Shown piece by piece: positions 1 to 64,000 of a stretch of 64,000 nt of DNA (position 1 is the stretch's first letter; every line of letters begins with the position of its first letter). Made by a program: the position numbers and the translations under genes. The notes below the pieces were generated by a model, which saw only the letters and a program-made list of their open reading frames with translations, made no database searches and had not been told where the DNA came from. The stretch is taken from contig JEMX01000096.1 in NCBI GenBank assembly GCA_000585055.1, forward strand, positions 1 through 64,000, in the 5' to 3' direction. The stretch comes from Candidatus Accumulibacter appositus (GTDB lineage Bacteria; Pseudomonadota; Gammaproteobacteria; Burkholderiales; Rhodocyclaceae).

Positions 1-1
1 C

Positions 2-790
2 CCAAGCCCGCCCGCTCCTTCCACGCCGCCGCAGCCGGCAGCTCCGCCGACGCCACGGCCCGCCGCCGCTCCGTCGACTGCGCCTGCACAGCCGCGCCCT
101 GCGCAACGCGCCCAGGCGAAAGCCAAGCTGCCAGCGAAACCGGTCGTCAAGGCGCCCGCCAGGGAAACGGTCGTCAAACCCAGCCAGCCACGGCCACAAG
201 CGCGGATAATCGCCGTCCCAGAGTCGACGACAGCAGCGCTACCCGACTCCTCGCAATGGTTCAAGGGCGAGAAAAACGATATGCAGCATTTTCTCGACGA
301 TCTGGAAGCGGAGGCCAGGCCGGCAGCCAGGCCCGAGCTGGCGCAGCGCTCGCTGGCCATGGCCCGCGGCCAGGGCCGGCAGCAGGCGCGAAACGACGAA
401 CAGGGCACAGCGGTGCTCGAGCGCCTGCCCAACACCCCGCCACCGCCGCCGTTCAGCCTCGACTTCTACGTCGACGGGGTCATCAAACGACTCAACCGCA
501 GCGCCGCCTTCGTACGCAACGATCCCCGAAGCAAGGGCATGCATCTGGCCGCCGTCCACTTCCGCATCAATCCCGACGGCAGCCTGAAGACCTTCAAGGT
601 GCTCAACGCCGGCGACCAGCAGGAAGAGATTGCCTTCATCAAGTCGGTGGTCGAACGCGCCATCCCCTTCGCCGCCTTCCCGGCGGACATCGCCCGCTCC
701 GCCCGCTCGCTGGGCATGACCATCTGCATCCGGCCGGGTCACGGCGGCGGTTTCGGGTTTTCGCGCGTAGCAGACGGCAGCAGCTGCTGA
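2..790 (+). CDS. TonB-like C-terminal domain protein (5' end outside window)
   Basis: The frame is open from the first bases of the window, so the start lies upstream. The visible N-terminal half is a low-complexity Pro/Ala/Lys-rich stretch (about the first 90 residues), as in the periplasm-spanning linker of TonB proteins. The last 100 or so residues carry a TonB-C-like pattern: a strand with FRINPDGSLKTFKVLNAG, then a helix rich in acidic residues and a proline-containing FAAFPADIARSAR segment. TonB transmits proton-motive force to outer-membrane receptors. This could instead be a TonB-domain protein of other function, because the membrane anchor is not visible. It converges on the M48 protease gene. 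Confidence 0.6.
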   Translation, partial: PSPPAPSTPPQPAAPPTPRPAAAPSTAPAQPRPAQRAQAKAKLPAKPVVKAPARETVVKPSQPRPQARIIAVPESTTAALPDSSQWFKGEKNDMQHFLDDLEAEARPAARPELAQRSLAMARGQGRQQARNDEQGTAVLERLPNTPPPPPFSLDFYVDGVIKRLNRSAAFVRNDPRSKGMHLAAVHFRINPDGSLKTFKVLNAGDQQEEIAFIKSVVERAIPFAAFPADIARSARSLGMTICIRPGHGGGFGFSRVADGSSC

Positions 791-872
791 TCCAGCACCT
801 GCTCAGCGAGACATCGACAGAAATCATGACCCGCAGCTGCTGCAGCGGCTTGCCACGCGCCGCTCCCTACGC

Positions 873-1715
873 TCAGCGCGCCTGGCGCGCCGCCAGGTAC
901 AGCGGCTGCACCCGCTGCGCATAGACGCGCAGATCGGCGATGCGTGACTCGTGCGAGGGGTGGGTCGACAGCCACTGCGGCGGCTGTCCGCCCGCGACGC
1001 GACCCATTTTCTCCCACAGGGTGATCGCCGCACTCGGATCGTAGCCGGCGCGCGCCGCGAGTTCGACGCCGATACGGTCCGCCTCCTGCTCGAACGCGCG
1101 CGAATTGGGGCGCATGAAGGCCAGGTCGCCGACACTGCCGATAACGCTCTGCCCGAGGCCGGCGTCGACGCCGAAATAGGCGCCGATCAAGGCCCCGCCA
1201 AGCGCGGCGGCAACATTCACGCCGGTCGCCTGGCCAACCTTCTCGCGCCCATGCTCACGTAGCGCATGCGCAATCTCATGGCCCATCACCCCGGCCAGTT
1301 CGTCGTCGGTAATCTGCAGCTGCTCGATCAAGCCGGTGTACACCGCGATCTTGCCGCCGGGCATGCACCAGGCGTTGAGCTCCTTGGAGCTGACGACATT
1401 GACTTCCCATTTCCAGCCCGGCGCATCGGCGCGAAACGCCGCGGTCACCGGGATCAGCCGCTTGGCGATCGCCCGCACCCGTTCGGTCTGCTGCGCATCG
1501 CGATTGAGCAGCTTCTTGCTCTGCGCCGCCTGCATTGCCTCCTGGTAGGCCTTGGCGGCCGAGCGATCGACTTCGGCCGACGAAACCAGCATCGTCTGCT
1601 CACGGTCGACACCGACCCGGCCCGCACTGGTCGTCCGGGTCGTCGCGCAGCCGGTGGCGATAAGGCCAGCGAGCAACAGCAGCCAGCAGGAAGACCAAGA
1701 ACCTATACCCATCAT
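873..1715 (-). CDS. M48 family zinc metalloprotease, lipoprotein
   Basis: This 280-residue protein starts with a lipoprotein signal ending in a lipobox-like IATGC (Cys23), so it is probably anchored in the periplasm. The zinc site is visible: HEIAH at residues 146-150 and a downstream E-x3-D (EQEAD, about 210). This matches the LoiP/YcaL/BepA-type M48 peptidases that handle outer-membrane protein quality control; no TPR domain follows, which argues against full-length BepA. The start overlaps the upstream MFS stop by 4 bp. Two adjacent ATGs exist (1715 and 1712); the GGAGG upstream is better spaced for the second. Confidence 0.85.
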   Translation of the reverse strand: MMGIGSWSSCWLLLLAGLIATGCATTRTTSAGRVGVDREQTMLVSSAEVDRSAAKAYQEAMQAAQSKKLLNRDAQQTERVRAIAKRLIPVTAAFRADAPGWKWEVNVVSSKELNAWCMPGGKIAVYTGLIEQLQITDDELAGVMGHEIAHALREHGREKVGQATGVNVAAALGGALIGAYFGVDAGLGQSVIGSVGDLAFMRPNSRAFEQEADRIGVELAARAGYDPSAAITLWEKMGRVAGGQPPQWLSTHPSHESRIADLRVYAQRVQPLYLAARQAR

Positions 1716-2920
1716 TTACCTCCAGAAACATGTATCAGCGCCGCAAGCGGCGCCGGCTGGCCGCCGCCAGGATTGTCGAAATCGCTGCGCTTTATACCGA
1801 CGGCGACGAAGAACAGACCGAGCAGCGCAAACGCCGAGCTCATGGTGTAAGTGGACGCCGCACCCCAGGCGTCCCAGCTCCAACCGCTGAGCAGACTGCC
1901 AAGCAGGCCTCCAGCGCCAAATGACAGGCTTGAATACAAGGCCTGGCCACGCGCCTGACAGCGACCCGGAAACCAGCGATTGACGGCGGCGATCGCCGCT
2001 GCATGGTAAGCACCGAAAGTCAGGCCATGCAGCAGCTGCGCGACGACGATCAGCGGCAGATTATCGACGCCCCAGCCAATCATCAGAAAGCGCGCGATCG
2101 CGGCCGCAAAACTGAGCAGCAGGATGGTCCGTAGTCCAAAGCGACGCAGCAAGCCGACCATGAAGAAGAAGACCACGATCTCGGCAACAACACCGAGCGA
2201 CCACAGGCAGCCGACAAGGAAGGTACTGTAGTGATGCTCGGCGAGGTGAATCGAGTAGAAGACGTAGAGTGCGCCGTGCGCCGCCGACATGGCGACACAG
2301 GCGGCAAAGAGCGCCATGACGCGCCGCTGGCGAAGGATTTCAGCAACCGGCCGCTGCGCATCGCTCGCCCCGTGCGACGGCGCCTCGGGAACCGCCAACG
2401 CATAAATCAGAATCCCGGCCAGTGTCGCCGCGATCACCCACAACAGCGCCGACAGCGGCAGCCGGTCGAGCAGGGCGCCGGTGCCCATCACCGCGACGAT
2501 GAACCCGATCGAACCCCACAGCCGGATGCGACTGTAACGCGCCGGCTGCTCGCGCAGATGATCGAAGGTCAGCGTCTCGACCAGCGGCAGCGCGGCGCTC
2601 CAGAAAAAAGCCAGCAGCGCCATGGCCAGCAGCATGGCCTCGAAGCTGCGCACGACAAAAAAGCTCGAGAAACCGATCAGGCTGAGGACGCCGGCGAGGC
2701 GGACGATGGCCACTCGCTGCCCGATGCGGTCGGCCAGGGCGCCCCACAGATAGGGCGCAAACAGGCGCATCAACTGCATCTGGGACATCAGAAGACCGAT
2801 GTCCCAGGCCGAAAACGACATCGACTGAAGGTAGAGCCCGAAATACGGAGAGAAGGCGCCGATGAAGGCGAAATAGAAAAAGTAGTAGCCGGAAAGACGC
2901 CAGTAGGGCAGAGCATGCAT
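1712..2920 (-). CDS. MFS transporter of the HcaT/LacY-like MFS_1 group
   Basis: This is a 402-residue membrane protein with 12 predicted hydrophobic segments, the usual length for a major facilitator. The N-terminus (LPYWRLSGYYFFYFAFIGAF followed by SPYFGLYLQS) is characteristic of the phenylpropionate-permease-like MFS_1 group found in many beta- and gammaproteobacteria. The loop between TM2 and TM3 reads GALADRIGQR, the conserved MFS signature. The substrate cannot be deduced. It is transcribed just ahead of the M48 protease with a 4-bp stop/start overlap, so the two are probably translated together. Confidence 0.85.
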   Translation of the reverse strand: MHALPYWRLSGYYFFYFAFIGAFSPYFGLYLQSMSFSAWDIGLLMSQMQLMRLFAPYLWGALADRIGQRVAIVRLAGVLSLIGFSSFFVVRSFEAMLLAMALLAFFWSAALPLVETLTFDHLREQPARYSRIRLWGSIGFIVAVMGTGALLDRLPLSALLWVIAATLAGILIYALAVPEAPSHGASDAQRPVAEILRQRRVMALFAACVAMSAAHGALYVFYSIHLAEHHYSTFLVGCLWSLGVVAEIVVFFFMVGLLRRFGLRTILLLSFAAAIARFLMIGWGVDNLPLIVVAQLLHGLTFGAYHAAAIAAVNRWFPGRCQARGQALYSSLSFGAGGLLGSLLSGWSWDAWGAASTYTMSSAFALLGLFFVAVGIKRSDFDNPGGGQPAPLAALIHVSGGK

Positions 2921-2995
2921 CCGGCAATTCTACCGGATGGAGCGCAGGCACCCGGCGACTCTCGGACTCGCTTGCTTGCTCTGCTGCTCAGCCAG

Positions 2996-3247
2996 TCAAT
3001 CGCGGTTCTTGAAGGCCACCAGCATCCGGTACATCTGATCCTTGAGCAACACCCGTTGCTTCTTCATGGTTTCGATGGTGAAATCGTCGACCGGCAAATC
3101 CTCTTCTTCGAGACGCTCGACCTCGCGCGTCAGCTGATGGTATTCGTCATACATCTCGCCAAACGGCTCGCTCGAAGCTTTCAGGGCGTGAATCGAATCC
3201 AGATATTCGGGGAACTCGTGGTGCAGGTCGTGGTGCTCAATTAGCAT
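2996..3247 (-). CDS. YdcH family (DUF465) small protein
   Basis: This is an 83-residue, highly charged, predicted all-helical protein starting MLIEHHDLHHEFPEY. It has the DUF465 pattern: an acidic helix, then VERLEEEDLPVDDFTIETMK, then KKQRVLLKDQMYRML. The function of the family is not established. The gene is monocistronic here, with its own putative promoter inside the 3' end of aroC. Confidence 0.85.
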   Translation of the reverse strand: MLIEHHDLHHEFPEYLDSIHALKASSEPFGEMYDEYHQLTREVERLEEEDLPVDDFTIETMKKQRVLLKDQMYRMLVAFKNRD

Positions 3248-3300
3248 GATCTTAGCCTCTCGCTGATCCCGGTCGGCCCGATGCGCGACCAGACCATGCG

Positions 3301-3330
3301 ATTATAACCAGAGCGACCGGCAGCCGTCAC
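3301..3330 (-). promoter_or_regulatory. Putative sigma-70 promoter for the YdcH-family gene
   Basis: On the minus strand a perfect TATAAT (3306-3301) follows GTGACG at an 18-bp spacing (4 of 6 matches to TTGACA). The predicted start site is about 45 nt upstream of the ATG at 3247. The -35 element lies within the last codons of aroC. Confidence 0.45.
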
Positions 3331-4442
3331 GCCGCCCCGCCAGCACTGGCAGCGCCAGGAATACGCGGCGTGGCACAGTGCACATCGCCACACTGGGCGC
3401 GATGGCGCAGCGCGTGATCAATCAACACCAGCGCCAGCATGGCTTCGGCAATCGGCGTTGCGCGAATGCCGACGCATGGATCGTGACGACCATGGGTTTC
3501 AACCATGACCGCATTGCCGGAACGGTCTACCGAACGTCGTGGCAAACGGATGCTCGAAGTCGGTTTGATCGCCACGCTGACGACAATGTCCTGGCCGGTG
3601 GAAATCCCGCCCAGCACGCCACCGGCATGGTTGCCGAGAAAGCCTTGCGGCGTCATTTCGTCGCCATGCTCGCTGCCGTGCTGGGCCACGCTGGCAAATC
3701 CGGCGCCGATCTCGACCCCCTTGACCGCGTTGATGCTCATCATCGCGTAGGCGATCTCGGCATCGAGGCGGTCGTAGACCGGTTCTCCCCAACCTGGCGG
3801 CACGCCGCTGGCAGCGACGGTGATCTTCGCGCCGACCGAATCGCCCGCCTTGCGCAATCGATCCATGTAATCCTCCAGCTCCGGAACAAGCGCCGCGTTC
3901 GGCGCGAAGAAGGGATTACCGGGAATCGCGGCGGCGTCCAGAAAGGGGATCTCGATGGGCCCAAGCTGACTCATCCAACCGCTGATCGTGACCCCGTAAC
4001 GCTCGCTCAACCATTTGCGGGCGATTGCCCCGGCGGCGACGCGCACCGCCGTCTCGCGTGCCGACGAGCGACCGCCGCCGCGATGATCGCGAAAGCCGTA
4101 CTTCTGCGTGTAGACGTAGTCCGCGTGTCCCGGACGGAAGCTCTCGGCAATATTGCCGTAGTCCTTGCTGCGCTGATCCTGATTGCGGATCAGCAGGCCA
4201 ATCGGCGTTCCGGTCGTGTGGCCCTCGAAAACCCCGGAGAGAATCTCGACCTGATCGGGCTCGCGACGCTGCGTCACATGGCGAGATGTCCCGGGTCGAC
4301 GACGGTCGAGTTGGCCCTGGATGTCGGCTTCCGAAATGGCCAGTCCGGGCGGGCAGCCATCGACCACGCAGCCAATTGCCGGACCGTGTGACTCACCGAA
4401 CGAAGTCACGGTGAACAGCGTGCCAATGGTGTTCCCGGACAT
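3327..4442 (-). CDS. aroC: Chorismate synthase
   Basis: This 371-residue protein converts 5-enolpyruvylshikimate-3-phosphate to chorismate with reduced FMN, the last shikimate-pathway step. It shows the family signatures: [20 protein letters not shown] at the start, [14 protein letters not shown] followed by [14 protein letters not shown], and [15 protein letters not shown]. The frame stays open for 30 codons further upstream, but the ATG at 4442 is the start that aligns with the family and is preceded by AAGAGAA. Length is as expected (about 360-370). Confidence 0.97.
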
Positions 4443-4531
4443 GGCGTTCTCTTGAGCGTTAGAATGGGCGCAAAGTCTACCATAGCGGCCAGCGCCGTTC
4501 CGAGCCCTCGGCCCCTGCCCGCCCCTGCCCA

Positions 4532-4702
4532 ATGACTGACAAGCCTGCCCGTCCCATCAAAGCACGGCCGGCGCCTACTGCGAAAACACCGGCGCGGCAC
4601 GCGCCCGCGCCGCCCAGGAATGCCCTGCGCCAGGCAGACACTCGCTGGCAGCGCAGCGTTCGCTATGGCTGGGACAAGGGAGGCAGCAAGGGCGGCAGAT
4701 AG
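4532..4702 (+). CDS. Possible small basic protein (56 aa), unrecognised
   Basis: This short frame lies in the 355-bp gap between the divergent aroC and the DMT transporter. It starts at ATG 4532, is rich in Lys/Arg/Pro/Ala in the first half and ends [13 protein letters not shown]. The Pro/Ala-rich basic start and the aromatic/Gly C-terminus are not what a random high-GC antisense frame usually gives, but no ribosome binding site stands out and no family is recognised. It may not be translated. The rest of the gap shows nothing recognisable. Confidence 0.3.
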
Positions 4703-4797
4703 CCAGGGCGAAGAGCCGCCAAAAAGCGCAAGAATCGGGTGGTCAATGGCCACCGCCAAGACGACAATCGACGCACCCCTCGTTCCGAAAGCCCTGC

Positions 4798-5676
4798 ATG
4801 GACGCTGCCAGCATCACCCGACTGTTCTTCCTCGCTGCCATCTGGGGCGCCTCGTTCCTGTTCATGCGCGTCAGCGTCCCGGCGTTCGGACCGGTCGCGC
4901 TGATCATGTTTCGCGTCGGCATTGCCGCGGCATTCCTCTGGCTGGTGGCCCGCGTCCTGAAACAGCCGCTGGCAATGCGCCGCCAGTGGCAGCACTATCT
5001 GAGCATTGGAGTCCTCAACTCGGCCCTCCCCTTCCTGCTTTTTGCCTATGCGGCGCAATCGCTGCCGGCCTCGCTGCTGGCGATTCTCAACGCCACCTCA
5101 CCGCTCTTCGGAGCGGCGATCGGCGCGCTCTGGCTGGGCCTGCCGCTGACCGGCAGCGCCGCCCTCGGCCTCGGCTGCGGCCTAGCCGGAGTCACTGTGC
5201 TCGTCGGCCAGAACCTCGTGCTGGCTGATAGCGCCGAGTGGCCGGCGGTCGCCGCCGGGCTGCTCGCGCCGCTCTCCTACAGCCTGGCGAGCATCTACAC
5301 CAAGGCCCACCCCGGCGTGGCAACGCCCTTCGGCAATGCGCACGGCAGCATGTGGATGGCCACCCTGGTACTGCTGCCGCTGTTCCTTCTGGCCCCGGTC
5401 CGGTCTACGCCCGATGTCGGCGACTGGACCGCAGCTTCGCTGCTGGCGATCGTCTGCACCGGCGGCGCCTACCTGCTCTACTTTCGCCTGATCGACGACG
5501 TCGGCCCGACGCGCGCGCTTTCGGTGACTTTTCTGATCCCGGTCTTCGGCGTCCTCTGGGGGGCCCTATTCCTCGGAGAGGCCGTTGGCTGGCACACCCT
5601 GCTTGGCGGCGCACTGATCCTGACCGGCATCGCGCTGACTGCCGGCCTGCTCCGACTGCGCGCGCGAACCGCATGA
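4798..5676 (+). CDS. DMT superfamily transporter (two EamA domains)
   Basis: This 292-residue inner-membrane protein has about ten hydrophobic segments arranged as two EamA repeats (roughly residues 5-135 and 145-285). The first begins FFLAAIWGASFLFMRVSVPA, the typical EamA opening (AxxWGxxF). Members export small metabolites such as amino acids or their analogues; the substrate is unknown here. Its stop overlaps the start of the AraC-MGMT gene by 4 bp (ATGA), indicating translational coupling. Confidence 0.88.
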   Translation: MDAASITRLFFLAAIWGASFLFMRVSVPAFGPVALIMFRVGIAAAFLWLVARVLKQPLAMRRQWQHYLSIGVLNSALPFLLFAYAAQSLPASLLAILNATSPLFGAAIGALWLGLPLTGSAALGLGCGLAGVTVLVGQNLVLADSAEWPAVAAGLLAPLSYSLASIYTKAHPGVATPFGNAHGSMWMATLVLLPLFLLAPVRSTPDVGDWTAASLLAIVCTGGAYLLYFRLIDDVGPTRALSVTFLIPVFGVLWGALFLGEAVGWHTLLGGALILTGIALTAGLLRLRARTA

Positions 5677-6611
5677 ACGATCTCGCTGTCCGCTGCCGCG
5701 CTTATGAAACGATCGCCCGGGCAATTCGCTTCATCAAACAGCGCGGCCCCGGTCAGCCCAGCCTGCAGGAAGTCGCCGCGCATGTCGGCATGAGCCATTT
5801 CCATCTGCAGCGCCTGTTCAGCGTCTGGGCCGGCATTTCGCCGAAGCGCTTTCTGCAATACCTGACGACCGAACACGCCAGATCACTGTTGCGGGGCGAG
5901 TACGATGTGCTCTCCGCAGCGCACGCTGCCGGGCTCTCCGGACCCGGCCGCCTGCACGACCTGATGATCACCTGCGACGCGGCGACACCGGGCGAGGTGC
6001 GCTCCCTGGGCGAAGGCCTGCTAATCACCTACGGCTTCGGACCGACCCCCTTCGGGCGGGTCATTGCCGGCACCACCGCCCGCGGCCTTTGCCATCTGCA
6101 GTTCGTGAACTCGCGCGACAACGCCGACGACAACACCTACGACGACGCGGCCGACGCCGCCGCCATGCGGCAACTGCAGGACGACTGGCAGCACGCACGA
6201 CTGCTCCGCGACGATTCGGCGCTGGCTACGAGCATCGAACGCGCTTTCCCACTGGCCGGCCATCGACAACCGCTGCACATCCTGCTCCGTGGGACGAATT
6301 TTCAGATCAAGGTGTGGCAGGCACTGCTCGCCATTGCGCCTGGCGGGGTAATCTCGTACGGCGAACTGGCGAAGCGCATCGACCATCCGCGCGCGCAGCG
6401 CGCGGTCGGCTCGGCCCTGGCGCGCAACCGTATCGCAGTGCTGATTCCCTGCCATCGCGTGATTCGCGAGAATGGCGACATCGGCAGCTATCGCTGGGGC
6501 GGCGATCGGAAACAGGTGCTGCTGGCGGTCGAAGCGGGGTATGCGCACTCGCGACCTGGCAGCGAACGGCGGCCGCGGCCAGCGCCGTCTTTTCCGACGA
6601 GCAGCGAATAA
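5673..6611 (+). CDS. AraC-type HTH fused to methylated-DNA--protein-cysteine methyltransferase (Ada-like)
   Basis: This is a 312-residue fusion. Residues about 10-100 form an AraC helix-turn-helix pair (VAAHVGMSHFHLQRLFSVWAG and following). Residues about 150-290 form the O6-alkylguanine-DNA alkyltransferase domain, with the methyl-acceptor motif PCHRV (Cys260) followed by GSYRWGG. It repairs O6-methylguanine by suicide transfer to Cys260. The N-terminal zinc/Cys domain of full Ada, which senses methylphosphotriesters, is absent. The frame is open much further upstream, but that part is a shadow of the DMT gene; the ATG at 5673 gives the ATGA overlap and the correct domain start. Confidence 0.9.
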   Translation: MNDLAVRCRAYETIARAIRFIKQRGPGQPSLQEVAAHVGMSHFHLQRLFSVWAGISPKRFLQYLTTEHARSLLRGEYDVLSAAHAAGLSGPGRLHDLMITCDAATPGEVRSLGEGLLITYGFGPTPFGRVIAGTTARGLCHLQFVNSRDNADDNTYDDAADAAAMRQLQDDWQHARLLRDDSALATSIERAFPLAGHRQPLHILLRGTNFQIKVWQALLAIAPGGVISYGELAKRIDHPRAQRAVGSALARNRIAVLIPCHRVIRENGDIGSYRWGGDRKQVLLAVEAGYAHSRPGSERRPRPAPSFPTSSE

Positions 6612-6798
6612 TTTCCCAATCGAAAGACCGCTTGTCGTTAGAATCGGAGCCTACTCCATTGCCACTACGCGCCACCACCACGCCCAGAGCATGACCGATA
6701 CCTGCCTGCTTGCCGAGCCGCTAGAGCACGCCGCCGCGGCAAGCGGACGGTCATGACCGTTAAATCTGCCGTTTCCGACAATCGATAGCGAGCGCACA

Positions 6799-7962
6799 AT
6801 GGACCTGAGTTTCGACGAGCTGTCCAAACCCGTCCGCCACTTGTTGCTGGTCGATGATGAGGAAAGTATCTTGCGCTCCCTGCGGCGGATGCTGCGCCGC
6901 GACGGCTATGTCATCCATGTCGCCTTGAGCGGCGAGGAAGGGCTGGCGATTCTGGAACGGGAACCGGTCGGGGTAATCGTCACCGACCAACGCATGCCGG
7001 TCATGACCGGCTCGCAGTTCCTGAGCAGGGTCAAAGAGATGTATCCGGACACGATCCGCATCGTCCTTTCCGGTTACACCGAGCTGAACTCGATCACCGA
7101 AGCCATCAACCGGGGCGCTATCTATAAGTTCCTGACCAAGCCCTGGGATGATGAGCTTCTCCGCGAACAGCTTGCCGACGCCTTCGAACACTATGAACTC
7201 AAGAGCGAAAACGCCCGCGTATCGGCGCTGAACCGAGCCATCATCGACGCCATTCCGGACGCCTTGCTGCTCGTCGATGCGCGCCGGCGAGTGCTCGTCA
7301 CCGCCAACTCCGCAGCGAGCACCCTGCTCGGCTATGATGCTTGCGAGGCGACGCAGTTGGCCGGCAAGGCGATCGGTGAGATCGAGATTCTGCCAGTCGA
7401 CCAATGCTACTGGGACGAGATTTCAAGCAACCCTTTCCGGTCGCTGCATGCGGTTGAAACCGAATACCAGCGTCGCGACGGCAGCCTGGTGCCGGTGCGC
7501 AAGTCGACCGCCGATGCCGGCGATGGGCAGCACCCCTACGTCCTCGTACTGGCCCATGACCTGCGCCACGAAAGAACCATCGAGTCGTCACTGGAAAGGC
7601 TGACTGCCGAAATGGCGTCGGTACTGGAAGCCAGCGCGGAGGGTTTGCTGGTCCTCGATGCCGGGCACCGGCTGGCACGCATCAATCGCCGGCTGAAAGA
7701 CATCTGGTCACTGCCCGAAGAGCTGCTCTCAGCCACCGGCGGCGAGGCGATCCTGCGCTGGATTGGGGCGCAGACAACAACGCCCGCGGCAACGACGGCA
7801 GCGCTGTTCGCCCATTTCCTTGCTCCGCAAGCGCGCCTCAGCGGCTCATTCGAGCTCGCAAGCGGCGGATGCTGCCGCTGGCACGCCCACCCGCAGTTGC
7901 GTGATGACGAAGTGATCGGCCATATTTTCTGCTTTGCGGTCTCGCCGCCAGAGGCTCGCTAA
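6799..7962 (+). CDS. Response regulator with C-terminal PAS-like sensory region
   Basis: This 387-residue protein has a receiver domain at about residues 13-130 with acidic pocket DDEE (19-22), phospho-acceptor Asp63 (VTDQRMP) and the conserved Lys in FLTKPWDDE. A PAS domain follows (about 145-265, AIIDAIPDALLLVDARRR), then a second PAS-like segment (about 270-385). No DNA-binding, GGDEF, EAL or kinase domain is present, so output is probably through protein contacts. The receiver resembles those at 9716 and 11056 (all share the KPW signature), pointing to local duplication. It begins the signalling island. Confidence 0.85.
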   Translation: MDLSFDELSKPVRHLLLVDDEESILRSLRRMLRRDGYVIHVALSGEEGLAILEREPVGVIVTDQRMPVMTGSQFLSRVKEMYPDTIRIVLSGYTELNSITEAINRGAIYKFLTKPWDDELLREQLADAFEHYELKSENARVSALNRAIIDAIPDALLLVDARRRVLVTANSAASTLLGYDACEATQLAGKAIGEIEILPVDQCYWDEISSNPFRSLHAVETEYQRRDGSLVPVRKSTADAGDGQHPYVLVLAHDLRHERTIESSLERLTAEMASVLEASAEGLLVLDAGHRLARINRRLKDIWSLPEELLSATGGEAILRWIGAQTTTPAATTAALFAHFLAPQARLSGSFELASGGCCRWHAHPQLRDDEVIGHIFCFAVSPPEAR

Positions 7963-7994
7963 GGGAGCCATGATCTGGGCGCCATGGCGACCAC

Positions 7995-9284
7995 TCATGA
8001 CTCTTTGTCCGAGTCTGCGCACGCACCGTCGCCGAAAAAGTACGCCACCCGTTTTCTTGGGCTCAGGTACTCGTTTACCGGGGGTGGCAGGCTGCCGGCC
8101 CGAAGCGCCTTGCTGATGCTGATCTGCGGCGCCTGCTCAAGATCGAGAATGATCGCCTCGGCCTTCGGGATCAGCGCGTCGTAAACCAGCAGCATGGGCC
8201 GCAAGGGCCGCGCCGAGTTGACCGATATTACCATTGCCGTATCGCCGCTGGAAAGCTGCACGATACTCCCCGGCGGATAGACACCGAGCACATGCACCAG
8301 TTTCGTGAGCATTGCCGCATCGAACCAACTCCGGTTTCTGGCAAACATCGTCGACAAGGCCTCATACGGAGTGACCGCGGCGGCTTTCGCCGGATTACAC
8401 AGGTGATCATAGTGATTGACGATGGCAATGATGCGCGCCGCCCGGCCGATCTGCTCGCCCGACAGGCGATTGGGGTAACCCGAGCCGTCCAGATGTTCGT
8501 GATGCTGCAAAATGGCGCAGGCGACGGCCTTTGACAAACCGCTGTGCAGCGCCATCCCGGCGCCCAGTTCACAGTGCTTGCGCAGCAGTGCCTCTTCCGC
8601 CTGTGTCAAGTTCTCGCTCTGCAGACGGACCCGGGAGGGCAACTCCGCCATCCCGACATCGTGAAAGACGGCAGCCACACCGACGCTCTGCAAGGCCTCG
8701 CTGTCCAGTTCCATGGCTTTGCCGAGAATCAGCGCCAGGACCGCCACGTTGAGTGAGTGATGGTAGACTTCGTCGTCGCTACCCTTGTCGCCGAGCAGAT
8801 GAACCATCACCTCGCTGTTACCAAGCAGCGATTCCGCAATTCCGGTAATCAGCGCATTGGCCTGTTCGATCGCCTGCCCGGGCTCGACAAGAAACTGTCG
8901 GGTGCTTTGACGAACGCTACGGACGGCAATCGCGGCTTGTTTTTCGGCATTGGCAATACTCGAACGCAAGACCCGGTTGTGCTCGATACGCAACTCCTGG
9001 TCGCTTCGCGTCACCGCCGCGGGCGCTGCCTCAGGTGCCGCTTCGGGTACGGCGGCAAGCAGCGCTGGCGGCTTCTCGACTGCAGCTGGCACCGTGATCC
9101 CCGTGCCGCGCGAGGGATCGATCCTGATTTTTTCGAGGCCCAGAGCACGCAGGGTGGCCAGCTCATCCTCACTTCGAATGACGAAGCTGTTGAAACTGAA
9201 GGGATGCTCAAGCCACGACAGGTCCAGGACCACGAACATGCCTATGGCAAGCCGTGCCGGTTCGACGAACACTGGTTCTTCCAT
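7995..9284 (-). CDS. HD-GYP c-di-GMP phosphodiesterase with N-terminal DUF3391
   Basis: This 429-residue protein has an N-terminal DUF3391 region (about 5-60: ARLAIGMFVVLDLSWLEHPF) and an Ala/Pro-rich linker (about 65-92). The HD-GYP domain (about 165-350) contains HHSLNVA (175-181), the catalytic HD (208-209, FHDVGM) and HHEHLDGSGYP (261-271), so the metal and substrate residues appear intact. Such proteins hydrolyse c-di-GMP. It is the only gene of the island on the minus strand and has no receiver domain, so it may act independently of the kinases. Confidence 0.92.
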   Translation of the reverse strand: MEEPVFVEPARLAIGMFVVLDLSWLEHPFSFNSFVIRSEDELATLRALGLEKIRIDPSRGTGITVPAAVEKPPALLAAVPEAAPEAAPAAVTRSDQELRIEHNRVLRSSIANAEKQAAIAVRSVRQSTRQFLVEPGQAIEQANALITGIAESLLGNSEVMVHLLGDKGSDDEVYHHSLNVAVLALILGKAMELDSEALQSVGVAAVFHDVGMAELPSRVRLQSENLTQAEEALLRKHCELGAGMALHSGLSKAVACAILQHHEHLDGSGYPNRLSGEQIGRAARIIAIVNHYDHLCNPAKAAAVTPYEALSTMFARNRSWFDAAMLTKLVHVLGVYPPGSIVQLSSGDTAMVISVNSARPLRPMLLVYDALIPKAEAIILDLEQAPQISISKALRAGSLPPPVNEYLSPRKRVAYFFGDGACADSDKES

Positions 9285-9715
9285 GTCAAGTACGCTCTCA
9301 CTTCGATGAAACGGACGATACTCCCTCGAACCCCGACTGAGAAAACTATTGTCGACTCACGCTGACAGAAAAGAAATCGCATGTGCGACTCACGAGGCTA
9401 GCTTGTCCCCACTGCGGTAGAAGACGCGTGACTTTCACCATCCGAAGAATGTCGACAAGCTATGCCCCTGGAAAAGCGACCAGCGGTGTGGACTAAATCC
9501 TCTTGCACTTCCCTCCAGGCGACGCGGTCGTCGCCAAATCTGCATAAAGACCGCTATGGCGCACTCCAGCGCGCCCGGAATGAAGTAGAGTAGCGCGCTG
9601 AGGAATAAAATGGGACGAGCGCCTGCCAGAGCGGGGCCGTATCGCCGTGCGGTTCGCTACGAGCTTCTTCGACCAGCGGACCTGCGGCTCAATACCCAGT
9701 TGTTCAAGCGCGACA
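9285..9715. other. Divergent intergenic region, nothing recognised
   Basis: This 431-bp gap lies between the leftward HD-GYP gene and the rightward HD-GYP response regulator, so it must hold both promoters. I see no convincing -35/-10 pair, no RNA gene and no coding frame with family similarity. Confidence 0.5.
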
Positions 9716-11035
9716 ATGACCGAACAGACTTCGCCCACCACCCCGCCGACGCTGCTCCTGGTCGATGACGAACCGTCGATTCTCAGCGCCTTGCGGCGCC
9801 TGTTCCGCCCCTGCGGCTATCGCATCCTGACCTCCGAGAGCGGTGCCGGCGGGCTGGCACTGCTGGCCGAGGAAGACGTCGACCTGGTCATCTCCGATAT
9901 GCGCATGCCGGAAATGGACGGCGCCGCTTTTCTGGAGAAGGTTCGCGCCGGTTGGCCGCGCGCGATCCGCATTTTGCTGACGGGCTACGCGGACATCGCC
10001 TCAACCGTCAATGCGATCAACAAGGGCGAGATCTACCGCTACGTTTCCAAGCCCTGGGACGACAACGATATCGTGCTGATGGTCCGCGATGCCCTACAAA
10101 GCCAGCGGCTGCAGAGTGAAAACACGCGTTTGCTGGCCCTGACGCAGAGCCAGAACGAAGAACTCAAGATGTTGAACAGTGGCCTTGAGGCGCGGGTTCA
10201 GGAACGCACCGCCGAGTTGGAGCAGGTCAATGGCTTCCTCAATCTCGCCAACGACACGCTCAAGCAGAGTTTTCTGGTCTCCATCAAGATCTTCTCGACG
10301 CTGATCGAGCTACGCGAGGGCTCAGCCGGTGGCCACGCCCGCCGCGTCGCCGACCTGTCGCGCAAACTGGCCATGCAGTTGGGCATGGACGCAAAAACGC
10401 AGCAGGATATCTTTCTTGCCGGCCTGCTCCACGACATCGGCAAGATCGGTTTTTCTGACGCCATGCTCGCCAAGCCGGTCCCCAAGCTGAACTCCGAGGA
10501 GTTGTCGCGCTACCGCAAGCACAGCGTCGCTGGCGCCAGCGCCCTGCTGCCGCTCGCCGACCTGAAAGGAGCGGCCGACCTGATTCGCGTCCATCACGAG
10601 CGTTTCGATGGGCAAGGCTTTCCCGATGGCTTGCAGGGACTCGGCATACCGCTTGGCGGGCGCATTCTGGCAGTCGCCAACGACTACGACGGCTTGCAGA
10701 TCGGCACCCTGTCCGAGAGGCGCTTCGGCGCCGACGACGCCAAGGCTCTCTTGGTAAGATCGCGAGGCAAACGCTATTGCCCAGAGGTGATCGACGCGCT
10801 GGTCGAACTTCTGGGCAAACCGCACGACGAACCGGGACAGGAGAACGTGGTTCCGGTCGACGAACTCAGGGTCGGCATGGTCCTCGCCCGCGACCTGCTG
10901 GCGCGTGACGGCACCTTGCTGCTGGCCACCGATTATCTGCTCGACGCCAACCTGGTACGTGAAATCCAAGCCTACGCCAGACGGGAAAGCCTGCCTCTGG
11001 TGCTGCACATTCGTAACCATACCAAGCAGCGTTAG
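9716..11035 (+). CDS. RpfG-like response regulator: receiver plus HD-GYP phosphodiesterase
   Basis: This 439-residue protein has a receiver (residues 12-130, Asp61 in ISDMRMPEMDG, Lys in YVSKPWDD), a predicted coiled coil (about 140-175, with an ALTQSQNEELKML segment) and an HD-GYP domain (about 190-385) with HD at 239-240 (LLHDIGKIG). The signature reads HHERFDGQGFP (293-303), so the Tyr of GYP is Phe. A C-terminal extension of about 60 residues follows. Phosphorylation probably controls c-di-GMP hydrolysis. The start at 9716 (MTEQTSP) was chosen because the upstream frame has no similarity. The next response regulator follows 20 bp later. Confidence 0.92.
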   Translation: MTEQTSPTTPPTLLLVDDEPSILSALRRLFRPCGYRILTSESGAGGLALLAEEDVDLVISDMRMPEMDGAAFLEKVRAGWPRAIRILLTGYADIASTVNAINKGEIYRYVSKPWDDNDIVLMVRDALQSQRLQSENTRLLALTQSQNEELKMLNSGLEARVQERTAELEQVNGFLNLANDTLKQSFLVSIKIFSTLIELREGSAGGHARRVADLSRKLAMQLGMDAKTQQDIFLAGLLHDIGKIGFSDAMLAKPVPKLNSEELSRYRKHSVAGASALLPLADLKGAADLIRVHHERFDGQGFPDGLQGLGIPLGGRILAVANDYDGLQIGTLSERRFGADDAKALLVRSRGKRYCPEVIDALVELLGKPHDEPGQENVVPVDELRVGMVLARDLLARDGTLLLATDYLLDANLVREIQAYARRESLPLVLHIRNHTKQR

Positions 11036-11055
11036 CTTCCAGGAGGAGCTTAGCC

Positions 11056-11622
11056 ATGCCGCGTATCCTGATCGTAGACGACGAAGCGAACATTCTCAAA
11101 TCACTGCGACGGCTGCTGGCAATGACGCCGTGTACGGCTGGCGGCAAAATCTTCCCACTGACCGTGGATACCTTTGAAGACCCCGCTGAGGCGCTGGAAA
11201 ACGCCTTCGGCACGCCCTACCACCTGGTCCTTTCCGATTACCGTATGCCGGGCATGGACGGCGTCGCCTTTCTCAAGGAGTTCCGCGAGCTGCAGCCGAA
11301 TGCGGCCCGCCTGATCCTCTCCGGCTACGCCGACCTCAACGGGCTGATCGCCGCAATCAATGAAGCCGGCATCCTGCGCTTCATCGCCAAACCATGGAAC
11401 GATTACGAGCTGGTGACCACCATCGCCCAAGCGCTGGCCTTGCAGGAGTTGCAGAACGAAACCCAGAGCATCGCCGACGAAGCGCGACTGAAGCAAGGGC
11501 GGCTAAGCCCGGAGGACTTCGAGCGCCAGCGCCTGGAAGCACTCGAACCGGGCATTACCCGCGTGCACTGGGGCCCCGACGGTTCGGTGATGCTCGACCC
11601 GGACGCCTTGAACAAGGATTGA
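11056..11622 (+). CDS. Stand-alone response regulator with short C-terminal tail
   Basis: This 188-residue protein has a receiver over about residues 3-130: acidic DDE (8-10), phospho-acceptor Asp61 (LSDYRMPGMDG) and Lys in FIAKPWNDYE. A helical tail and a short predicted beta segment (TRVHWGPDGSVMLDP) end the protein. There is no output domain, so it probably acts as a phosphorelay intermediate or protein-contact regulator. An AGGAGGAGC ribosome site precedes the ATG. It lies between the HD-GYP regulator and a histidine kinase in a co-directional run. Confidence 0.87.
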   Translation: MPRILIVDDEANILKSLRRLLAMTPCTAGGKIFPLTVDTFEDPAEALENAFGTPYHLVLSDYRMPGMDGVAFLKEFRELQPNAARLILSGYADLNGLIAAINEAGILRFIAKPWNDYELVTTIAQALALQELQNETQSIADEARLKQGRLSPEDFERQRLEALEPGITRVHWGPDGSVMLDPDALNKD

Positions 11623-11680
11623 GACGTCCGCCTCGCCAGCGCGAAGGGAGCGTCCACACGCCCATGCAGGGGACGAAACT

Positions 11681-12886
11681 GTGAGCATCATTGACCGGAG
11701 CCTTTCCTTGCTTGCGTTGCGGCCGGCGAAAGAAGTCGAGGAGCTTGGCCTGGCGCTACGCGTACTGCTCGCGTCTCCGATCGCGCTGCAGGATCCCGCC
11801 GGGACGGTGATCGTCGGCACCCCTGGCCTCGCCGCGCAGCCAAGGGTCGCGCTGACCATTGACGGGCAGGTGATCGGCTATCTACTAGCGCCAAAGGCGG
11901 AAGCGACGATGTGCGCCGCCGCAGCGCAAGTGATCGCCAAGCTGTGGCAGGCGCAGGCACATTGCCTTCTTGACGCTGCCGCGCCGGTCACCGACGAGCA
12001 AGCACCCGCTCAGCAGGAAACCCGGGCAGATGCCGCGCTGGCAGAACTGACAGCGCGATACACGGCTCTTGCCGAGGAATTCGATGCCCGCGTCGCGGCA
12101 CTGGTGAAGCTGAGCGACGAGCAGCAACGCCAGTCTTACCAGGCGGAGCGCCTGGCCTCGGTTGGCGCGCTCGCCGCAGGTGTGGCGCACGAGATCAACA
12201 ACCCGATCGCTTTCGTGCGCAGCAACCTGAGCACCGCCGAAACCTACCTCGTCACGCTGGGCGATCTGGCCAGCGCCGTCAAGGACCTGCCAGGTGGCGA
12301 AGCCGTTCTGGCCAGTGCCGACACCGAGTTCACCCTCGAAGATTTTTCTGCCCTGCTACGCGACAGCATCGCCGGCATTGATCGGGTCGCGCGCATCGTC
12401 AACGATCTCAAGGGTTTCTCGAATGTCGACAAGCCGCAGGAGGATGTCGTGGATATCAACATCCTGCTCGACGCCGCCTGCAAGATGGCTGAGAAAAAGC
12501 TGCTGCCCGGCGCAAGGCTGATCTGCGAGCTGGGCGAGCTGAAACCGCTGTTGTGCCTTCCTGGGCATCTTGCGCAAGCCTTTCTGGCAGTGCTCAGCAA
12601 CGCTGCGCAGGCCATTGACGGCAAGGGAACGCAAGGCGAGCTGCGCGTCCGCAGCAGCTTTGACGGCCAGCAGGCGATCATCGAGGTATGCGACAACGGC
12701 GTCGGCATCGAAGCAAGTGCCTTGGCACGAGTCTTCGATCCTTTCTACACCACCCGCGCGGTCGGCAAGGGAAGCGGCCTGGGACTGACGGTGGCCCGTG
12801 ACATCGTGCGCGCCCATGGCGGCGACATCAACTTCGATAGCATTCCGGGGATCGGAACGACCGTCACCCTGACCCTGCCGGAATGA
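11681..12886 (+). CDS. Sensor histidine kinase without membrane segments
   Basis: This 401-residue protein starts at GTG. The first 100 residues form a small unassigned domain (ALQDPAGTVIVGTPGL), followed by a coiled coil (about 110-160). The H-box is LAAGVAHEINNP with phospho-acceptor His170. The ATPase part shows an N-box (LSNAAQAIDG), G1 (CDNGVGI) and G2 (GKGSGLGLTVA), so it should be catalytically competent. No transmembrane segment is visible, so the signal is probably cytoplasmic. Its stop overlaps the next small gene by 4 bp. Confidence 0.9.
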   Translation: MSIIDRSLSLLALRPAKEVEELGLALRVLLASPIALQDPAGTVIVGTPGLAAQPRVALTIDGQVIGYLLAPKAEATMCAAAAQVIAKLWQAQAHCLLDAAAPVTDEQAPAQQETRADAALAELTARYTALAEEFDARVAALVKLSDEQQRQSYQAERLASVGALAAGVAHEINNPIAFVRSNLSTAETYLVTLGDLASAVKDLPGGEAVLASADTEFTLEDFSALLRDSIAGIDRVARIVNDLKGFSNVDKPQEDVVDINILLDAACKMAEKKLLPGARLICELGELKPLLCLPGHLAQAFLAVLSNAAQAIDGKGTQGELRVRSSFDGQQAIIEVCDNGVGIEASALARVFDPFYTTRAVGKGSGLGLTVARDIVRAHGGDINFDSIPGIGTTVTLTLPE

Positions 12887-13149
12887 CCAAAAAGGCAGAA
12901 GCCGCGACCACCCGGACGGTGCATCCGCTGGCCGATCCCCTACTGCAGGTCGCGCTGACCTGGTTCGCCGCCTTTCTCGTCGGCTGGCCATTGATCCAGA
13001 TTGCCGGCGGACGCGGCACGATCACGCTCTTCCTTTATATCTTCATGATCTGGGGCGGGCTGATCGTCCTCCTGTTTATCGTTTCACGAAGCCTGCGCCA
13101 CCGCTCGCCGCCGACGAGCAGTGACGACCAGTTCTCGGACTGCCAATGA
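12883..13149 (+). CDS. Small two-TM membrane protein coupled to the symporter-kinase
   Basis: This 88-residue protein has two hydrophobic segments (about 20-42 and 48-68) and a basic/Ser-rich C-terminal tail. It overlaps the preceding kinase stop by 4 bp and the following symporter-kinase start by 4 bp, so the three are translationally coupled. In Pseudomonas a small protein, CbrX, is encoded in the same arrangement directly ahead of CbrA. By position this gene is a candidate analogue or a small symporter subunit; I do not see sequence proof of either. Confidence 0.75.
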   Translation: MTKKAEAATTRTVHPLADPLLQVALTWFAAFLVGWPLIQIAGGRGTITLFLYIFMIWGGLIVLLFIVSRSLRHRSPPTSSDDQFSDCQ

Positions 13150-16100
13150 ACAGCCATGGCGGAGGCTTTTCGCCGCTCTGGCTGCTGACCGCGATACTGG
13201 CCTACGTCGCGCTTCTTCTCGCTGCCGGTGCCTGGGCCGAGCGCCGAGCCGCTGGCGGGTACCAGGCGCCGGGCCAGGGCTTGATCTACGCCCTGTCACT
13301 GACCGTCTACTGCACCTCGTGGACCTATTTCGGCAGCGTCGGGAGCGCGGCGAACAGCGGCATGCTCTTCGCCACCATTTACCTCGGTCCGACCCTGGTC
13401 ATGCTGGGTTCGTGGCAAGTGGTACGACGGATGATCCACCTGCGCCAACGCTACCGCTTTTCCAGCGTCGTGGATCTGATCACGCAACGCTATGGCCATT
13501 CAGTGGCAATGGGCGCCTTCATCACCTTGATTTTGCTGCTTGGCATGCTCCCGTACATCGGCCTGCAGTTGCGCGCCCTGGTCGAAACCTTCACTGTCGT
13601 CACCGGCCTGGAGCATGACCACGAGCACGGGGGGTTCTGGCATTTTTCCGACGAGCTGATCGTCGTCGTGGTCGCTCTTCTCACCGCGGGCTTCGGCCTG
13701 CGCCGGGTCGATACTCGCGAACGGCAACATGGCCTGATGGCGGTGTTGGCCGTGGAATCCCTGGTCAAACTGGTGGCCTTTGTCGCCGTCGGCGCGTTTG
13801 TCACCTGGGGTCTGTTCGACGGTTTTTCCGACCTGCTGACACGCCTCAACGCCGACCCGGGACTGCGCCAACGCTTCGTCGATGCGCCGCTGACCGGCAG
13901 CACCTATGTCACCTGGATGACCTACCTGGTGCTGTCGATGGCGGCGATCGTCTTCCTGCCACGGATGTTTCACGTGATGGTGGTCGGCAATCACGATGAA
14001 CGTCATCTGCTGACGGCGATGTGGGTTTTCCCGCTCTACCTGCTGCTGATGTCCCTCTTTGTGCTGCCCATTGCCATCGGCGGGCTGCTCCTCGGCTACC
14101 CTCTGTCGGCGGCAGACTGGCTGGTCATTCGCTTGCCCTTCGACCGCGGCGGCCCGGCCCTGACCCTGCTCGCCTATCTCGGCGGATTTTCGGCGGCGCT
14201 GGGCATGATCATGGTCGCCTGCACGACGATGGCCATCATGTTCTCCAACCACGTCGTGCTGCCGCTGATCGACCGTGGCCTGATAGGCGAGCGCCTGCGC
14301 GGCGGCTTGCGGCCTATCCGCTGGGGGATCGTCTTTCTAATGCTGATTGCCGCCTACCGCTTTCAGGAAGGCCTGGCAAACAGCTACCTGCTGATCCAGA
14401 TGGGCCTGATCTCGTTCGCGGCGGTGCTGCAGTTCGTTCCGGCGGCTATTGGCGGCCTCTACTGGACACGCGCCAACAAGCTCGGGGCCTGGTGGGGACT
14501 GGCGCTGGGTTGGTTGACCTGGGCTTACACCCTGCTCTTGCCGGCGGCCATTCGCAGCGGCCTCGGCGATGCACAATGGCTGATTTCCGGACCGTGGGCA
14601 ATCGAGTTCCTGCGACCGGAAGCACTATTCGGCCTCGATATGGGGTCGCCGTACGCGAATACGGCCTTCTGGACGCTGCTGCTCAACGTCGCGGGCTATA
14701 TCGTCGGCTCACTGCTCGGCCAACAGGACGATGACCAATCGGCGGTAGCCCACGCCTACGCCAGGCCGTTCGGCAACTCGCGGCGACGCAAGAGCGACGA
14801 CAACGGCAAGCTGCGCATCGCCTACGCGACGGTCGGCGAGCAGATCGAGCGCATGTTTGCGCGCTATCTGCCGGCGCACGAGGCGGCACAAGCGATCGAG
14901 CAGGTGCAGCGCGGCGCGCTTGCCGAGGGCGAGAGCAGCCTTTCCGGGCCGGCCTATCTCGAGTTGACGGCCCGGGCCGAGCGCATGCTGGCCGGGGCGA
15001 TCGGCGCGGCCATGGCGCGCAAGGCGGCCAGCGAGACCCTGCGCCTTGACGACCGCGAAAACGCAGCGCTGCATGTCGCCCTGGCCAGTCAGGTCGCCGA
15101 GTTGCACATTTCGCCGCAGCAACTGCGCGAGCAGGTGGACTACTTCCGCTCACTGCAAACGATGGGCGAGGCGCACGCACAGGCGATGGAGGAGAAAATC
15201 GCGGCCCTCGAGGAAGCCGTGCAGGCGCGCGACGTGGCCGATGCCAGCCGACGCGAGAGTGAACAACGCTTCCGCTCGCTGGCCGACAGCGCACCGGTAA
15301 TGATCTGGATGAGCAGCAGCGATGGCGAGAGCTACTACAATCGCGCCTGGTTGGCATTTACCGGCCGCTCAAGCGACGAACAGGCGCGTCAGGGGTGGCG
15401 ACTGGGCATTCACCCCGAGGAGCGGGCGGAGGCGCTGGCGCTGAACGAGAGGATGAAGGTGCTACAAAGAGGCACCGAGCAGGTTTTCCGTTTCCGCCGC
15501 GCTGACGGCGAGTATCGCCATCTGCGCGTGCACATTCTGCCGCGCCACGCCGCCGACGGCACCTTGCTCGGCATGGTTGGTTCGGCGGACGACATCTCCG
15601 ACCTGCTCGCCGCCGAGCAGACCCTGCGCCGCGACAACGACGAGCTCGAAGCGCGGATCGGCGAACGCACGCGGGAACTGCAGCAATCCTGCACCGACCT
15701 GCAGGAACGGGAACAGACGATTCGGACCATCACCGACTCGGCGCAGGACGCCGTGGTGATGGTCGATGATGGCGGCTTGGTCTCCTACTGGAACCCGGCG
15801 GCCGAGCGCATCCTCGGCTGGAGCAAGGACGAAGCCCTCGGTCAGAGGCTCGCCGAGTTCCTCTTGCCCGAACGCTTCCGTGCCGCACACCTGCAGGCCT
15901 ACGCCGATTTTCAGCAGGGCAAGCCGGGCAGGATTCTCGGCAAGACGGTCGAAATGGTGGCGCTGAATCGCGCTGGTATTGAAATTCCCGTCGACCTGTC
16001 TTTGTCATCGACGCTGCTGAAGGGCAAGCTGCACGCCATCGGCCTGCTGCGGGACATTACCGAGCGCAAACTGGCGGCAGATGCCCTGCTGCGGGAAAAG

Positions 16101-17342
16101 GCGTGGTCCGAAGACGTCATCCGTCTGGCACCGAGCTTCATCATCGGTCTGGGGCGCTCCGGAGAAGTCATCCTATTCAATGACTACGCAGAACGGCTCA
16201 CCGGTTATACGCGCGACGAAGTCATCGGCCGCCGCTGGAGCGATGTCTTCTCCACGCCCGAGGGGCGGAGTGAGGACAGCGCGACCATCGCGCACGCGCT
16301 GCAGACCGGTGAAGCCATCAATCACCAAGCGGAGAATGCAATCCTTATCCGCAGCGGATCGCGGCGCCTGGTGAGCTGGACCTCGCAGATAATGCACGAG
16401 GGTGGGGAAGTGAAGATGCTTCTCTCGTTCGGTGTCGACGTCACCGAACGGCGCCGCGCGGAAGACGATCTCAAGAAGAACTATGCCGAGCTCAAGCTGC
16501 TCAACGAGCGTCTCGAAGAAGCCCAGAACCAGCTGCTACAGTCAGAGAAAATGGCCTCAATCGGCCAGCTGGCGGCCGGCGTGGCGCATGAGATCAACAA
16601 TCCGGTCGGCTTCGTCAGCTCCAATCTGCAGACGCTGAAGTCCTACAGCGAGCAAATGCTGGAATTGATCGAAACCTACCAGACAGCCGCGACCGGCATC
16701 AGCGACAGCGCACTGCTGGCCAGCATCGCCGGGCAGAGAGAGGCGCTGGACATCGATTTTCTACGGGACGACCTGCCGGCATTGATCAAGGAGAGCGAAG
16801 AGGGTCTGCGGCGCGTCAAGAAGATCGTCGAGGACTTGAAAGACTTCTCGCACGTCAGCGAAGGCGACTGGCAGTACGCCGATCTCAATGCCGGGCTTGA
16901 ATCCACCCTCAACGTGGTCTGGAATGAGGTCAAATACAAGGCCCAGGTCGACAAGCACTACGCCTCGCTGCCGCCGGTCGAGTGCCTGCCTGGACAGCTC
17001 AATCAGGTGTTCATGAACCTGATCATCAATGCCGTCCACGCGCTTGATGAAGGCCGCGGGATGGGAATGATTACCCTATCTACCGGTCATCAGGAAAATT
17101 GGGTGTGGGTGGAAGTCAAGGACAACGGTCGCGGCATGAGCGAGGCAGTACAACGCAGGATATTCGAACCGTTTTTCACCACCAAACCTGTCGGCAAGGG
17201 CACCGGCCTTGGCATGTCGATGTCCTACAATATCGTACACAAGCACGCCGGTCGCATCGAACTTGAGTCGTCCCCCGGACAAGGCACACGGATCAGGGTC
17301 TGGGTACCCGTCGAGCACCCGAGCAGCGAAGTCGTCCAATAA
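13146..17342 (+). CDS. Sodium/solute symporter-histidine kinase hybrid (CbrA-like) with multiple PAS domains
   Basis: This 1398-residue protein begins with an SSF symporter domain of about 12-13 membrane segments (about 10-520; YALSLTVYCTSWTYFGSVGS is the typical opening). A soluble linker region (about 545-700) and three PAS domains follow (about 700-825, 855-975, 980-1105). A coiled coil leads into the transmitter, with His1148 (GVAHEINNPVGF), an N-box (MNLIINAVHALDE), G1 (VKDNGRGM) and G2 (GKGTGLGMSMS). CbrA of Pseudomonas has this SSF-kinase plan and controls carbon/nitrogen use. No DNA-binding CbrB-like partner lies nearby; the next gene encodes a lone receiver. Confidence 0.93.
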   Translation: MNSHGGGFSPLWLLTAILAYVALLLAAGAWAERRAAGGYQAPGQGLIYALSLTVYCTSWTYFGSVGSAANSGMLFATIYLGPTLVMLGSWQVVRRMIHLRQRYRFSSVVDLITQRYGHSVAMGAFITLILLLGMLPYIGLQLRALVETFTVVTGLEHDHEHGGFWHFSDELIVVVVALLTAGFGLRRVDTRERQHGLMAVLAVESLVKLVAFVAVGAFVTWGLFDGFSDLLTRLNADPGLRQRFVDAPLTGSTYVTWMTYLVLSMAAIVFLPRMFHVMVVGNHDERHLLTAMWVFPLYLLLMSLFVLPIAIGGLLLGYPLSAADWLVIRLPFDRGGPALTLLAYLGGFSAALGMIMVACTTMAIMFSNHVVLPLIDRGLIGERLRGGLRPIRWGIVFLMLIAAYRFQEGLANSYLLIQMGLISFAAVLQFVPAAIGGLYWTRANKLGAWWGLALGWLTWAYTLLLPAAIRSGLGDAQWLISGPWAIEFLRPEALFGLDMGSPYANTAFWTLLLNVAGYIVGSLLGQQDDDQSAVAHAYARPFGNSRRRKSDDNGKLRIAYATVGEQIERMFARYLPAHEAAQAIEQVQRGALAEGESSLSGPAYLELTARAERMLAGAIGAAMARKAASETLRLDDRENAALHVALASQVAELHISPQQLREQVDYFRSLQTMGEAHAQAMEEKIAALEEAVQARDVADASRRESEQRFRSLADSAPVMIWMSSSDGESYYNRAWLAFTGRSSDEQARQGWRLGIHPEERAEALALNERMKVLQRGTEQVFRFRRADGEYRHLRVHILPRHAADGTLLGMVGSADDISDLLAAEQTLRRDNDELEARIGERTRELQQSCTDLQEREQTIRTITDSAQDAVVMVDDGGLVSYWNPAAERILGWSKDEALGQRLAEFLLPERFRAAHLQAYADFQQGKPGRILGKTVEMVALNRAGIEIPVDLSLSSTLLKGKLHAIGLLRDITERKLAADALLREKAWSEDVIRLAPSFIIGLGRSGEVILFNDYAERLTGYTRDEVIGRRWSDVFSTPEGRSEDSATIAHALQTGEAINHQAENAILIRSGSRRLVSWTSQIMHEGGEVKMLLSFGVDVTERRRAEDDLKKNYAELKLLNERLEEAQNQLLQSEKMASIGQLAAGVAHEINNPVGFVSSNLQTLKSYSEQMLELIETYQTAATGISDSALLASIAGQREALDIDFLRDDLPALIKESEEGLRRVKKIVEDLKDFSHVSEGDWQYADLNAGLESTLNVVWNEVKYKAQVDKHYASLPPVECLPGQLNQVFMNLIINAVHALDEGRGMGMITLSTGHQENWVWVEVKDNGRGMSEAVQRRIFEPFFTTKPVGKGTGLGMSMSYNIVHKHAGRIELESSPGQGTRIRVWVPVEHPSSEVVQ

Positions 17343-17356
17343 GCCAAGGAGAGAAG

Positions 17357-17725
17357 ATGTCGGTTTCGGTTCTCGTCGTCGATGATTCGGCGATGGCACG
17401 CAAAATGTTGATTCGAGCCTTGCCGCCCGATTGGGACATCACCATCACGCAGGCGGCAAATGGCAGCGAAGCCTTGGCGCAGTATCGTCAGGGAGGCATC
17501 GATGTGATGTTCCTGGATCTGACGATGCCGGAAATGGACGGCTATCAGGTCCTCGAAACACTGCGTAACGAAGATCTGAACTGTCTGGTCATCGTCGTTT
17601 CGGCGGACATTCAGGAGGCGGCGCAGGCGCGCGTCCGCGCGATGGGCGCCTGCGCCTTCATCAAGAAGCCGGTAGATGCCGAGCGCATCAGGACGGTGCT
17701 CAAGGATTACGGCCTTTTGGTATGA
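17357..17725 (+). CDS. CheY-like single-domain response regulator
   Basis: This 122-residue protein consists of a receiver only: acidic DDS (9-11), phospho-acceptor Asp54 (MFLDLTMPEMDGY), Ser in VVVSAD and Lys in FIKKPVD. It lies 14 bp after the symporter-kinase and overlaps the CheC-like gene by 4 bp. That suggests the three act together: kinase, carrier, phosphatase. CAAGGAGAGAAG precedes the ATG as ribosome site. Confidence 0.9.
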   Translation: MSVSVLVVDDSAMARKMLIRALPPDWDITITQAANGSEALAQYRQGGIDVMFLDLTMPEMDGYQVLETLRNEDLNCLVIVVSADIQEAAQARVRAMGACAFIKKPVDAERIRTVLKDYGLLV

Positions 17726-18333
17726 CTATAGAATTCATCGGCGAAGACCAGCGCGAGGCTTTGCAGGAAGTGGCGAATATCGGCATGGGTCAGGCCGGCG
17801 CGTCGATTGCCAAGGTCCTGGGCGAGTTTGTCGAACTGTCGGTACCTCAGATCAGCGCCGTGAGCGCCGCCGGGATACCCGCCGCACTGGCCGCGCTGGC
17901 CGGCGACGGCGTCGCTTCGGCCGTCCGGCAGGCCTTCCTTGGCGAGCTGCGCGGCGAGGCGATCGTCATTTTTTCCGAGCATTCGGCACACGATCTGGCT
18001 GAGCTGCTTGCCTGCGCTGACGTCCTGGACGGCCCTGCCGAGCGCGAGTTGCTGCTCGACATCAGCAACGTCCTGGTCGGCGCCTGCCTTGGCGGAATGG
18101 CACAGCTGCTACGCACCACGATCGGCTTTTCGCCACTTTCCCTGCTCGCCGACCAGGTGCCGACCAGCATGCTCCTGCAGGCGGACGAGATCAGCGCGCG
18201 CTGCGCACTTCTCGTCGAGGTGCGCTTCCGACTCGAAAAACGCGCCTTCCGCAGTCATCTGGTGATGCTCATGGCTGACGATGCAGTCGCCGCCCTGCGG
18301 CGGGCGCTTGACCGCTTCATCGAGGAGCTCTGA
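17722..18333 (+). CDS. CheC-like phosphatase for a response regulator
   Basis: This 203-residue protein has two CheC-type active-site helices. The first (about residues 8-40) reads REALQEVANIGMGQAGAS and has the E-x2-N pair and later Pro of the family. The second (about 110-140) reads ELLLDISNVLVGACLGGMAQ and has Asp where the Glu usually stands. CheC proteins dephosphorylate CheY-P. Here the gene overlaps a CheY-like gene by 4 bp and abuts a histidine kinase, with no cheA, cheW or receptor genes around. A role in silencing this phosphorelay rather than classical chemotaxis is inferred. Confidence 0.85.
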   Translation: MTIEFIGEDQREALQEVANIGMGQAGASIAKVLGEFVELSVPQISAVSAAGIPAALAALAGDGVASAVRQAFLGELRGEAIVIFSEHSAHDLAELLACADVLDGPAERELLLDISNVLVGACLGGMAQLLRTTIGFSPLSLLADQVPTSMLLQADEISARCALLVEVRFRLEKRAFRSHLVMLMADDAVAALRRALDRFIEEL

Positions 18334-19653
18334 GTGACCGCGGCCGCTCAGTTGGGCGAGACCTGCGCGCTGCTCGAATCGCTGGTCGAGCGCATCGACG
18401 TGGGCATTTTCGCCGTCGATCGCAGTGGCACGGTGGCGCTGTGGAATACCTTCATGGCGGTCCATAGCGGCAAGTCGAGCGCCGTAGTGCGCGGTCAGAA
18501 CCTGTTCACCGTGTTTCCCGAATTGCCGCGACCGTGGCTGGAAAAGAAGCTGGAAAGCGTCTTTGTACTGGGCAACAACGCGTACACCCTGTGGGACCTG
18601 CGGCCGTATCTGTTCCGTTTCCCGAACAATCGGCCGATCACCGGCGGCCTTGCCGAGATGCGCCAGAATGTCACTTTCCTGCCGATACGAATTGCTGGCG
18701 GCGAAGTCGGCCTGGTTTGCGGCACGGTCTTCGACTACACCGACACGGCGCTCGCTCAGCACAAGCTGCACGACGCAATCGCCGCCTTGCACCAGGAGAA
18801 GGACGCGCAGGCGCAATTGATCGTCAAGTTGGAAGCGGCGCAGAACCAGCTCCTGCAATCGGAGAAAATGGCCTCCATCGGCCAGCTGGCGGCCGGCATC
18901 GCGCACGAAATCAATAACCCGATCGGCTTTGTCAATTCCAATCTGCAGACGCTCAAGAAATACTGCCAGCAGATGCTGCAGCTGATCAGCACTTACCAGG
19001 AAGGCGAGGCACAGATCGGCAATGTCCAGTTGCGCGGGGAACTCAGCGCCCTGACGCAGAGCATGGATTTTGACTTTCTGCAGCAGGACCTGCCCGAGTT
19101 GATCAAGGAAAGCGAGAACGGGCTGCTGCGCATCAAGAAGATCGTTGAAGATCTGAAGGATTTCTCACACGTCAATAAGTCCGACTGGCAGTATGCCGAT
19201 CTCAATGCCGGCCTGGACTCGACACTCAACGTGGTATGGAACGAGGTCAAGTACAAGGCCACTGTCAACAAGAACTACGGTAGCTTGCCGGCAGTCGAGT
19301 GCCTCGCTGCACAGCTCAACCAGGTGTTCATGAACCTGATCATCAATGCCGTGCAGGCGCTGGACGAAAGCAGGGGCATGGGCACAATCACGCTCTCGAC
19401 CGGTCATCAGGACGAGTGGGTGTGGGTGGAGGTCAAGGACAATGGTCGCGGGATGAGCGCGGAAACGAAAAAACGGCTTTTCGAACCATTTTTCACAACC
19501 AAGCCCGTGGGCAAGGGAACGGGGCTCGGAATGTCCGTCTCGTACAACATTGTCCAGAAGCATCACGGTCGCATCGAGCTGGACTCGCTCGCGGGCGAGG
19601 GCACGCGTTTCCGGGTTTGGGTGCCGGTAAAACAGACTTCCATCGCCGATTGA
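18334..19653 (+). CDS. PAS-domain sensor histidine kinase, soluble
   Basis: This 439-residue protein starts at GTG immediately after the CheC stop. A PAS domain (about 10-140: ERIDVGIFAVDRSGTVALWN) is followed by a coiled coil (about 145-180). The transmitter has His191 (GIAHEINNPIGF), an N-box (MNLIINAVQALDE), G1 (VKDNGRGM) and G2 (GKGTGLGMSVS). From the H-box onward it is very similar to the symporter-kinase at 13146, including shared runs such as LNVVWNEVKYKA, so the two transmitters are recent paralogues. No membrane segment is present. Confidence 0.92.
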   Translation: MTAAAQLGETCALLESLVERIDVGIFAVDRSGTVALWNTFMAVHSGKSSAVVRGQNLFTVFPELPRPWLEKKLESVFVLGNNAYTLWDLRPYLFRFPNNRPITGGLAEMRQNVTFLPIRIAGGEVGLVCGTVFDYTDTALAQHKLHDAIAALHQEKDAQAQLIVKLEAAQNQLLQSEKMASIGQLAAGIAHEINNPIGFVNSNLQTLKKYCQQMLQLISTYQEGEAQIGNVQLRGELSALTQSMDFDFLQQDLPELIKESENGLLRIKKIVEDLKDFSHVNKSDWQYADLNAGLDSTLNVVWNEVKYKATVNKNYGSLPAVECLAAQLNQVFMNLIINAVQALDESRGMGTITLSTGHQDEWVWVEVKDNGRGMSAETKKRLFEPFFTTKPVGKGTGLGMSVSYNIVQKHHGRIELDSLAGEGTRFRVWVPVKQTSIAD

Positions 19654-19705
19654 ACGCGGCTGACTAGAGCGCTCCCTCGCAGCGAGCGCAGAAAGTGCAA
19701 CCCTA

Positions 19706-21211
19706 ATGACCTTTAAATGGAATCGCCACTTCGAGACGGGCATTGCCATCGTCGATTCCCAGCATCAAGGACTGGTCGGGCTGATCAACGAGGCGGCACC
19801 TTTGCTGACCGGCGGCGGGCCAGTCGCGCGCGCGCGCCTCGAAGCCTTGCTCTCGCGTCTCGGCGACTACGCCAACGCGCACTTCACCACGGAGGAAGGG
19901 GTGATGCGCTCGTGCGGGCTGCTGGCCGACTATATCGCCAAGCAGCATGCCGATCATCGGGCCTTTGTTGAACAGTTGGGCGCGTTTCGCGCACAGATGG
20001 ACGATGAATCGGTCGCCGCCGTCGGGCCCAGCCTGCTGCGCTATCTGACCAGCTGGCTGACCTTCCACATCCTTGACGAAGACCAGCGCATGGCGCGCCA
20101 GATGCGCCTGGTCGAAGCCGGGCAGAGCCCGGAAAGCGCCTTCGCCGAGTCAGGAGTCGTCGCCCGCGACGATCACGCCCGCGCGACCCTGATCGCCGCC
20201 TTGATGGATCTGCACGCGGTCCTTGGCGAACGCAACAAGACGCTGCACGCGACCAACGAGAAGCTGAAGGAATCGAGCCAGCAGTTGGCGCAGCTCAACC
20301 AGGAACTCGAAACACGCGTGGCCGCGCGAACCGACGAATTGCAGACCAGCGTGCAGCACCTGGAGCGGGCCAAAGGACAACTGCTGCAGTCGGAGAAGAT
20401 GGCCGCCGTGGGCCAACTTGCCGCCGGCGTCGCGCACGAAATCAACAACCCGATCAGTTTCGTGAATTCCAACATCGGTTCGCTGCGTGGGCACGTGCGC
20501 CAACTGCTCGAACTGATCGCGGCTTTCGACGAGCTGCGCGATACCATTCCGGCGAACGACCTGCGCCGCCAGCGAATCGAGGCAGCTTGCGCCAAGGCCG
20601 ACCTCGATTACCTGCGCCAGGATATCGGCGAGCTGATCGACGAATCTGCGCAGGGCCTGACTCGCGTCAAGAAGATCGTCGAGGATCTGAAGAACTTCTC
20701 TCGCGTCGACGAAGCCGAGTGGCAACTGGCCGACCTCAACGACGGGATCGAGTCCACCATCAATGTCGCCGGGAGCGAGCTCAAGTACAAAGCCGAAGTG
20801 GTCCGCAACTATGGCCAGCTGCCGCTTGTTCGCTGCGTACCCGCGCAACTCAACCAGGTTTTTCTCAATCTTCTCGTCAATGCCGCACAGTCGATCGACG
20901 TCCAGGGCACCATTACCGTGTCCACCGGCAGCGACGACGATATTGTCTGGATCGAGATTGTGGACACCGGCAAGGGAATGGGCGAAGCGGTGCAGCGGCG
21001 GATTTTCGAACCCTTCTACACCACCAAGGCGGTCGGTCAGGGGACCGGACTCGGGCTCTCGATTTCCTGGCAGATCATCGTTGAGAAGCATCGCGGCAAT
21101 ATCGACGTCCGCAGCGAGCCTGGCCGCGGCACGCGTTTCCGCATCGAGCTGCCGCGGTCCACGACCCCGGAGTCATCAGATAACGGCAAAGCGCATCATT
21201 CATGTCCTTGA
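19706..21211 (+). CDS. Hemerythrin-domain sensor histidine kinase
   Basis: This 501-residue protein opens with a bacteriohemerythrin domain (about 1-135). Ligand candidates are His20 (DSQHQGL), His59 and Glu63 (HFTTEE), His81/His84 (QHADHRAF), His121 and Asp126 (FHILDEDQ). The first His of the usual H-x3-H pair aligns with Gln80. A long coiled coil (about 165-230) leads to the transmitter with His244 (GVAHEINNPISF), an N-box (LNLLVNAAQSID), G1 (VDTGKGM) and G2 (GQGTGLGLSIS). Hemerythrins bind O2 at a di-iron site, so oxygen or redox sensing is likely. It is the last gene of the island. Confidence 0.92.
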   Translation: MTFKWNRHFETGIAIVDSQHQGLVGLINEAAPLLTGGGPVARARLEALLSRLGDYANAHFTTEEGVMRSCGLLADYIAKQHADHRAFVEQLGAFRAQMDDESVAAVGPSLLRYLTSWLTFHILDEDQRMARQMRLVEAGQSPESAFAESGVVARDDHARATLIAALMDLHAVLGERNKTLHATNEKLKESSQQLAQLNQELETRVAARTDELQTSVQHLERAKGQLLQSEKMAAVGQLAAGVAHEINNPISFVNSNIGSLRGHVRQLLELIAAFDELRDTIPANDLRRQRIEAACAKADLDYLRQDIGELIDESAQGLTRVKKIVEDLKNFSRVDEAEWQLADLNDGIESTINVAGSELKYKAEVVRNYGQLPLVRCVPAQLNQVFLNLLVNAAQSIDVQGTITVSTGSDDDIVWIEIVDTGKGMGEAVQRRIFEPFYTTKAVGQGTGLGLSISWQIIVEKHRGNIDVRSEPGRGTRFRIELPRSTTPESSDNGKAHHSCP

Positions 21212-21286
21212 TCGCCAGGGCACCAGGGCAAAGGCGCCGAAAGAAGTAGGCAGCATGCGCACCGACGCTCCACGACGCACGCAAAA

Positions 21287-21307
21287 AAACCGGCGCAGGG
21301 CCGGTTT
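21287..21307. terminator. Bidirectional intrinsic terminator
   Basis: The arms AAACCGGC and GCCGGTTT form an 8-bp stem around a 5-nt loop, with an A-run upstream and a T-rich stretch downstream. It can serve the rightward kinase operon and the leftward tRNA-Pro gene. Confidence 0.8.
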
Positions 21308-21336
21308 CTTGTTTTTCTCTAACGATCTCATTCTTT

Positions 21337-21413
21337 TGGTCGGGGCGCCGGGATTCGAACTCGGGACCCCTTGCACCCCATGCAAGTGCGCTACCAGGCT
21401 GCGCCACGCCCCG
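21337..21413 (-). tRNA. tRNA-Pro (anticodon GGG)
   Basis: This 77-nt gene, including an encoded CCA, folds as a cloverleaf. The acceptor stem is CGGGGCG/CGCCCCG with discriminator A, the D arm contains CAGCCTGGTAGCG, and the anticodon stem CTTGC/GCAAG encloses a 7-nt loop with GGG at positions 34-36. The T arm reads TCCCGAGTTCGAATCCCGG. A TATAAT lies 11 nt upstream, and an intrinsic terminator lies 30 nt downstream. Confidence 0.95.
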
Positions 21414-21424
21414 ACAAGCTGCGA

Positions 21425-21430
21425 ATTATA
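21425..21430 (-). promoter_or_regulatory. -10 box of tRNA-Pro
   Basis: A perfect TATAAT on the minus strand lies 11 bp before the mature tRNA 5' end, followed by a GC-rich discriminator as in stringently controlled stable-RNA promoters. The -35 region is poorly conserved. Confidence 0.5.
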
Positions 21431-21443
21431 ACCGAAATCGTCG

Positions 21444-21821
21444 TCAGCGCCCTTCCGAGCGCAGCATTTCTGCGATGCTCAGCAACTCGGCACGCAACAG
21501 CTCGTTGCTTGTCGCAGAATCCTTGTTCGCGGCCTGCGGCTCAACGTCTTCGAGCCGATTGCGCGCACCGCTGATCGTGAAACCCTGACTGTAGAGAAGC
21601 TCCCGGATGCGACGCACCAGGAGAACTTCGTGATGTTGATAGTACCGGCGGTTGCCGCGGCGCTTGACCGGCTTGAGTTGCGCAAACTCCTGCTCCCAAT
21701 AGCGCAAGACGTGCGGCTTGACGCCGCACAGCTCGCTCACCTCGCCAATCGTGAAGTACCGCTTGGCCGGTATGGCCGGCAATGGCTCATTGCCATTGTC
21801 TCTAGGACTGGCTTCCATCAT
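21444..21821 (-). CDS. MerR-family regulator linked to ihfA
   Basis: This 125-residue protein has the MerR winged-helix signature at about residues 20-90: [20 protein letters not shown], then WEQEF and [13 protein letters not shown]. The C-terminal dimerisation helix is short, and no metal-binding Cys pair is seen. A MerR-like gene directly after ihfA is a conserved arrangement in beta- and gammaproteobacteria; its target is generally unknown. The start overlaps the ihfA 3' end by 17-20 bp (two adjacent ATGs). Confidence 0.88.
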
Positions 21822-22104
21822 AAGCGTGCTCCACCTCGGCCTTCAGTTTCTGGCTGGCATGAAAAGTGACCACCCGTCGTGCGGTGATCGGGATTTCTTC
21901 GCCGGTCTTGGGATTGCGGCCCGGCCGCTGCGGCTTGTCGCGCAATTGGAAATTGCCGAATCCGGACAGCTTCACGCCATCGCCCCGTTCCAGCGCGTTG
22001 CGAATCTCTTCGAAAAATGCCTCGACCATGTCCTTGGCCTCGCGCTTGTTCAGGCCGACCTTCTCAAACAGAAAATCGGCGAGTTCTGCCTTGGTAAGCG
22101 TCAT
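21802..22104 (-). CDS. ihfA: Integration host factor subunit alpha
   Basis: This 100-residue HU/IHF-fold protein starts [20 protein letters not shown] and contains the DNA-intercalating arm [12 protein letters not shown] and the following RRVVTFHAS. With IhfB it forms a heterodimer that bends DNA about 160-180 degrees in recombination, replication and transcription. It lies 12 bp after pheT, the conserved pheST-ihfA order, which favours alpha over beta or HU. Confidence 0.96.
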
Positions 22105-22116
22105 ACCCTCCCTTTC

Positions 22117-24492
22117 TCAGACCCGAAGCTGCGCCGCGAATGTCTCTTGCAGATAGGCCACCAGATGCTGCATGGCGGCCTCGACGTCGACCTCCTGTAA
22201 TGTCTTTCGAGTATCTTGCATCATTATCCGGAAGGCAAGGCTTTTCTTGCCAGCCTCGACCCCGCGCCCGACGTAGACGTCGAACAGATTGATTTCGCGA
22301 ACGATTTCCGGACGATTGGCGATCAGACCGTCGATCAATGGCTGCAAATCCAGCGCCTGATCGACCACAATAGCCATATCGCGTATGACGGGGGGTTGGC
22401 GTGAGACCTCTGCATATTGCGCCAGGCTAGCCATGACTATAGCATCCAGGTCGACTTCGAAAAGCACCGGTGCCAGCGGCAGCTCGTATTTTTGCTGCCA
22501 CTGCGGATGCAGTTCGCCGACGAAACCGATCGCCTGGCCGTCGACCACGACACGCGCACTGCGCCCGGGATGCAGAGCCGGATGCTGTGCGCTTTCGAAG
22601 CGCGCCACGCGCGGCGCCAGCAGGCGCTCGAGATCACCCTTGACATCGAAGAAATCGACCTTGCGTGCAGCGCAAGCCCACTGCTCGGGAAAAGCGCTGC
22701 CGTACGCCAGAGCAGTGAGCTTCCACGGCTGACGAAAACCGGCCACCGGCTTGCCCTGCGGGTCGCGGAAGAAACATCGCCCGGTCTCGAAGAAGCGCGC
22801 CCGCGGTTGCCGACGCTTGAGGTTGCCGGCGACATTGGCGACGAGACCGCCGATCAGCGTCGAGCGCATGACACTGAGTTGACTGGCAATCGGGTTGGCC
22901 AGACGAATCAGTTCACCGTTGTCGGCAAAATCACGCTCCCAGGCCTCTTCGACGAACGCAAAGTTGACCACCTCCTGATAGCCACAATCGGCGACAATTT
23001 GGCGAACACGCGCCAAGGGCCGCGCCTGCTCGGTCTGTGGCAACATCGCCAGCAAGCCCGTCGGCGAGGTCGCCGGGATGTTTTCGTAGCCGTGCAGGCG
23101 AGCCAGCTCTTCGATCAGGTCTTCCTCGATCTCGATGTCAAAGCGGTAGCTCGGCGGGGTGACGATGAAATCCTCGGCGTCCCTGCGAAACGGCAGGGCG
23201 AGGCGCGAAAAGAGAGCGCCGATGTATTCTGCATCCAGCGTGATTCCGAGCACCTTGGCGACGCGCGACGGACGCAGGCGAACCGCGTGCCGTTCCGGTA
23301 GGGTCGCCAGCGCTTCGCTTACCGGTCCGGCCTGACCGCCGCAGATATCGAGAACCAGGCGCGTCGCACGTTCGAGCGCGCGCCGCGTGCCGCCGAAATC
23401 GACGCCGCGCTCGAAACGATGCGAGGCGTCGGAAACAAAGCTGTAACGACGGGCGCGACCGGCGATCGCCGTCGGCGCGAAAAAGGCTGACTCGAGAAAT
23501 AACTCGCTGGTGGCCAGGCTGATGCCACTTTCCTCGCCACCCATCACCCCGCCCATCGCCAGCGGTCGCTGCTCATCGGCAATCAGCAGCACATCGTCCT
23601 GGAGTTCCAGGGTCTGCTCGTTGAGGAGCGTGATCTTTTCGCCAGCGCGCGCCATGCGCACGTGAATGGCGCCGTGCAGGCGGCTGTTATCAAAAGCGTG
23701 CAACGGCTGGCCGAGTTCGAGCATCACGTAGTTGGTGATATCGACCAGGGCGGAAATCGGCCGGATGCCGCTACGCTCGAGACGACGACTCATCCAGGTC
23801 GGCGTCGGCGCCGCGGCGTCGACCCCCGCAATCACCCGCCCGCAGTAGCGTGGGCAAGCTTCCGGAGCATCGAGAACGATGGCCCGTGCCGTGGCGATCG
23901 ACACCTCGACATCGTCGACCGGCGTAAAGCACGCGGCTGTCCCGGTGAGTGCGGCGACCTCGCGGGAAACACCTTCCAGCGACAGGCAGTCCGCCCGATT
24001 CGGCGTCAGCTTGAGGGTCAGCAGGCGGTCGTCGAGATCGAGATGGCGACGGATATCTTCGCCTACCGACGCATCGGCGCTTAGCAGGAGCAAGCCGGCG
24101 GCATCGTCGGCAATGCCGAGCTCCTTGGCCGAGCAGAGCATTCCCGACGAGGCGACACCGCGCACCTTGGCGACCTTGATCGTGAAGCCACCCGGTAGTT
24201 CGGCACCGGGCAGGGCGCACGGCACCTTGATCCCGGCAGCCGCGTTCGGCGCCCCGCAGACAATTTGCCGCGTCTCGCCGCCACCGATATCGACACGGCA
24301 GACATTGAGCCGGTCGGCATCAGGATGTTTTTCGACTTCGAGCACCTGCGCGACGACCACTTTGTCGAAGGCCGGGGCGACACATTCTTCGTCCTCCACT
24401 TCGAGACCGGCCATGGTCAACAGATGCGAAAATTCGCCGCCCGAACAAACCGGGTCGACGAAGCTGCGAAGCCAGGATTCTGAAAATTTCAT
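22117..24492 (-). CDS. pheT: Phenylalanine--tRNA ligase beta subunit
   Basis: This 791-residue protein is the expected length. The N-terminus (MKFSESWLRSFVDP), the EMAP/tRNA-binding domain (about 40-150, CGAPNAAAGIKVPCALPGA), the B3/B4 editing region (about 210-390), the B5 domain (about 400-475) and the C-terminal anticodon-binding-like FDX-ACB domain (about 695-790) are in order. It forms the alpha2beta2 enzyme with PheS, the preceding gene 53 bp upstream. Confidence 0.97.
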   Translation of the reverse strand: MKFSESWLRSFVDPVCSGGEFSHLLTMAGLEVEDEECVAPAFDKVVVAQVLEVEKHPDADRLNVCRVDIGGGETRQIVCGAPNAAAGIKVPCALPGAELPGGFTIKVAKVRGVASSGMLCSAKELGIADDAAGLLLLSADASVGEDIRRHLDLDDRLLTLKLTPNRADCLSLEGVSREVAALTGTAACFTPVDDVEVSIATARAIVLDAPEACPRYCGRVIAGVDAAAPTPTWMSRRLERSGIRPISALVDITNYVMLELGQPLHAFDNSRLHGAIHVRMARAGEKITLLNEQTLELQDDVLLIADEQRPLAMGGVMGGEESGISLATSELFLESAFFAPTAIAGRARRYSFVSDASHRFERGVDFGGTRRALERATRLVLDICGGQAGPVSEALATLPERHAVRLRPSRVAKVLGITLDAEYIGALFSRLALPFRRDAEDFIVTPPSYRFDIEIEEDLIEELARLHGYENIPATSPTGLLAMLPQTEQARPLARVRQIVADCGYQEVVNFAFVEEAWERDFADNGELIRLANPIASQLSVMRSTLIGGLVANVAGNLKRRQPRARFFETGRCFFRDPQGKPVAGFRQPWKLTALAYGSAFPEQWACAARKVDFFDVKGDLERLLAPRVARFESAQHPALHPGRSARVVVDGQAIGFVGELHPQWQQKYELPLAPVLFEVDLDAIVMASLAQYAEVSRQPPVIRDMAIVVDQALDLQPLIDGLIANRPEIVREINLFDVYVGRGVEAGKKSLAFRIMMQDTRKTLQEVDVEAAMQHLVAYLQETFAAQLRV

Positions 24493-24545
24493 GAACGCAA
24501 GAACTCAGGAGAAAGCATGGTCGACGAAGGGGCCACAGGCCGCAG

Positions 24546-25595
<1,050 letters not shown>

Positions 25596-25601
25596 TCACC
25601 G

Positions 25602-25627
25602 AAAAAAAGGAGGCTAAGGCCTCCTTT
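25602..25627 (-). terminator. Intrinsic terminator or attenuator between rplT and pheS
   Basis: On the minus strand the arms AAAGGAGGC/GCCTCCTTT (9 bp, 4-nt loop) are followed by a T-run ending about 10 nt before the pheS start. It ends the infC-rpmI-rplT message or attenuates read-through into pheST. No Phe-rich leader peptide fits in the 52-bp gap. Confidence 0.75.
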
Positions 25628-25644
25628 CTTGACACGGGACAAGC

Positions 25645-26004
25645 TCAGGCGTCGAGTTGGGCCTTGGCTTGCACGGCCAGAGCCGCAAAAGCCGGCTTGT
25701 CGAAAACGGCCAGATCGGCGAGCACCTTGCGATCCACTTCGATCTGCGCCTTTTTGAGGCCATTCATGAAGGTGCTGTACTTCATGCCCAGTTCCCTCGC
25801 CGCCGCATTGATACGGGCGATCCAGAGACTGCGAAACTGACGCTTGCGCTGGCGGCGATCACGATACGCGTACTGACCGGCCTTCATTACCGCCTGTTTG
25901 GCGACACGATAGACGTTTTTGCGGCGACCGCGATAACCCTTGGCCAGGGCGAGGATTTTCTTGTGGCGGGCGTGCGCGGTTACACCGCGTTTGACTCGGG
26001 GCAT
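25645..26004 (-). CDS. rplT: 50S ribosomal protein L20
   Basis: This 119-residue basic protein starts [20 protein letters not shown] and contains [21 protein letters not shown] and [17 protein letters not shown], diagnostic of bL20. It is needed for early 50S assembly. In the standard infC-rpmI-rplT order it lies 11 bp after rpmI. L20 autoregulates this operon in other bacteria. Confidence 0.98.
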
Positions 26005-26015
26005 CTCTTATCTCC

Positions 26016-26213
26016 TCAAGCGTAAGGCATCATGGAACGAACCATGGCCTTGTCAGCTGCATGAACTTCGGTCATCCCGCGCAACTGGCGCTTGGTCTTG
26101 GTGTCCTTCTTGGTCAGGATGTGACGCTTGAACGCCTGCGAGCGCTTGATGCGGCCGCTGGCACTGACCGTGAAGCGCTTTTTCGCTCCACTCTTGGTCT
26201 TCATTTTGGGCAT
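26016..26213 (-). CDS. rpmI: 50S ribosomal protein L35
   Basis: This 65-residue, strongly basic protein starts [20 protein letters not shown] and ends in the typical [15 protein letters not shown] segment. This is the exact size and pattern of bL35. A 155-bp space separates it from infC and is a possible site for the L20-responsive leader known elsewhere; I could not identify the pseudoknot by eye. Confidence 0.97.
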
Positions 26214-26368
26214 TTCATGCTCCGTTTATAAACATGCTGCCAGGTGTCTCCCGACGGGAGCGCTTTCGACCCGACCGCACTTGTTTTTTGCTACCTGGAT
26301 TGGCAACAGAAACCACTTCTACAACTAAGCCAGAGCCTATTGGCAGGCGCCGCCCCGCAATTATTTTT

Positions 26369-26896
26369 CTAACCTTGCTTCTTCTTGCTCGGGGTCAGCA
26401 CCATGACCATCTGCCGCCCTTCCATCTTCGGCATCTGCTCGACCACGGCCATTTCCTGCAGGTCAGCCCGGATACGCTCGATCTGGCGCATGCCAATATC
26501 CTGATGCGCCATTTCTCGACCGCGGAAGCGCAATGTGACCTTGACCTTGTCTTCTTCATCAAGGAAGCGCGTCATGTTGCGCAGCTTGATCTGGTAGTCG
26601 TTCTCGTCGGTACCGGGACGGAACTTGACCTCCTTGACTTGCACCTGCTTCTGTTTTTGCCGCTGTTCGTGCTGGCGCTTCTGTTCCTGGTACTTGAACT
26701 TGCCGAAATCGACAATCCGGCAAACCGGCGGTCGCGCCATCGGGGCGATCTCGACCAGATCGAGCCCCGCCTCCTCGGCGAGTGACAGCGCCTCCCTGGA
26801 ACTCATGACCCCCAATGCCTCGCCATCCTCACCGATGAGCCGAATTTCTAGTGCATTGATCTCTTGGTTAACGCGTTGCGCCTTTTGCAGTGCGAT
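26369..26896 (-). CDS. infC: Translation initiation factor IF-3, AUC start
   Basis: From the first ATG (26815) the protein would be only 148 residues and lack most of the N-terminal domain. Reading back in frame gives [20 protein letters not shown] ahead of it, which is the conserved IF-3 N-terminus. The only sensible initiator is ATC at 26896, 7 nt after a strong AAGGAG, giving 175 residues, the normal length. IF-3 checks the start codon, and rare AUU/AUC starts of infC are known to give autoregulation. The IF-3 C domain ([17 protein letters not shown]) is intact. It follows thrS by 26 bp. Confidence 0.95.
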
Positions 26897-26922
26897 GGTT
26901 CCGCTCCTTGTGTCGACAAAAG

Positions 26923-28839
26923 TTAAGCCGTACCACTTCGCGCGGCCACTTCATCCAGAAGCTGCCCAGCCAGAGCCTCGACCGACATTTGTCCGAGATC
27001 CCGACCTCCGCGTGTGCGCACGGCCACCATATTCGCTGCCATTTCCTTGTCGCCAACGACAATCTGGTATGGCAGCTTGCTCAAGCTATGTTCTCGTATT
27101 TTATAGGTAATTTTTTCGTTGCGCAAATCCGCCTCGACCCGCAGGCCGGCATTGCGCAGCGTCGCCGCCACCGCTTCGGCGTAGGCGCCCTGCTTCTCCG
27201 AAATGTTGAGCACCACCGCCTGCGTCGGCGATAGCCACAAAGGCATGGCGCCGGCATAGTTTTCAATAAGAATGCCGATAAAACGCTCCAGCGAACCGAG
27301 AATTGCCCGATGCAGCATCACCGGAACATGGCGATCATTATCCTCGCCAATATAGTGCGCATTGAGGCGCTCTGGCAGGGCAAAATCAAGCTGCAGCGTG
27401 CCGCACTGCCAGACGCGACCGAGGCTATCCTTGAGGGAGAACTCGATCTTCGGGCCGTAGAAGGCGCCCTCGCCCGGCTGTACTTCGTAGCTCAGTCCCT
27501 TGGCAGTCAAGCCTTCGCCAAGGGCGGCTTCGGCCCGATCCCATTGCGCGTCGGAACCAATGCGCTTTTCCGGACGCGTCGACAACTTAACGATGATGTC
27601 GGTAAACCCGAAATCGGCATACACCTTCTCCAAGAGATCGATGAAGGCTTCCGTCTCCGGCAGCACCTGCGCTTCCGTACAGAAAATGTGCGCATCATCC
27701 TGGACGAAGGCGCGCACGCGCATGATGCCGTGCAAGGCCCCTGACGGCTCGTTGCGATGGCAGGAACCAAACTCGGCCAGACGCAAAGGCAGGTCCCGGT
27801 AGCTGCGCAATCCCTGATTGAAGATCTGGATATGCCCCGGGCAATTCATCGGCTTCACCGCGTAATCACGGTTTTCAGAGGCGGTGGTGAACATGTGCTC
27901 GGCGTAGTTATCCCAATGGCCCGAGCGCTCCCACAGGGAGCGATCCATGACCATCGGCGTCTTCACTTCGCGATAGCCGTGCCGGTCGAGCAGACGGCGC
28001 ATGTACTGCTCGACTTCCTGCCAGATGGTCCAACCCTTGGGATGCCAGAAAACCATTCCCGGCGACTCCTCCTGGAGATGAAAAAGGTCCAGTTGCCGAC
28101 CAAGCTTGCGATGGTCGCGCTTCTCGGCCTCTTCAAGCATATGCAGATACGCTTCCTGCTCCTCTTTCTTGGCCCACGCCGTCCCGTAGATGCGCTGCAG
28201 CTGTTCGTTACGATGATCACCGCGCCAATAGGCACCCGCCAGTTTCATCAGCTTGAACACTTTCAGCTTGCCGGTGGACGGCACGTGCGGGCCGCGACAG
28301 AGGTCGACGAAATCGCCCTCGCGATAAAGCGACACCTCCTGCCCCTCCGGAATGGCCTCAATCAGCTCGGCCTTGTAGCGCTCGCCAATCGACAGGAAGA
28401 AAGCGACCGCCGCGGCCCTCTCCCAGACCTCTCGCTCAACCGGGATATCGCGCTTGGCGAGCTCGCCCATGCGCTTTTCGATGGCCGCCAGATCGTCATT
28501 GGTAAACGGACGCTGATAGGCGAAGTCGTAGTAGAAGCCGTTTTCGATCACCGGACCGATCGTCACCTGCGCTTCCGGAAAGAGCTCCTTGACCGCGTAG
28601 GCCATCAGGTGCGCGGCCGAGTGGCGAATCACCTCCACGCCCGCAGCATCTTTCTCGGTGACGATGCCCAGCTGCACGTCGCTGTCAATCAAAAACGAAG
28701 TATCAACCAGACGCCCGTCGACCTTGCCGGCAAGCGCAGCGCGCGCCAAACCGGCGCCGATGCTTTGCGCGACTTCGGCAACCGTCAGCGGCTGTGCAAA
28801 CTCTCTTTGCGAACCGTCAGGCAGTGTAACGACCGGCAT
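26923..28839 (-). CDS. thrS: Threonine--tRNA ligase
   Basis: This 638-residue protein carries the TGS domain (about 1-62), the N2 editing domain ([16 protein letters not shown], about 70-225), the class II catalytic core (about 240-535; motif 2 region [20 protein letters not shown], motif 3 [19 protein letters not shown]) and the anticodon-binding domain (about 540-638). Zn ligands of the core are visible as the Cys in MNCPGH and later His residues. It begins the thrS-infC-rpmI-rplT unit. Confidence 0.98.
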
Positions 28840-29041
28840 AAGGAAACCCCAGCAAGGAAATGGAAAAGCCGGATCCGCGATCAGCGGCAGCGAAAAGCCG
28901 CGGGAGAGATCGGGCGGCCCGAGCAGCCGGATCCGCGAGGGCGGGATTCTAGCACAGCGGTCAGCAGCTGCGAAAAGCCAGCGCGCCGCTATCGGTCATC
29001 GCAGCTGCGACCGCCCGGTAGGCAAGGCTACGCAAACGGCG

Positions 29042-30283
29042 TCACGAGGAGGCATGGGAAGCGCCGTCGACGTGCATCCAGTGCTCGACATCGCTGCGCA
29101 GGTCGGCCAGTTGCTCGGGTTCGATCAGGCGAATGCTGTAGGCACGGGCGCGTTCGCGCGCCGCCGAACCGGTGCCCGGATGCAGTCGTCTGGCGGTCAG
29201 CAGCCAGGTTTCGCCCATCGCCCCCCCGACGTGCCGACGCAGACTGTCGAGACGGTTGAGGATTGCCTGGCTACCGCCCTCGGTCGTGATCTGCACACCG
29301 GTCTTGCATTCAAGGACCAGCAAGCGGTTACGCCACACCAGTGCAGCATCGAGTTCGTTGCCGACGCCTTCCACGGCGCCCTCGGCGTCGATGCTGACGC
29401 TGGTGCCCCAGTGGCCATCGGGTATCTGGCCGTCGGCCTGCAGGCCCGCGAGCGTCAACCATACCCACTCCTCAAGCCAGCCGCCACCAGCGTAGCGGGC
29501 CACGGTCTCGTTGGCGAAAGCGAAGTGACAGTCGCCATCCCATTGCCAGATACCAGCCTGCTCGAAGGCCCAGGCGAGCTGGTGGTGATTGGCGAAGAGT
29601 GGCCGTTCGGCGACGATTTCGCTCTGAAACGCACGCACAACGGCTCCATCCGGACGCGTCTTTGGCAGCACTTCGCGGGTCAGGCGATTGACGTAGCCGA
29701 AGAAGCCGCCGAGCTGCGAGGCGGAACACGCCAGATGCTCGGTCAGAAAAGCGCGCGCGGCTGCCGCTCGAGCGAAATCCGCACTCCAGGTCGGGTCGGC
29801 GACGACGCGGTAGCCCTGCATCTGCAGCAGGTCACTCAGGCGCAGCATGTCCGGCGGCAACGCCAGCGCCGCGCCGCCCCCCAGAGGCTCGAGCAGATCA
29901 TGGTGGGTATCGCAGTACCAGGCATCGCCCAGACCGGCAAAAGCGCCGAGAAAACCAAAGGACATCACCTTTGTACCGCCACTGGCATTGAGATCGATCG
30001 GCCAGCCGGGAAACTCACGGCTTAAGGCCGCCGCCAGTTCGCGGGCATAGCTGCTGATGCGCCCGAGGTCGTGATCCGGTGTGTGGCGAACAATACGCAC
30101 CGCATCTTCCGCCCAGCCCGCCTTCTGTAGCACGCGACTGACCTGCGACGCGCCCCGGTACGCCGCTTCCCCATCGCTGGCAGCGATCACCACGCGGGCC
30201 GGCCGCAGGCGCAGCGCCGGCAGGGCATTCTGCATGATCTGCTCGGAAGCCAGGCAGACAAGAACTCGCGGCTGGAACGACAT
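29042..30283 (-). CDS. Card1/Can2-like CARF-domain endonuclease (DUF1887), orphan
   Basis: This 413-residue protein has an N-terminal Rossmann-like CARF domain (about 1-145) with the signature NASGGTKVMSFGF (99-111). A middle winged-helix region (about 150-225) follows, then a PD-(D/E)XK nuclease domain with GGWLEEW (267-273), NELD (309-312) and LECKTG (324-329). Candidate catalytic residues are Asp312, Glu325 and Lys327. Card1 and Can2 are cyclic-oligoadenylate-activated nucleases of type III CRISPR systems, but no cas gene or array lies in this window. The frame is open upstream, but the ATG at 30283 begins the CARF fold. It is flanked by thrS and an antiporter, both ordinary. Confidence 0.85.
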   Translation of the reverse strand: MSFQPRVLVCLASEQIMQNALPALRLRPARVVIAASDGEAAYRGASQVSRVLQKAGWAEDAVRIVRHTPDHDLGRISSYARELAAALSREFPGWPIDLNASGGTKVMSFGFLGAFAGLGDAWYCDTHHDLLEPLGGGAALALPPDMLRLSDLLQMQGYRVVADPTWSADFARAAAARAFLTEHLACSASQLGGFFGYVNRLTREVLPKTRPDGAVVRAFQSEIVAERPLFANHHQLAWAFEQAGIWQWDGDCHFAFANETVARYAGGGWLEEWVWLTLAGLQADGQIPDGHWGTSVSIDAEGAVEGVGNELDAALVWRNRLLVLECKTGVQITTEGGSQAILNRLDSLRRHVGGAMGETWLLTARRLHPGTGSAARERARAYSIRLIEPEQLADLRSDVEHWMHVDGASHASS

Positions 30284-30499
30284 GAAGGACTTTGGTAGAC
30301 GAGTGAAGTTGCCATTGTGCCCTGTTTGCCGGCGCTTGCGTCCTGACCACACGCGCTTGAGTCGAAATGGCGGTCGTGCGATGATCGCCGCGCCGCCGAC
30401 TTTGGAAGCGGCCAGCGCCGCACCGACGCGGCGGCGCCGGGCGTGGCGGAGTGCACGCCGGCCGGCCAGCGCTGCCAACTACCGCACGGAAAACATCAC

Positions 30500-31588
30500 A
30501 TGCTCTGGTTCATCCCGGGTCTCATCGCCCTGATCTTCGGTGCCGAACTCATGGTTCGCGGTGCTTCGAAACTCGCGCTATCTTTCGGCATCTCGCCGCT
30601 GGTGGTCGGACTGACCGTCGTCGCTTTCGGAACGAGTTCGCCCGAACTTGCGGTGTCCGTGCAATCAGCCTGGTCTGGCCAGGTCGACATCGCGCTCGGC
30701 AACGTGGTCGGTAGCAACATCTTCAACGTCCTGTTCATTCTCGGCCTGTCGGCCCTGATCGCCCCCCTGCTGGTGCACCGCCAGTTGATCCGGCAGGAAG
30801 TGCCAATGATGGTCGCTTTTTCGCTGCTGCTCTGGGTGCTGGCCAGCGACAGCGGCCTCAGCCGTGGCGACGGCCTGCTGCTGGTCAGCCTGCTGCTCGC
30901 CTACACCGTCCTGGTCATTCGTCAGAGCCGTCGCGACAACCTTGCGCTCAGGGAGATCGAATCCGAATTGCCAGCCGTGGACGACCGAGCCTGGGACGCT
31001 CACTGGCTGATGCAGATCCTGCTGGTCGCGGCTGGCATGGGCCTACTGGTAGTCGGCTCCAACTGGCTGGTGGAAGCTGCAGTCACCCTGGCCCGGCAAC
31101 TGGGGATGAGCGAAGTGGTGGTCGGACTGACCATTGTCGCCGCCGGCACGTCGCTGCCTGAAGTCGCGACCTCAGTCATGGCGGCAATCCGCGGCCAGCG
31201 CGACATCGCCGTCGGCAACGTCGTCGGCAGCAATATCTTCAATATCCTCGCGGTGCTCGGAATCTCCGCGAGCATCGCCCCGGGCGATCTGCTCGTGCCA
31301 GCGTCGTTGCTGGCTTTCGACCTGCCAGTGATGGTCGCCATCGCGGTTGCCTGTTTGCCCATCTTCTTTACCGGCCACCTGATCGCGCGCTGGGAAGGGG
31401 CGCTGTTCCTCGCCTACTACGCGGCCTACACCACCTACCTGGTGCTCGACGCCGCCGGTCATGCCGCGCAGAGTGGCTTCTCGATGGTGATGGGCGGCTT
31501 CGCCCTGCCGCTCACGGCAATCACCTTGATCGTGCTTGCCTGGCGTCATCGGCACGGCGCGCGCAACGACCAGGCTTCCGACCCCTGA
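30500..31588 (+). CDS. Calcium/sodium antiporter of the YrbG type
   Basis: This 362-residue protein belongs to the CaCA family, with about ten membrane segments in two inverted halves. The two alpha repeats are visible: VAFGTSSPELAVSVQSA with GNVVGSNIFNVL (about 45-80) and VAAGTSLPEVATSVMAA with GNVVGSNIFNIL (about 210-255). These carry the ion-binding acidic and polar residues. It exchanges Na+ or H+ for Ca2+. The ATG at 30500 (MLWFIPGL) was chosen because the upstream frame has no similarity. Confidence 0.93.
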   Translation: MLWFIPGLIALIFGAELMVRGASKLALSFGISPLVVGLTVVAFGTSSPELAVSVQSAWSGQVDIALGNVVGSNIFNVLFILGLSALIAPLLVHRQLIRQEVPMMVAFSLLLWVLASDSGLSRGDGLLLVSLLLAYTVLVIRQSRRDNLALREIESELPAVDDRAWDAHWLMQILLVAAGMGLLVVGSNWLVEAAVTLARQLGMSEVVVGLTIVAAGTSLPEVATSVMAAIRGQRDIAVGNVVGSNIFNILAVLGISASIAPGDLLVPASLLAFDLPVMVAIAVACLPIFFTGHLIARWEGALFLAYYAAYTTYLVLDAAGHAAQSGFSMVMGGFALPLTAITLIVLAWRHRHGARNDQASDP

Positions 31589-31635
31589 TCACTCCGTTCG
31601 GATGCAGGCCCGTGCGTGCTAGAGTCGGAGTCACT

Positions 31636-32433
31636 ATGAAAACCCGACGAATCCATACTCTGCACCGACCAGCCGTCGGCCCGACGCGTTTGCCGCGGCT
31701 CCTCTTCGTTCATGGCGGGTACGCCACGGCGGGTTGCTGGGACGCGCATTTTCTGCCTTACTTCAGCGCTCGCGGTTTCGATTGCCGAGCGCTCGATCTC
31801 GCCGGGCACGGCGCCAGCGACGGCCGCCAGCGGCTCGACTCCTTCGGGCTCGACGACTACGTCGAAGATGTCATCCAAGTCGCACGAGGCATCGCCGAGC
31901 CGCTGATCCTGATCGGACACTCGATGGGCAGCGTCATCGTCGAACGCGCCCTCGAACAGCAGCCGGCGCAGGCCGCGATCCTGATGGCGCCGGTGCCGCC
32001 CGGCGGCATCCTTGGCGCAACGATGAACATCGCTTTCAGCCAGCCGTCGTTCTTCGGCGAACAGGAACGCGCCATGCAGGGCAAGTACAGCGAGAAAGCG
32101 CTGCGCACGATCCGCGACGTCTACTACTCACGCGAAACGAAAACCGAGGATCTGATCCGCTTTGCAAGGCTGTTCCAGTCAGAGTCCCGCCGTGCGATCC
32201 TCGATCTGACGCTGCTGGCAATGCGCATCGGCGGACGCCGACCAAAGCTGCCGGTTCTGGTCACCGGCGGCGCAGCCGACGCAGTTTTCCAGCCCGGTCT
32301 GCTGCGTTTCACCGCCAGCCGCTGGCAGGCCGAAGCGGCCATCATTCCGGGCGCCGGCCATACCCTGATGCTCGACGCCCACTGGCAGGCGGCAGCGGCG
32401 AGGATCGCCGACTGGATCGAGGCGCTGCCGTAG
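31636..32433 (+). CDS. Alpha/beta hydrolase
   Basis: This 265-residue protein has the nucleophile elbow LIGHSMGSV (Ser96), the oxyanion-region FVHGGYATAG (about 25-34), a likely acid in TGGAADAVF (about 215) and the catalytic His in GAGHTLMLD (about 241). There is no signal peptide. The substrate is unknown; lysophospholipase- or esterase-like members look similar. A GGAG lies 5 nt before ATG 31636; a GTG eight codons upstream is the alternative start. Confidence 0.88.
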   Translation: MKTRRIHTLHRPAVGPTRLPRLLFVHGGYATAGCWDAHFLPYFSARGFDCRALDLAGHGASDGRQRLDSFGLDDYVEDVIQVARGIAEPLILIGHSMGSVIVERALEQQPAQAAILMAPVPPGGILGATMNIAFSQPSFFGEQERAMQGKYSEKALRTIRDVYYSRETKTEDLIRFARLFQSESRRAILDLTLLAMRIGGRRPKLPVLVTGGAADAVFQPGLLRFTASRWQAEAAIIPGAGHTLMLDAHWQAAAARIADWIEALP

Positions 32434-32486
32434 CGGCCTGGCCGCCTGCCGAAAGCGGGTGCCCCCAGCGGCCAGCGCTTTCCCGA

Positions 32487-34097
32487 TCACCCAGCAGGCG
32501 CCGGCTGTTTGCAGTCCTTGAGCTGCCGACGCTGCGCGGCGTCGAGCCGCCAGACGGTTCGTCGGTCATCGGCAAATGCGATCGCCTGCTCGGGAAGGAA
32601 TGAATAACGCTGCGCCTGCGCCGTTTTCCCCCACACCCACAACGAAGCTCCGGTGTAGGCGCACAATCGCGCCACGAACTCCTCGGGAAGCAGCAGTACG
32701 GCACGCATTTTCTCGGCATCGAACTGGCCGGCGTCATAGAGCTCCTTGCGCCAGTTGTCGCGTGCCGCAATGGCCGCCGCATCCTGCCATTCGCTGACCA
32801 CCCAGACGTCCCGATCGGGCCGCAGATAGAACGGCAGGTCGTACTCGTACTCATCGATCATCACCAGCTGATCATCGGAGCTGTACAAGGGCGCCACCTG
32901 CTTGCTTAGGCTTCTCGTCGAGGTCGAATCGAAGACCACCACCAGCGCGATGAACGCGACGCACAGGCTGGCGGCAAGGAACAGACTGCCGCCCAGGTAG
33001 AGTGACCGCCGGGCGCTTGGCCCTTCATCCTGCCCCTGCGCCCGCTGCTGCAGCCAGCCGAGCAGCACATCGGCGATCAGGAAGGCGAGCGGGGGCAGCG
33101 CCGGCAGGATGTAGCCGACGAGCTTCGAGTTGGGCAGCGAGAAAAAAACGAGAATGCCGAACATCCACAGCAGCATCAGGCTGCGGATGTCGCCCCTCTC
33201 CGGATCCACCAGGTACTTCCACGAGCAGACGCGCAAAATCCACGGCGACCACGGCAGCGCGCCGAGGAGCAGCACCGGGATGTAGAACCAGAAGGGCTGC
33301 GCATTGCTGAAGCCGGTCTGTGAGAAACGCTGGAAATGATGATAGACAAAGAAGTAGTCCCAGAACCCGGGATACGAGATCTGCATCCAGACGAACCACG
33401 GCGCGGCAACGGCCAGGAACAGACCGATCATCGGCAGCGAAAGTAGCGCCGGGATCAGTCGGTAACGCCTACGCAACAGCAACCACGCGAGCAGGATCGC
33501 GCCGGGCAGGACAAAACCAATCAAGCCTTTGGCAAGCACACCCAGGGCCGCAAAAACGTAGGCGGCGGCCAACGCCGGGCGATACGACCGGCCGCTGTCG
33601 AGGCGCAGAATGGCGCTCGCCCCGCAGACGATGGTCGCCGAGATCATCCCGGCGACGAGCATGTCGAGGTTGGCATACTGGGCAGCGGCAAAAAACATCG
33701 GCTGCGTCACCAAGACAGCCACGGCGACAGTCGCCAGGCGCTGCTGTGCATGGCGCGCGACAAAAAAGAACAGCCCGCCGACGGCGAGCAGCGCGCCGAA
33801 TACAGACGCCAGGCGAGCCGCCCAGTCGTTCACGCCAAAGAGCTGCAGAGCCAGTCCCGTCAGCCAGTAGAAAAGCGGTGGCTTGTGGAAATATGGCAGG
33901 CCATCGAGCGTCGGCGTCAGCCAGTCGCCACTGCTGAGCATGGCCAAGGCGACGCCGACATAGCGCCCCTCATCAGGCAGCATCAGCGATCTTGTGCCAG
34001 CCAACATGAGCAGCCACGCGGCACAGAGCAGCAGCACCAGAAGCTTGCTACGCGGTTCGAGGAGGCTTGCCGTCACTGCCGAAAGAAAACGTTTCAT
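32487..34097 (-). CDS. ArnT-like glycosyltransferase (GT-C fold, family 39 type)
   Basis: This 536-residue integral membrane protein has about 11-12 hydrophobic segments and a C-terminal soluble region (about 420-536). The first periplasmic loop carries the catalytic acidic pair in LMLPDEGRYVGVALAM (Asp42-Glu43), followed by FHKPPLFYWLTG, both typical of ArnT and PMT-like transferases. These enzymes move sugars from undecaprenyl phosphate to lipid A or other acceptors. Its ATG overlaps the stop of the cobalamin-binding protein gene by 4 bp, an odd pairing. The frame extends upstream, but that part is a shadow. Confidence 0.88.
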   Translation of the reverse strand: MKRFLSAVTASLLEPRSKLLVLLLCAAWLLMLAGTRSLMLPDEGRYVGVALAMLSSGDWLTPTLDGLPYFHKPPLFYWLTGLALQLFGVNDWAARLASVFGALLAVGGLFFFVARHAQQRLATVAVAVLVTQPMFFAAAQYANLDMLVAGMISATIVCGASAILRLDSGRSYRPALAAAYVFAALGVLAKGLIGFVLPGAILLAWLLLRRRYRLIPALLSLPMIGLFLAVAAPWFVWMQISYPGFWDYFFVYHHFQRFSQTGFSNAQPFWFYIPVLLLGALPWSPWILRVCSWKYLVDPERGDIRSLMLLWMFGILVFFSLPNSKLVGYILPALPPLAFLIADVLLGWLQQRAQGQDEGPSARRSLYLGGSLFLAASLCVAFIALVVVFDSTSTRSLSKQVAPLYSSDDQLVMIDEYEYDLPFYLRPDRDVWVVSEWQDAAAIAARDNWRKELYDAGQFDAEKMRAVLLLPEEFVARLCAYTGASLWVWGKTAQAQRYSFLPEQAIAFADDRRTVWRLDAAQRRQLKDCKQPAPAG

Positions 34098-35011
34098 GTC
34101 TGCTCGACCGAAGGGGGTGGCGGGTTCTGGCTGCCGCTGTCTGACGGCGCCGGCACGAGAAGGCCGATCGGCTCGACGGACGCCGCCCAGGCGTCGAACA
34201 GACGGCGCAGCGCGGGCAAACCCTCGCGAATCGCCGCCGGCCCTGGCGAGAGGATCAGTGCCGACTTGATCTCGTGCAACTGCCCGGTAGCGACCGCGGG
34301 AATTTCCCGCCAACCTGGCCGCGCGGCGACTTTCTCGGCGCGAAAACGTTTCCCGCACCAGGAGCCGATGATGATCTCCGGCGCGCGGCGGACGACCTCG
34401 AGCGGGTCGGCGATGATCCGTTCGACAGCCGACTGCTTGCCTGCCCGCTCGGAGAAGACGTCCTCACCACCGGCAATCCCGATCAGTTCAGAAACCCAGG
34501 CGATGCCGGCAATGGACGGATCGTCCCATTCCTCGAAATAGACTCTTGGCCGGCGCGGCAGACGGGTGGCCTCAAGCCTGGCCTGGGCAATGCACTCCTC
34601 CAGCTCACCGACCAGCGCCATCGCCCGTTCGCTGACGCCGACCAGGCGACCAACGGTCACGATCATCGCCAGGATGCCTTCGACCTGGCGCTGGTTGAAG
34701 ACATGCACCGCCACGCCAGCCTTGATCAGCTCGCGGGCGATGTCCGCCTGCAGGTCCGAGAAACAGAGCACCAAATCCGGCTCGACGGCCAGGATGCGCG
34801 CCAGATCGCCACTGCTGAAGGCAAAGACCTTGGGCTTTTCCTGGCGCGCCCGCGGCGGGTAGACGGTATAACCACTGATGCCGACGACACGCGCCTCCTC
34901 GCCGAGTGCGTAGAGGACTTCAACCGTTTCGGTGCTCAGACAGACGATGCGCTTGGGCAGGCGATCACCACCGAAGGTGAACGCCGAAGAGGTGGCGGTA
35001 GTGGAGGTCAT
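34094..35011 (-). CDS. Cobalamin-binding protein, BtuF-like without signal peptide
   Basis: This 305-residue protein has the periplasmic-binding-protein type III fold of BtuF: LPKRIVCLSTETVEVLYALG at the start of the first lobe, VVGISGYTVYPP, and a second lobe with ASIAGIAWVSELIGIAGGEDVF-like spacing (IAWVSELIGIAGGEDVF). The N-terminus has no hydrophobic signal, so it is probably cytoplasmic. The C-terminal 40 residues are Pro/Ser-rich. It lies 40 bp after btuF and overlaps the glycosyltransferase gene by 4 bp. It may bind cobalamin or another corrinoid inside the cell. Confidence 0.82.
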   Translation of the reverse strand: MTSTTATSSAFTFGGDRLPKRIVCLSTETVEVLYALGEEARVVGISGYTVYPPRARQEKPKVFAFSSGDLARILAVEPDLVLCFSDLQADIARELIKAGVAVHVFNQRQVEGILAMIVTVGRLVGVSERAMALVGELEECIAQARLEATRLPRRPRVYFEEWDDPSIAGIAWVSELIGIAGGEDVFSERAGKQSAVERIIADPLEVVRRAPEIIIGSWCGKRFRAEKVAARPGWREIPAVATGQLHEIKSALILSPGPAAIREGLPALRRLFDAWAASVEPIGLLVPAPSDSGSQNPPPPSVEQT

Positions 35012-35051
35012 CGAGGGCGTTGAGGGCGTTGAGGGTGAAAAAAAATGGTAC

Positions 35052-35957
35052 TCACTGTCGTGGCCGACGGCTACGCGCCGTCTCGAGATGCTGGCAAAGG
35101 AGTTCGGCGCCGTCGAGCAGACGCGGCGTGTGGCGCTGGATCAGGTCGGGTGGAACGAAGAACAGATTGTTGCGTGCAACCGCCTTGATCGACCCCCAGC
35201 GCTGCCAGTCATCGAGCCACTCGGGGCGTGCTTCACCCATGCCACTGGCAACAATCGCTTCCGGATTTGCGGCGAGGATTGCTTCGACAGTCACCGTCGG
35301 CGCCATTGTATCGAGGCTACCGAAAACATTCTCGCCACCGCACAGGCGAATGACGTCGGAGATGATCTGGCGGCGACCGACGGTCATCAGCGGTTGCTTC
35401 CATATCTGATAGAAGGTGGGCACCAACGGCCGCTCGCCGTAGCGTGTCTGCAGCGCGGCCAGGCGCCGGCGAAAACTGGCGGCGGCAGGCTCGGCGACCT
35501 CCGTGCTGCCGGCCAGTACCCCGAGGCGCTCGATCTCGCTGGCCACATCGTCGATACGATCCGGCTGCGAGACGTAGACCGGGAAACCGAGCGCCCGCAA
35601 GCGGTCGAGGTGGGCAGCCGCGTTGCCGCTCTGCCAGCCGATGATGAGGTCCGGGCGCAGCGCGATGACGCGTTCGAGGTCGATCTGCGAGTAACTGCCG
35701 ACCCGAGCGATCGCCGCCGCCGCCGGCGGGTAATTGCTGTACTCGACGCTGCCGACGACACGCTCGCCGGCACCGGCGGCAAACAGCGTTTCGGTTAGGT
35801 GCGGCGCCAGGCTGATGATGCGCTTCGCCGGCTGCGCAAGGCGTAGGCGCCTGCCGGCATCATCGATGACCTCGATCGCCTGCGCCGCGGCGTGCAGCAG
35901 GCCGCCAGCGCTCAGCAGGCAGAGGGCAAGACAGAACCGCAACGACCAAGCAAACAT
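35052..35957 (-). CDS. btuF: Vitamin B12 ABC transporter periplasmic binding protein
   Basis: This 301-residue protein has a signal peptide (LRFCLALCLLSAGGLLHAAA, cleavage near residue 25) and two lobes of the BtuF/FecB fold. Lobe one contains RIISLAPHLTETLFAAGAGE and VVGSVEYSNYPP; lobe two contains IISDVIRLCGGENVFG. It delivers corrinoids to a BtuCD permease, which is not in this window. It begins 1 bp after the cobC stop, so it is part of the cbiB-cobC-btuF transcript. Confidence 0.92.
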   Translation of the reverse strand: MFAWSLRFCLALCLLSAGGLLHAAAQAIEVIDDAGRRLRLAQPAKRIISLAPHLTETLFAAGAGERVVGSVEYSNYPPAAAAIARVGSYSQIDLERVIALRPDLIIGWQSGNAAAHLDRLRALGFPVYVSQPDRIDDVASEIERLGVLAGSTEVAEPAAASFRRRLAALQTRYGERPLVPTFYQIWKQPLMTVGRRQIISDVIRLCGGENVFGSLDTMAPTVTVEAILAANPEAIVASGMGEARPEWLDDWQRWGSIKAVARNNLFFVPPDLIQRHTPRLLDGAELLCQHLETARSRRPRQ

Positions 35958-35958
35958 G

Positions 35959-36975
35959 TCAAGGCACCCAGGTGGTGAGAGCAGAAGACAGGCGCAGCCA
36001 TTCCCTCTCGCAAGCAGGCAGGCCGCAGCGCAGCAAGCCCTGCGCCGGAAAATGCCGCGTGAGAATGGCCTGGCGTGCCAGGTGTTCGAAAAGGGAAGCC
36101 GCGTGCGGAGTGGACAGGCTGACGAACAATGCCGTACCGCCGAGCTCGCCGAAAGGCCGCAGCAGCGCCGTCAGCCGCGCCGCGGCGGCAGCCAGTTGAT
36201 GGCGAGTCTGTGCCTGCCAGCCGCGATCGGCCAAGGCCAGTCTGGCAACCGCACGCGCCGGACCGGACAGCGGCCAGGGACCGATCGCTTCGCGCAGCAG
36301 CGCCAGCTTGTCGTCGGCAGCGAAAACGAAGCCGACGCGGGCACCGGCAAGGCCGAAAAACTTGCCGAGCGAACGCAGGACGATCAGATTTGGCGCCTCC
36401 GGGCTACCGGCCAGAGCGGCCAGGCAGTTCCCGGGCTCGACATCGCCGAACGCCTCGTCAACCACCAACCAGCCGCCGCGCCGCTGCAACTGAGCCGCCG
36501 CGGCGAGCAGCTCTGCGGCCGGCAAGCGTCTGCCGGTCGGGTTGTTGGGGTTGCACAGCACGATCATCGGCGTCGCCACGGCAAGAGCGCGCGGCAGCGA
36601 CACGTTTTCCAGGCGGCGCAGCTTGTGGCCGGCACGTTGCCAGGCCAGAGGATGTTCTTCGTAGATCGGCGTCATGCAAGCCACCGCCAGCGGCGCGAAG
36701 AGCGCCGGCAGAAGCTGGATAGCGGCCTGCGAACCGGGCACCGCGAGCAGCCGCTGGCTGCCATAGTAGGCGGCGGCTGCGTCGTTCAGACCGTCGTCGT
36801 CCTCGGGCAGGCGTTGCCAGCACTGCGGATCGATCGCCGGCACCGGGTAGGCACGCGGGTTGATGCCGGTCGACAGGTCAAGCCAGTCGGCCAGCGGCCA
36901 GTCCAAGCCAGTCGGCCAGCGGCCAGTCGCCGAAAGCCGCATAGCGTGCAGCGGCGGCGCGCAGTCGACCGCCAT
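35959..36975 (-). CDS. cobC: CobC/CobD-type L-threonine-O-3-phosphate decarboxylase-like PLP protein, N-terminus altered by frameshift
   Basis: The main frame (338 residues from ATG 36975) is a fold-type I aminotransferase-like protein: LDLSTGINPRAYPVP, CNPNNPTGR, VVDEAFGD and the PLP-lysine segment RSLGKFFGLAGARVG. It would make the aminopropanol arm of cobalamin. The normal N-terminus of the family is encoded in another frame from GTG 36985, reading [20 protein letters not shown], and stops at 36878. A perfect 25-bp tandem duplication (36879-36928) joins the two frames; removing one copy restores LEHGGRL...DWPLADWLDLSTGINP. As it stands, only reinitiation at ATG 36975 gives near-full-length protein, with about 27 foreign residues. 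Confidence 0.85.
   Translation of the reverse strand: MAVDCAPPLHAMRLSATGRWPTGLDWPLADWLDLSTGINPRAYPVPAIDPQCWQRLPEDDDGLNDAAAAYYGSQRLLAVPGSQAAIQLLPALFAPLAVACMTPIYEEHPLAWQRAGHKLRRLENVSLPRALAVATPMIVLCNPNNPTGRRLPAAELLAAAAQLQRRGGWLVVDEAFGDVEPGNCLAALAGSPEAPNLIVLRSLGKFFGLAGARVGFVFAADDKLALLREAIGPWPLSGPARAVARLALADRGWQAQTRHQLAAAAARLTALLRPFGELGGTALFVSLSTPHAASLFEHLARQAILTRHFPAQGLLRCGLPACEREWLRLSSALTTWVP
36879..36928. repeat. Perfect 25-bp tandem duplication causing a frameshift in cobC
   Basis: Two identical 25-bp copies occupy 36879-36903 and 36904-36928. Because 25 is not a multiple of three, the insertion shifts the reading frame by one. In protein terms each copy encodes DWPLADWL in its proper frame. 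Confidence 0.95.
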
Positions 36976-36977
36976 GT

Positions 36978-37934
36978 TCAAGCACGCGCCAAACCCCAGC
37001 AGACCAGCAACGCCAACCATAGCATGACGCTGCGCCGAAGCAGTGCCAGCGCTTGCGCAATATCCCCGGCGCCGGCCGGCCGGCCTTCGCCGAGTGGCGG
37101 CCGCGGCTCGAGACGACCGTGATAGCGGGCTGGCCCACCCAGCGCGACCCCCAGGCTGCCGGCCCCGGCCGCCATCACCGGTCCGGCGTTGGGGCTCTTC
37201 CAGCTCGCGGCCTGCTCGCGCCAGCAGCGCAAGGCGCCGCGCGTGTGGCCGCAGAGCGCGTAGGAAAGCGCGGTCAGGCGGGCCGGCACAAAGTTGAGCA
37301 GATCGTCGACCCGCGCGGCCGCCCAGCCGAAGTCGGCAAAGCGCGGGTTGCGGTAACCCCACATGGCGTCCAGCGTATTGGCCAGACGAAAAAGCAGCGC
37401 CCCCGGCCCGCCCAGCAAGGCGAACCAGAACAGCGCCCCGAAAATGGCGTCGTTGCCATTCTCCAGCGTCGATTCAAGGCAAGCACTGGCGACACCCGCA
37501 GGGTCGAGGTCGTCGGTCTGTCGCGAAACCATCCAGCCGACATGTTGTCTCGCCAGCGCCAGATCACCGCTCGCCAGATCGTCGGCAACGCGGCGCGCGT
37601 GTTCGCCGAGGCTGCAACCGCCGAGCGCCAGGTAAAGCAGCAACACATGCAGTACCCAGCCTGGCAAGCCTTCTGGCATCAGCCACAGGGCCAGGGCGAA
37701 GAATGGCAGGACCAGCAAGCACCAGGCCAGCAGACCGCGTAGACGGCGCCCGCGAGCACGGTTCAAGCAACTCTCGGCAGCCGTGGCCAGGGCGCCAAAA
37801 CCGACCAGGGGATGCCAGCGCCGCGGCTCGCCGAGTAGCCGATCGAGCCCGGCGCCGGCCAGCGCGGCGAGCGGCAGAAATAACGCCGGCGGCATCTGGA
37901 TGGCAAGGAAAGCGGAGGAAGACACGGTCGGCAT
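36978..37934 (-). CDS. cbiB: Adenosylcobinamide-phosphate synthase
   Basis: This 318-residue membrane protein attaches aminopropanol (phosphate) to adenosylcobyric acid. It shows the family N-terminus ([20 protein letters not shown] followed by PLVGFG), then [20 protein letters not shown] and [18 protein letters not shown], with several hydrophobic segments. A second in-frame ATG at 37895 ([14 protein letters not shown]) fits the family start better. Neither start has a clear ribosome site. It is divergent from cobQ with only about 35 bp between starts and overlaps the ancestral GTG start of cobC by 8 bp. Confidence 0.93.
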
Positions 37935-37969
37935 GCGAGAATCGGGGCAACGAAACCCTGGATTCTACG

Positions 37970-39490
37970 ATGAACGAGCGCCCACCCCCCAGCCTGATGG
38001 TGCAAGGCTGCACTTCCGATTCCGGCAAGACGACGCTGGTCGCTGCCCTGTGCCGTATCCTGCACCGCCGCGGCGTGCGCGTCGCGCCCTTCAAACCGCA
38101 GAACATGGCGCTGAATTCGGCGGTCACCAGCGACGGTGGCGAGATCGGGCGCGCGCAGGCACTGCAGGCTCAGGCGGCCGGCGTAGCGACCCACTCGGAC
38201 TTCAATCCGGTCCTGCTCAAGCCCGCGACCGACAAGCGGGCGCAGGTAATCATCCACGGCAAAGCCTTGACCGACCTCGACGCGCGCGACTACCACGCCT
38301 ACAAGCCGCGCGCCATGCAAGCGGTGCTCGAATCGTGGCAGCGCCTGCGGGCGCAATACGACTGCCTGCTCGTCGAAGGTGCCGGCAGCCCGGCGGAGAT
38401 CAACCTGCGTGACCGCGACATCGCCAACATGGGTTTCGCCGAGGCCGTCGATTGCCCGGTGATCCTGATTGCCGACATCGATCGTGGCGGCGTTTTCGCG
38501 CATCTCTGCGGCACCCTCGACCTGCTCTCGCCATCGGAACAAGCGCGCGTCAAGGGCTTCGTCATCAACCGCTTTCGCGGCGATATCGGCCTGCTCGAAA
38601 ATGGGCTGCGCTGGCTCGAGGAACGCACCGGAAAGCCGGTGCTCGGCGTCCTGCCGTATCTACACGGCCTCTATCTCGACGCCGAAGACGCACTGCCACG
38701 CGAGAACCTGCACAAGAACTGCGCGGCGCTGCGCGTCATCGCGCCGGCGTACCCGCGCATTTCAAACCACAACGACCTCGACCCGCTACGCTTCCACCCG
38801 GAAGTCGATTTTCGCTTCGTCGGCCCGAACGAGGCGCCGCCCGCCTGCGACCTGATCGTGCTGCCGGGGTCGAAAGCGGTGCAGGCCGACCTCGAATGGC
38901 TGCGCGCACAAGGCTGGGAGGAAGCGATCCGGCGGCACCTGCGCTACGGCGGCAAGCTGATCGGGATCTGCGGCGGCCTGCAGATGCTCGGCCGCCAGTT
39001 ACACGATCCGCTGGGACTCGAAGGTCCTCCGGGCAGCAGGCCGGGACTTGCCTGGCTGGACTTCGAAACGCGGCTGGCCGCCGAGAAAACCTTGCAGAAC
39101 GTCAGCGGCGAGTTGCTGCTAGCGGGTGCAGCGAGGGTCAGTGGCTACCGCATCCACATGGGCATCACCGAGGGCGCAGCCTTGACCACCCCGGCACTGC
39201 GACTCGCCGGCCAAGCGGACGGCGCGCTGTCGAGTGATGGCCAGATTCTGGCGACCTACTGCCACGGCCTGTTCGACTCGCCACCGGCGCTGGCCGCGCT
39301 GCTGACCTGGGCAGGCCACCGGCCGACGCAGGACTTCGATGCCCGGCAGCGCCGGGAAGCCGACATCGATCGCCTTGCCGACGCCGTCGAAGCGCACCTC
39401 GACCTGCGGCAGCTGGCGGCCTGGCTGCCGGCACAAGCCCTGGTAGCCGCGCCGCGCGCGGCTCGGCTCGCCGTGCCTGCCAGCGCTTAA
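37970..39490 (+). CDS. cobQ: Cobyric acid synthase
   Basis: This 506-residue, ATP-dependent amidotransferase amidates four side chains of adenosylcobyrinic acid a,c-diamide using glutamine. The N-terminal P-loop-like domain has [20 protein letters not shown] and [26 protein letters not shown] follows. The C-terminal class I glutaminase-like domain has [16 protein letters not shown] (nucleophile Cys) and [11 protein letters not shown] (catalytic His). Its stop overlaps the stop of the convergent universal stress protein gene by 2-3 bp. The frame is open upstream as a shadow of cbiB. Confidence 0.96.
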
Positions 39491-39951
39491 TCGACCGGAT
39501 CTTCGCCGCGCACCAGCAGTAGTGAGCGGCGACCCTTGCGTACCAGGCGCTCGGCGACGCTACCGACGAAAAAGCGCTCGACGCCGCGCATGCCGTGCGT
39601 ACCGACGACCAGCAGATCGGCGTGCCATTCGGCCGCCGCTTGGATGAGCATGTCGGAGACGTGTTTCTGCTCCGACTCGATGATCCGGGTTTCGGTCTCG
39701 ACTCCGGCCGCACGTGCCGTCTCGGCCGCCTGGTCGACAAAACCCTGGGCGCCGAGACGCAGCCGCGCTTCGGTCTTGCCGACGCTGTTTGGCAGCATCA
39801 TCGCCACGTCACGCTGGGCGAGGACGGTTTCATCGATGGCATGACAGATCGCCACCCGTGCGCCGGTGCTCTTGGCCAGTTCTATCGCTGTTTCCAGCAC
39901 TCGTTTGGTCATGAAGCTCTGGTCCAGGGCGACCATGATTCGCTTGTACAT
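39487..39951 (-). CDS. Universal stress protein UspA family
   Basis: This 154-residue protein has a Usp fold with [20 protein letters not shown] at the start and the ATP-binding motif [20 protein letters not shown] near the end (G-x2-G-x9-GS). It is probably a nucleotide-binding stress protein in the cytoplasm. It converges on cobQ with overlapping stop codons. Confidence 0.93.
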
Positions 39952-40028
39952 TGCTCACTGCTCCTCACTTGGTAGACAGGTTGTCTGACAACCGAAAGAA
40001 TAGCACTCATCACCCTCGGCGAAAACAG

Positions 40029-40072
40029 CGCAGAATCAACGCAGAGTCAACGCAGAGTCAACGCAAAGTCAG
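40029..40072. repeat. Four 11-bp tandem repeats spanning the cobU stop codon
   Basis: Four units run in series: cgcagaatcaa, cgcagagtcaa twice, then cgcaaagtcag. The cobU stop (40058-40060, minus strand) lies in the third unit, so a change in copy number could alter the C-terminus or downstream region of cobU. Confidence 0.85.
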
Positions 40073-40603
40073 CGGCAAGCCGGCGACCACCAGCGTCACC
40101 CGCTCGCAGACCGTCGCCAGCCGCTGGTTCAGCCGGCCCTGCTCGTCGGCAAACAGGCGCGACAGCGCCGCCATCGGTACGACGCCCCAGCCAACCTCGT
40201 TGCTGACCAGAATGATCCGCCCGGGCAGTTGCGGCAGCGTCTCGATCAGAGCGGCTGTGGCGCCGGCAAAGAGCGGGCAGGAAACGCGCTCGCCGGCGTC
40301 AGCCTGGCGCGCGGCGTCGCCGGCAAAGAGCAGGTTCGACAACCACAGCGTCAGACAATCGACCAGCAGGCAGACCCCTGGTGCCGCGTGCCTGCGCAAG
40401 GCGCCCGCCAGATCGATCGGCTCCTCGATCAGCCCCCAGTCGGCGCTGCGGCGCTGCCGATGGTGCGCGATGCGCTGCGTCATTTCGCCATCGAGCGCTT
40501 GCGCTGTCGCCAGGTAGACCACCTTCAGGCCGCTCTCGCTGGCCCGGCGCTCGGCCAGGGCGCTCTTGCCCGAACGGGCGCCACCAATGATCAGTTCTCG
40601 CAT
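40058..40603 (-). CDS. cobU: Adenosylcobinamide kinase / adenosylcobinamide-phosphate guanylyltransferase
   Basis: This 181-residue bifunctional enzyme activates adenosylcobinamide to its GDP form. The P-loop [12 protein letters not shown] (7-18), HHRQRR (the covalent GMP His region, about 46-51), [12 protein letters not shown] and [11 protein letters not shown] are all present. Length matches CobU/CobP. The ATG at 40603 begins the P-loop strand directly; the longer upstream frame is antisense to cobT. It is divergent from cobT, the next enzyme branch of nucleotide-loop assembly. Confidence 0.95.
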
Positions 40604-40634
40604 CCCACGAAGATTAGCATGCCCGGGTGGCGGG

Positions 40635-40640
40635 TATAAT
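40635..40640 (+). promoter_or_regulatory. -10 box for cobT
   Basis: A perfect TATAAT lies 27 bp before the cobT ATG, which fits a short leader. The -35 region is weak, so this is only a candidate. Confidence 0.4.
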
Positions 40641-40667
40641 CGACGCTTTGCCGGGGCTCGCCAGACG

Positions 40668-41702
40668 ATGCACTTCTCCATCCCGCCGACCATCCCGCTT
40701 CCCGCGCTGCAGGCGCGCATCGACGGCAAAACCAAACCCCGCGGTTCGCTTGGCCAACTCGAACGCCTGGCACTGCAAATCGGCCAGCTGCAGCAATCGC
40801 TGACGCCGAGCCTGCAGCAGCCGCATCTGCTGGTCTTTGCCGGCGACCACGGCGCCGCCCGCGCCGGCGTTTCGGCGTATCCGCAGGAAGTCACCTGGCA
40901 AATGGTCGAAAACTTCCTCGCCGGCGGCGCGGCGATCAATGTCTTCGCTCGCCAGAACGGCCTGCAACTGCAGATCATCGACGCCGGCGTAGCGCACGAC
41001 TTCGGCGCCCGCAACGGCTTGCTTGACGCCAAGATCGCCTTCGGGACGAACAACTTCATCGAGCAGGCAGCAATGAGCGCGGACGACTGCCAAACGGCCA
41101 TGGCGCGCGGCGCGAAAATCGCCCGCCAGCTCGCCGACGACGGCTGCCGGGTGATCGGTTTCGGCGAAATGGGAATCGGCAACACCGCGGCCGCGGCCCT
41201 GCTCGCACATCAGCTAACCAACACGCCGCTGGTCGACTGCGTCGGCCGCGGCACAGGCCTGGACGACGCCGGGCTGGCGCGCAAACAGGCGCTTCTGGCG
41301 AAGGCTGCAGAACGCGCGGCGCTGGCGCCGGATGCGCCAGTGCTGGATGTGCTCGCCGAGTTCGGCGGTTTCGAAATCGCGATGATGGCTGGCGCGATGC
41401 TTGCCGCAGCCGAGCGCGGCATGCTGCTGCTGATCGATGGCTTCATCGTCACTTCGGCACTCCTGGTCGCCACCCATATTGCCCCGGCCATCGGCGACTA
41501 TTGCGTGTTCTGTCACCGTTCTGCGGAACCGGGTCACCGGGCCCAATTGCGCGCCCTGCATGCCGAGCCCCTGCTCGATCTCGGACTGCGCCTAGGCGAA
41601 GGAAGCGGCGTGGCGCTGGCCTGGCCGCTGGTCCTCAGCGCCGTCGCTTTCCTCAACGAAATGGCCAGTTTCGAGTCGGCCGGGGTAAGCGAGCAGATCT
41701 GA
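40668..41702 (+). CDS. cobT: Nicotinate-nucleotide--dimethylbenzimidazole phosphoribosyltransferase
   Basis: This 344-residue enzyme makes alpha-ribazole phosphate for the lower ligand of cobalamin. Conserved parts are [65 protein letters not shown] and the C-terminal [14 protein letters not shown]. The catalytic Glu is in the last of these. The ATG at 40668 was chosen by family alignment. The cobS gene that normally completes this branch is not in the window. Confidence 0.96.
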
Positions 41703-41719
41703 CCACACCGGCGCGCAAG

Positions 41720-42121
41720 CTACTTGCCAATAGCGGAACGCGTATCGAGATTCTGCCCGGCCTGTTCGAACTCCGGGCGAATCTGACTCGCCCCGCGGTA
41801 GCGTGGCTGAATGTGCGCTTCCGGCGTTGGTGCCACGTCACGTGGCAGCGGCGACATCTCGACGGGAGGCGGGTTCGGCGCCAAGCGGCCGCCGTAATTG
41901 CGCTCGTAGCGATCGAGGAAACGTCGCAGTTGCTCGTAATTCGGACAGCCCGGTGTCAGGCAGGAGCCAAAGCGGTCGTAGGCGAAGAATGGCGGAAAGG
42001 CCGCCCCGTAGGGTGCGTACCAAGGACCGCCGATGAGCGTGCCCGCGACAGCGAAATTCCCCGCCGTGGCAGGGACGGAAATCGTAATAAGCGCTACCGC
42101 AATGAGCAGAATCGAAGGCAT
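41720..42121 (-). CDS. Hypothetical secreted protein
   Basis: This 133-residue protein has a clear signal peptide (MPSILLIAVALITISVPATA, cleavage near residue 20), then a mature part rich in Pro, Tyr, Phe and Arg with two Cys (SCLTPGC). No family is recognised. It is convergent with cobT, 17 bp from its stop. The signal peptide and codon use support it as a real gene. Confidence 0.6.
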   Translation of the reverse strand: MPSILLIAVALITISVPATAGNFAVAGTLIGGPWYAPYGAAFPPFFAYDRFGSCLTPGCPNYEQLRRFLDRYERNYGGRLAPNPPPVEMSPLPRDVAPTPEAHIQPRYRGASQIRPEFEQAGQNLDTRSAIGK

Positions 42122-42359
42122 GCGCCGCAGTTTAGCACCCTGAGGCCACCAACTCCGACGTCAGCAAGCAGTCTGGCCAGCGAGCGTCCGCAGAAATCCG
42201 GGCACTGCGACAAACTGCTCGGCACTGTGACAATACGCACAGCGACCTGTCAACAAACTCCTTAAGCTGTAGCCATCGTTCGCTGACCTTCTTCTGCCTA
42301 GCCAGCGTTGATCCCCATTCCGGGAACTCGAATCTCTGACCGGAGTCTTGCGTTCAATC

Positions 42360-42713
42360 ATGAAATGCCCTAGCTGCAACTCTGAAGCCATCCGCCGTTC
42401 AAGACGGCGCGGACCACAGGAAGGAACGGCGCTTCGCCTCAAAAGCGAGGCTCCATTCCGTTGCCGGGACTGCGGCTTACGCTTTATAGCCCAAAGCGAT
42501 GCCCCCGATCCCGGCGGCGCTGACCGCCACGTGTCTTTCGCCGACTATCTCGGTCTGAGGGGATGGCCAAGGCGGGTATTTACCGATGAAATGATCCTGG
42601 GCAGCCTGCTGGCCGCGGTCTCGATGGGGCTAACGGTTGCGCTCTTTGCCTTGGCCTACGGTTGGATCGACCTCGAATCCCTGCGTGCAGTGGCCTCGAC
42701 CCCCATCCGGTAG
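42360..42713 (+). CDS. Zinc-ribbon protein with one C-terminal membrane segment
   Basis: This 117-residue protein has an N-terminal Cys4 zinc ribbon (CPSC at 3-6, CRDC at 35-38), basic residues between the pairs and one hydrophobic segment (about 78-101). It is probably anchored in the inner membrane with the ribbon in the cytoplasm. No function is known to me. A TTG four codons upstream is an alternative start. Confidence 0.65.
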   Translation: MKCPSCNSEAIRRSRRRGPQEGTALRLKSEAPFRCRDCGLRFIAQSDAPDPGGADRHVSFADYLGLRGWPRRVFTDEMILGSLLAAVSMGLTVALFALAYGWIDLESLRAVASTPIR

Positions 42714-42887
42714 TCCCTCGACCAAGGAGTGACGGTCGGCACGCAGCCCATACTGCGGCGCACAAATTGCGATCAGTCTACAATCACAAGCGGTGTTAAA
42801 ATGGTGCCTCGCGCGATGTTGCACCCCGGTCAACCATTTTACTTCTGGGTCGTTGTACGCCCTTTCACCGTCAATAAGGAACACCCT

Positions 42888-43196
42888 ATGAAACGCTCGC
42901 TACTGCTTGCTGCCCTACTCGCTCTTGCCGTTACCGCCTGTGGCAAGAAAGAAGAAGCCAAGCCCGTCGCTGCTCCGGAGCCCGCTCCGGCCACTGCTCC
43001 TGCCGCAACCCCGGCTGCCGAACCCGCGACCGCTCCTGCCGCCGCTCCAGCGGCTGATACTGCTGCTGCTCCTGCCGCAGCGCCTGCAGACGCCGGCAAG
43101 TCCGCCACCGATGAGGCCACGGACAAGGCCAAGGAAGTTGCTGGCGCCGCAGCCCAGGGCGCTGCCGACGCGGCCAAGGAGACAATGAATAAGTAA
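42888..43196 (+). CDS. Small Ala/Pro-rich lipoprotein
   Basis: This 102-residue protein has a lipoprotein signal peptide with lipobox LAVTACGKKEE (Cys18). A low-complexity Ala/Pro/Glu linker (about 25-72) is followed by a charged helix (ATDEATDKAKEVAGAAAQGA and following) like those in small cell-envelope lipoproteins. AAGGA lies 7 nt before the ATG. An intrinsic terminator follows, so it is probably monocistronic. Confidence 0.85.
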   Translation: MKRSLLLAALLALAVTACGKKEEAKPVAAPEPAPATAPAATPAAEPATAPAAAPAADTAAAPAAAPADAGKSATDEATDKAKEVAGAAAQGAADAAKETMNK

Positions 43197-43226
43197 CTGC
43201 TGTGTCGTCAGAACAGCAGCACAGAA

Positions 43227-43250
43227 AAGCCGGCGCAAGCCGGCTTTTTT
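43227..43250 (+). terminator. Intrinsic terminator
   Basis: The arms AAGCCGGC/GCCGGCTT (8 bp, GCAA loop) are followed by a T-run of six. It lies 31 bp after the lipoprotein stop. Confidence 0.88.
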
Positions 43251-43269
43251 CTGGCTGCGTGGATGAGCT

Positions 43270-44040
43270 TTAGCTCAACTGCCGCCAGGCGAAGCCACCC
43301 TCCTGGCCAGCAACGCCGATCCAGTCGTCACTGCAGCCAAGGACCGCGGCAAGTGCCCTGACGGCAAGTTGCGGCCGATTGTTTTCCTGGCTGAGGTGCG
43401 CGGCCACCACATGCTGCAGGCGGCGGCTGTCGATCTGCCGCACCAGGCTCGCCGCCTGAGCGTTCTCAAGATGCCCGAAGCGCCCACCGATTCGCCGCTT
43501 GAGGAGCGCAGGATAGCGCGACGCGGCGAGCAGGGCGTGATCATGGTTGCACTCCAGCACGAGCGCGTCACAGGCGCGCAGCACTTCGACAATGTAAGGG
43601 GTAATCGAACCACTGTCGGTGAGCACGCCAAGGCGATGCTGGCCGTCATCAAACCGGTACTGCACAGGTTCGCGTGCGTCGTGAGGTACCGGGAAAGGCA
43701 GCACTTCGAGGCCGTCAATCGCAAACGCGGCGTGGCCGTCGATCAAACGACACTCAGGCAAGGTCGGCGAAGCTCGCGAAGCCGCCGCATGGGTACCGTG
43801 GGTGAGAAAGACGGTGAGCCGATGACGACGGGCAAAAGCGAAGACACCGCCGAGGTGATCACCATGCTCATGGGTGACCAGGATCGCCGTCAGTTGATCC
43901 GGGGTAAGGCCCAACCGGGCCAAGCGGGCCGTCGCCACGCGGGTCGAAAAACCGCAATCGACCATCACTTTCGTCACGCCGGCGTCGACAATCAGGGCGT
44001 TACCCTGACTGCCGCTGCCCAGCGACGCGAAACGCATCAC
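43270..44040 (-). CDS. MBL-fold metallo-hydrolase (YycJ/WalJ-like)
   Basis: This 256-residue protein starts MMRFASLGSGSQGNALIVDA and has the metal motif THEHGDHLGG (H-x-H-x-D-H), with further His and Asp ligands downstream. It resembles the YycJ-type exonuclease-like hydrolases of the lactamase fold; the substrate is unproven. Its ATG overlaps the bamC stop by 4 bp, and two adjacent ATGs are possible starts. Confidence 0.88.
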   Translation of the reverse strand: MMRFASLGSGSQGNALIVDAGVTKVMVDCGFSTRVATARLARLGLTPDQLTAILVTHEHGDHLGGVFAFARRHRLTVFLTHGTHAAASRASPTLPECRLIDGHAAFAIDGLEVLPFPVPHDAREPVQYRFDDGQHRLGVLTDSGSITPYIVEVLRACDALVLECNHDHALLAASRYPALLKRRIGGRFGHLENAQAASLVRQIDSRRLQHVVAAHLSQENNRPQLAVRALAAVLGCSDDWIGVAGQEGGFAWRQLS

Positions 44041-45188
44041 TTCAACTGGTCATAGAGCAAATTGAGGATCTTCTTCGCGGTCTCGGATTGATCGACGCCA
44101 CCTTCGGCCGTCAGCACCTGCACCGTAGATCGGCCAGCGGCTTCCGTCACGTAGATCCGGTACTGGATCCTTTGCTTTTCGACCGGGCTGCCCTTGAACG
44201 GATTCAGCTTGGCCAGGAAGCCGTCTTCCTGCTTCTCGCCGTCAGTTTCCGGATCGACATAGCGAACGAAGTACAGGCCCCTGGAGCGATCCCGGTCGAC
44301 GACCGTAAAGCCGACCCGATCGAGTGCCAGACCGACTCGCCGCCAGGCGCGATCGAAGGGCTCCTGAACGTCCAGCGTGCCGGCACCGTCGGTGCCGCGC
44401 GAAAGGGAAGCGCGCTCGGCAGGCTTTTCCTTGGCCGCCTGAATGGCTGCGGTGGCGCGTTTCTCGTCGCTGCCCAGGCGCACCATCAGGCGCCGCAGCA
44501 TCTCGGCCTCAAGCTCCGGATCGGGCGGACGCGGCTGCCACTTGGTCTGGTCCTTGCCCTCGGAGACGAAGACCTCGTACATCCCGCGATGACTGATGAA
44601 AATGTCCGTCGTGCCGGGGGTGATTCCCGGTTCCAGACGAGTGCGGAACTTGTCTCTCTCGGCCGTCGAGTAAACCGAATCGATCACTTTGCCAAGGATG
44701 TTGCGAATGAAATCCTGCGAAATCTTGGCACGGTTCTCGGCCCAGTCGGTCTCCATCACGCCGGCATCGGGCAGGTCGATCTTGATGACAAAGCCGGTTT
44801 CCTGCCAGAAGTCCTTGACCGGACCCCAGAGTTTGTCGGGAGAGCCTTTGACCACCAGCCAACGCTCGTTTCCGGCGCGTTCGACGCGTGCGTTGTCGAC
44901 CTCCGGCAGGACGTCGCTCTTCTGTTGTGCCAGCGCCTGCGGCGAACGTTCGGCGCTATACGCCGAATAGGTCGCCGACCCCTTGCCGCCGCCGGTGTCG
45001 GGAATCGCGTAGCGATCATCGCGTGTCGGCGAGGTCAGGTCTGGAGGTATCTCGAGCGTCGGCACCTGGCTCTTGGAGGCCGTCTTGTAGTCAATTTTCT
45101 TGGTCTCGAAAGTCGTGCTGCAGGCCAGCAGCAGCAGCGGCGCCACCAGCAAGCCGAGCAGTCGAATGCGCGCAACGATAGGACTCAT
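44037..45188 (-). CDS. bamC: Outer membrane protein assembly factor BamC
   Basis: This 383-residue lipoprotein (lipobox LLLACSTTF, Cys23) is followed by the unstructured BamD-binding segment (YKTASKSQVPTLEIPPDLTS) and two helix-grip domains (about 95-215 and 255-383). Length is slightly above the E. coli protein. It belongs to the BAM complex that inserts beta-barrel proteins. The gene follows dapA by 15 bp, the usual dapA-bamC order. Confidence 0.93.
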   Translation of the reverse strand: MSPIVARIRLLGLLVAPLLLLACSTTFETKKIDYKTASKSQVPTLEIPPDLTSPTRDDRYAIPDTGGGKGSATYSAYSAERSPQALAQQKSDVLPEVDNARVERAGNERWLVVKGSPDKLWGPVKDFWQETGFVIKIDLPDAGVMETDWAENRAKISQDFIRNILGKVIDSVYSTAERDKFRTRLEPGITPGTTDIFISHRGMYEVFVSEGKDQTKWQPRPPDPELEAEMLRRLMVRLGSDEKRATAAIQAAKEKPAERASLSRGTDGAGTLDVQEPFDRAWRRVGLALDRVGFTVVDRDRSRGLYFVRYVDPETDGEKQEDGFLAKLNPFKGSPVEKQRIQYRIYVTEAAGRSTVQVLTAEGGVDQSETAKKILNLLYDQLK

Positions 45189-45203
45189 GTGGCAACCTCG
45201 GAT

Positions 45204-46088
45204 CTAGACGAGTACGCCGGCCTGGCGCAGGGCAACGCGAACCCGCTCGTGACACGCGGGCGATAGTGGCGTCAGCGGCAACCTGAGTCCATCCTCGATC
45301 AGACCCAGTTCCTGGCACGCCCACTTGACCGGAATCGGATTCGCCTCGCAGAACAGTTGCTGGTGCAACCCGAGTAGCCGCGCGTGCAGCGCACGCGCGG
45401 CAACCGCGTTGCCGGCCAAGGCCGCGGCACACATCTCGTGCATCAAGCGCGGCGCAACATTGGCCACCACCGAGATGTCCCCCTGCGCCCCCATCAGAAT
45501 CAAGGCACAGGCACTGGCATCGTCGCCGCTATAGACGGCAAAGCCTGCCGGCGCCCGGGCAATCAGGTCGGTTCCGCGTTCGATGCTGCCGGTCGCGTCC
45601 TTGATGCCGACGATATTCGGGATTTCGGCCAGACGCAGGGCAGTGTCATTGCCCAGATCGGCGACCGTCCGCCCCGGCACGTTGTAAAGGATGACGGGGA
45701 TATCGACGCCTTCGGCAATGGCCCGGAAGTGGCGATAAAGGCCTTCCTGGGTCGGCTTGTTGTAGTAGGGCACCACCGATAGCGCCGCGTCGGCGCCGGC
45801 CTGGTGAGCGAAGCGCGTCAGGGCGATGGCTTCGGCGGTGGAATTGGCGCCGGTTCCGGCGATCACCGGAACACGACCGGCAGCCTGTTCGACCGTGACC
45901 CGTATCAGTTCGCAGTGTTCATCGACAGTCACCGTTGGCGATTCGCCCGTGGTGCCGACGACGACGATGGCGTCGGTCCCCTCCTGCACATGAAAGTCGA
46001 CAAGGCGGCGCAGGGCGGGTAGGTCGAGGCTGCCATCGGCGTGCATCGGGGTGACGATCGCGACGATCGATCCAGTAATCATGGTCAT
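45204..46088 (-). CDS. dapA: 4-hydroxy-tetrahydrodipicolinate synthase
   Basis: This 294-residue TIM-barrel enzyme of lysine and diaminopimelate synthesis condenses pyruvate with aspartate semialdehyde. Visible motifs are [19 protein letters not shown] (catalytic Tyr) and [13 protein letters not shown] (Schiff-base Lys). Length matches the family (about 292). Confidence 0.97.
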
Positions 46089-46162
46089 GGGTGGGGGGCC
46101 CGAGCAATAGCCGAAAGCATTCGACCGTGGACAATCAAGCTTCGAATTTTAACCGAAGGCAA

Positions 46163-46192
46163 GCGCCTTGGCCATGAAAACGGCCAAGGCGC
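46163..46192. terminator. Strong stem-loop between the HDAC-like gene and dapA
   Basis: Perfect 11-bp arms (GCGCCTTGGCC/GGCCAAGGCGC) surround an 8-nt loop. No T-run follows on either strand, so it may stabilise the transcript or act as a weak terminator. Confidence 0.45.
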
Positions 46193-46230
46193 AAAGAACC
46201 AGAAACACCGCTGACAGGAAAAAATCAGTC

Positions 46231-47157
46231 TCAGAAATCGGCCATGACCCGCAGGTGGGCGACGACGCTGCGGGCCAGCGCGGACAGCGCGTACCCGCCT
46301 TCGAGCATTGACACGATGCGCCTTTGCGCGCACTCGTCGGCGAGCTCGGTGAGCTGGGCGGTGACCCAGGCGTAATCTTTCTCGAGCAGCCGCAAGCCGC
46401 CCATCTCGTCTTCGTAGTGCGCGTCGAAACCGGCCGAGATGAAGATCATCTCCGGCTGAAACTCACGCAGACGCGGCATCCACAACTCGCTGACTACCTG
46501 TCGGAACTCCTCCCCGTCGGTATCGCGGCTGAGCGGCACGTTGAGCATGTTCGACGCCGGTTTCTCGGTACCGCTATAGGGGTAGAAGGGATGCTGGAAG
46601 GTGCTGACCATCAGTACGCGCTGATCGCCCTTGAAGCAGTCCTCGGTGCCGTTGCCATGGTGCACGTCGAAATCGACCACTGCCACCCGCGACAGTTTGT
46701 GCGCTTCCAGTGCATGCGCTGCGGCGACGGCGATGTTATTGAAGAAACAGAAACCCATCGCGGACTCGCGCTCGGCATGGTGGCCGGGAGGTCGGACCGC
46801 ACAGAACGCGTTCTGGGCCGCGCCGGCCATCACCAGATCGACCGCCAGAACCCCTGCCCCGGCTGCGCGCAGCGCCGCTTTCCAGGTGTGCCGGTTCATC
46901 GCCGTGTCCGGGTCGAGGTGCACAATGCCCAGCTCTGGCGAGGCCCGCTTGACCCGTTCCAGGTGCGCCGCCGAGTGCACCCGCCGTAGATGCGCGAAGT
47001 CCGCCAAGGGAGCATCGTGGTAGGAAAAATACGAATCCAGGCCTTGCGCAATCATGTGATCACTGATCGCGGTGAGACGTTCCGGACATTCCGGATGATA
47101 CGAGCCCATGTCATGCAACTGGCAATCTCGATGGGTGATGAATGCGGTACTGGTCAC
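46231..47157 (-). CDS. Histone deacetylase-like amidohydrolase
   Basis: This protein of the arginase/deacetylase fold (308 residues from GTG 47157) contains HPECPERL, RPPGHHAERESAMGFCFFNN (catalytic His pair), VDFDVHHGNGTEDCF (zinc Asp/His) and SAGFDAHYEDEMGG (second zinc Asp). Bacterial members act on acetylated small molecules such as polyamines or acetoin-related substrates. The GTG at 47157 is preceded by GAGAGG at 5 nt and begins TSTAFITHRDC as in the family; an ATG at 47190 adds 11 residues. Confidence 0.92.
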   Translation of the reverse strand: MTSTAFITHRDCQLHDMGSYHPECPERLTAISDHMIAQGLDSYFSYHDAPLADFAHLRRVHSAAHLERVKRASPELGIVHLDPDTAMNRHTWKAALRAAGAGVLAVDLVMAGAAQNAFCAVRPPGHHAERESAMGFCFFNNIAVAAAHALEAHKLSRVAVVDFDVHHGNGTEDCFKGDQRVLMVSTFQHPFYPYSGTEKPASNMLNVPLSRDTDGEEFRQVVSELWMPRLREFQPEMIFISAGFDAHYEDEMGGLRLLEKDYAWVTAQLTELADECAQRRIVSMLEGGYALSALARSVVAHLRVMADF

Positions 47158-47267
47158 TATCGCCTCTCTACCGCAATCAAAGGTCGCCATGGACGCCGGG
47201 ATCTGCGGGAAATCAAGTTATCTGATGATGGTTTATTATCGTCGCAATTGCGCCACCACGACAAGCC

Positions 47268-48194
47268 ATGCGACCGATCACCCGACAATCCCCGCTCGAC
47301 GAAATTCTTGCCGCCGCCAACCAGGTGATTCTCGGCAAGAGCCGGCAGACCCGCCTGGCCCTGTGCTGCCTGCTCGCCAAAGGACACCTGCTGATCGAGG
47401 ATCTGCCCGGCGTCGGCAAGACGACCCTGGCGCATACCCTGGCTCGCCTGCTCGGATTCCAGTTCTCACGCGTCCAGTTCACCAGCGACATGCTGCCGGC
47501 GGACATTCTTGGCGTGTCGGTTTTCGACCGTGAAGGCGGTGATTTCCGCTTTCTGCCCGGGCCGGTGTTCTCGCAGGTGCTGCTCGCCGACGAGATCAAC
47601 CGCGCGACGCCAAAGACGCAAAGCGCGCTGCTCGAAGCCATGGAAGAGGGACAGGTGACCACCGAGGGCGAGACGCGGCCCTTGCCGCAACCGTTTTTTG
47701 TCATTGCCACGCAAAATCCATCGAACCAGATCGGCACCTTCCCGCTGCCCGAGTCGCAGCTGGATCGTTTCCTGCTGCGCATCGAACTCGGCTACCCGGA
47801 CCACGCCGCCGAACGTGCGCTGCTCGAAAGCGGCGGCCGCCGCGAGCAACTGCCGACCCTGAGCGCGTGCCTGAAGCCGGGCGATTTTGCAGCACTGCAA
47901 CAGCAGGCGGCGGCGGTACACGCCTCGGGCGCCGTTCTCGACTATCTGCAGCGAGTAGTGGAAGCGACGCGCACCGACGCCCATTTGGTGCATGGCCTAA
48001 GTCCGCGCGCGGCGCTATCGCTGCTGGCGGCGGCGCGCGCCTGGGCGTTTACCGATGGCCGCGAGATGGTTTTGCCCGAAGATGTGCAGGCGGTCCTGCC
48101 GGCCGTTGCGCGCCACCGGCTACGGCTACTCAGCGGCAGCCATGCGGGGGCGGAAGACATCGCCGCGCTGATTCGCGCGACCCCGCTCCTCTGA
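47268..48194 (+). CDS. MoxR-type AAA+ ATPase
   Basis: This 308-residue protein has Walker A (EDLPGVGKTTLA), Walker B (VLLADEINRATPKTQSALLE), the MEEGQVTTEG segment and sensor 1 (FVIATQNPSNQIGTFPLPES), all typical of MoxR. It acts as a chaperone-like ATPase for partners encoded alongside. The next two genes (DUF58 and transglutaminase-like TgpA) form the standard MoxR cluster, and the stop overlaps the DUF58 start by 1 bp. Confidence 0.94.
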   Translation: MRPITRQSPLDEILAAANQVILGKSRQTRLALCCLLAKGHLLIEDLPGVGKTTLAHTLARLLGFQFSRVQFTSDMLPADILGVSVFDREGGDFRFLPGPVFSQVLLADEINRATPKTQSALLEAMEEGQVTTEGETRPLPQPFFVIATQNPSNQIGTFPLPESQLDRFLLRIELGYPDHAAERALLESGGRREQLPTLSACLKPGDFAALQQQAAAVHASGAVLDYLQRVVEATRTDAHLVHGLSPRAALSLLAAARAWAFTDGREMVLPEDVQAVLPAVARHRLRLLSGSHAGAEDIAALIRATPLL

Positions 48195-49168
48195 TGCCGA
48201 GACTGGCCGCCCTGCAGCGCTGGCTGTTTCGCCTGGCCCCGGACGAGCAGTCACCGATCGTCCTCAACCAGCGCCGCATCTTCATCGTCCCGACGCGCGC
48301 TGGCGTCCTCTTTGCCGTCGTCCTGGTGGTGATGCTCATCGGCGCCATCAACTACAACCTGAGTCTCGGCCACGCGCTGATTTTTCTGCTTGCCGGCCTG
48401 GCCATCGTGGCCATGGTGCATACCTTCTACAACCTCTTCGGCCTGCGCCTGACAGCCGGGCGAGTGCCCGCCGTTTTCGCCGGCGATGCGGCGCACTTCC
48501 CGCTGCAGCTCGAGAACGCCCGTCGGCAAACACGTCGCGCGCTCGAGTTTTGTTTCGCCGGGCAAGCAAGCTGCAGCGTCAACCTGCCGGCGGAAGGACG
48601 TGCGTCGGTCGCCATCCCCTTTGCCACACAGCGGCGTGGTCGCCTCGACCCGGGTCGGGTGACCCTGCTCACCCGCTACCCACTGGGACTCTTCCGCGCC
48701 TGGAGCTATCCACACCCACGCTGGTCGTGCATCGTCTATCCGCAGCCCATACGGGCGCCGTCGCCGACCATGCACGCCGATCATCTGCACGGCGACAACG
48801 GGCAGGAAGATTTTGCCGGCCTGCGGCCGCGTCAGCTCAGCGACTCGACGCGGCACATTGCCTGGAAAACGGTGGCCCGGCGCTCGGACGAGCAGCCGCA
48901 TCTGGTCAAGCAGTTCGCCGGTGGCGCCGCCGAAGAGCTGTGGCTCGACTGGTCGCTCATCGCGTCCGAGTGCGGCCCTGAAGAGCGCCTGTCGATACTC
49001 ACCGGCTGGGTATTGGCCGCCGAGGAGGCGCAGGCGCGCTACGGCCTCAAGCTGCCCGGCAAACAGCTTGCCCCCGGCCAAGGCGACGCGCACCGGGCAA
49101 GCTGCCTGCAAGCGCTGGCCCTGCACGGTGAGAGCGGTGAAAATACTGCAAGCATTCGCCAGGCCTAG
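48194..49168 (+). CDS. DUF58 domain membrane protein
   Basis: This 324-residue protein has two membrane segments near the N-terminus (about 33-75), a beta-rich domain and the DUF58 signature (LRPRQLSDSTRHIAWKTVAR, about 225-245). DUF58 proteins are partners of MoxR ATPases with a VWA-like fold. The start at 48194 is immediately coupled to moxR; the longer upstream frame is a shadow of moxR. Confidence 0.92.
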   Translation: MPRLAALQRWLFRLAPDEQSPIVLNQRRIFIVPTRAGVLFAVVLVVMLIGAINYNLSLGHALIFLLAGLAIVAMVHTFYNLFGLRLTAGRVPAVFAGDAAHFPLQLENARRQTRRALEFCFAGQASCSVNLPAEGRASVAIPFATQRRGRLDPGRVTLLTRYPLGLFRAWSYPHPRWSCIVYPQPIRAPSPTMHADHLHGDNGQEDFAGLRPRQLSDSTRHIAWKTVARRSDEQPHLVKQFAGGAAEELWLDWSLIASECGPEERLSILTGWVLAAEEAQARYGLKLPGKQLAPGQGDAHRASCLQALALHGESGENTASIRQA

Positions 49169-49184
49169 CGCCGGGCCGGTGCCC

Positions 49185-51143
49185 ATGCTTGCGCTCGAAC
49201 ACGGCGCCATACCGTGGCTGCTCGCCGTTGCCCTGGCGACCGCCGGGCCGCACTTCGCGCACCTGCCCTGGTGGCTGTCGCTGCTCGTCGGCAGCATGCT
49301 GCTCTGGCGCGTCTGGCTATGGCAGCAGGGTCGCCCGCTGCCACCGCGCTGGGCGCTGGTGCTGCTGGTCATCGGCAGCATCGCGGCCATTGCCTGGCAA
49401 TTCCGCACCCTGCTTGGCAAGGATGCGGGCGTCGCACTGCTGGTGGTCTTCATGGCCTTGAAACCAATGGAGATGAGCCGCCGGCGCGACGCGCTGGTGG
49501 TCATCATGCTCGGCTATTTCCTGCTGCTCACCCATTACCTGTACTCGCAGAGCATCCCGACCGGCGCCTGGTTGCTGGCCGCCATCGCCCTGCTCACCGC
49601 CGCCTTGCTCCGCCTGCACGGCGGCGCCCAGCCGGTGGCCACCATTCTCCGCCATGCCGTCCTCTTGCTGGCGCAGGCGCTGCCGTTCATGCTCATTCTC
49701 TACCTGCTCTTCCCGCGTGTTTCCGGTCCGCTGTGGGGCTTACCACAGGACGCCTACGCCGGACTCAGCGGCCTCTCCGAAGAGATGTCACCGGGCAGCA
49801 TCAGCCGCCTGACCCTCTCCAGCGCGATCGCCTTCCGCAGTCGCTTCGCCAGCGAGCCGCCGGAGAAATCCGACCTCTACTGGCGCGGACCGGTATTCGA
49901 CGAGTACGACGGCCACAGCTGGCGTGCACGCCCACTACCGGCCGGTGCAGCGAAGCAGTTACCGGTGGTCACCGGTATCGACGCGCCGCTGGCCTATACC
50001 AGCATCCTCGAGGCGCACAACCGGCGCTGGTTGCTGGCCCTGGACATCGCCACCCGCCTGCCGCCCGACAGCATGCTGGCACCGACACTTGAAGCCCTGG
50101 CTCGTGAGCCGGTACGCCTGCGGGCGCAGTTTTCCTTCGCTTCTTCGCTTGACTATCGCGCCAATGTGATCGAGGCGCCGGCCGTCCTGCAGCAGGCCTT
50201 GACCCTGCCCGCGAAGATCAATCCGCGCACCCGCGCGCTGGCCAGCGAGTGGGCGTCGCGGCCGCCGGAAGAAATCGCCGCCGCGGCACTGGCGATGTTT
50301 CGCAACGAGGACTTCTACTACACCCTGCGCCCGCCGCTGCTCGGCGCGAACGCCATGGACGAGTTCCTCTTCGACAGCCGCCGCGGTTTCTGCGAGCACT
50401 ACGCGTCGGCCTTCGTCTTCCTGATGCGCGCCGCCGGCGTTCCGGCGCGGGTGGTCGCCGGCTACCAGGGCGGTGAGCTCAACCCGGTGGACGGCTATCT
50501 CGTCGTGCGCCAATCCGACGCCCACGCCTGGACCGAAATCTGGCTTTCCGGAAAAGGCTGGGTGCGCTTCGATCCGACCGCCGCGGTGGCCCCCTCGCGC
50601 ATCGAGCAGGGAATCGCCGCCGCCTTGCCAAGCAGCGAGCCCCTGCCGATCCTGGTCCGCCTCGACAGCGACTGGCTGCGCCAGCTGCGCAATCGCTGGG
50701 AAGCCGCCAACAACAGCTGGAACCGCTGGGTACTCGGGTACAATCCGCAACGCCAGCGCGAAGTACTCTCGCGCCTCGGCTGGCGTGATCCCGACTGGCG
50801 CAGCATGAGCGCCTCGCTGGCCATTCTCTGCGGCATTGCCTTGCTGGTCGTCACTCTATGGACCCTGCCACGACGACTCGCCGCGGACCCGGTACAACGC
50901 GCCTGGCAGCAGTACTGCGCAGCGCTCAAGCAACGCGGAATGGCGCGCGCAGAATGGGAAGGCCCGCTCGATTTCGCGCAGCGGGTGGCCCGCGAAAGAC
51001 CTGATCTTGCCGCCCTCACCGACGAAGCAGCGCGCTATTATGCCGAGTTGCGCTACGGTCGCCACAACCGCCAGAGCGACCAGCTGAGGCGCCTGCAACA
51101 ATGCCGACACCGCCTGCCACCACGAAGGAGACGACACTCTTGA
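49185..51143 (+). CDS. Transglutaminase-like protein, TgpA type
   Basis: This 652-residue protein has about six membrane segments at the N-terminus (to about 175), a periplasmic domain with the Cys-His-Asp triad (RRGFCEHYASAF; VRQSDAHAWTEIW; WVRFDPTAAV) and one C-terminal membrane segment followed by DUF4129-like sequence. TgpA is essential in Pseudomonas aeruginosa and is linked to MoxR and DUF58. The ATG at 49185 is chosen; GTG 49137 upstream overlaps the DUF58 gene and is possible. Its stop overlaps the mltB start. Confidence 0.9.
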   Translation: MLALEHGAIPWLLAVALATAGPHFAHLPWWLSLLVGSMLLWRVWLWQQGRPLPPRWALVLLVIGSIAAIAWQFRTLLGKDAGVALLVVFMALKPMEMSRRRDALVVIMLGYFLLLTHYLYSQSIPTGAWLLAAIALLTAALLRLHGGAQPVATILRHAVLLLAQALPFMLILYLLFPRVSGPLWGLPQDAYAGLSGLSEEMSPGSISRLTLSSAIAFRSRFASEPPEKSDLYWRGPVFDEYDGHSWRARPLPAGAAKQLPVVTGIDAPLAYTSILEAHNRRWLLALDIATRLPPDSMLAPTLEALAREPVRLRAQFSFASSLDYRANVIEAPAVLQQALTLPAKINPRTRALASEWASRPPEEIAAAALAMFRNEDFYYTLRPPLLGANAMDEFLFDSRRGFCEHYASAFVFLMRAAGVPARVVAGYQGGELNPVDGYLVVRQSDAHAWTEIWLSGKGWVRFDPTAAVAPSRIEQGIAAALPSSEPLPILVRLDSDWLRQLRNRWEAANNSWNRWVLGYNPQRQREVLSRLGWRDPDWRSMSASLAILCGIALLVVTLWTLPRRLAADPVQRAWQQYCAALKQRGMARAEWEGPLDFAQRVARERPDLAALTDEAARYYAELRYGRHNRQSDQLRRLQQCRHRLPPRRRRHS

Positions 51144-52177
51144 AAAGAACACTCACCGGCCTGCTCTGTACTCTGCTCACTGCTCTGCTCGCCACGCTGC
51201 CACTTTCCGGCCTAGCCCAGCAGGGAGCTCCTTTCAGCGAGCAGCCCGAGGTGCAGGCCTTCATCGTCGAAATGCACGAGCAGCACGGCTTCGATATCGC
51301 TCAGCTGAACAGCCAGTTTGCCAGCATTCACTCGAACGCCACGGTGCTGCGCCTGATCCGTCCACCAACCCGCCCCGGCAAGCAGCGCTCCTGGGAACGC
51401 TACCGCGAGCGCTTCGTCAACGGCCGCCGCGAAGCGGGTGGTCTGCGCTTCTGGGAAGAGAACGGTGCCCTCCTGCAGCGCGCCGAAGCGATCTACGGCG
51501 TCCCTGCCGAAATCATCGTTGCCATCATCGGCGTCGAGACCGAGTACGGGGGAAACACCGGCAGCTTCGGCGTCCTCGAAGCGCTCGCCTCGCTGGCTTT
51601 CGATTACCCGCCGCGGGCCGAATTCTTTCGCAGCGAGCTGGAAAATTTCCTGCTCCTGGCCCGCGAAAATGGTGATGACCCGCTCGCCATCCACGGCTCC
51701 TATGCCGGTGCCATGGGCATCCCGCAGTTCATGCCCAGCAGCCAGCGCAACTACGCGGTGGACTTCGATGGCGACGGTCGCATTGACCTGCGCCACAGCA
51801 CCGCCGACGCCATCGGCAGCGTGGCCCGCTATCTGCAGCAGTATGGCTGGCAGAAAGGCGCACCGGTGGCCGTGCCGGCACGCGTCGACGGCGATCCGGC
51901 CGCGCTGATCGCGGCTGGAATCAAGCCGGCGCTCACGGTTCAGGAGTTGGGCGCCCGCGGCGTCTTCATGCTCCGCCCAGCCAGCGACGATGCCCAGCGA
52001 GCGGCCGCGCTGATCGATCTGGAAACGCCGGGCCAGGCAACGGAATACTGGCTCGGCTTCGACAACTTCTATGTGATTACCCGCTACAACCGCTCGAGCT
52101 TCTACGCCATGTCGGTTTTCCAGCTCGCGGAAGCGGTGCGCGAAGTGCGCCACAACCGCCTGGCAGCGACGCGCTAG
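51140..52177 (+). CDS. mltB: Membrane-bound lytic murein transglycosylase B
   Basis: This 345-residue protein starts at TTG 51140, preceded by AAGGAG at 9 nt; TTGA overlaps the tgpA stop by 4 bp. The signal segment (LLCTLLTALLATLPLSGLAQ) has no clear lipobox Cys. The catalytic domain has IIGVETEYGGNTGSFGVLE (catalytic Glu) and SYAGAMGIPQFMPSS. It cleaves peptidoglycan glycan strands to 1,6-anhydromuropeptides. An ATG at 51101 is an alternative, but gives a poor signal peptide. It is convergent with rpoS, with overlapping stops. Confidence 0.92.
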   Translation: MKRTLTGLLCTLLTALLATLPLSGLAQQGAPFSEQPEVQAFIVEMHEQHGFDIAQLNSQFASIHSNATVLRLIRPPTRPGKQRSWERYRERFVNGRREAGGLRFWEENGALLQRAEAIYGVPAEIIVAIIGVETEYGGNTGSFGVLEALASLAFDYPPRAEFFRSELENFLLLARENGDDPLAIHGSYAGAMGIPQFMPSSQRNYAVDFDGDGRIDLRHSTADAIGSVARYLQQYGWQKGAPVAVPARVDGDPAALIAAGIKPALTVQELGARGVFMLRPASDDAQRAAALIDLETPGQATEYWLGFDNFYVITRYNRSSFYAMSVFQLAEAVREVRHNRLAATR

Positions 52178-53151
52178 AGCAGGTTGTCGCGCGTTACGCC
52201 GCCGCGTCGGATGATGCGGCGCAGCTGATCGAGCGCCTCGATCTGAATCTGGCGCACGCGTTCGCGGGTCAGGTTCAGGTCACGGGCGATTTCCTCGAGG
52301 GTGGAAGTTTCGCCACCATCAAGTCCGTAGCGGCGCAGCAGCACCTGCTGCTGTTTCTCGCCGAGCTGCCCCACCCAGGCACCGAGCAGGTCACCAACTT
52401 CGCTGCATTGCAACAATTCATCGGGATCGCTCAGGCTGTCGTCGGCGATCACCTCGCCGATGGTCCGGCTGGGGTCAACCTGCAGCGGCGCATCAAGCGA
52501 AGCGATACGCTCGTTGAGGGCCATCACGCGGCGCACGTCCTCGACTGGCCGGTCGATCAGATGCGCGATCTGGTCGTAGCAGATCTCCCGCCCGTTTGCC
52601 GCTTCGAGATGGCGGATGGCGCGCAGCACAACGTTGATCTCCTTGACCACGTGTACCGGCAGACGGATGGTCCGCGATTGATTCATGATCGCCCGGCCGA
52701 TGCCTTGCCGGATCCACCAGGTGGCATAGGTCGAGAAGCGGAAGCCGCGATCGGGGTCGAATTTTTCTATCGCATGGATCAGGCCGAGGTTCCCCTCCTC
52801 GATCAGGTCGAGGAGCGGCATACCGCGGTTGAGGTAGTGCTTGGCGATGTTCACCACCAGGCGCAGGTTGTGCTCGATCATCTTCTGCCGCGCCAGAAAC
52901 TCCCCGGCCTTGGCCCGTCGGGCCCAGGCCACTTCCTCGGCCGGCGAAAACAGCGGCTTGGCACCGATGTCGTTTAGATAGTGCTGGGTGACGTCATTGA
53001 GCAGCTCGGCTTCAGGCGACGGCAAAGCCTCTTCGGATTCCGGCTCGACGAAGGCGAGCGGCTCGGCGCCGGCAAACTCCGGCTCGTCGAGATAGTTCTC
53101 CAGGCGATCCTCACGATCAGAGTCGGCATCGGAATCGAAGCGCCCGGACAT
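52174..53151 (-). CDS. rpoS: RNA polymerase sigma factor RpoS
   Basis: This 325-residue sigma-70-family factor lacks the sigma-70 NCR insertion. Region 1.2 (DVTQHYLNDIGAKPLFSPAE), region 2 (RLVVNIAKHYLNRGMPLLDL, FSTYATWWIRQGIGRAI), region 3 and region 4 (LNLTRERVRQIQIEALDQLR) are all present. Its position after nlpD (5-bp gap) identifies it as RpoS, the general stress and stationary-phase sigma factor. Confidence 0.97.
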   Translation of the reverse strand: MSGRFDSDADSDREDRLENYLDEPEFAGAEPLAFVEPESEEALPSPEAELLNDVTQHYLNDIGAKPLFSPAEEVAWARRAKAGEFLARQKMIEHNLRLVVNIAKHYLNRGMPLLDLIEEGNLGLIHAIEKFDPDRGFRFSTYATWWIRQGIGRAIMNQSRTIRLPVHVVKEINVVLRAIRHLEAANGREICYDQIAHLIDRPVEDVRRVMALNERIASLDAPLQVDPSRTIGEVIADDSLSDPDELLQCSEVGDLLGAWVGQLGEKQQQVLLRRYGLDGGETSTLEEIARDLNLTRERVRQIQIEALDQLRRIIRRGGVTRDNLL

Positions 53152-53156
53152 GATGA

Positions 53157-54062
53157 TCAGCGTGGCGGCAGATACTTCTGCGGATCGACCGGCTTGCCTT
53201 GCCGCCGAACCTCGAAGTGCAGCTTGACCTGTTCGGCGTCGGTATTGCCCATTTCCGCGATTTTCTGCCCCTGGACGACGCTCTGGCCTTCCTTCACCAG
53301 GATGTTCTGGTTATGCGCGTAGGCAGTCAGGTAGGTGCTACTGTGCTTGACGATCACCAGCTTGCCGTAGCCGCGCAAGCCGGTGCCGCTGTACACCACC
53401 TTGCCGCCACTGGCGGCGAGCACCGGATCGCCCGCCTTGCCGGCGATATCGATACCCTTGGCACCAGCTTCGCTAAAAGTGCCGACCACCTTGCCGCTGG
53501 CCGGCCAGATCCAAGTGCTGCTCTCACCACTGTCCGCGGCTTCGCCTACCGTGGCAGCTGCAGCCGGCGCAGCCCGGGTGGTCGCCGCCGGCGCCCTCCC
53601 CTCCGCCTGCGCAAGAGCCCGCGCCAAGGTCTGTTCGGAGTAGCGTTCCTTGCCCACCTGCGGCGCACGCTTGACGGTGTAGCCACTGCCACTGAGGCTG
53701 CGCTCCTCGACTGACGAGCCTGTCGTATCGATCGGCTTCACCACCAAGGCCTCTCCGGCCGACGAAGATCCCGGCGCTCGCGTACGCAGCGCCTGCCCGA
53801 CAAGAATGTGATTCGGATTTTCGATACTGTTCCAGATCACCAGACTGCGGAAGTCCACGCCATGCGCGGCGGCGATGGAATGCAGGGTATCGCCTCTCTT
53901 GACCACATAAACATCCTTGCCGTAGGCGGCCGCACCGCCCTCGCTGACCGCCGATGGCGAACTGCTGGCACAGCCAGCAAGCAGCAGCGCAGCCAGCAAG
54001 GCCAGGCACCCCAGGTATCCCGGCACGACCGCATGGCCAGCACAAAAACCTTGATCCTTCAT
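53157..54062 (-). CDS. nlpD: NlpD-like lipoprotein, LysM plus degenerate M23 domain
   Basis: This 301-residue protein has a lipobox ([11 protein letters not shown]), a LysM domain ([20 protein letters not shown] and [14 protein letters not shown], about 50-95) and a C-terminal LytM/M23 domain (about 190-298: [36 protein letters not shown]). The first metal His of active M23 peptidases is replaced (KGIDI), as in NlpD and EnvC. It is therefore an amidase activator for septal peptidoglycan splitting rather than an enzyme. It overlaps pcm by 4 bp. Confidence 0.93.
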
Positions 54063-54718
54063 TCGACTCCCGTAAGTAGCGGAACGAAACGCACTGCGTC
54101 AAGACGGGTTTCGACAAGAGCCTCGCCCTGTTTCTCGATCAGCATCAACTGCTGTGTCGCCACGCCCAGCGGCATGATCATTCGGCCACCAGGTGCGAGT
54201 TGCTGTACCAGCGCCGCGGGAACGCGCGCCGCCGCCGCGGCAACGATGATGCTGTCAAACGGCGCAGCTTCAGGCAGGCCCAGGCGACCGTCAGCATGCT
54301 TCAAGCGTACCTTGAGCTGCTTGATGGCCCGCAGGTTGAGCTTGGCCTTGGCCAGCAGCGGCGCGATCCGCTCGACCGCATAAACCTCGTCCGTCAACTG
54401 CGCCAGCACCGCCGCCTGATAGCCGCAGCCGGCACCGATCTCCAGAGTCTTGCCCAAGGGGCGACCGCCCGCACACAGTGCCTCGATCATCCGCGCCACC
54501 ACATAGGGCTGCGAGATGGTCTGCGCGAAACCCAGCGGCAGCGCCGTATCCTCGTAGGCGCGCGAGGCCAGCGCCTCTTCGACAAAAACATGCCGCGGTA
54601 TGGCGGCAATCGCCGCCAGCACGTCTTCATCGTCGATTCCCTGCTCGCGCAGGCGCTCGATCATCCGCGCCCGCGTGCGCTGCGAAGTCATGCCAAATCC
54701 GGAAACAACGCGATTCAT
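54059..54718 (-). CDS. pcm: Protein-L-isoaspartate O-methyltransferase
   Basis: This 219-residue enzyme repairs isoaspartyl damage using S-adenosylmethionine. Motifs: [52 protein letters not shown] (SAM binding) and [20 protein letters not shown]. It has 4-bp overlaps with surE upstream and nlpD downstream. Confidence 0.96.
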
Positions 54719-55458
54719 TCTACCAGCCAGCCACGCAGCAGCGATAGTTGGGCATTGTGGGTCAAATCGACCTGCAGCGGAGTCAGCGAAACATGCTTGT
54801 TCTGCACGGCATGGAAGTCGGTCCCTTCGCCGGCATCCTGCGCCTCGCCAGCGGCACCGACCCAGTACACCGTCTCGTGCCGTGGCGACAGCGTGCGCAC
54901 CACCGGCTCTGCCTTGTGGCGCTTGCCGAGGCGGGTGACGACGGTCGCACGCAATTCCTCGTAGGGCACATCGGGAACGTTGACGTTCAGCAGCACCGGC
55001 TCACTCAGCGCCTGTTTCTGCAGCATGGCAACCAGATCCAGGGCCACCCGTGCGGCAGTCGCGTAATGCTCGCCCGCCTTGCTGCACAGCGAAACCGCCA
55101 GCGAGGGAATGCCGAGCAGAAAGCCCTCGGTGGCCGCGGCGACGGTCCCCGAATAAATCGTGTCGTCACCCATGTTGGCGCCAATATTGATTCCCGAAAC
55201 CACCATATCCGGCAGCTCGTCGAACATGCCGGTGACGGCCAGATGCACGCAGTCGGTCGGCGTGCCGTTGACGTAGTAGAAACCATTGGCGGCGCGCTTC
55301 AGCGACAGGGGCCGATCCAGGGTCAGCGAGTTGCTCGCCCCGCTACGGTCGCGCTCGGGGGCCACAACGGTGACCTGAGCGACGTCGGAAAGCACCCGTG
55401 CCAGGTGCTCGATCCCGGGTGCGAAATAGCCATCATCATTGCAGAGCAGGATCCGCAT
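54715..55458 (-). CDS. surE: 5'/3'-nucleotidase SurE
   Basis: This 247-residue protein has the metal site [13 protein letters not shown] (Asp-Asp), SGASNSLTL and [20 protein letters not shown], all family signatures. It dephosphorylates nucleoside monophosphates and short polyphosphate and is linked to stationary-phase survival. The start at 55458 (MRILLCN) was chosen; an extra ATG lies one codon upstream, and the longer open frame runs through the terminator. It leads the surE-pcm-nlpD-rpoS operon. Confidence 0.96.
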
Positions 55459-55496
55459 CATCAATCCACACACACGGGCAAAGAGACAAGAGAGAC

Positions 55497-55655
55497 AAAA
55501 AAACCGGCAAGCTGCCGGCCTAAGCAAAAATCGGCGGGGCGATGGTCGCTCGCGCAGAGTGCGCCAAACAGCGCCCGGAACAGCTTGAACCTGTTAGCTG
55601 CGAAGCGCCACTTTTCCAGCGCTATTCCGCAAGGCCCGCGCGCCACCAAGCCGCC
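55497..55655 (-). ncRNA. Candidate structured RNA or attenuated leader upstream of surE
   Basis: The minus strand carries TATAAT at 55665-55660 and, about 155 nt later, an intrinsic terminator (CCGGCA-GCT-TGCCGG followed by a run of at least seven T, 55497-55518). Between them the ends can pair (GGCGG near the 5' end with CCGCC near the 3' end, extended by GGTGG/CCATC). Internal hairpins such as AGCGC(N10)GCGCT and AACAG(N7)CTGTT are visible. It is either a small RNA gene of 6S-like size or a leader whose terminator controls entry into surE-pcm-nlpD-rpoS. No known RNA family is identified. Confidence 0.4.
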
Positions 55656-55659
55656 GCCA

Positions 55660-55665
55660 ATTATA
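55660..55665 (-). promoter_or_regulatory. -10 box for the candidate RNA / surE leader
   Basis: A perfect TATAAT in the context GGTTATAATTGG. The best -35 candidate, TTTTCC at 18 bp, matches TTGACA at only three positions. Confidence 0.4.
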
Positions 55666-55712
55666 ACCGCCTGCGCGTAGCGCGGAAAACTGAGTTGGCG
55701 CGGTGAGCCGAC

Positions 55713-55917
55713 CGTCATTACGACGAGGCGCAGCCCCGGTAGCCCCTCTCCCCTCGCGGGAGAGGGGGCCAGCGGCATTGGCGATCTATAGTGGTCAAGC
55801 CGACGCGGCAAGCAATCTAGGGGGTTTGCTCCAAGCACCTTGCCGATGCGGCAGCCGCCGCGATAGGCAGAGCATGGAACTGGACTGCCGCGTCGGCTGC
55901 GCCTCCTCGCAATGACG
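55713..55917. repeat. Dispersed palindromic repeat, copy A (with inserted hairpin)
   Basis: The left end cgtcattacgacgaggcg and right end cgcctcctcgcaatgacg are inverted relatives. The right 80-90 bp (from 55841) match copy B at 56779 closely, in the same orientation. The left half is longer and contains an extra perfect hairpin, CCCCTCTCCC/GGGAGAGGGG (55743-55767), which is absent from copy B. Repeats of this type (terminal cgtcattgcgagg) occur widely between genes in proteobacteria. Confidence 0.75.
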
Positions 55918-55934
55918 GCGTGGGGGCAGCCCCA

Positions 55935-56174
55935 TCACGGGGCCTCATCGCCGGGCAGCGCGGGCGCGTCCGCCACCATTCCCAGGTAGCGCTCGAAATC
56001 GCTGCGCTGGCCTTTGGCAGCTTCCGCCCTGAGAAAGTCAAGCGTCATCACCGATGCCATTTTTTCTGACACCGCGCTGGCGATGAATTGGTTCACGGAG
56101 ATCTCATCGCGGGCAGCAAGTTCCTTGACTTTCTGGTGAACCGAGTTGGGCAGACGAACAGTCAGCGCAGTCAT
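55935..56174 (-). CDS. Ribbon-helix-helix antitoxin
   Basis: This 79-residue protein has an N-terminal RHH fold: strand ALTVRLPNSVHQKV, then helices KELAARDEISVNQFIASAVS. Such proteins dimerise on operator DNA, and their C-terminal tails neutralise toxins. It overlaps the stop of the PIN gene by 4 bp and is encoded second, the reverse of most type II pairs. Confidence 0.88.
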   Translation of the reverse strand: MTALTVRLPNSVHQKVKELAARDEISVNQFIASAVSEKMASVMTLDFLRAEAAKGQRSDFERYLGMVADAPALPGDEAP

Positions 56175-56593
56175 GGTTTTCTCCTCAGCAGCTGCAAAAA
56201 ATCGCCCGGCGTGATCGCCTGGATCTTCAATTCCTCCACGCGGCGGAAATCCTTCATGTTGTGCGTGATGATGAATTCACTACCGGACGATGCCGCACAC
56301 TCGAGCACCATGTCATCGTCCGGGTCGCGCAGAAAAGGTCGCCACAAGAAATATACCTCCTGCAGGTGAGCGATCGTTGCCAGATAGCGCACGAAGCCCA
56401 GCGCAACGTCGGCGCTGGCGCCGGGTGGCAGGTGCTCGGCACGGGTCAGAACGGCCTGCCACTCGGTGTACAAGGCCACCGTCAGCGCGATCTCAAAGTC
56501 TCTACTCGGCAGCATCGAGAGCAGTTGGAAACTGGCGCCCTTGCGTGAACGAGCAGCAGCGACCAGGACAGAAGTGTCGAGAACCACACGCAC
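56171..56593 (-). CDS. PIN-domain ribonuclease toxin
   Basis: This 140-residue PIN protein of the COG1569-like group has the acidic active-site residues in MRVVLDTSVLVAA (Asp6), a conserved Glu in ALYTEWQAVL, and DPDDDMVLECAASSGSEFII followed by THNMKDF near the end. It should cleave RNA when not held by the RHH partner encoded immediately downstream. The pair lies between two palindromic repeats. Confidence 0.88.
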   Translation of the reverse strand: MRVVLDTSVLVAAARSRKGASFQLLSMLPSRDFEIALTVALYTEWQAVLTRAEHLPPGASADVALGFVRYLATIAHLQEVYFLWRPFLRDPDDDMVLECAASSGSEFIITHNMKDFRRVEELKIQAITPGDFLQLLRRKP

Positions 56594-57052
56594 AATGCTT
56601 GTATCGATAGGTTGGTATTACAGATGCAACCAAGTATCGCGCCCGTTGACGTTTTGCGCAAGAAGAAAACCCGGTGTGCTGTGCAGGCAGACGCGAGCGG
56701 TGCGGCAGGTCAACCCGCCCGTCATTGCGAGGAGGCGCCAGCCGACGCGGCAATCCAGACGTTTGGCTCTACGCGCATTGCCGATGCGGCAGCCGCCGAA
56801 ATAGTCAGACGATGGAACTGGATTGCCGCGTCGGCTGCGCCTCCTCGCAATGACGGCGTGGGGGTAGGAGGCAACGCCTGTGCGTCTTCGTAATGACGGC
56901 GCGGGGGGTGGGAGGCAATCGGCTTCGCTCGCCGCGCGTTGCCGGCCGCCGGCCCGCGATCGCACAAACACCGCTTTTCTTGTCTCGACACCCTCAACTT
57001 TGCCGGCCGCCTGCCGCTAAGAGTCTTACACGGCGGCCAGGCAAAAAATCAC
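56594..57052. other. Intergenic region between the PIN toxin and the fliC promoter
   Basis: It contains the PIN-gene promoter region, repeat copy B (56720-56855) and, after it, a degenerate third right-end fragment (about 56870-56900, cttcgtaatgacggcg). The stretch 56900-57052 shows nothing recognisable. No coding frame here looks real. Confidence 0.6.
56720..56855. repeat. Dispersed palindromic repeat, copy B
   Basis: This 136-bp element has inverted arms: cgtcattgcgaggaggcg at the left pairs with cgcctcctcgcaatgacg at the right, extended inward by gccgacgcggcaatccag / ctggattgccgcgtcggc with one extra base in the left arm. It has no open frame. Its right part is a direct repeat of copy A, so the toxin-antitoxin pair is bracketed. 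Confidence 0.85.
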
Positions 57053-57079
57053 TCAAGTTTTCCCGAGGCCCGTCGTAAG
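57053..57079 (+). promoter_or_regulatory. Putative sigma-28 (FliA) promoter of fliC
   Basis: TCAAGTTT (57053-57060, 7 of 8 to TAAAGTTT), an 11-bp spacer and GTCGTAAG (57072-57079, partial match to GCCGATAA). This arrangement resembles betaproteobacterial flagellin promoters. The predicted start site leaves a leader of about 105 nt before the fliC ATG. Confidence 0.55.
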
Positions 57080-57190
57080 TAAAGTTGTCAGCGAACAAAT
57101 CGCCACACAGGATGGACCGGCAAGAGCCTCGCCAGGCAGTCACCGGAAACTGAAGTCTGAAGTCAATTTGACCGTGATAGGAGAAGCAAA

Positions 57191-59491
57191 ATGCCCCAAG
57201 TCATCAACACCAACGTCGCCTCGCTCAACTCGCAGCGCAGCCTCAACATGTCGCAGACCTCACTGGCGACTTCCCTGCAACGCCTCTCGTCCGGCCTGCG
57301 CATCAACAGCGCCAAGGACGACGCCGCCGGCCTGGCCATCTCGGACCGGATGAACGCCCAGATCCGCGGCCTCAACCAAGCGACGCGCAACGCTAACGAC
57401 GGTATCTCGCTGGCGCAAACGGCCGAAGGCGACCTCGAACAGATCGGCAACAACCTGCAGCGGATGCGCGAACTCGCCGTCCAGGCCGGCAACGCCACCA
57501 ACTCGGCGTCGGACCGCCAGGCGCTCAACGCCGAAGTCCAGTCGCTGGCCGCGGAAATCGACCGCGTCGCGCAGAACTCGTCGTTCAACGGCACCAAGCT
57601 GCTCGACGGCTCCTTCGTCGCCCAGAATTTCCAGATCGGCGCCAACGGCACCTCCAACGACCGCCTGGCCATCACCTCTATCGGCAGCGCCCGCATCTCG
57701 GCACTCGGCGGCACCGGCACCAGCTACGCCGCGACCAAGACCGGCACGGCGACCACCACCGCACTGTCCGCCGGTGACCTGACGCTCAACGGCTTCCAGG
57801 TCGGCGCCTCATCGCTGGGTACCGGTCCAGGCCAGAGTGCCGCCAGCGCCTTCTCGATCGCCGCGGCAATCAACGCCATCACCTCCGACTCGGGTGTTAC
57901 CGCCACCGCCAACAGCAATAGCGTCACCGGCGCCGCAGCGACAGACCCCAGCGCCATCGCCGCCAACACCTTCAGCATCAATGGCATCAACGTCGGGGCA
58001 GTGGCTGCCGGCACCAACGCCGCCGGCCAAGGCGCCAACATCGCCGCGGCGATCAACGCCATCGGCACGCAAACCGGCGTCAGCGCCTCAGCCAACGCGA
58101 CGACGGGGGCGCTGACCCTGACCGCCGCCGACGGTCGCGATGTCAACCTGGCACTCACCGGCACGGCGACCAACCCAACCACCGCTGCAGCGGCCAAGAC
58201 GGCCTTCCTGGCCCAAACCGGCCTCGCAGCCGACCAGGCTTCGGCAGCTACAGCCGGCACAGTCATCACCGCAGGCGCCATCGCGACGCCGCCCCTGGCT
58301 GGTGGGACGCTGGCCGCCAACACCTTGACGGCCAATGGCGCCAACGTCGGGGCGGTCAGCTACGGTACCGGCGCCTTTGGCGCGGCGACTGGGGCGGTCG
58401 CCCAAGCGGCGGGCACGACGCTAACGGTCGCCGCCGGCATGACCGCGGGCAGTACCTATGACTTCACCACGGTCGGCGGTACGGCGCAGAGCTTCTCTAT
58501 CGTGGCCACCGGCGTAGCGGTCGACGACGCCCAAGCAATCCGTACGGCCTTTAACGCGTTTGCCGGCACCACCACATTGACCGGCGCCGCCGCAGTGCTT
58601 ACTTCCTCTGGCGGCACCTTCGGCATCGGCGTCACCAGCGTCAGAACCGCTGCAGAAGTCGCCGCCGGCGTAACCAGTGCGAGCAAGACCATCGCGGCCA
58701 CCGCGGCCATCGCTACCGCCAATGCTGCTCAGCTGACCGTAAGTGTCGCCGCTGGCAAGGGCTCACAGGCTTCCAACGGTGCGGCCTACAGCGGCCAGGA
58801 ATTCGCCCGCGCGGTGAACACCGCGCTGGCTTCCGCCACGGGCGGTGCAGCGGTCAACGGTAGCGTCACCTCCAATGCCACGACAGGAGCCTTGACCTAC
58901 GTAGCGGGAACAACCGACAGCCTGCAGTTCTCCATTGCCGGTTCCGCGACTGACGCCGCCACAGCAGCGACCACCACAACCAGCCTGGCAACGCAGACCG
59001 GTCTCAGTGCCGCACAGTTGGGAATCCAGGCTGCCGGCACCAACACCACCAACCACGGCACCGTCTCGCTGAGCAGCACCAGCACCAACGGAATCGTCTG
59101 GGCCGGTGCGGCCGCTGCTTCGGCAGGCTTCGCCGCTTCCGGCACCCAAAGCGCAACGGTTTCCTCGACGGTTTCAAGCATCGCGACGGTGAACGTCCTC
59201 ACCGCCAGCGCCGCCACCTCGGCCCTGTCCGCCATCGACGGCGCCCTGGCAACGGTCAGCGGCGCGCGGGTTTCGCTCGGTTCCTACCAGAACCGTTTCG
59301 CGTCGGTGGTTTCCAGCCTGCAAACGACGTCGGAGAACCTGTCGGCCTCGCGCAGCCGTATCGTCGATGCCGACTTCGCGGCGGAAACGGCCAACCTGAC
59401 GCGGGCGCAAATCCTGCAGCAGGCGGGTACGGCGATGCTGGCGCAAGCCAACTCGCTGCCGCAGAACGTGCTCTCGTTGTTGCGCGGCTAA
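57191..59491 (+). CDS. fliC: Flagellin, with very large variable region
   Basis: This 766-residue filament protein is long for the family (often 270-500). The conserved N-terminal D0/D1 (about 1-180: [34 protein letters not shown]) and C-terminal D1/D0 (about 670-766: [31 protein letters not shown]) are intact. The middle 490 residues are rich in Ala/Thr/Gly/Ser and contain several hook-IN-like units ([42 protein letters not shown]) followed by AAAINAI helices. AGGAG precedes the ATG. Export depends on FliS, encoded downstream. Confidence 0.96.
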
Positions 59492-59518
59492 GCGCAGGGG
59501 TTTGATTAGCGGTAAGAT

Positions 59519-59552
59519 CGGGGCGCGCTCGCGGTCACGCGATCGCGCCCCG
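59519..59552 (+). terminator. Strong stem-loop after fliC
   Basis: A 34-nt hairpin: a 9-bp arm (CGGGGCGCG/CGCGCCCCG), one mismatch, then 5 bp (TCGCG/CGCGA) around GTCA. There is no T-run, so it is more likely a message-stabilising or partial-termination structure that lowers flaG read-through. Confidence 0.5.
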
Positions 59553-59578
59553 GCGTTGCTTCACACAAGGAGTGTGAG

Positions 59579-59989
59579 ATGAACATCCCAGGAACAGTCT
59601 CTTCGCCAGCGCAGCTAAGCCCGGCGATCAGCCCGGTGGCCCGCGAAGCGAGAACGACGGCCAGCGGCGATAACTCGGCCGCGGCCGCGGCCAGCAACCC
59701 GGCCAAGGCGCTGCAGCAGGTGCAGGCGCACCTGCAGGCGCAGGCGCCGGTGCAGGCGCCACCGGACAGCGAGAAGCTGCAGACGGCGATCCAGAGCGTG
59801 CGCGAGTTCGTCAAGCCGATCAACAGCAATCTGGAGTTCAGCGTGGACGACGACACCGGCCAACTGGTGGTCAAGATCATCGACCGCACGACCAAGGAAG
59901 TGATCCGCCAGATGCCGTCGGAAGAAATGATGGCCATCGCCAAGACGCTGGACAGCATCAAGGGGCTGTTTGTCACCCAGACCGCCTGA
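59579..59989 (+). CDS. flaG: FlaG family flagellar protein
   Basis: This 136-residue protein has a low-complexity Ala/Gln/Pro N-terminal half and the conserved FlaG C-terminal half: LEFSVDDDTGQLVVKIIDRT followed by TKEVIRQMPSEEMM. FlaG affects filament length. It lies between fliC and fliD, the normal position. Confidence 0.94.
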   Translation: MNIPGTVSSPAQLSPAISPVAREARTTASGDNSAAAAASNPAKALQQVQAHLQAQAPVQAPPDSEKLQTAIQSVREFVKPINSNLEFSVDDDTGQLVVKIIDRTTKEVIRQMPSEEMMAIAKTLDSIKGLFVTQTA

Positions 59990-60051
59990 AACATCGCTCG
60001 CCCGTACAAGCAATGCAGCACGCATGCCGGTAGCGGCGGCAGGAGAAGATC

Positions 60052-61470
60052 ATGGCGCTTTCCTCACCGGGCCTGGGCTCGAACCTCGACGTCAACAGCA
60101 TCATCAGCCAGTTGATGTCGCTCGAACAGCGGCCGCTGACCGCGCTGTCGCAGAAGGAAGCAAGCTACCAAGCCAAGATTTCGGCGCTGGGTTCGCTGCA
60201 GGGCGCGATCTCGGCGGTGCAGACGGCTGCCGGAACGCTAATCCCGGCCAGCGGCACGACGGCGACCCAGAAATTCACCGTTTTTGCGACCAACCTCAGC
60301 GACACCTCGGTGGCTGCAGCAAGCACTTCCTCGAGCGCCGTCGCCGGCAGCTACACCCTGGAAGTCAACCAGCTCGCCAAGCAACACAGCATCGCCAGCG
60401 GCACCGGCGCAGCAACGCCCTTTTCCGGCACTGGCGACACGCTAGCGGTCGGCGGCACGCTGACCCTGTCGCTTGACAGCGCCGGCGGCAGCAGCCCACA
60501 CAAGAGCACCGCGATCACCATCGCCGACGGCGCCACGCCGGAGAACGTTCGCGATGCGATCAACGGCGCCAACGCCGGCGTCTCGGCACTGGTCATCAAC
60601 GGCGTCGCCGGCAAGCAACTGGTGCTGACCAGCAACGACGCCGGCAGCAACCAGTTCATCAAGCTTTCCGGCATCGCCGGCCTGAACCATGACCCCGACG
60701 CGACCCCCGCCCCGAGCGACGCCTTCGTGCAGTCGCAGGCGGCGCAGGGCTCGGCTTTCAAGCTCAACGGCATTGCCGTCGAGGGCGTCGGCAACAGCGT
60801 CACCACGGCCATCGACGGCATTACCCTGAACCTGCTCAAGGGCCCGGAAGCACCAGCGACGGCGCTGAGCACGACACTGACCATCAGCAAGGACAACTCC
60901 AGCCTGAACACCGGCGTCAATGCGCTGGTCAAGGCTTTCAACGAGTTCAGCAGCACCGCCAGCAGCCTCGGCAGCTACAATGCGGCGACCAAGAAAGCCG
61001 GCGCACTGAACGGCGACAGCACGCTGCGCACGGCGCAGAACAGCTTTCGCAGCGTCCTCGGCAACATCCCTGCGGCGGTTGCCGGCAGCAGCTTCCAGCG
61101 CCTCTCGGACGTCGGCGTCAGCCTGCAGAAAGACGGCAAGCTGAGCGTCGATTCGGCGAAACTGAGTGCCGCGATCAACGATGACCTGGCCGGCGTCGCC
61201 AATCTGGTCGCGGCGTTCGGTAGCGCTTTCAAGGACGCCGCAGAGGGATTGGTCGGCACCAGCGGCCTGATCGCCGCCCGCCGCGAAGGACTGAATATCT
61301 CGATCGCCAGCCTCGGCAAGCAATCGGACGTGCTGGTAGACCGGCTGACGGGCATCGAGGCGCGCTATCGCAAGCAGTTCACCGCCCTCGATACGCTGAT
61401 CTCCGGGATGACCAGTACCAGCAACTTCCTCACGCAGCAGCTCGCCATCCTGCCCACTTACACTCTCTGA
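60052..61470 (+). CDS. fliD: Flagellar hook-associated protein 2 (filament cap)
   Basis: This 472-residue protein has the FliD N-terminal domain (about 5-105: SSPGLGSNLDVNSIISQLMS), a hook-IN unit (TIADGATPENVRDAINGANA) and the FliD C-terminal domain (about 225-455; coiled-coil end GIEARYRKQFTALDTLISGM). It caps the growing filament and helps flagellin fold in. Confidence 0.95.
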   Translation: MALSSPGLGSNLDVNSIISQLMSLEQRPLTALSQKEASYQAKISALGSLQGAISAVQTAAGTLIPASGTTATQKFTVFATNLSDTSVAAASTSSSAVAGSYTLEVNQLAKQHSIASGTGAATPFSGTGDTLAVGGTLTLSLDSAGGSSPHKSTAITIADGATPENVRDAINGANAGVSALVINGVAGKQLVLTSNDAGSNQFIKLSGIAGLNHDPDATPAPSDAFVQSQAAQGSAFKLNGIAVEGVGNSVTTAIDGITLNLLKGPEAPATALSTTLTISKDNSSLNTGVNALVKAFNEFSSTASSLGSYNAATKKAGALNGDSTLRTAQNSFRSVLGNIPAAVAGSSFQRLSDVGVSLQKDGKLSVDSAKLSAAINDDLAGVANLVAAFGSAFKDAAEGLVGTSGLIAARREGLNISIASLGKQSDVLVDRLTGIEARYRKQFTALDTLISGMTSTSNFLTQQLAILPTYTL

Positions 61471-61480
61471 GGAACTAAAG

Positions 61481-61906
61481 ATGTTCGGCCACGCAAGACA
61501 CGCGATTTCCGCTTATCAGAAGGTCGGCGTCGACGCCGCCGTCGAGGTTGCCGACCCGCACCGGCTGATCCTGCTGCTCTTTGCCGGGGCGCAGGCAGCC
61601 GTCGGCAACGCGCGCGCGGCAATGCAGGAAAAACGCATCGCCGCCAAGGGCGAAGCGATCTCGAAAGCGATCGACATCATCGGCAACGGCCTCAAGGTGA
61701 GCCTCGACCTGGAACAGGGCGGCGAGATTGCCGAGCGCCTGGACGCGCTCTACGACTACCTCGTGCTGCGCCTGCTGCACGCCAACCTCGACAACGATCT
61801 GCCGGCGTTGGAGGAAGTTTCCGCCCTGCTCGAGGAGATTCATGGTGCCTGGCGCGAGATTTCGCCGAACGCGACGACGCCAGCGCAGAAAGCAGCGGTG
61901 GCATGA
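61481..61906 (+). CDS. fliS: Flagellin export chaperone FliS
   Basis: This 141-residue helical protein starts with the family pattern RHAISAYQKVGVDAAVEVAD and continues PHRLILLLFAGAQAAV, then GNGLKVSLDLEQGGEIAERL. It binds the C-terminal D0 of flagellin before export. It overlaps the FliT-like gene by 4 bp. Confidence 0.95.
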   Translation: MFGHARHAISAYQKVGVDAAVEVADPHRLILLLFAGAQAAVGNARAAMQEKRIAAKGEAISKAIDIIGNGLKVSLDLEQGGEIAERLDALYDYLVLRLLHANLDNDLPALEEVSALLEEIHGAWREISPNATTPAQKAAVA

Positions 61907-62196
61907 GTGCCGGGCTGAGCGCGCTGGAGCAGCTTCTGGCCTACTCCGAGGCGATGCTTGGCGCCGCAGAAAACAAGGACTGGCCAGCACTCGCCAGGCA
62001 CGAGGCCGAGCGACGGGCCCTGGCCGACAGTCTGCCCGACACACTGAGTGCCGAACTGCCTGCCGAAGAACAGCAGCGCGCTCGCGCCCTGATCGAAGGC
62101 AGCCTGCGCTGCGACGCCGTCATTCAGCCGCGCCTGGCCAGGCGCATGGATGAACTGCGCGTCCTGCTGCGCGCCGCGCCGCCGGCGGCCAAATGA
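61903..62196 (+). CDS. FliT-like flagellar chaperone
   Basis: This 97-residue all-helical protein lies directly after fliS with a 4-bp overlap, where fliT normally lies. Sequence similarity to FliT is weak (LEQLLAYSEAMLGAAENKDW and a long amphipathic C-terminal helix), so the call rests mainly on position and size. FliT is the FliD chaperone. Confidence 0.7.
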   Translation: MSAGLSALEQLLAYSEAMLGAAENKDWPALARHEAERRALADSLPDTLSAELPAEEQQRARALIEGSLRCDAVIQPRLARRMDELRVLLRAAPPAAK

Positions 62197-63395
62197 TCGT
62201 CCCCGAAATCACCGCCCGCGTCCAGCCGAACGCCGACCTCGCCCTGCGCCCGACCCTGCCGGCGCAGGAAATCACCGACAAGCTACCCGGGCTGGCCGCC
62301 GGCCAGCGCCTGCTGGCTGAAGTGCAGGCGCTGCTGCCGAACGGCACCTACCGCGCGCTGATCAACCAGCGCAGCGTCACCCTGGCGCTGCCCTTTGCCG
62401 CCAAGAGCGGCGATGCCATCGAACTTGAGGTCTCGGAGAGCAATGGCAAGCTGACCCTGGCCGTGCTTGCCCGCGGCACGTCGGAGGGCGGTAAGGCGGG
62501 CAACGAATCGACCGCCACGCAGCTCAGTCGCACCGGGCAACTGATCGGCACGCTGCTGGCCGGCGGGCGTGACGGCAACAAGGGCGGCGCAAACGTGGCA
62601 CTACCGCTGAATGGCAATCAGGCCATTGCCGCCAGCCCGCCACGAAGCGGCACCGATCTCCTGCCGCTACTCAAGCAGGCGATCGTGCACAGCGGCATGT
62701 TCTACGAAGCGCATCAGGCAGAATGGGTCGAAGGCCGCTACAGCAGAGCGCAACTGCTGCAGGAACCGCAAGGCAAGCAGCCGCCGACAACGACGCCCGC
62801 CCAGCAGCTGGCGACTGCACGACAAGCGCCGACCGCTGCTGCAGGCGGCGAGGCCGCCGCGTTCCGTAGCGGTGCCGAGTCGGCACCGACATTGACCCAG
62901 CCCGCTGCCAGCAACGAGGCCACGAACCGTGGCCCGACAGCGGCCAGCCAGCCAACAAGCCCCACCCCCTCCTCACCCGCGCCACCAGCGGTCGCTCCAC
63001 AGTTGCAGGCCATCGTCCAGCAGCAGCTGGAAGCTTTCGCGACGCAGAATTTTTCCTGGCAGGGACAGGTCTGGCCCGGTCAGCAGCTTCACTGGGAAAT
63101 CGACAACGCCAAGGACGGACGGCAAAGTGACGCCGGTGGCGAGGCCGGCGGCGAAAAGTGGCAAACGCGCTTGCGTCTGTTCCTGCCCAGGCTGGGCGAA
63201 GTCGACGCCAGGCTGCACATCCAGGGGCAGCAAATCACGCTCAGCGTCGTCGCCAACGACGCCGCCACGCGGCAGCTATTGAGCAGTGAAGCCGCCGCCT
63301 TGCGCAGTCAATTGGAAAGGGCCGGACTCGACCTCACGTCGCTTGGCGTCACGGCACCACAGGAAGCCGAGGAGCATGGCCAGAGCAGCGGATGA
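62193..63395 (+). CDS. FliK-like flagellar hook-length control protein
   Basis: This 400-residue protein has a long Ala/Pro/Thr/Gln-rich middle (about 190-270) and a FliK C-terminal-like region (LFLPRLGEVDARLHIQGQQI, then TLSVVANDAATRQLLSSE). The N-terminal part (QRLLAEVQALLPNGTYRALI) is typical of the second FliK-like protein found near fliS/fliT in betaproteobacteria. It overlaps the upstream gene by 4 bp and the FlhB-like gene by 20 bp. Confidence 0.85.
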   Translation: MIVPEITARVQPNADLALRPTLPAQEITDKLPGLAAGQRLLAEVQALLPNGTYRALINQRSVTLALPFAAKSGDAIELEVSESNGKLTLAVLARGTSEGGKAGNESTATQLSRTGQLIGTLLAGGRDGNKGGANVALPLNGNQAIAASPPRSGTDLLPLLKQAIVHSGMFYEAHQAEWVEGRYSRAQLLQEPQGKQPPTTTPAQQLATARQAPTAAAGGEAAAFRSGAESAPTLTQPAASNEATNRGPTAASQPTSPTPSSPAPPAVAPQLQAIVQQQLEAFATQNFSWQGQVWPGQQLHWEIDNAKDGRQSDAGGEAGGEKWQTRLRLFLPRLGEVDARLHIQGQQITLSVVANDAATRQLLSSEAAALRSQLERAGLDLTSLGVTAPQEAEEHGQSSG

Positions 63396-63702
63396 TTCCC
63401 TGAAAAATGCCGTCGCGCTGACCTATAGCCAGAGCGACGCCGCACCACGCGTCGTCGCCAAGGGGCGCGGCCTGCTTGCCGAGCAGATCATCGCCCGCGC
63501 CCACGAGCACGGCGTTTACGTGCACGAATCGCCGGAACTGGTCTCGCTGCTGATGCAGGTCGACCTCGACCAGCACATCCCGCCGCAGCTGTACCTGGCC
63601 GTCGCCGAGCTACTCGCCTGGCTCTATCAACTCGAAAACGGCGCCACGGCAGCGCCGCCACCGCTCTTTGCAGCGCCTGCCGAAGAGGCTGGAAACGCCT
63701 GA
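63376..63702 (+). CDS. FlhB C-terminal-domain homologue (type III export switch-like)
   Basis: This 108-residue soluble protein matches only the cytoplasmic C-terminal part of FlhB: AVALTYSQSDAAPRVVAKGR, ARAHEHGVYVHESPELVSLL, VDLDQHIPPQLYLAVAELLA. The membrane part is absent and the self-cleaving NPTH is not present. Such short FlhB-like proteins with FliK-like partners are common in proteobacteria. The start at 63376 has GGAG very close upstream; the frame extends further but overlaps fliK. Confidence 0.88.
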   Translation: MARAADDSLKNAVALTYSQSDAAPRVVAKGRGLLAEQIIARAHEHGVYVHESPELVSLLMQVDLDQHIPPQLYLAVAELLAWLYQLENGATAAPPPLFAAPAEEAGNA

Positions 63703-63796
63703 GAGCAGTCGTCGCCCACAGCAGCCCTCGCCCCTCGCTTACCCCTACCCCGCTTTTGGATTACACTGCGCGCTCCAGGCGTTTGCAGGAAAGCAG

Positions 63797-64000
63797 ATGG
63801 ATAACACGGACCTTGAGCCGAGATCAGAAGCAGAGACCGGCCGCTTCGAAATCGAGGACGCCGAAGAGTACAGCGAGTATCTGTTGCACTCGAAAGCCGA
63901 AATTGTGGCGGTACTGCGCTCGCTGATTCAACGCCGAGCGCTGATCAGCGCCTACCTCGATCAAGGCTCGGACTTTCTGTTGACCTCGCTGCTCGAGGTC
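63797..64000 (+). CDS. ycgR: Flagellar brake protein YcgR-like (3' end outside window)
   Basis: The first 68 residues are visible: an acidic start and then the YcgR N-terminal domain (EYLLHSKAEIVAVLRSLIQR, ALISAYLDQGSDFLLTSLLE). The C-terminal PilZ domain, if present, is beyond the window. YcgR binds c-di-GMP and slows the flagellar motor. AGGAAAG lies 6 nt before the ATG. Confidence 0.82.
   Translation, partial: MDNTDLEPRSEAETGRFEIEDAEEYSEYLLHSKAEIVAVLRSLIQRRALISAYLDQGSDFLLTSLLEV

Follow-up and report, generated by a model that had tools for sequence, protein, structure and literature searches.

A 25-bp tandem doubling that splits cobC in a Candidatus Accumulibacter draft assembly is very probably an assembly artifact

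The cobC gene in the window (the whole 64-kb stretch of DNA that was analyzed) is split across two reading frames by an exact 25-bp tandem doubling. We consider it very probable that the second copy is an artifact of the assembly, an assignment made by membership of a class of similar doublings and not by direct proof. This reading is favored because the same assembly holds many exact doublings of like size, whereas the portions sampled from seven relatives contain three, all of lengths that would keep the frame. The split is most likely not a real biological feature. Judging from the sequence of relatives, the real cobC would most likely run unbroken from GTG 36985, with its start overlapping the end of cbiB. 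The features of the locus are listed below.

35052 to 35957, minus strand: gene for a BtuF-like B12-binding protein, directly downstream of cobC (NF002894 183.5 bits, below the cut-off of 234)
35959 to 36985, minus strand: cobC, a CobD-type threonine-phosphate decarboxylase, from the family start GTG 36985 to TGA 35961-35959, split in two frames by the doubling (TIGR01140 on the body; family N-terminus in the other frame)
36878 to 36985, minus strand: short frame of 35 residues from GTG 36985, then TGA 36880-36878 (frame analysis)
36879 to 36903, no strand: 25-bp copy, proximal in plus-strand coordinates and second as cobC reads (100% match; the doubling is absent from relatives)
36904 to 36928, no strand: 25-bp copy, distal in plus-strand coordinates and first as cobC reads (100% match)
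36973 to 36975, minus strand: ATG in frame with the body, 2 nt past the cbiB stop at 36980-36978 (frame analysis; putative start)
36978 to 37934, minus strand: cbiB, adenosylcobinamide-phosphate synthase, upstream of cobC with an 8-nt overlap with its start, in a single open frame (TIGR00380 183.7 bits, cut-off 165.9; Pfam CobD_Cbib 311 bits)

The body of cobC (35959-36867, minus strand) matched TIGR01140 at 305.6 bits, above the cut-off of 290.55, and the stretch 35977-36900 reached 325.7 bits; the body also matched the Pfam family Aminotran_1_2. The main frame, which differs from that of GTG 36985, runs to TGA 35961-35959, and frame analysis bore out the initial annotation in placing the start of cobC and its body in different frames across the doubling. 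Because of the 25-bp doubling, the N-terminal HGG segment, which relatives carry in frame with the body, lies out of frame here. The initial annotation had also pointed to an out-of-frame ATG at 36975, and this ATG does reach the body; the number of wrong residues was counted as 24, not the roughly 27 first given, and these stand ahead of DWPLADWLDL in a product without the HGG motif. Reinitiation at ATG 36975 after the cbiB stop is conceivable from the sequence, and a protein restarted in this way would probably be poor or inactive. A stand-in gene for cobC was rejected, as a genome-wide search found no second TIGR01140 match over the cut-off, the next best reaching 205 bits. Relaxed selection or an old loss of cobC was likewise rejected: the dN/dS of the body was 0.147–0.159 against four relatives, in line with five of the six pairs that these relatives form with one another (0.134–0.156; the close pair L007-L008 gave 0.378). 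A body that has not decayed fits both an artifact and a very recent event. Beyond the BtuF-like gene, the window holds a second, weaker BtuF-like substrate-binding open reading frame at 34094-35011 (TIGR04281 84.5 bits, under its cut-off).

Tandem Repeats Finder reported 36879-36928 as a repeat of period 25 with 2.0 copies and a 100% match, so the two perfect 25-bp copies of the initial annotation stand as described. The copies are identical, and which of the two is the extra one is not distinguishable. A scan of the whole window for exact tandem duplications with units of 13–400 bp returned this doubling alone. Chance is a poor explanation for it, because, when 60 first-order Markov sequences of 64 kb were simulated and scanned for units of 10–40 bp, the longest unit reached was 13 bp. 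The 64-kb window contains no N, and there is no gap beside the cobC doubling. Elsewhere in the window, an 11-bp unit is repeated 3.9 times with a 93% match at 40029-40071, upstream of a minus-strand open reading frame at 39487-39951.

To place the doubling among relatives, 44 loci with the start of the cobC body were collected, giving 39 distinct upstream sequences and, after removal of L047 (too short) and L001 (the window), 37. All 37, each a distinct relative whose 5' end can be read, carry HGG in frame with the body, without an intervening stop and at the one-copy length, which is the intact single-copy gene that the initial annotation had expected in close relatives. The HGG is preceded by 24 or 28 residues in these relatives, and five named Candidatus Accumulibacter records matched at 74–91% of residues. 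With up to three mismatches allowed, the doubled junction was present in one of 28 genus genomes, that from which the window comes. Among the other 27 genomes and the 37 relatives, no variation in copy number of the 25-bp unit was seen. This constancy bears on a reversible slipped-strand switch, in which cobC would be turned on and off by gain or loss of one copy. A perfect tandem repeat with a 3n+1 unit is mechanically capable of such switching, but the relatives keep to one copy, and like doublings also occur in trpB and ftsE, genes that one would not expect to be switched. We regard a switch as highly improbable and rejected it, as the copy number is constant among relatives and positive support is nil.

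Among the 27 other genus genomes, 20 have cobC with its 5' end and one (G006) has it cut at a contig end. In the remaining six (G002, G003, G007, G017, G020, and G027), no close cobC was found, only distant aminotransferases, and three of these six are 99–100% complete. The aminopropanol arm of cobalamin synthesis may, from these gene contents, be truly patchy in the genus. For the window itself, the initial annotation had held that this arm is affected; the sequence does not justify the claim that aminopropanol synthesis is lost. The lack of a close cobC in six genomes does show that this gene can be lost in the genus, which lends something to the reading that a real and recent 25-bp duplication inactivated or weakened cobC in this strain. 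The perfect copies and the undecayed body would suit a very recent event, and no run of N lies near the doubling. Against it stand the in-frame HGG of all 37 relatives and the state of the rest of the assembly, described next, and we consider a real duplication unlikely.

Exact tandem duplications with units of 13–400 bp were surveyed in 40 stretches from elsewhere in the same genome (671,868 bases other than N, with contig starts over-represented; three of the 40, short contigs, were all N) and in 40 control stretches from seven genomes of the same genus (728,749 bases). The same genome yielded 28 doublings and the controls three. Units of the 28 were 15–29 bp, with exactly 2.00 copies in 12 cases, and 21 of them were not a multiple of three, near the two thirds expected without selection. 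All three control doublings came from one genome (G001), and each was a multiple of three. The difference in rate gave p = 1.5e-6, and p = 2e-7 for non-multiples of three. Six of the 28 had a run of N within 350 bp, against 0.45 expected (p = 4.9e-6), although some of these N runs may mark sequence withheld by the operators instead of gaps in the assembly. All three p values are too small, because they assume independence and the doublings cluster: 14 of the 40 stretches hold all 28, one (L105) holds eight, and the variance-to-mean ratio is 3.2, which leaves 26 stretches free of doublings. Without L105, the counts were 20 against three in total and 13 against none for non-multiples of three. 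When units of 18–60 bp were compared with the window included, perfect copies numbered 23 against three, and copies with one to three mismatches 11 against six; the excess in this genome thus lies mainly among perfect copies, and that among imperfect ones is small. Since 28 like doublings occur here and no frame-shifting one occurs in the bases sampled from the relatives, a technical cause has a much higher prior than a real duplication in cobC.

Some of the 28 doublings may be natural. Specifically, L063:4326 and L064:3709 resemble simple repeats, and one in L067 lies within a dispersed repeat some 35 bases long (L067:14940-14976), for which the surrounding 511-base query matched G010 103 times, G001 14 times, and G011 not at all; a comparison of relatives around L067:14993 fell on this repeat. 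The densest cluster seen was at L105:2262-13890 (contig C19 of the window's genome, G000), where eight exact doublings of 20–29 bp lie within 12 kb; two of them fall in a single IMP-dehydrogenase-like gene, and another adjoins a RecQ match. By eye, the frame seems to change again in the flank of a 29-bp doubling in the same stretch (L105:13833-14190), in a reading that we take to be aconitase-like, and further indel errors may lie in this contig.

For six of the 28 doublings, flanking DNA was searched against protein families in nine separate pieces. The pieces matched trpB on both sides of one doubling, FtsE and Kup beside one each, and RecQ on one side of one; three more, which surround two doublings, matched IMP dehydrogenase, and the piece on the other side of the RecQ doubling (L105:3890-4186) had no family match. 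The doublings split trpB, ftsE, a recQ-like gene, and an IMP-dehydrogenase-like gene. Only one trpB stretch in the genome passes the cut-off; it covers profile positions 76-384, positions 1-82 falling in a different frame. The best FtsE match in the genome, at 263.0 bits, falls just below its cut-off of 264.85 and contains an internal TGA. The split IMP dehydrogenase is not evidence that an essential gene was hit, because a further unbroken copy lies on contig C44. Net lengths in relatives were compared at four loci. Relatives were shorter by exactly the doubled unit where they could be aligned: by 22 bases in five of five genomes, by 19 in four of five (the remaining one without a full match), by 24 in one of five, and by 46 (20 + 26) in three of five, the others in the last two cases being without full matches.

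An excess of duplications within one genome, with a recQ-like gene among those split, could also be produced by a real mutator defect in the lineage that generates short exact tandem duplications genome-wide, with cobC as one victim. Scaled from the sample, such a defect would have left about 200 events, three quarters of them of frame-shifting length and including the only over-cut-off trpB stretch and the best ftsE, a load that a living lineage would probably not tolerate. The doublings are also enriched at N runs, and aged, imperfect copies are only slightly in excess (11 against six); both count against such a defect, and we hold a mutator to be most improbable. We give equally little credence to the broader idea that the doublings are real, with the lineage or part of its population gaining exact duplications of 15–29 bp at a very high rate and reversibly switching off cobC, trpB, and ftsE. 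The doublings are exact, blind to frame, enriched at N runs, and rare in the sequence sampled from sibling genomes, they hit the core genes trpB and ftsE, and few aged copies accompany them; for these reasons the process behind them appears to be the assembly's own.

An assembly artifact could have arisen as follows. In this draft genome of 218 contigs, pieces whose ends overlap by roughly 15–29 bases would have been set end to end at many points, and an overlap left unmerged would have been written twice. At cobC, one such unmerged overlap would add 25 bases and produce an apparent frameshift, the doubling there being a putative member of the assembly-wide class. It resembles that class in its size, in being exact, and in being missing from relatives. 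Unlike part of the class it has no adjoining N run, and the lack of any N in the window, the single doubling there, and the 26 of 40 sampled stretches free of doublings speak against an artifact. Of the three options that the initial annotation had left standing (a recent loss, a reversible switch, or an assembly error), the assembly-wide excess favors the last, and the switch is without support. As to tools, LINKS was used to scaffold the relative UW-LDO-IC (G022) and GapCloser to fill its gaps (PMC6446978), and this genome had no exact doublings in 119,799 sampled bases. Gap filling alone thus need not cause doublings, and no particular tool is blamed.

For cobalamin biology, an artifact removes one supposed loss. 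It is unsafe to infer frameshifts, numbers of pseudogenes, or missing steps in B12, tryptophan, or cell-division pathways from this genome, and a search for exact tandem units of about 15–30 bp not divisible by three offers a simple error screen for other drafts.

Compared with known systems, the body of the window's gene is an ordinary member of the CobD/CobC threonine-phosphate decarboxylase family (TIGR01140), which includes the solved structures 9jfb and 1lc5, the latter presumably the Salmonella-type CobD. An intact relative from G022 matched 9jfb with an E value of 2e-56 over residues 7-333 and 1lc5 with 4e-19. Unlike this family, the window's gene has its HGG segment out of frame in this assembly. 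In phase-variable, or contingency, loci, the copy number of a tandem repeat sets the reading frame. The copy number of the cobC repeat sets the frame in the same way, but there are only two copies, the number does not vary among relatives (doubled in one of 28 genus genomes), and the same feature recurs across unrelated genes of this assembly. There is also a likeness to the false duplications of draft assemblies, in which extra copies, frequently next to gaps or produced by faulty gap filling, garble annotation (PMC9516828, Genome Biol 2022). At cobC, too, exact copies absent from relatives occur within a frame-blind excess in the assembly, consistent with extra copies made by the assembly that garble gene annotation. 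The cases in that paper, in the part relied on here, are duplicated exons and genes in vertebrate genomes, whereas those in this bacterial draft are exact and 15–29 bp long.
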